From Spirochaetales bacterium (GTDB lineage: Bacteria > Spirochaetota > Spirochaetia > Sphaerochaetales > Sphaerochaetaceae), in assembly GCA_012519125.1 (NCBI GenBank), contig JAAYQY010000293.1:1-10208 (forward strand): 10,208 nucleotides of DNA. The letters run 5' to 3'. Under the pieces are notes generated by a model that had not been told where the DNA came from, did not search any database, and saw only the letters and a program-made list of their open reading frames with translations. Positions 1 to 10,208 of the stretch are shown piece after piece; within the stretch, counting starts at the first letter, position 1, and each line of letters opens with the position of its first letter. The translations under genes were made by a program, and so were the position numbers.

Positions 1-195
1 AATGATGACAGTGAACTGATGGAGCGTGCCCTGGCCATCGTGGTGGAGCGTAAGTGTGCTTCAGCTTCCTACTTGCAGCGAAGGCTGAAGATAGGGTACA
101 ACCGAGCTGCCCGTCTGGTTGAACAGATGGAGGAGCTTGGGTATGTGGGGCCTCCGAATGGGAGCAAACCCCGTGAGTTGATCAAGTACCCCTAA
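1..195 (+). CDS. ftsK: DNA translocase FtsK, C-terminal end (gamma domain), partial
   Basis: The frame is open from the first base and ends with TAA at 193-195, showing the last 64 residues of a longer protein whose start lies before the window. The visible part is the FtsK/SpoIIIE gamma domain, a winged helix that reads polar chromosome motifs (KOPS-type sites) and directs the hexameric motor toward the terminus at division. The diagnostic stretch is SASYLQRRLKIGYNRAARLV, which is the family's S-x-x-LQRR-x-x-IGYNRAAR recognition helix, followed by EQMEELGYVGPP and a GSKPREL tail that matches the usual GSK-x-R end. The ATPase and membrane domains are not visible. The downstream aminotransferase begins 11 bases after the stop, so the two are probably co-transcribed. 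Confidence in the domain is high. Confidence 0.93.
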   Translation, partial: NDDSELMERALAIVVERKCASASYLQRRLKIGYNRAARLVEQMEELGYVGPPNGSKPRELIKYP

Positions 196-200
196 GGAGA
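194..200 (+). promoter_or_regulatory. Ribosome binding site of the aminotransferase gene
   Basis: AAGGAGA lies six bases before the ATG at 207 and overlaps the TAA stop of ftsK. It supports the start at 207 over the in-frame ATG at 234, which has no purine-rich motif in front of it. The overlap with the stop suggests that translation of the two genes is coupled. Confidence 0.75.
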
Positions 201-206
201 GAGCAG

Positions 207-1019
207 ATGGTCGGAGAGCATGCAATACATAACATGAAGGTCATCCTTCTCAAGGATGCCGTGGTTCCCATAACATTGCGAGCCGTCCAATTCGGCTTCT
301 CCACCTACGAGGCGCTGAGAATCATTGAGGGCAAGGTGGTGCATCTTGACGACCATCTCAACCGTTTGGAGCACTCCTGCAAGGGGATCGGTCTGGTTCA
401 TCCTTTCAGCCAAGAAGAGATAGAGCGTGCCGTGTACCAGCTCATCGAGGTTGATGAGATAGAGAGGGCGAGCCTTCGCATTCAGATTTACGGGGGAGAT
501 GAGCCTCAGCTCTTTGTTACGGCAACTACCATCCTGAGCTATCCTGAGAGTTATTACACCAAGGGCGTAGGTGCCATCAGCTACCATGGCGAGCGGCTTT
601 TTCCCTCCTGCAAGACAGGAAATCTCTTGCTCAACTATCTGGCGGTGGAAGAGGCGAAACGGCAAACGTGTTTTGAGGCTCTGTTGGTGGACCGCACCGG
701 CAGGGTTCTTGAGGGTACCCGAAGCAATTTCTTTGCTCTGAAAGAGAACAGTCTCTACACTGCTGCCGATGATGAGGTGCTCTTGGGCATCACTCGCGAT
801 AGGGTGCTCAAGGCAGCCAGCCTTCTTGGGCTCTCCATCGTCTATGAGGCTCCAACCCTGTCTGATCTTGCAAGTGGGGTCTACGAGCAGGCCTTCATCA
901 GTGCAACCAGCATGGCAGCCATGCCGCTTGCTTCACTGGATGGCAGGCCTTTCAATGATCCGTTCCCGAAAATCCTGGCTATCAGAGATCTGGTACGTGG
1001 GTGGGAACTTCAGGACTGA
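207..1019 (+). CDS. Aminotransferase class IV (D-amino-acid or branched-chain aminotransferase-like), PLP-dependent
   Basis: This 270-residue protein is a complete fold-type IV PLP enzyme, a family that includes branched-chain aminotransferase, D-amino-acid aminotransferase and 4-amino-4-deoxychorismate lyase. Visible features are the N-terminal block QFGFSTYEALRIIEGK followed by HLNRLEHS (residues 28-57), the probable Schiff-base lysine K136 in CKTGNLLLNYLAVEEA, the phosphate-side block VLEGTRSNFF (167-176) and LLGITRDRV (192-200). The spacing around the lysine (K-x-x-N-x-L-x-N-x-L-A-x-x-EA) aligns without gaps to the D-amino-acid aminotransferase pattern as I recall it, while the LLGITRD block is shared with IlvE. 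Substrate specificity therefore cannot be settled from sequence. The length is slightly below that of IlvE-type enzymes and close to D-amino-acid aminotransferase. The gene follows ftsK by 11 bases and is probably translationally coupled. An overlapping minus-strand open frame is a shadow. Confidence 0.88.
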   Translation: MVGEHAIHNMKVILLKDAVVPITLRAVQFGFSTYEALRIIEGKVVHLDDHLNRLEHSCKGIGLVHPFSQEEIERAVYQLIEVDEIERASLRIQIYGGDEPQLFVTATTILSYPESYYTKGVGAISYHGERLFPSCKTGNLLLNYLAVEEAKRQTCFEALLVDRTGRVLEGTRSNFFALKENSLYTAADDEVLLGITRDRVLKAASLLGLSIVYEAPTLSDLASGVYEQAFISATSMAAMPLASLDGRPFNDPFPKILAIRDLVRGWELQD

Positions 1020-1076
1020 GAAACCTTTGCTCCTACGGTGGACAAGGCCAGCATTTTCCTCTATCTTATTTGGGTA

Positions 1077-1102
1077 GGGCTCTTTCATGCAGCCCCCTTT
1101 TT
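1077..1102 (+). terminator. Weak candidate intrinsic terminator after the aminotransferase gene
   Basis: GGGCT at 1077-1081 can pair with AGCCC at 1091-1095 across a nine-base loop, and a run of five T (1098-1102) follows after two further C. The stem is only five base pairs, so it is a marginal terminator. It lies in the 127-base gap between the aminotransferase stop and the helicase start, which is where the ftsK transcript would be expected to end. The rest of this gap shows no other gene or repeat. Confidence 0.3.
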
Positions 1103-1146
1103 CCCATGGAAACAGCTATTTCTTGTAAAGGCGATATATAGTACCA

Positions 1147-2793
1147 ATGAAATTTACTGAACTACCCTTAAGTGAGCAAGTGCTCAAAGGCATCGTAGCC
1201 GCGGGTTTTACCGACTGTACCGAGGTGCAGGAGAAAGTCCTCCCCGTCAGTCTTACCCGCAAAGATGTCATGGCCCAGTCAAAGACGGGCAGCGGCAAGA
1301 CCGCAGTGTATGTGTTGACCATCCTGGAATCATTTGTAGCAGCCCAAAAAGCAGGCAAAGGCAAACCCAAGGCCCTCATCGTAGCCCCTACCCGTGAACT
1401 CGCCGTTCAGATTGAAGCGGATACCCTTCAGCTGGCACAGTCGGTGGAGAACATAACGGTAGGGTGTTTTTTTGGTGGCGTCGGGTATGGAAAACAGGAT
1501 GAGCTTATCGAAAAAGGGTGTGACATCTTCGTGTGCACCCCCGGACGCATCCTGGACTACCAGAAGATGCACAAGATTGACTTCCGGGAGTTTGACATCT
1601 TTGTAGTCGATGAGGCTGACCGTCTCTTCGACATGGGTTTCTACCCGGACATCCAGAAGATGTTCAGTCTGCTCCGTCCCTGTACTGAGCGGCAGACCAT
1701 GCTCTTCTCGGCAACGCTTGGGACCAAGGTCCGCAACCTTGCCTGGTCGTTCATGAACGAACCGGTCGAGCTTGAGGTCCAGCCTGAGGAGATTACCGTC
1801 AAGGCTATCACCCAAGAGCTCTACCACATCAGCAAGGCTGAGAAGTTTCATCTCTTTTTGCAGCTTATGAAGCGGGAAGATCCGACCAACTGCCTGATTT
1901 TCACCAACACCAAGGCACGGTGCATCGAAGTTTCCAAGCGCCTATCGCTCAACGGTTATCCCACCAAGTATCTGATGGGGGACCTTCCTCAGTCAAAGCG
2001 ACTGCAGACGATCGAGCGGATGAAGGATGGCAAGATCAAATTCCTCGTTGCCACCGATGTAGCCGCCCGTGGCCTGCAGATCGATGACCTTGAGCTGGTC
2101 GTCAACTACGATATCCCGGATGATTTTGAAAGCTATGTGCACCGTATCGGGCGCACTGCTCGTGCCGGCAAGAGCGGCAAGTCCATCACCTTCGCAGACG
2201 AAGAGTACGTATTCAACCTCGAGGCCATCGAGAACTACATCCAGATGAAGATTCCCGTAATCTGGCCGGCTGAGGGTGATTTGCCGGTCGTTGAGGACAA
2301 GAGTGCCTCGTATTCGTTCCGGGATCTGGTGAGCAACGATGAGTATGCTCCTTCCACGATGCGTTCCAAGAGCGGTCCGAGAGATCGCAAGCGGCCCGGT
2401 GGAAGGCCAGAGCCCGCTCGCAGAAGAAGCGAGCAGGGAGACAGGCCTCGTGGTCCTCGCAGACCTATGGCAGCAGCCGAAGGTCAGCAGAGAAGACCTC
2501 GCAGGGAGGAGCCGGTACAGCGCGACCGACGCAGAAGAAGCGGCTCCAAAAGCTATGCTGAAATCCAGAACCTCTCACTCGAGGAACGGCTCGCCTACTA
2601 TAAGCAGCAGTACCAGAGCGAGGGTGGCGAAGTTGCCCCCAAGAGTTCTGCTCCCAAGGTTCAAGCAACAGCTGCCAATACGACTGTACGCAAACCGACT
2701 GCTGCCCCAGCCCGGGCAAAGGAGTCGAATGAGGTGAAGCAACCCGAACAGAAAAAGGGATTCTTTGCCCGTTTGTTCGGGAGAAAGAAGTAG
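1147..2793 (+). CDS. DEAD-box ATP-dependent RNA helicase with basic C-terminal tail (RhlB/RhlE-like)
   Basis: This 548-residue superfamily 2 helicase carries all the core motifs: Q-motif region GFTDCTEVQ (20-28), motif I SKTGSGKT (45-52), Ia PTRELA (81-86), the GG pair at 110-111, Ib TPGR (131-134), motif II DEAD (155-158), motif III SAT (188-190), motif IV LIFTNTK (250-256), motif V ATDVAARGLQ (302-311) and motif VI HRIGRTARAG (332-341). It would unwind short RNA duplexes using ATP in the cytoplasm, in RNA decay or ribosome assembly. From about residue 405 to 465 the chain is rich in Arg, Gly and Pro, probably disordered and RNA-binding. A less basic block SLEERLAYYKQQY (477-489), an Ala/Pro/Lys linker and a short end KKGFFARLFGRKK follow. 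The start at 1147 is fixed by the Q-motif, though the only ribosome-site-like bases, AAAGG at 1127-1131, sit 15 bases away. The stop is one base before the next gene. Assignment to a named helicase is not certain. Confidence 0.93.
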   Translation: MKFTELPLSEQVLKGIVAAGFTDCTEVQEKVLPVSLTRKDVMAQSKTGSGKTAVYVLTILESFVAAQKAGKGKPKALIVAPTRELAVQIEADTLQLAQSVENITVGCFFGGVGYGKQDELIEKGCDIFVCTPGRILDYQKMHKIDFREFDIFVVDEADRLFDMGFYPDIQKMFSLLRPCTERQTMLFSATLGTKVRNLAWSFMNEPVELEVQPEEITVKAITQELYHISKAEKFHLFLQLMKREDPTNCLIFTNTKARCIEVSKRLSLNGYPTKYLMGDLPQSKRLQTIERMKDGKIKFLVATDVAARGLQIDDLELVVNYDIPDDFESYVHRIGRTARAGKSGKSITFADEEYVFNLEAIENYIQMKIPVIWPAEGDLPVVEDKSASYSFRDLVSNDEYAPSTMRSKSGPRDRKRPGGRPEPARRRSEQGDRPRGPRRPMAAAEGQQRRPRREEPVQRDRRRRSGSKSYAEIQNLSLEERLAYYKQQYQSEGGEVAPKSSAPKVQATAANTTVRKPTAAPARAKESNEVKQPEQKKGFFARLFGRKK

Positions 2794-2794
2794 C

Positions 2795-4513
2795 ATGCTC
2801 AAACGATTTCTTTCCTATTATCGTCCGTACAAAGGACTGTTCTTTCTTGACATGGGTGTTGCGGTTTTCGCCAGCGCCCTTGCCATTCTCTTTCCCACCT
2901 TGACCAGACAGCTGCTCAGGGTGGAGATACCCTCCCAAAATCTGCGCAACATGATCATCATCTTTGCCCTGATGCTCCTTATCTACATCCTGCAGGCTGT
3001 CTGCCAGTACATCAGGGTGACGTGGGGTCATATCCTGGGAGTGAAGATGGAGACCGATATGCGCAGCGAGCTCTTTGCCCATCTGCAAAAGCTCTCCTTC
3101 GGATACTTCGACAAGACGAAGACCGGCCACATGATGAGCCGCATCACCAATGACCTTTTCCAGATTACCGAGATGGCCCACCACGCACCTGAGGATTTGC
3201 TCATCAGTGTGGCAACCATTCTTGGTTCCTACATTGTCATGTTCTCTTACAGTGTACCTCTTGCATTGGTCTCCATGATTCCGCTTCCCATCATGGTCTT
3301 CTACGGCATTCACTACGGGATGCGGATGAAAGCCTCATTTCGCAAGGTGCGCACCACGGTTGCCGATGTGAACAGCAACGTGGAGAACTCCCTGATGGGC
3401 ATCCGTGAGGTGAAATCCTTCGGAAGGGAGTCCTATCAGGAGGCGAAGTTCAATCAGGTCAACGACGTGCTGCGAGACAGCAAGATGGGCCAGTATCGGG
3501 TGATGGGTCGTTATCACTCAATACTCGGATTTTTCCGTGAGCTCTACTACTTCTGCACCATCGCAGGCGGAACCATCCTCATTTTCATGGGGAAGGTGCA
3601 AAGCTACGATCTGGTGACCTTCATCCTGTATGTCGGGGTGGTGCTTCCTCCCATCGACCGGCTGATCAACTTCACCGAACAGCTGCAACAGGGCATGGCC
3701 AGTTTTGAGCGCTTCACCCAGGTTATGGATGAGGATCCCTCCATCCAGGACCAGAAGGATGCAAAAAGCCTCAAGGTCAAGGAAGGAACCGTGGACTTCG
3801 ACCACGTCACCTTCTCCTACGACAATGCATCAACTGAGGTGCTCAAAGAGTTGAGCGTAACCCTGAAAGGTGGCTCTACGGTCGCCTTGGTCGGTGAGTC
3901 GGGGGCGGGAAAGAGTACCTTTGCTTCTCTCATCCCGCGTTTCTACGAGCCTACAGCTGGTCGTATTCTCATTGATGGGCAGGATATCAATACCCTCAAG
4001 CAGAGTTCCCTCCGCCAGAACATAGGCTTTGTCCAGCAGAATGTCTTTCTGTTTGACGACACCATCCGTGAGAACCTGAAATACGGCAAGGTCGATGCAA
4101 CCGATGAGCAGCTCTGGGCTGCGCTGGATGCGGCAAACCTGGGTACGTTCGTACGCAGCCTCCCCCTTGGGCTTGATACCCCGGTCGGTGAGCGCGGGAC
4201 GTTGCTCAGTGGGGGGCAAAAACAGCGCATCTCCATCGCCCGTGTCTTCTTGAAGAACCCACCGATTCTGATCTTCGATGAGGCCACCAGCAGCTTGGAT
4301 ACCGAGAGTGAGGAGCTCATCAGCGAAGCTTTTGCCAGGCTATCGATGGGTCGTACCGCGCTTGTTATTGCCCATCGGCTCACAACAGTGAAGAATGCCG
4401 ATTGCATCTTGGTCCTTGATGAGGGTAAACTGGTCGAGTCGGGCACCCACAGTGAGTTGCTCCAGAAGAATGGCTCCTATGCCAAACTCTACAAGACGCA
4501 GGACTTTTCCTAG
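2795..4513 (+). CDS. ABC exporter half-transporter (fused transmembrane and ATPase domains)
   Basis: This 572-residue protein has an N-terminal six-helix ABC exporter membrane domain (hydrophobic stretches near residues 16-36, 52-72, 135-155, 157-175, 245-265 and 273-290) followed by a nucleotide-binding domain. ATPase motifs are all intact: A-loop Y342, Walker A GESGAGKST (367-375), Q-loop near Q414, signature LLSGGQKQR (470-478), Walker B ILIFDE (491-496), D-loop SSLD (499-502) and H-loop H527. It should act as a dimer in the inner membrane; with no partner half-transporter adjacent, a homodimer is most likely. Start 2795 was chosen because the membrane domain begins at MLKRFLSYYRPYKG, GGGAG lies at 2779-2783, and it starts one base after the helicase stop. 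An in-frame ATG at 2765 lies inside the helicase gene and adds ten residues that look unrelated. The substrate is unknown: lipid, peptide and drug exporters share this architecture. The acyltransferase gene next door weakly hints at a lipid. Confidence 0.92.
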   Translation: MLKRFLSYYRPYKGLFFLDMGVAVFASALAILFPTLTRQLLRVEIPSQNLRNMIIIFALMLLIYILQAVCQYIRVTWGHILGVKMETDMRSELFAHLQKLSFGYFDKTKTGHMMSRITNDLFQITEMAHHAPEDLLISVATILGSYIVMFSYSVPLALVSMIPLPIMVFYGIHYGMRMKASFRKVRTTVADVNSNVENSLMGIREVKSFGRESYQEAKFNQVNDVLRDSKMGQYRVMGRYHSILGFFRELYYFCTIAGGTILIFMGKVQSYDLVTFILYVGVVLPPIDRLINFTEQLQQGMASFERFTQVMDEDPSIQDQKDAKSLKVKEGTVDFDHVTFSYDNASTEVLKELSVTLKGGSTVALVGESGAGKSTFASLIPRFYEPTAGRILIDGQDINTLKQSSLRQNIGFVQQNVFLFDDTIRENLKYGKVDATDEQLWAALDAANLGTFVRSLPLGLDTPVGERGTLLSGGQKQRISIARVFLKNPPILIFDEATSSLDTESEELISEAFARLSMGRTALVIAHRLTTVKNADCILVLDEGKLVESGTHSELLQKNGSYAKLYKTQDFS

Positions 4514-4520
4514 CACGTTT

Positions 4521-4526
4521 GAGGAG
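4521..4526 (+). promoter_or_regulatory. Ribosome binding site of the acyltransferase gene
   Basis: GAGGAG lies five bases before the ATG at 4532, in the 18-base gap after the ABC exporter stop. No promoter-like sequence fits in the gap, which supports read-through from the upstream genes. Confidence 0.65.
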
Positions 4527-4531
4527 ATTGC

Positions 4532-5272
4532 ATGAAAAAGATTCGCATTGCGTTTGCAGCCCTGTTTGTTCTCCCCATCCTGATTCTCTCTCCCCTCTAC
4601 GGCTTTCTTCCTGCGTATCTACTCAGACTCTTCGGCCTCAAGAAGCAAGCAGATCGGCATCTTGAGCGCAGCGGGCACTTCATCGGTAGTTCCATCCTCT
4701 TCTTTCTCGGCATCACGGTGCACGTCGATGGGCGGGAGAACCTGCCTGAGGTCTCGAACATCTGCTACATGGCCAATCACCAGAGCATGCTCGATATCGT
4801 TGCTTTCGTAGGGCCTGCCCGGCTTTGGGCAAGCATTCTTGCGAAGGCTGAAGTGAGAAGGATTCCCATCATCAATCTCTGGTGCTATGCACTGGGGTGC
4901 ATCTTCATCGAGCGCACCAGTCCCCATGATGCAGTGAAGGCCATTCTCAAGGGTGTCCAGTACTTGAAAGATGGAAGGAGCATGCTCATCTTCCCTGAAG
5001 GAACCAGAAGCAAAAGCGGAAAAATCGGGGAGTTGAAGAACGGAAGTCTCAAGCTGGCAACCCGGTCAAAAGCAGTCATTGTCCCCATAACCATCAAGGG
5101 CCTTCGTGCAGGATTTGAGCATCTGCATGGGTTTAAGCGGGTTCATGCCTACTTCTCCATCTCTGCGCCCATCGATACGGCAACGCTGCATGAGGATCAG
5201 ATTGCCAACCTCCACGAGGTGGTCTATGGGACCATCGCAAAGCGATTCGACGAGCTCCCTGGCGAAGTCTAG
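4532..5272 (+). CDS. plsC: 1-acyl-sn-glycerol-3-phosphate acyltransferase (PlsC family)
   Basis: This 246-residue membrane-associated acyltransferase would add the second acyl chain to lysophosphatidic acid to make phosphatidic acid, the precursor of membrane phospholipids. The four family blocks are present in order: NHQSMLD (82-88), the catalytic H-x4-D with H83 and D88; CIFIER (123-128), the F-x-x-R block; FPEGTRS (154-160), the glycerophosphate-binding EGTR; and VPITIKG (184-190). Residues 6-32 are strongly hydrophobic and a second hydrophobic stretch lies near 50-63, consistent with N-terminal membrane anchoring. Length is normal for the family. It follows the ABC exporter by 18 bases and ends seven bases before the ECF ATPase start. 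The family also includes acyltransferases with other acceptors (for example lyso-ornithine lipid), so the acceptor is inferred from the family norm. Confidence 0.9.
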   Translation: MKKIRIAFAALFVLPILILSPLYGFLPAYLLRLFGLKKQADRHLERSGHFIGSSILFFLGITVHVDGRENLPEVSNICYMANHQSMLDIVAFVGPARLWASILAKAEVRRIPIINLWCYALGCIFIERTSPHDAVKAILKGVQYLKDGRSMLIFPEGTRSKSGKIGELKNGSLKLATRSKAVIVPITIKGLRAGFEHLHGFKRVHAYFSISAPIDTATLHEDQIANLHEVVYGTIAKRFDELPGEV

Positions 5273-5279
5273 GGTGCCT

Positions 5280-6704
5280 ATGCCAAACGCATTCTGCATC
5301 GAACACCTCAGCTTTACGTATCATTCCTATGTCCAGAAACAGTGTGAGAGTCTCTTCGAGAACCTGAGTTTGCAGATTGAGGAGGGGAGCAAGACGCTCT
5401 TGCTCGCTCCTTTCGACAAGGGAAAGACCACCATGGCCAAGATCATGTGTGGGGTTTGTCCCAAGTACTTTCCCGGTACGTTGGAGGGGACTATCCGTGT
5501 ATTCGGCACCGATCTGGCCACCCTGGAGCCTTGGCAACTGCTCTCCATCTGCTCGTATGTCTCCCAAAATCCCCAGGAACAATTCATTGCCAATTCGGTT
5601 GAGGAGGAGCTCGCCTTCCCCCTTGAGTCCCTTGGACTCGGTCGGGAAGAGATGCGAAGTCGCATCGATAGAGCTCTCCAGCATTGGGGCCTCGATCGGC
5701 TGAGGACTTCAAGCGAACAAGAGTTGAGCGGGGGAGAGCGCAAGCGTGTCCTGCTTGCAGTCACCGAGGCGATAGATGCCCGGTTCTGGATCCTCGACGA
5801 AGCCTTCGATGATTTGGACCAAAGGTGGCGCGACCAACTCAAGGAGATGATAGACAAGGGTAACAAGACCGTTTTGGTGCTTGCAAGCCGCTATCTGGCT
5901 GAGTTTGATGGTCTCTTTGACCAAGTGCTTCTGTTGGACGACAAGAAAGTTGTCTCCCTTCCCCAGCAGCAGCTGCTGTCTCGTTTTTCCCAGCTTTGCC
6001 AGGATGATCTGGCCAATCCCCTAGCTTCCCAAGTGTGTACTCCCCCTGAAGTACGGCAGTTGGTCTGCACCGATTTGGTTGCCGAACGCAGAAGGATGAG
6101 CACGTTGGAAGAGGCTTCCTTCAAAGTTCAGGTTCCGCATTTCACACTCCAGAGCGGGGAACTGGTTACCTTGGTCGGTCCGAACGGAAGCGGGAAAAGT
6201 TCCTTCTCCCGTATACTCTGCGGCCTGGATGGGTATCTGAGCGGTTCCATCAAGTTCGACGGCACCTCCCTGTCAGGCAAAGAGCTCTCCAAGAAGGTTG
6301 GCTATCTTTTTCAGAACCCTGATCTGCAGATTTTTCTTCCCACCGTCAATGATGAGCTCTCTTGGTCGCTCAGAAGAAGACGTGACTTGAAACAGGAGGA
6401 GATTCGTCGGAGGGTTGCTGCTTGTGCCGACCTTTTTGGACTCTCCCTCTCCGATACTCCGGCTACCATGAGTTATCCGCTGCGCAAGGCTCTTCAGGCT
6501 GCTGTCTACTATCTCTTGGACAGGCCCTTCTATATTCTGGACGAGCTTGACAGTGCCCTGACCTACCATACAGCGCTCTCCATCATCAGGGACCTCAGGC
6601 AAAATGGGGCCGGCATCCTTCTGATCACCCACGACAGGCAGTTTGCCAAGCGAGTGCAGCAGAGAACCTACTCAATAGAGAAGGGGAGGCTCTGCGAGCT
6701 ATGA
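5280..6704 (+). CDS. ECF transporter ATPase, two fused nucleotide-binding domains with complementary degeneration
   Basis: This 474-residue protein is two ECF-type ABC ATPases in one chain (about residues 1-235 and 275-474), the arrangement known from YkoD-like fused EcfA proteins. It would power an energy-coupling-factor importer on the cytoplasmic face, binding EcfT. Domain 1: Walker A reads APFDKGKTT (43-51), lacking the first two glycines; Q-loop QNPQEQ (96-101); intact signature LSGGE (149-153); Walker B ILDE (171-174); D-loop Asp D180; and the H-loop His is Ser (S203). Domain 2: Walker A GPNGSGKSS (300-308), Q-loop FQNPDLQ (344-350), Walker B ILDE (419-422) and H-loop H451 are intact, but the signature reads MSYPL (397-401) and the D-loop Asp is Thr (T428). 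The start at 5280 sits at the first domain strand (CIEHLSFTY), with AGGG at 5271-5274. A GTG at 5274 is a possible alternative, and longer in-frame starts lie inside plsC. It overlaps ecfT by four bases. Confidence 0.92.
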   Translation: MPNAFCIEHLSFTYHSYVQKQCESLFENLSLQIEEGSKTLLLAPFDKGKTTMAKIMCGVCPKYFPGTLEGTIRVFGTDLATLEPWQLLSICSYVSQNPQEQFIANSVEEELAFPLESLGLGREEMRSRIDRALQHWGLDRLRTSSEQELSGGERKRVLLAVTEAIDARFWILDEAFDDLDQRWRDQLKEMIDKGNKTVLVLASRYLAEFDGLFDQVLLLDDKKVVSLPQQQLLSRFSQLCQDDLANPLASQVCTPPEVRQLVCTDLVAERRRMSTLEEASFKVQVPHFTLQSGELVTLVGPNGSGKSSFSRILCGLDGYLSGSIKFDGTSLSGKELSKKVGYLFQNPDLQIFLPTVNDELSWSLRRRRDLKQEEIRRRVAACADLFGLSLSDTPATMSYPLRKALQAAVYYLLDRPFYILDELDSALTYHTALSIIRDLRQNGAGILLITHDRQFAKRVQQRTYSIEKGRLCEL

Positions 6705-7471
6705 CGATCAACACCTTCGTAGCGGGAAAAGGCCTCCTCTACCGTTTCGATCCCCGAGCGAAACTCCTTACGGTGATGCTCCTCTGCATCTGGTTCTTCT
6801 TGCCGGTGAGTCTGGTTGGGCTGTACACCGTGGTAGGCCTGTTGGTGCTGGTGGGGGCAATCAACACCGGTTTTTCCCACATTGCCAAGACCTTCCTTTC
6901 CATTCTGCCAATGCTGCTGTTCATGGTTCTCTTCATGCCCTTCAATGTGCGTGATGGGGAGAGCCTCATTACCATCGGCTCTTTCACGCTTATCACCGCA
7001 GAGGGACTGGAGCAGGCTGTACGGCTGGCAGGGCGCTTCATTGGCATCACCTATGCCTGTACTTTGCTGTTTGCCACCACCGTCATGCAGGAAGTGATGC
7101 TTGCCCTTCGTGCCTTCCACCTTCCCTACAAGGCTGGATTGGTGGTAACGCTTGCGTTCACCTACATTCCCTTCATCGCAGAGAGTTTCTCCCAGATAGC
7201 TGAGTCCCACAGCCTCAGGGAGGCAGAGAGTGATCAGGGAAAGCGCATAATTCAGCGGCTGAAAGATTTGGTGCCCACGCTCACCAGCGCCTTGGTTTTT
7301 GCCCTTCGTTCCATTCCCAATCTTGCCATGAGCTTGGAGCTACGCGGGTTTGGAAGCGAGCAGAAACGAAGCAGTTTTAAGGACCTCTCCTCCTATCGAC
7401 ATCCCTATACCCATACTTTGCTTTCTTGTATCATGCTTGTAGTGTTTTGGGTTCTTTTCCGGGTTCAATAG
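6701..7471 (+). CDS. ecfT: ECF transporter transmembrane component EcfT
   Basis: This 256-residue membrane protein is the T component that joins the ATPases to the substrate-binding S protein in an energy-coupling-factor importer. It opens with the family's N-terminal block YRFDPRAKLL (14-23), followed by hydrophobic segments near 22-55, 63-82, 108-128, 145-162 and 237-254. The long cytoplasmic coupling region (about 162-225) contains PTLTSALVFALRSIPNLAMSL-type sequence followed by RGF (215-217). The two coupling motifs, normally Ala-Arg-Gly, read Leu-Arg-Glu (172-174) and Leu-Arg-Gly (214-216): both arginines are kept, both alanines are leucine and the first glycine is lost. The start ATG overlaps the ATPase stop as ATGA, and GGGGAGG at 6683-6689 can serve as ribosome site, so the two are translationally coupled. 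Family assignment is secure. Confidence 0.91.
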   Translation: MTINTFVAGKGLLYRFDPRAKLLTVMLLCIWFFLPVSLVGLYTVVGLLVLVGAINTGFSHIAKTFLSILPMLLFMVLFMPFNVRDGESLITIGSFTLITAEGLEQAVRLAGRFIGITYACTLLFATTVMQEVMLALRAFHLPYKAGLVVTLAFTYIPFIAESFSQIAESHSLREAESDQGKRIIQRLKDLVPTLTSALVFALRSIPNLAMSLELRGFGSEQKRSSFKDLSSYRHPYTHTLLSCIMLVVFWVLFRVQ

Positions 7472-7474
7472 GAG
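7470..7474 (+). promoter_or_regulatory. Ribosome binding site of the ECF S component
   Basis: AGGAG overlaps the TAG stop of ecfT and ends seven bases before the ATG at 7482. The ten-base intergenic gap leaves no room for a riboswitch or a separate promoter directly in front of this gene. Confidence 0.65.
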
Positions 7475-7481
7475 ACAAATC

Positions 7482-8003
7482 ATGCAACAGAATAAAAATG
7501 CCTTGAAGGTGGCCATGGTAGCCGTACTGACAGCCGTGGTGGTTGTTTTTACCTTGGTTGTTCGTATCCCGACTGCAAAGGGCTACCTGAATCTTTGTGA
7601 TGTGGCGATCTGCTTCATTGCATTCACCTTCGGGCCTTGGTCTGCATTTATTGCAGCAGGGTTGGGTACTGCATTGGCCGACCTCATCAGCGGCTATGCA
7701 CAGTGGGCTCCGATCTCCTTTGTGGTACATGGAGTGGAAGGATTGCTCATCGCTCTCATTGTCAAGCAGAAAGGAAATGAAGCCGTCTCCTTGGCCAGAA
7801 AGCTGTTGGCAGGTTTGGTGTGCATTGCAACAGTCTCCCTAGGCTACTTTGCACTTTCTGCACTCTTCATCAGCACTGTAAGCGTAGCCGCTGCTGAGAT
7901 TCCTGGCAATATTGCACAGAGTGGCGTAGGCTTTGTTCTGGGCCTTGGTGTTTCCACTGCAGTCAAGAAGGCCTATCCTCCGGTACGCTCTCTTTCGTGG
8001 TAG
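7482..8003 (+). CDS. ECF transporter substrate-binding S component, substrate unknown
   Basis: This 173-residue protein has about six hydrophobic helices and the look of the ECF-type S components grouped with the riboflavin/HMP-like Pfam family (PF07155, from memory). Helix 1 carries two A-x3-A motifs (A7-A11 and A14-A18), the small-residue face S proteins use to dock on EcfT. The block RIPTAKGYLNLCDVA (28-42) followed by FGPWSAFIAAGLGTALADL and a GYAQWAP loop (71-77) matches the family's G-Y-x-N-x-x-D, FGP and LADL-x-x-GY conserved positions. It would bind a small molecule, probably a vitamin or vitamin precursor, in the membrane. The sequence does not identify which one. Adjacent ATPase and EcfT genes make a full importer cassette. 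The downstream guaA could suggest a nucleobase-like ligand, but that is only position. The gene ends at TAG 8001-8003. Confidence 0.85.
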   Translation: MQQNKNALKVAMVAVLTAVVVVFTLVVRIPTAKGYLNLCDVAICFIAFTFGPWSAFIAAGLGTALADLISGYAQWAPISFVVHGVEGLLIALIVKQKGNEAVSLARKLLAGLVCIATVSLGYFALSALFISTVSVAAAEIPGNIAQSGVGFVLGLGVSTAVKKAYPPVRSLSW

Positions 8004-8023
8004 CATTTCGCACAGCTTTTCGA

Positions 8024-8029
8024 TATACT
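8024..8029 (+). promoter_or_regulatory. Possible -10 element of a guaA promoter
   Basis: TATACT matches the consensus TATAAT at five of six positions and lies 32 bases before the guaA start, in the 58-base gap after the S-component gene. The hexamer 17 bases upstream (TAGCAT, 8001-8006) is a poor -35. The promoter is therefore a suggestion, and read-through from the ecf genes remains possible. Confidence 0.35.
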
Positions 8030-8050
8030 CGCAACAAATTCAGATGAAAG

Positions 8051-8055
8051 AGGAG
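8051..8055 (+). promoter_or_regulatory. Ribosome binding site that decides the guaA start
   Basis: AGGAG ends six bases before the ATG at 8062. An in-frame ATG at 8044 lies upstream of this motif and would be less well placed, and longer in-frame starts fall inside the S-component gene. The start at 8062 is therefore preferred. Confidence 0.7.
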
Positions 8056-8061
8056 TGCAGC

Positions 8062-9615
8062 ATGCAACAATTCTCCCATGACACCATCGTAGTGCTGGAC
8101 TTTGGTGCACAATACAGCCAGTTGATCGCACGCAGAGTTCGGGAGATGCACGTCTACAGCCAGATCGTCCCCTATACCACCAGTGCAGAGGATCTGAAGG
8201 CCATGAAGCCGACGGGTATCATTTTCAGCGGAGGCCCTGCCTCCGTCCGCACAGAGGGATCCCCTCGTCCCGACCCGGCAATCTATGAGCTTGGCATTCC
8301 CATTCTGGGTATTTGCTACGGGTTGCAGGTGATGAGCATCCAGAACGGGGGAGAGGTACAGCGTCCCGATAAGCGTGAGTATGGGTTTGCAGACCTTACC
8401 ATTCTTTCCGAAAACTCCTCTCTGCTTACGGGCATCAGTGCCAACTCAAGGCTGTGGATGAGCCACGGGGATGCTGTTTCTTCCTTGCCCGAGGGGTTTG
8501 TGCAGACCGGCAGTACCCCCAACTGTCCGTATACGGTGCTGGAGCATGAGAAAAAGCGCTTCTATGGTGTACAGTTTCACCCCGAGGTGGTGCATACCGC
8601 CCAAGGCAAGCAGTTTCTTGAGAACTTTGTTCTGGGGATTTGCAAAGCAGAGCAAAACTGGGATATGGGTTCTTTCATTGCTACGGCGATTGAGGACATC
8701 CGTGCCAAGGTTGGTGACAAACAGGTGCTTTGTGGCTTGAGTGGGGGTGTCGACTCTGCTGTTGCTGCTGTATTGATTCATGAAGCCATTGGAGACCAGC
8801 TGGTCTGTGTGTTTGTCAACAACGGCCTGCTTCGCAAGGGCGAGGCTGAGATGGTCCAGAAAGTCTTCAGGGACAACTACAAGATCCGGCTCCAGTATGC
8901 AGATGCAGAGGAAGCATTCCTCTCAGCGCTCAAGGGCGTCACCGAACCAGAAGCGAAACGGAAAATCATCGGCAAGGTGTTCATCGATACCTTCTATGAT
9001 GAGGCCCGCAAGGCTGGGGAGATCTCCTTCCTTGCCCAGGGAACGCTCTATCCTGATGTAATCGAAAGCAAAAGCCCCTCCGGCGGACCGTCGGCAACGA
9101 TCAAGAGCCACCACAACGTGGGAGGCCTTCCCGAGGACCTGAAGTGGGATCTGCTTGAGCCGCTTCGCGAGCTCTTCAAGGATGAGGTTCGTGCACTCGG
9201 CAGGGAGCTTGGTCTTCCCGAAGAGCTGGTGACTCGTCATCCGTTCCCAGGCCCGGGACTTGGCGTAAGGTGTGTAGGCGAGGTTACCAAGCCCCGCCTG
9301 GATACCCTGCGTGATGTGGATGCCATCTTCATTGAGGAGATTCGCAAGGCAGGGCTCTATCACGACATCTGGCAGGCACTTGCCTGTCTGCTTCCGGTCA
9401 AGAGCGTGGGAGTGCAGGGCGATGAGCGTACCTATGAGGAAGTGTGCTCACTTCGGGCAGTCACGAGCGAGGATGCAATGACTGCTGATTGGTTCCGCTT
9501 CCCTCCTGATGTACTCCAGCATGCTGCAAGCAGGATCTGCAACGAGGTGTCCGGAGTGAATCGTGTCCTCTACGACATCACCAGCAAGCCCCCTGGGACC
9601 ATTGAGTGGGAGTAA
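8062..9615 (+). CDS. guaA: GMP synthase (glutamine-hydrolysing)
   Basis: This 517-residue enzyme converts XMP to GMP using ATP and glutamine, the last step of de novo guanine nucleotide synthesis. The N-terminal class I glutamine amidotransferase domain (about 8-195) shows VLDFGAQYSQLIARRVRE (11-28), the nucleophile elbow GICYGLQ with C85, and the catalytic His-Glu pair H173 and E175 in VQFHPEV. The ATP pyrophosphatase domain follows with the PP-loop LSGGVDSAV (226-234). The C-terminal dimerisation and substrate domain has RHPFPGPGLGVR (392-403), MTADW (473-477), NEVSGVNRVLYDITSKPPGT (494-513) and the typical IEWE end. Length and motifs are normal, with no missing catalytic residue. It probably has its own promoter and ends before a strong hairpin. 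This is a routine housekeeping gene, and its identification is among the firmest in the window. Confidence 0.98.
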   Translation: MQQFSHDTIVVLDFGAQYSQLIARRVREMHVYSQIVPYTTSAEDLKAMKPTGIIFSGGPASVRTEGSPRPDPAIYELGIPILGICYGLQVMSIQNGGEVQRPDKREYGFADLTILSENSSLLTGISANSRLWMSHGDAVSSLPEGFVQTGSTPNCPYTVLEHEKKRFYGVQFHPEVVHTAQGKQFLENFVLGICKAEQNWDMGSFIATAIEDIRAKVGDKQVLCGLSGGVDSAVAAVLIHEAIGDQLVCVFVNNGLLRKGEAEMVQKVFRDNYKIRLQYADAEEAFLSALKGVTEPEAKRKIIGKVFIDTFYDEARKAGEISFLAQGTLYPDVIESKSPSGGPSATIKSHHNVGGLPEDLKWDLLEPLRELFKDEVRALGRELGLPEELVTRHPFPGPGLGVRCVGEVTKPRLDTLRDVDAIFIEEIRKAGLYHDIWQALACLLPVKSVGVQGDERTYEEVCSLRAVTSEDAMTADWFRFPPDVLQHAASRICNEVSGVNRVLYDITSKPPGTIEWE

Positions 9616-9622
9616 CCAAAAC

Positions 9623-9670
9623 AATCCCCGCCCTCTTTGCCACTGGCAAGAAAGCGGGGATTCTTATTGT
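9623..9670. terminator. Bidirectional intrinsic terminator between guaA and the MATE gene
   Basis: AATCCCCGC at 9623-9631 pairs perfectly with GCGGGGATT at 9654-9662, giving nine base pairs. Inside it TTGCC (9637-9641) pairs with GGCAA (9645-9649) over a three-base loop, separated by a small internal loop. On the + strand a T-rich tail (TTCTTATTGT, 9661-9670) follows; on the minus strand the hairpin is followed by GTTTTGG. It begins seven bases after the guaA stop and lies 32 bases past the end of the convergent gene, so it can stop both transcripts. Confidence 0.85.
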
Positions 9671-9694
9671 ATCTCCAATGTACCTTTTCCTTGC

Positions 9695-10208
9695 CTATGC
9701 TCCCAGCGTCTTGATCCGCTTCTTGTACAGGTGGATGAAGAAGTAGATGGTCAGGGCAAGGGAGGCGCTTTCTGCGATGATGAACGAGAACCAAAGGGCA
9801 TCGAGACCAAAGAAGCGGCCGAGCAGATAGGCTGCAGGAAGCAGAAAAATCAACTGTCTGGTCACCGAGATGATCATGGAGACATAGCCTTCCCCGATGC
9901 CTTGGAACAGTGCCATGAGGACAATGCAAAAACCTGCGGAGATGAAGCAGAGGCTGATGCGCTGCATGGCTACGATTCCAATGGCAAGCATCTCATCGGT
10001 AGCATTGAACCAACCGAGCAGCACATGCGGCAGAAAGGTGAAGACCAAGAATCCCGCAGTCATGATGCTCAGGGAAACCACCATTCCCACCCGGATGGTC
10101 TGGGTGATGCGCTTGGGCCGTTTCGCCCCATAGTTGTAGCCTATGACCGGGATCATACCGCTGTTCAGACCGAATACAGGCATGAAAACAAATGATTGCA
10201 GACGGAAA
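9695..10208 (-). CDS. MATE family efflux transporter, C-terminal part, partial
   Basis: The minus-strand frame is open from the window edge and stops at TAG (9697-9695), giving the last 170 residues of a membrane protein whose N terminus lies beyond base 10208. The segment MPVFGLNSGMIPVIGYNYGAKRPKR is typical of the second half of MATE (NorM/DinF-type) transporters, which export cationic drugs or metabolites in exchange for Na+ or H+. About four hydrophobic helices follow, ending in the basic tail HLYKKRIKTLGA. A visible ATG at 10183-10181 falls in the middle of the family alignment, and the frame continues upstream of it (FRLQSFVF), so it is not the true start. It is convergent with guaA and shares the terminator. 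A long + strand open frame over the same bases is its shadow. Substrate and coupling ion cannot be told from this part. Confidence 0.88.
   Translation of the reverse strand, partial: FRLQSFVFMPVFGLNSGMIPVIGYNYGAKRPKRITQTIRVGMVVSLSIMTAGFLVFTFLPHVLLGWFNATDEMLAIGIVAMQRISLCFISAGFCIVLMALFQGIGEGYVSMIISVTRQLIFLLPAAYLLGRFFGLDALWFSFIIAESASLALTIYFFIHLYKKRIKTLGA

Follow-up and report, generated by a model that had tools for sequence, protein, structure and literature searches.

The window analysed here is an entire 10,208-base contig (G000:C185) from a draft genome assembly of 457 contigs. It carries on its forward strand a reading frame (5280..6704, +) which is open throughout and translates to 474 aa plus a stop codon, encoding a fused two-domain ECF-type ABC ATPase. 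PF00005 matches the chain in two stretches (126.8 bits) and the predicted structure agrees, with half 1 formed by residues about 1-242 and half 2 by residues about 256-474. The ATPase stop is overlapped by 4 bases by the start of a gene for EcfT of the CbiQ family (PF02361, 6701..7471, +), followed downstream by a gene for an S-component (PF07155, 7482..8003, +) with a basic C-terminal tail, AVKKAYPPVRSLSW, its best solved relative being 4hzu_S (E 5e-14). Pfam finds no transmembrane domain in the ATPase chain, which EcfT and the S-component adjoin, and the protein does not qualify as a heterodimeric ABC exporter. The other genes of the window code for an aminotransferase, a DEAD helicase, an ABC exporter, an acyltransferase and a GMP synthase, with a partial MatE gene at the contig end. 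RNA hinting at a substrate was also sought, with no Rfam family reaching its gathering score in the window. Some database versions of the ATPase are 18 residues longer (492 aa), with a start that would fall inside the acyltransferase gene (window 5226-5280), and the start codon used here is provisional.

The fused ATPase does not reach the NCBIfam equivalog cut-off of TIGR04520/TIGR04521 (best 194.8 bits versus 315); it falls outside both single-domain equivalogs, which nonetheless rank among the models nearest to it. Close homologues bearing an organism name belong to Sphaerochaeta, Sphaerochaetaceae or another spirochaete, and the system is a putative vitamin-type uptake pump of Sphaerochaeta-like spirochaetes.

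Among 60 genomes searched, an S-component was found in all 36 counted with an ATPase of the window's clade (described below), lying on the ATPase contig in 32 of them and on another contig in G013, G033, G035 and G045, with the contigs of G013 being cut there. In the other 24 genomes no S-component was found, except for one weak match (G059, E 5e-5). From this co-occurrence in 36/36 genomes, the fused ATPase is predicted to drive uptake via the adjoining EcfT and S-component. The two coupling Arg residues of EcfT align with those of the solved EcfT 5d3m_D. The S-component tails beside clade ATPases possess [KR] preceding [AG][YF] in 42 of 43 distinct tails, with [KR][KR] present in 30 and [KR]AYPPV in 32 of the 43; the sole tail without the basic pattern (L008_13) is one piece of a gene that is split over two frames. 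In genome G011 (C2:671521-672038) the S-component gene matches as two overlapping pieces in separate frames, possibly due to a frameshift.

In ABC dimers, each composite ATP site is built from the Walker motifs of one domain and the signature of the other. Here, NBS1 denotes the site made of the Walker A and B motifs, Q-loop and H-loop of half 1 with the signature and D-loop of half 2, and NBS2 denotes the reverse. Half 1 has an A-loop Tyr14 (5319..5321, +), a position held by Tyr or Phe in all 60 clade rows having a letter there, a P-loop APFDKGKTT (A43-T51, 5406..5432, +), Q96, an intact signature L149SGGE153 that forms part of NBS2 (5724..5738, +), a Walker B Asp173 with catalytic Glu174 (5796..5801, +), both retained in 61/61 clade rows, a D-loop Asp180 (5817..5819, +) and, at the H-loop position, Ser203 replacing His (5886..5888, +). 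Half 2 has Arg270 at its A-loop position in place of an aromatic residue (6087..6089, +), a canonical P-loop GPNGSGKSS (G300PNGSGKS307, 6177..6203, +), M397SYPL401 replacing the LSGGQ/E signature (6468..6482, +), a Walker B Asp421 with catalytic Glu422 (6540..6545, +), Thr428 replacing the D-loop Asp (6561..6563, +) and an H-loop His451 (6630..6632, +).

Apart from Arg270, these are the motif losses that the initial annotation had reported for the gene, and every residue it named is correct on translation; that half 1 retains Y14, Q96 and the catalytic Glu174 had escaped it. Its gap-free pairing of MSYPL with the half-1 signature also holds, as each half-2 motif from the signature to the H-loop, Walker B and the D-loop included, lies 248 residues beyond its half-1 counterpart, an offset matched in an AlphaFold2 model of the ATPase chain (mean pLDDT 94.7, pTM 0.91). 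In this model the signature helix (151-165/399-413), the Walker B strand (169-173/417-421) and the next helix (181-193/429-441) keep the same offset, and the strands that follow both begin at it (197/445). Since the helices and strands hold this register, S203 is the counterpart of H451, as the annotation had it. Sequence alignments (MAFFT) set the outgroup half-1 His one column late, at 204; the strand spacing and the model decide for S203, and R204 as the H-loop replacement was ruled out on the same grounds. The stretch from D-loop to H-loop (window 5817-5888 and 6561-6632) comprises 23 residues in both halves in most clade members, compared with 26 or 27 in the majority of fused ECF ATPases elsewhere, being thus shortened in both halves.

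Two descriptions were too strong. The half-1 P-loop, which had been called broken, is divergent only: A43 and D46 stand in place of Gly, but G48, K49 and T50 are present. The general P-loop pattern is [AG]-x(4)-G-K-[ST], which the half-1 sequence still fits, and ATP binding by half 1 is plausible because GK[ST] and the catalytic Glu174 are retained. The opposite site had been described as fully canonical, whereas its A-loop position is occupied by Arg270. The deviations are nonetheless gathered in one composite site, NBS1, and include the H-loop (Ser203), while its catalytic Glu174 is retained.

Compared with solved fused ATPases, the model is closest to ATP-bound DppD (8wdb_D, TM 0.85, rmsd 3.5), with apo DppD (8wd9_D) scoring 0.67. 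The model is a closed head-to-tail sandwich, consistent with the composite-site pairing, and is silent on ATP itself. As 8xfc_D, a DppD entry titled ATP-bound, matches like the apo form (TM only 0.67), the fold match is taken as evidence for a closed model and not for bound ATP.

Conservation was followed in 241 aligned proteins, these being the window protein (P0001), the best 120 of 4306 matches of a first protein search and the best 120 of 2903 matches of a second, which used the 35% identical homologue L032 as query. As the top matches of two queries, these proteins are mutually related and biased toward the pattern; P0002 is 100% identical to P0001, and alignment A2 covers 140 of the 241. 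Position 203 is Ser in 198, Ala in 38 and Thr in 5 of the 241 rows and His in none, position 399 is Y, F or W in all, and position 428 is T, S, G or N with Asp in none. P-loop position 46 is D/E in 214, N in 22 and another residue in 3 of the 239 rows having a letter. K306, D421, E422 and H451 of NBS2 are invariant (241/241), as are E174 (241/241) and K49 (239/239 rows having a letter) of half 1, whose A-loop position holds Tyr or Phe in 237/237 rows having a letter. Position 270, the half-2 A-loop, is never aromatic in the first search (121 rows, R76 H38 K5 N2) and is aromatic in all 120 rows of the second, more distant search.

In a tree of 90 fused ECF ATPases, the window protein lies within a clade of 61 rows separated from 29 other fusions with an SH-aLRT of 100. 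In the selection of rows, 89 of 142 ORFs were retained; those dropped were shorter than 380 aa, scored below 195 bits, or were duplicates or the window's own copies, and they include two pieces from G022 and two fragments from G314. A supposed frameshift in G022 (L031) was discarded, since its two pieces are separated by a stretch of X that corresponds to N in the contig. Every genome of the 61 clade rows belongs to the window's own class, while the 29 outgroup fusions come from other Spirochaetota, Chloroflexota, Bacillota, Actinomycetota, records titled Deltaproteobacteria and one archaeon. The split keeps an SH-aLRT of 100 with the motif columns removed, in a 64-row subset from which three long outgroup rows and most near copies had been dropped. 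About 40 of 392 sampled genomes of the phylum have a clade-level match, as read from a score list, with G318 counted by score alone. A scan of genome contigs kept 80 of 433 confirmed loci, so that near relatives may be missing from it; the approximately 18 fused ATPases aligned from these 80 loci all fall outside the clade, which says nothing on the absence of the clade elsewhere.

Within the clade, the first Gly of the half-2 signature is present in 0/61 rows and the half-2 D-loop Asp in 2/61, while the residues of NBS2 are retained in 60 or 61 of the 61 except for D180 (46/61); row L014 has Ala at position 300. In half 1, G48, K49, S/T50, D173, E174 and the A-loop aromatic residue are unchanged, with Q96 in 60/61. 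Tabulation of both halves across homologues, as the initial annotation had proposed, bears it out on these points: the NBS1 losses recur through the 241 rows and the 61-row clade with NBS2 kept, and fused ATPases with an intact half-1 His and half-2 D-loop Asp lie, in the rows examined, outside the clade. A parsimony count, used so that kinship is allowed for, gives 78 changes at 14 NBS1 positions versus 8 at 14 NBS2 positions in the 61-row clade, the median for any position being 15; positions 401 and 50, which are loose, account for 34 of the 78, and position 307 (S/T) for 4 of the 8. The dN/dS ratio of the whole gene is 0.047 against relative L002 and 0.115 against L004, and half 1 (0.077, 0.142) exceeds half 2 (0.028, 0.071) in the same two comparisons, which indicate purifying selection on both ATPase halves. 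For three relatives further removed, most comparisons gave a saturated or ill-defined dS. Because it is conserved across so many relatives, the pattern looks like design and not damage.

One genus of the same family, g37, does not fit the clean picture. It accounts for 15 of the 61 clade rows (L147-L161), and in all 15 the half-1 D-loop Asp is replaced by Ser or Gly, a loss belonging to NBS2. In 13 of the 15 a His is found at 204, one past the H-loop position, and P-loop position 46 is Gly in 14; both clade rows that have the half-2 D-loop Asp (L147, L150) are also of this genus. Genus g37 has a different asymmetric pattern. The claim that every loss falls into one site stands for the losses named by the initial annotation, all of which belong to NBS1 and are conserved, but is not supported as worded, given the missing half-2 A-loop aromatic residue of this family and the D-loop loss of g37. 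The first Gly of the half-2 signature is replaced in 19 of 29 outgroup loci too, and its change alone need not disable a site.

Half 1 is a possible counterpart of EcfA. In the window the profile scores of half 1 favour EcfA (118 versus 84 bits), but for half 2 the same model, ECF_ATPase_1, is the only one above threshold; in a tree of halves the fused halves are not joined to tandem EcfA1 or EcfA2, save for L053; and a homology model in PMC5037267 pairs the N-terminal half of YkoD with EcfA2.

Degeneration of the same site was also met outside the clade. A third search, with a profile of outgroup fusions, gave 7995 matches, of which the best 120 (P0242-P0361) were taken and 119 scored, one of more than 700 aa being dropped. 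Among these best 120 of 7995, 11 of the 13 proteins bearing an organism name are from Anaerolineae or Chloroflexi; Glu stands at the fourth P-loop position of half 1 in 110/119, the half-2 signature reads LTKS, with T-K for S-G in 118/119 and Ser for the second Gly in 112/119, and 13 NBS2 features are all canonical in 119/119, with the half-1 His retained in 115/119 and the half-2 D-loop Asp in 119/119. These Anaerolineae-type fusions are a second group in which NBS1 is degenerate, through different substitutions; their acidic P-loop residue occupies the position that is acidic in the clade. In the 29 outgroup loci, more losses fall in NBS1 in 17, losses are equal in 9 and more fall in NBS2 in 3 (L042, L172, L037); this trend is not a fair sample, the loci having been found by clade queries and the 120 third-search proteins by a profile favouring one family. 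The half-1 His is present in 25 of the 29 in an outgroup-only alignment.

Several single fusions likewise show losses in NBS1. L046 and L168, both outside the clade, have LDQP at half-1 Walker B, with Gln for the catalytic Glu, and L164, L167, L171 and L045 have Gln or Pro in place of the half-1 His. The genome of the window encodes a second fused ECF ATPase (L170, G000:C79:1-2700), a 588-aa open frame reaching the contig end, in which the half-1 site is canonical and half 2 has LSYGQ; its relatives are of about 889 aa with an EcfT-like match in the same frame.

One rather unlikely reading would make the asymmetry common to fused ECF ATPases at large and older than the divergence of their families between phyla, with the window an extreme case; this bears on origin only and is compatible with any of the workings discussed below. 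The 119 proteins scored from the best 120 third-search matches, with NBS1 degenerate in another way, would agree with it, as would the grouping together of half 1 from 20 of 21 fused ATPases tested, all but L053, and an AU test (without P0244 and three long rows) in which a tree uniting the two degenerate groups is not rejected (p 0.16). A first AU test that had rejected a single group (p 9e-7) was discarded, as it included P0244, which belongs elsewhere. However, in the best trees, less degraded or intact fused ECF ATPases stand between the two groups, and the letters differ, with MSY, H to S and D to T/S in the clade and LTKS with His and Asp mostly kept in the other. An independent origin of the Chloroflexota-type degeneration is favoured by these comparisons, not proven, and recurrence of NBS1 loss is only a lead because of the AU result and the biased sampling.

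In ECF transporters of group II, the ATPase pair closes when ATP binds, which is presumed to expel the S-component, with hydrolysis resetting the module (PMC10368641). In canonical ECF-FolT2 supplied with ATP in nanodiscs, ADP was found at EcfA' and ATP at EcfA, so that hydrolysis had occurred at one site only, and the adenine at EcfA is flanked by Phe13 of EcfA on one side and, on the other, by Arg174 from the end of the S-component (PMC10368641). For the window, we consider it probable that the fused ATPase is the motor of a dedicated ECF importer in which NBS2 is hydrolytic and NBS1 holds ATP with very slow or no hydrolysis. NBS2, formed by the half-2 Walker motifs and His451 with LSGGE and D180 of half 1, would be the hydrolytic site. 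NBS1 would most likely still bind ATP through Y14, G48-K49-T50, Q96, D173 and E174, its hydrolysis being very slow or nil owing to the loss of the H-loop His, the signature and the D-loop Asp. With both sites filled by ATP, the sandwich would close and force EcfT into a conformation expelling the S-component; hydrolysis at NBS2 alone would reopen the motor, and the ATP of NBS1 may persist over several cycles. The spirochaete motor would thereby have made hereditary a division of labour of the FolT2 type. The one-site catalysis proposed by the initial annotation is what we infer from the motifs as well, and its interpretation is partly supported overall.

The retention of Glu174 in every row is odd for a long-dead site, and slow hydrolysis at NBS1 is possible. 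That both sites hydrolyse, with Glu174 catalytic, another residue replacing the H-loop His and the changes in NBS1 tuning rate or affinity, is an unlikely reading, to which the invariance of Glu174 and K49 among the 241 proteins, the His one past the H-loop position in 13 of 61 clade rows (a single genus) and the frequency of single signature changes in related fusions lend something. Against it, His and the first signature Gly are changed in 61/61 clade rows and the D-loop Asp in 59/61, all together, and the 14 motif positions of NBS1 have changed about ten times as often as those of NBS2. No conserved substitute for His is evident either, R204 matching an Arg already present after the His in many outgroups, which read EHR. 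Less probable still is an empty NBS1, in which half 1 would bind no nucleotide and serve only as scaffold and signature donor for NBS2. Such a site would suit the two P-loop glycines replaced in the window, one of them by Asp at position 46, where an acidic residue or Asn prevails among the 239 rows, but the unchanged G48, K49, S/T50, D173, E174 and A-loop aromatic residue, with Q96 in all but one clade row, would be hard to explain without a nucleotide. Gene decay or sequencing error, for which motif losses (as an expected start of decay) and the draft assembly might speak, is already contradicted by the absence of internal stops in any clade match listed, by the low dN/dS and by the same changes in the 241 rows, which exclude the read error that the initial annotation had allowed for.

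Returning to the motor with a hydrolytic NBS2 and an ATP-holding NBS1, a more tentative extension, which we hold as rather doubtful, can be drawn by analogy with FolT2. NBS1, with its A-loop Tyr, Walker Lys and Glu kept, may be an ATP-filled sensor in a heritable one-hydrolytic-site ECF motor, its adenine in contact with the S-component's basic tail in the manner of Arg174 of FolT2, and so controlled by S-component docking and not by hydrolysis; such a motor might have been reached more than once in fused ECF ATPases, always at the same site. The half-1 A-loop aromatic residue kept and the half-2 one lost in the window's family would suit this role, provided that half 1 is the counterpart of EcfA.

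Degenerate ATP sites are already known in exporters and in RbsA/NupO; for ECF transporters, searches of open-access papers gave no such report. If one site of an ECF motor is disabled by nature, the motor would offer a direct test of whether one hydrolysis per cycle suffices and of what purpose the second ATP serves. Like the group II ECF transporters, exemplified by ECF-FolT2, the system of the window has two ECF-type ATPase domains, the coupling Arg residues of EcfT and a basic S-component tail. The ATPases of group II are, however, separate chains, and the aligned solved EcfA1 chains carry canonical motifs, while the unequal occupancy of ECF-FolT2 to which the window is likened is the state of one preparation and not written in the sequence (PMC10368641). 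YkoD of the group I transporter YkoEDC is likewise a fusion of two ATPase domains belonging to a dedicated ECF module, and the description drawn on from PMC5037267 makes no mention of a degenerate site.

The initial annotation placed such asymmetry in heterodimeric exporters, which is too narrow, as the importers RbsA and NupO of Bacillus subtilis have one degenerate site in a fused tandem ATPase (PMC11466899) and the two-site transporter ECF-FolT2 shows unequal nucleotide occupancy (PMC10368641). Unlike the window ATPase, these are reported as type II importers with a second Walker A lacking Lys, the loss being thus in half 2 (PMC11466899); here it lies in half 1, where Lys is kept. In Pdr5, one site is described as substituted in each motif except the D-loops (PMC6533308), and Pdr5, ABCC, CFTR and TM287/288 are like the window in having their deviations in one composite site, made of the NBD1 Walker motifs and the NBD2 signature (PMC7756269, PMC6533308). 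They are mostly exporters in which the catalytic Glu is often altered, in contrast to the putative importer described here, which keeps Glu174. In full-length human ABC proteins the degenerate site is stated to be always NBS1, with the NBD2 signature altered in all such cases (PMC7756269), and the motor proposed here would extend that rule to ECF importers.
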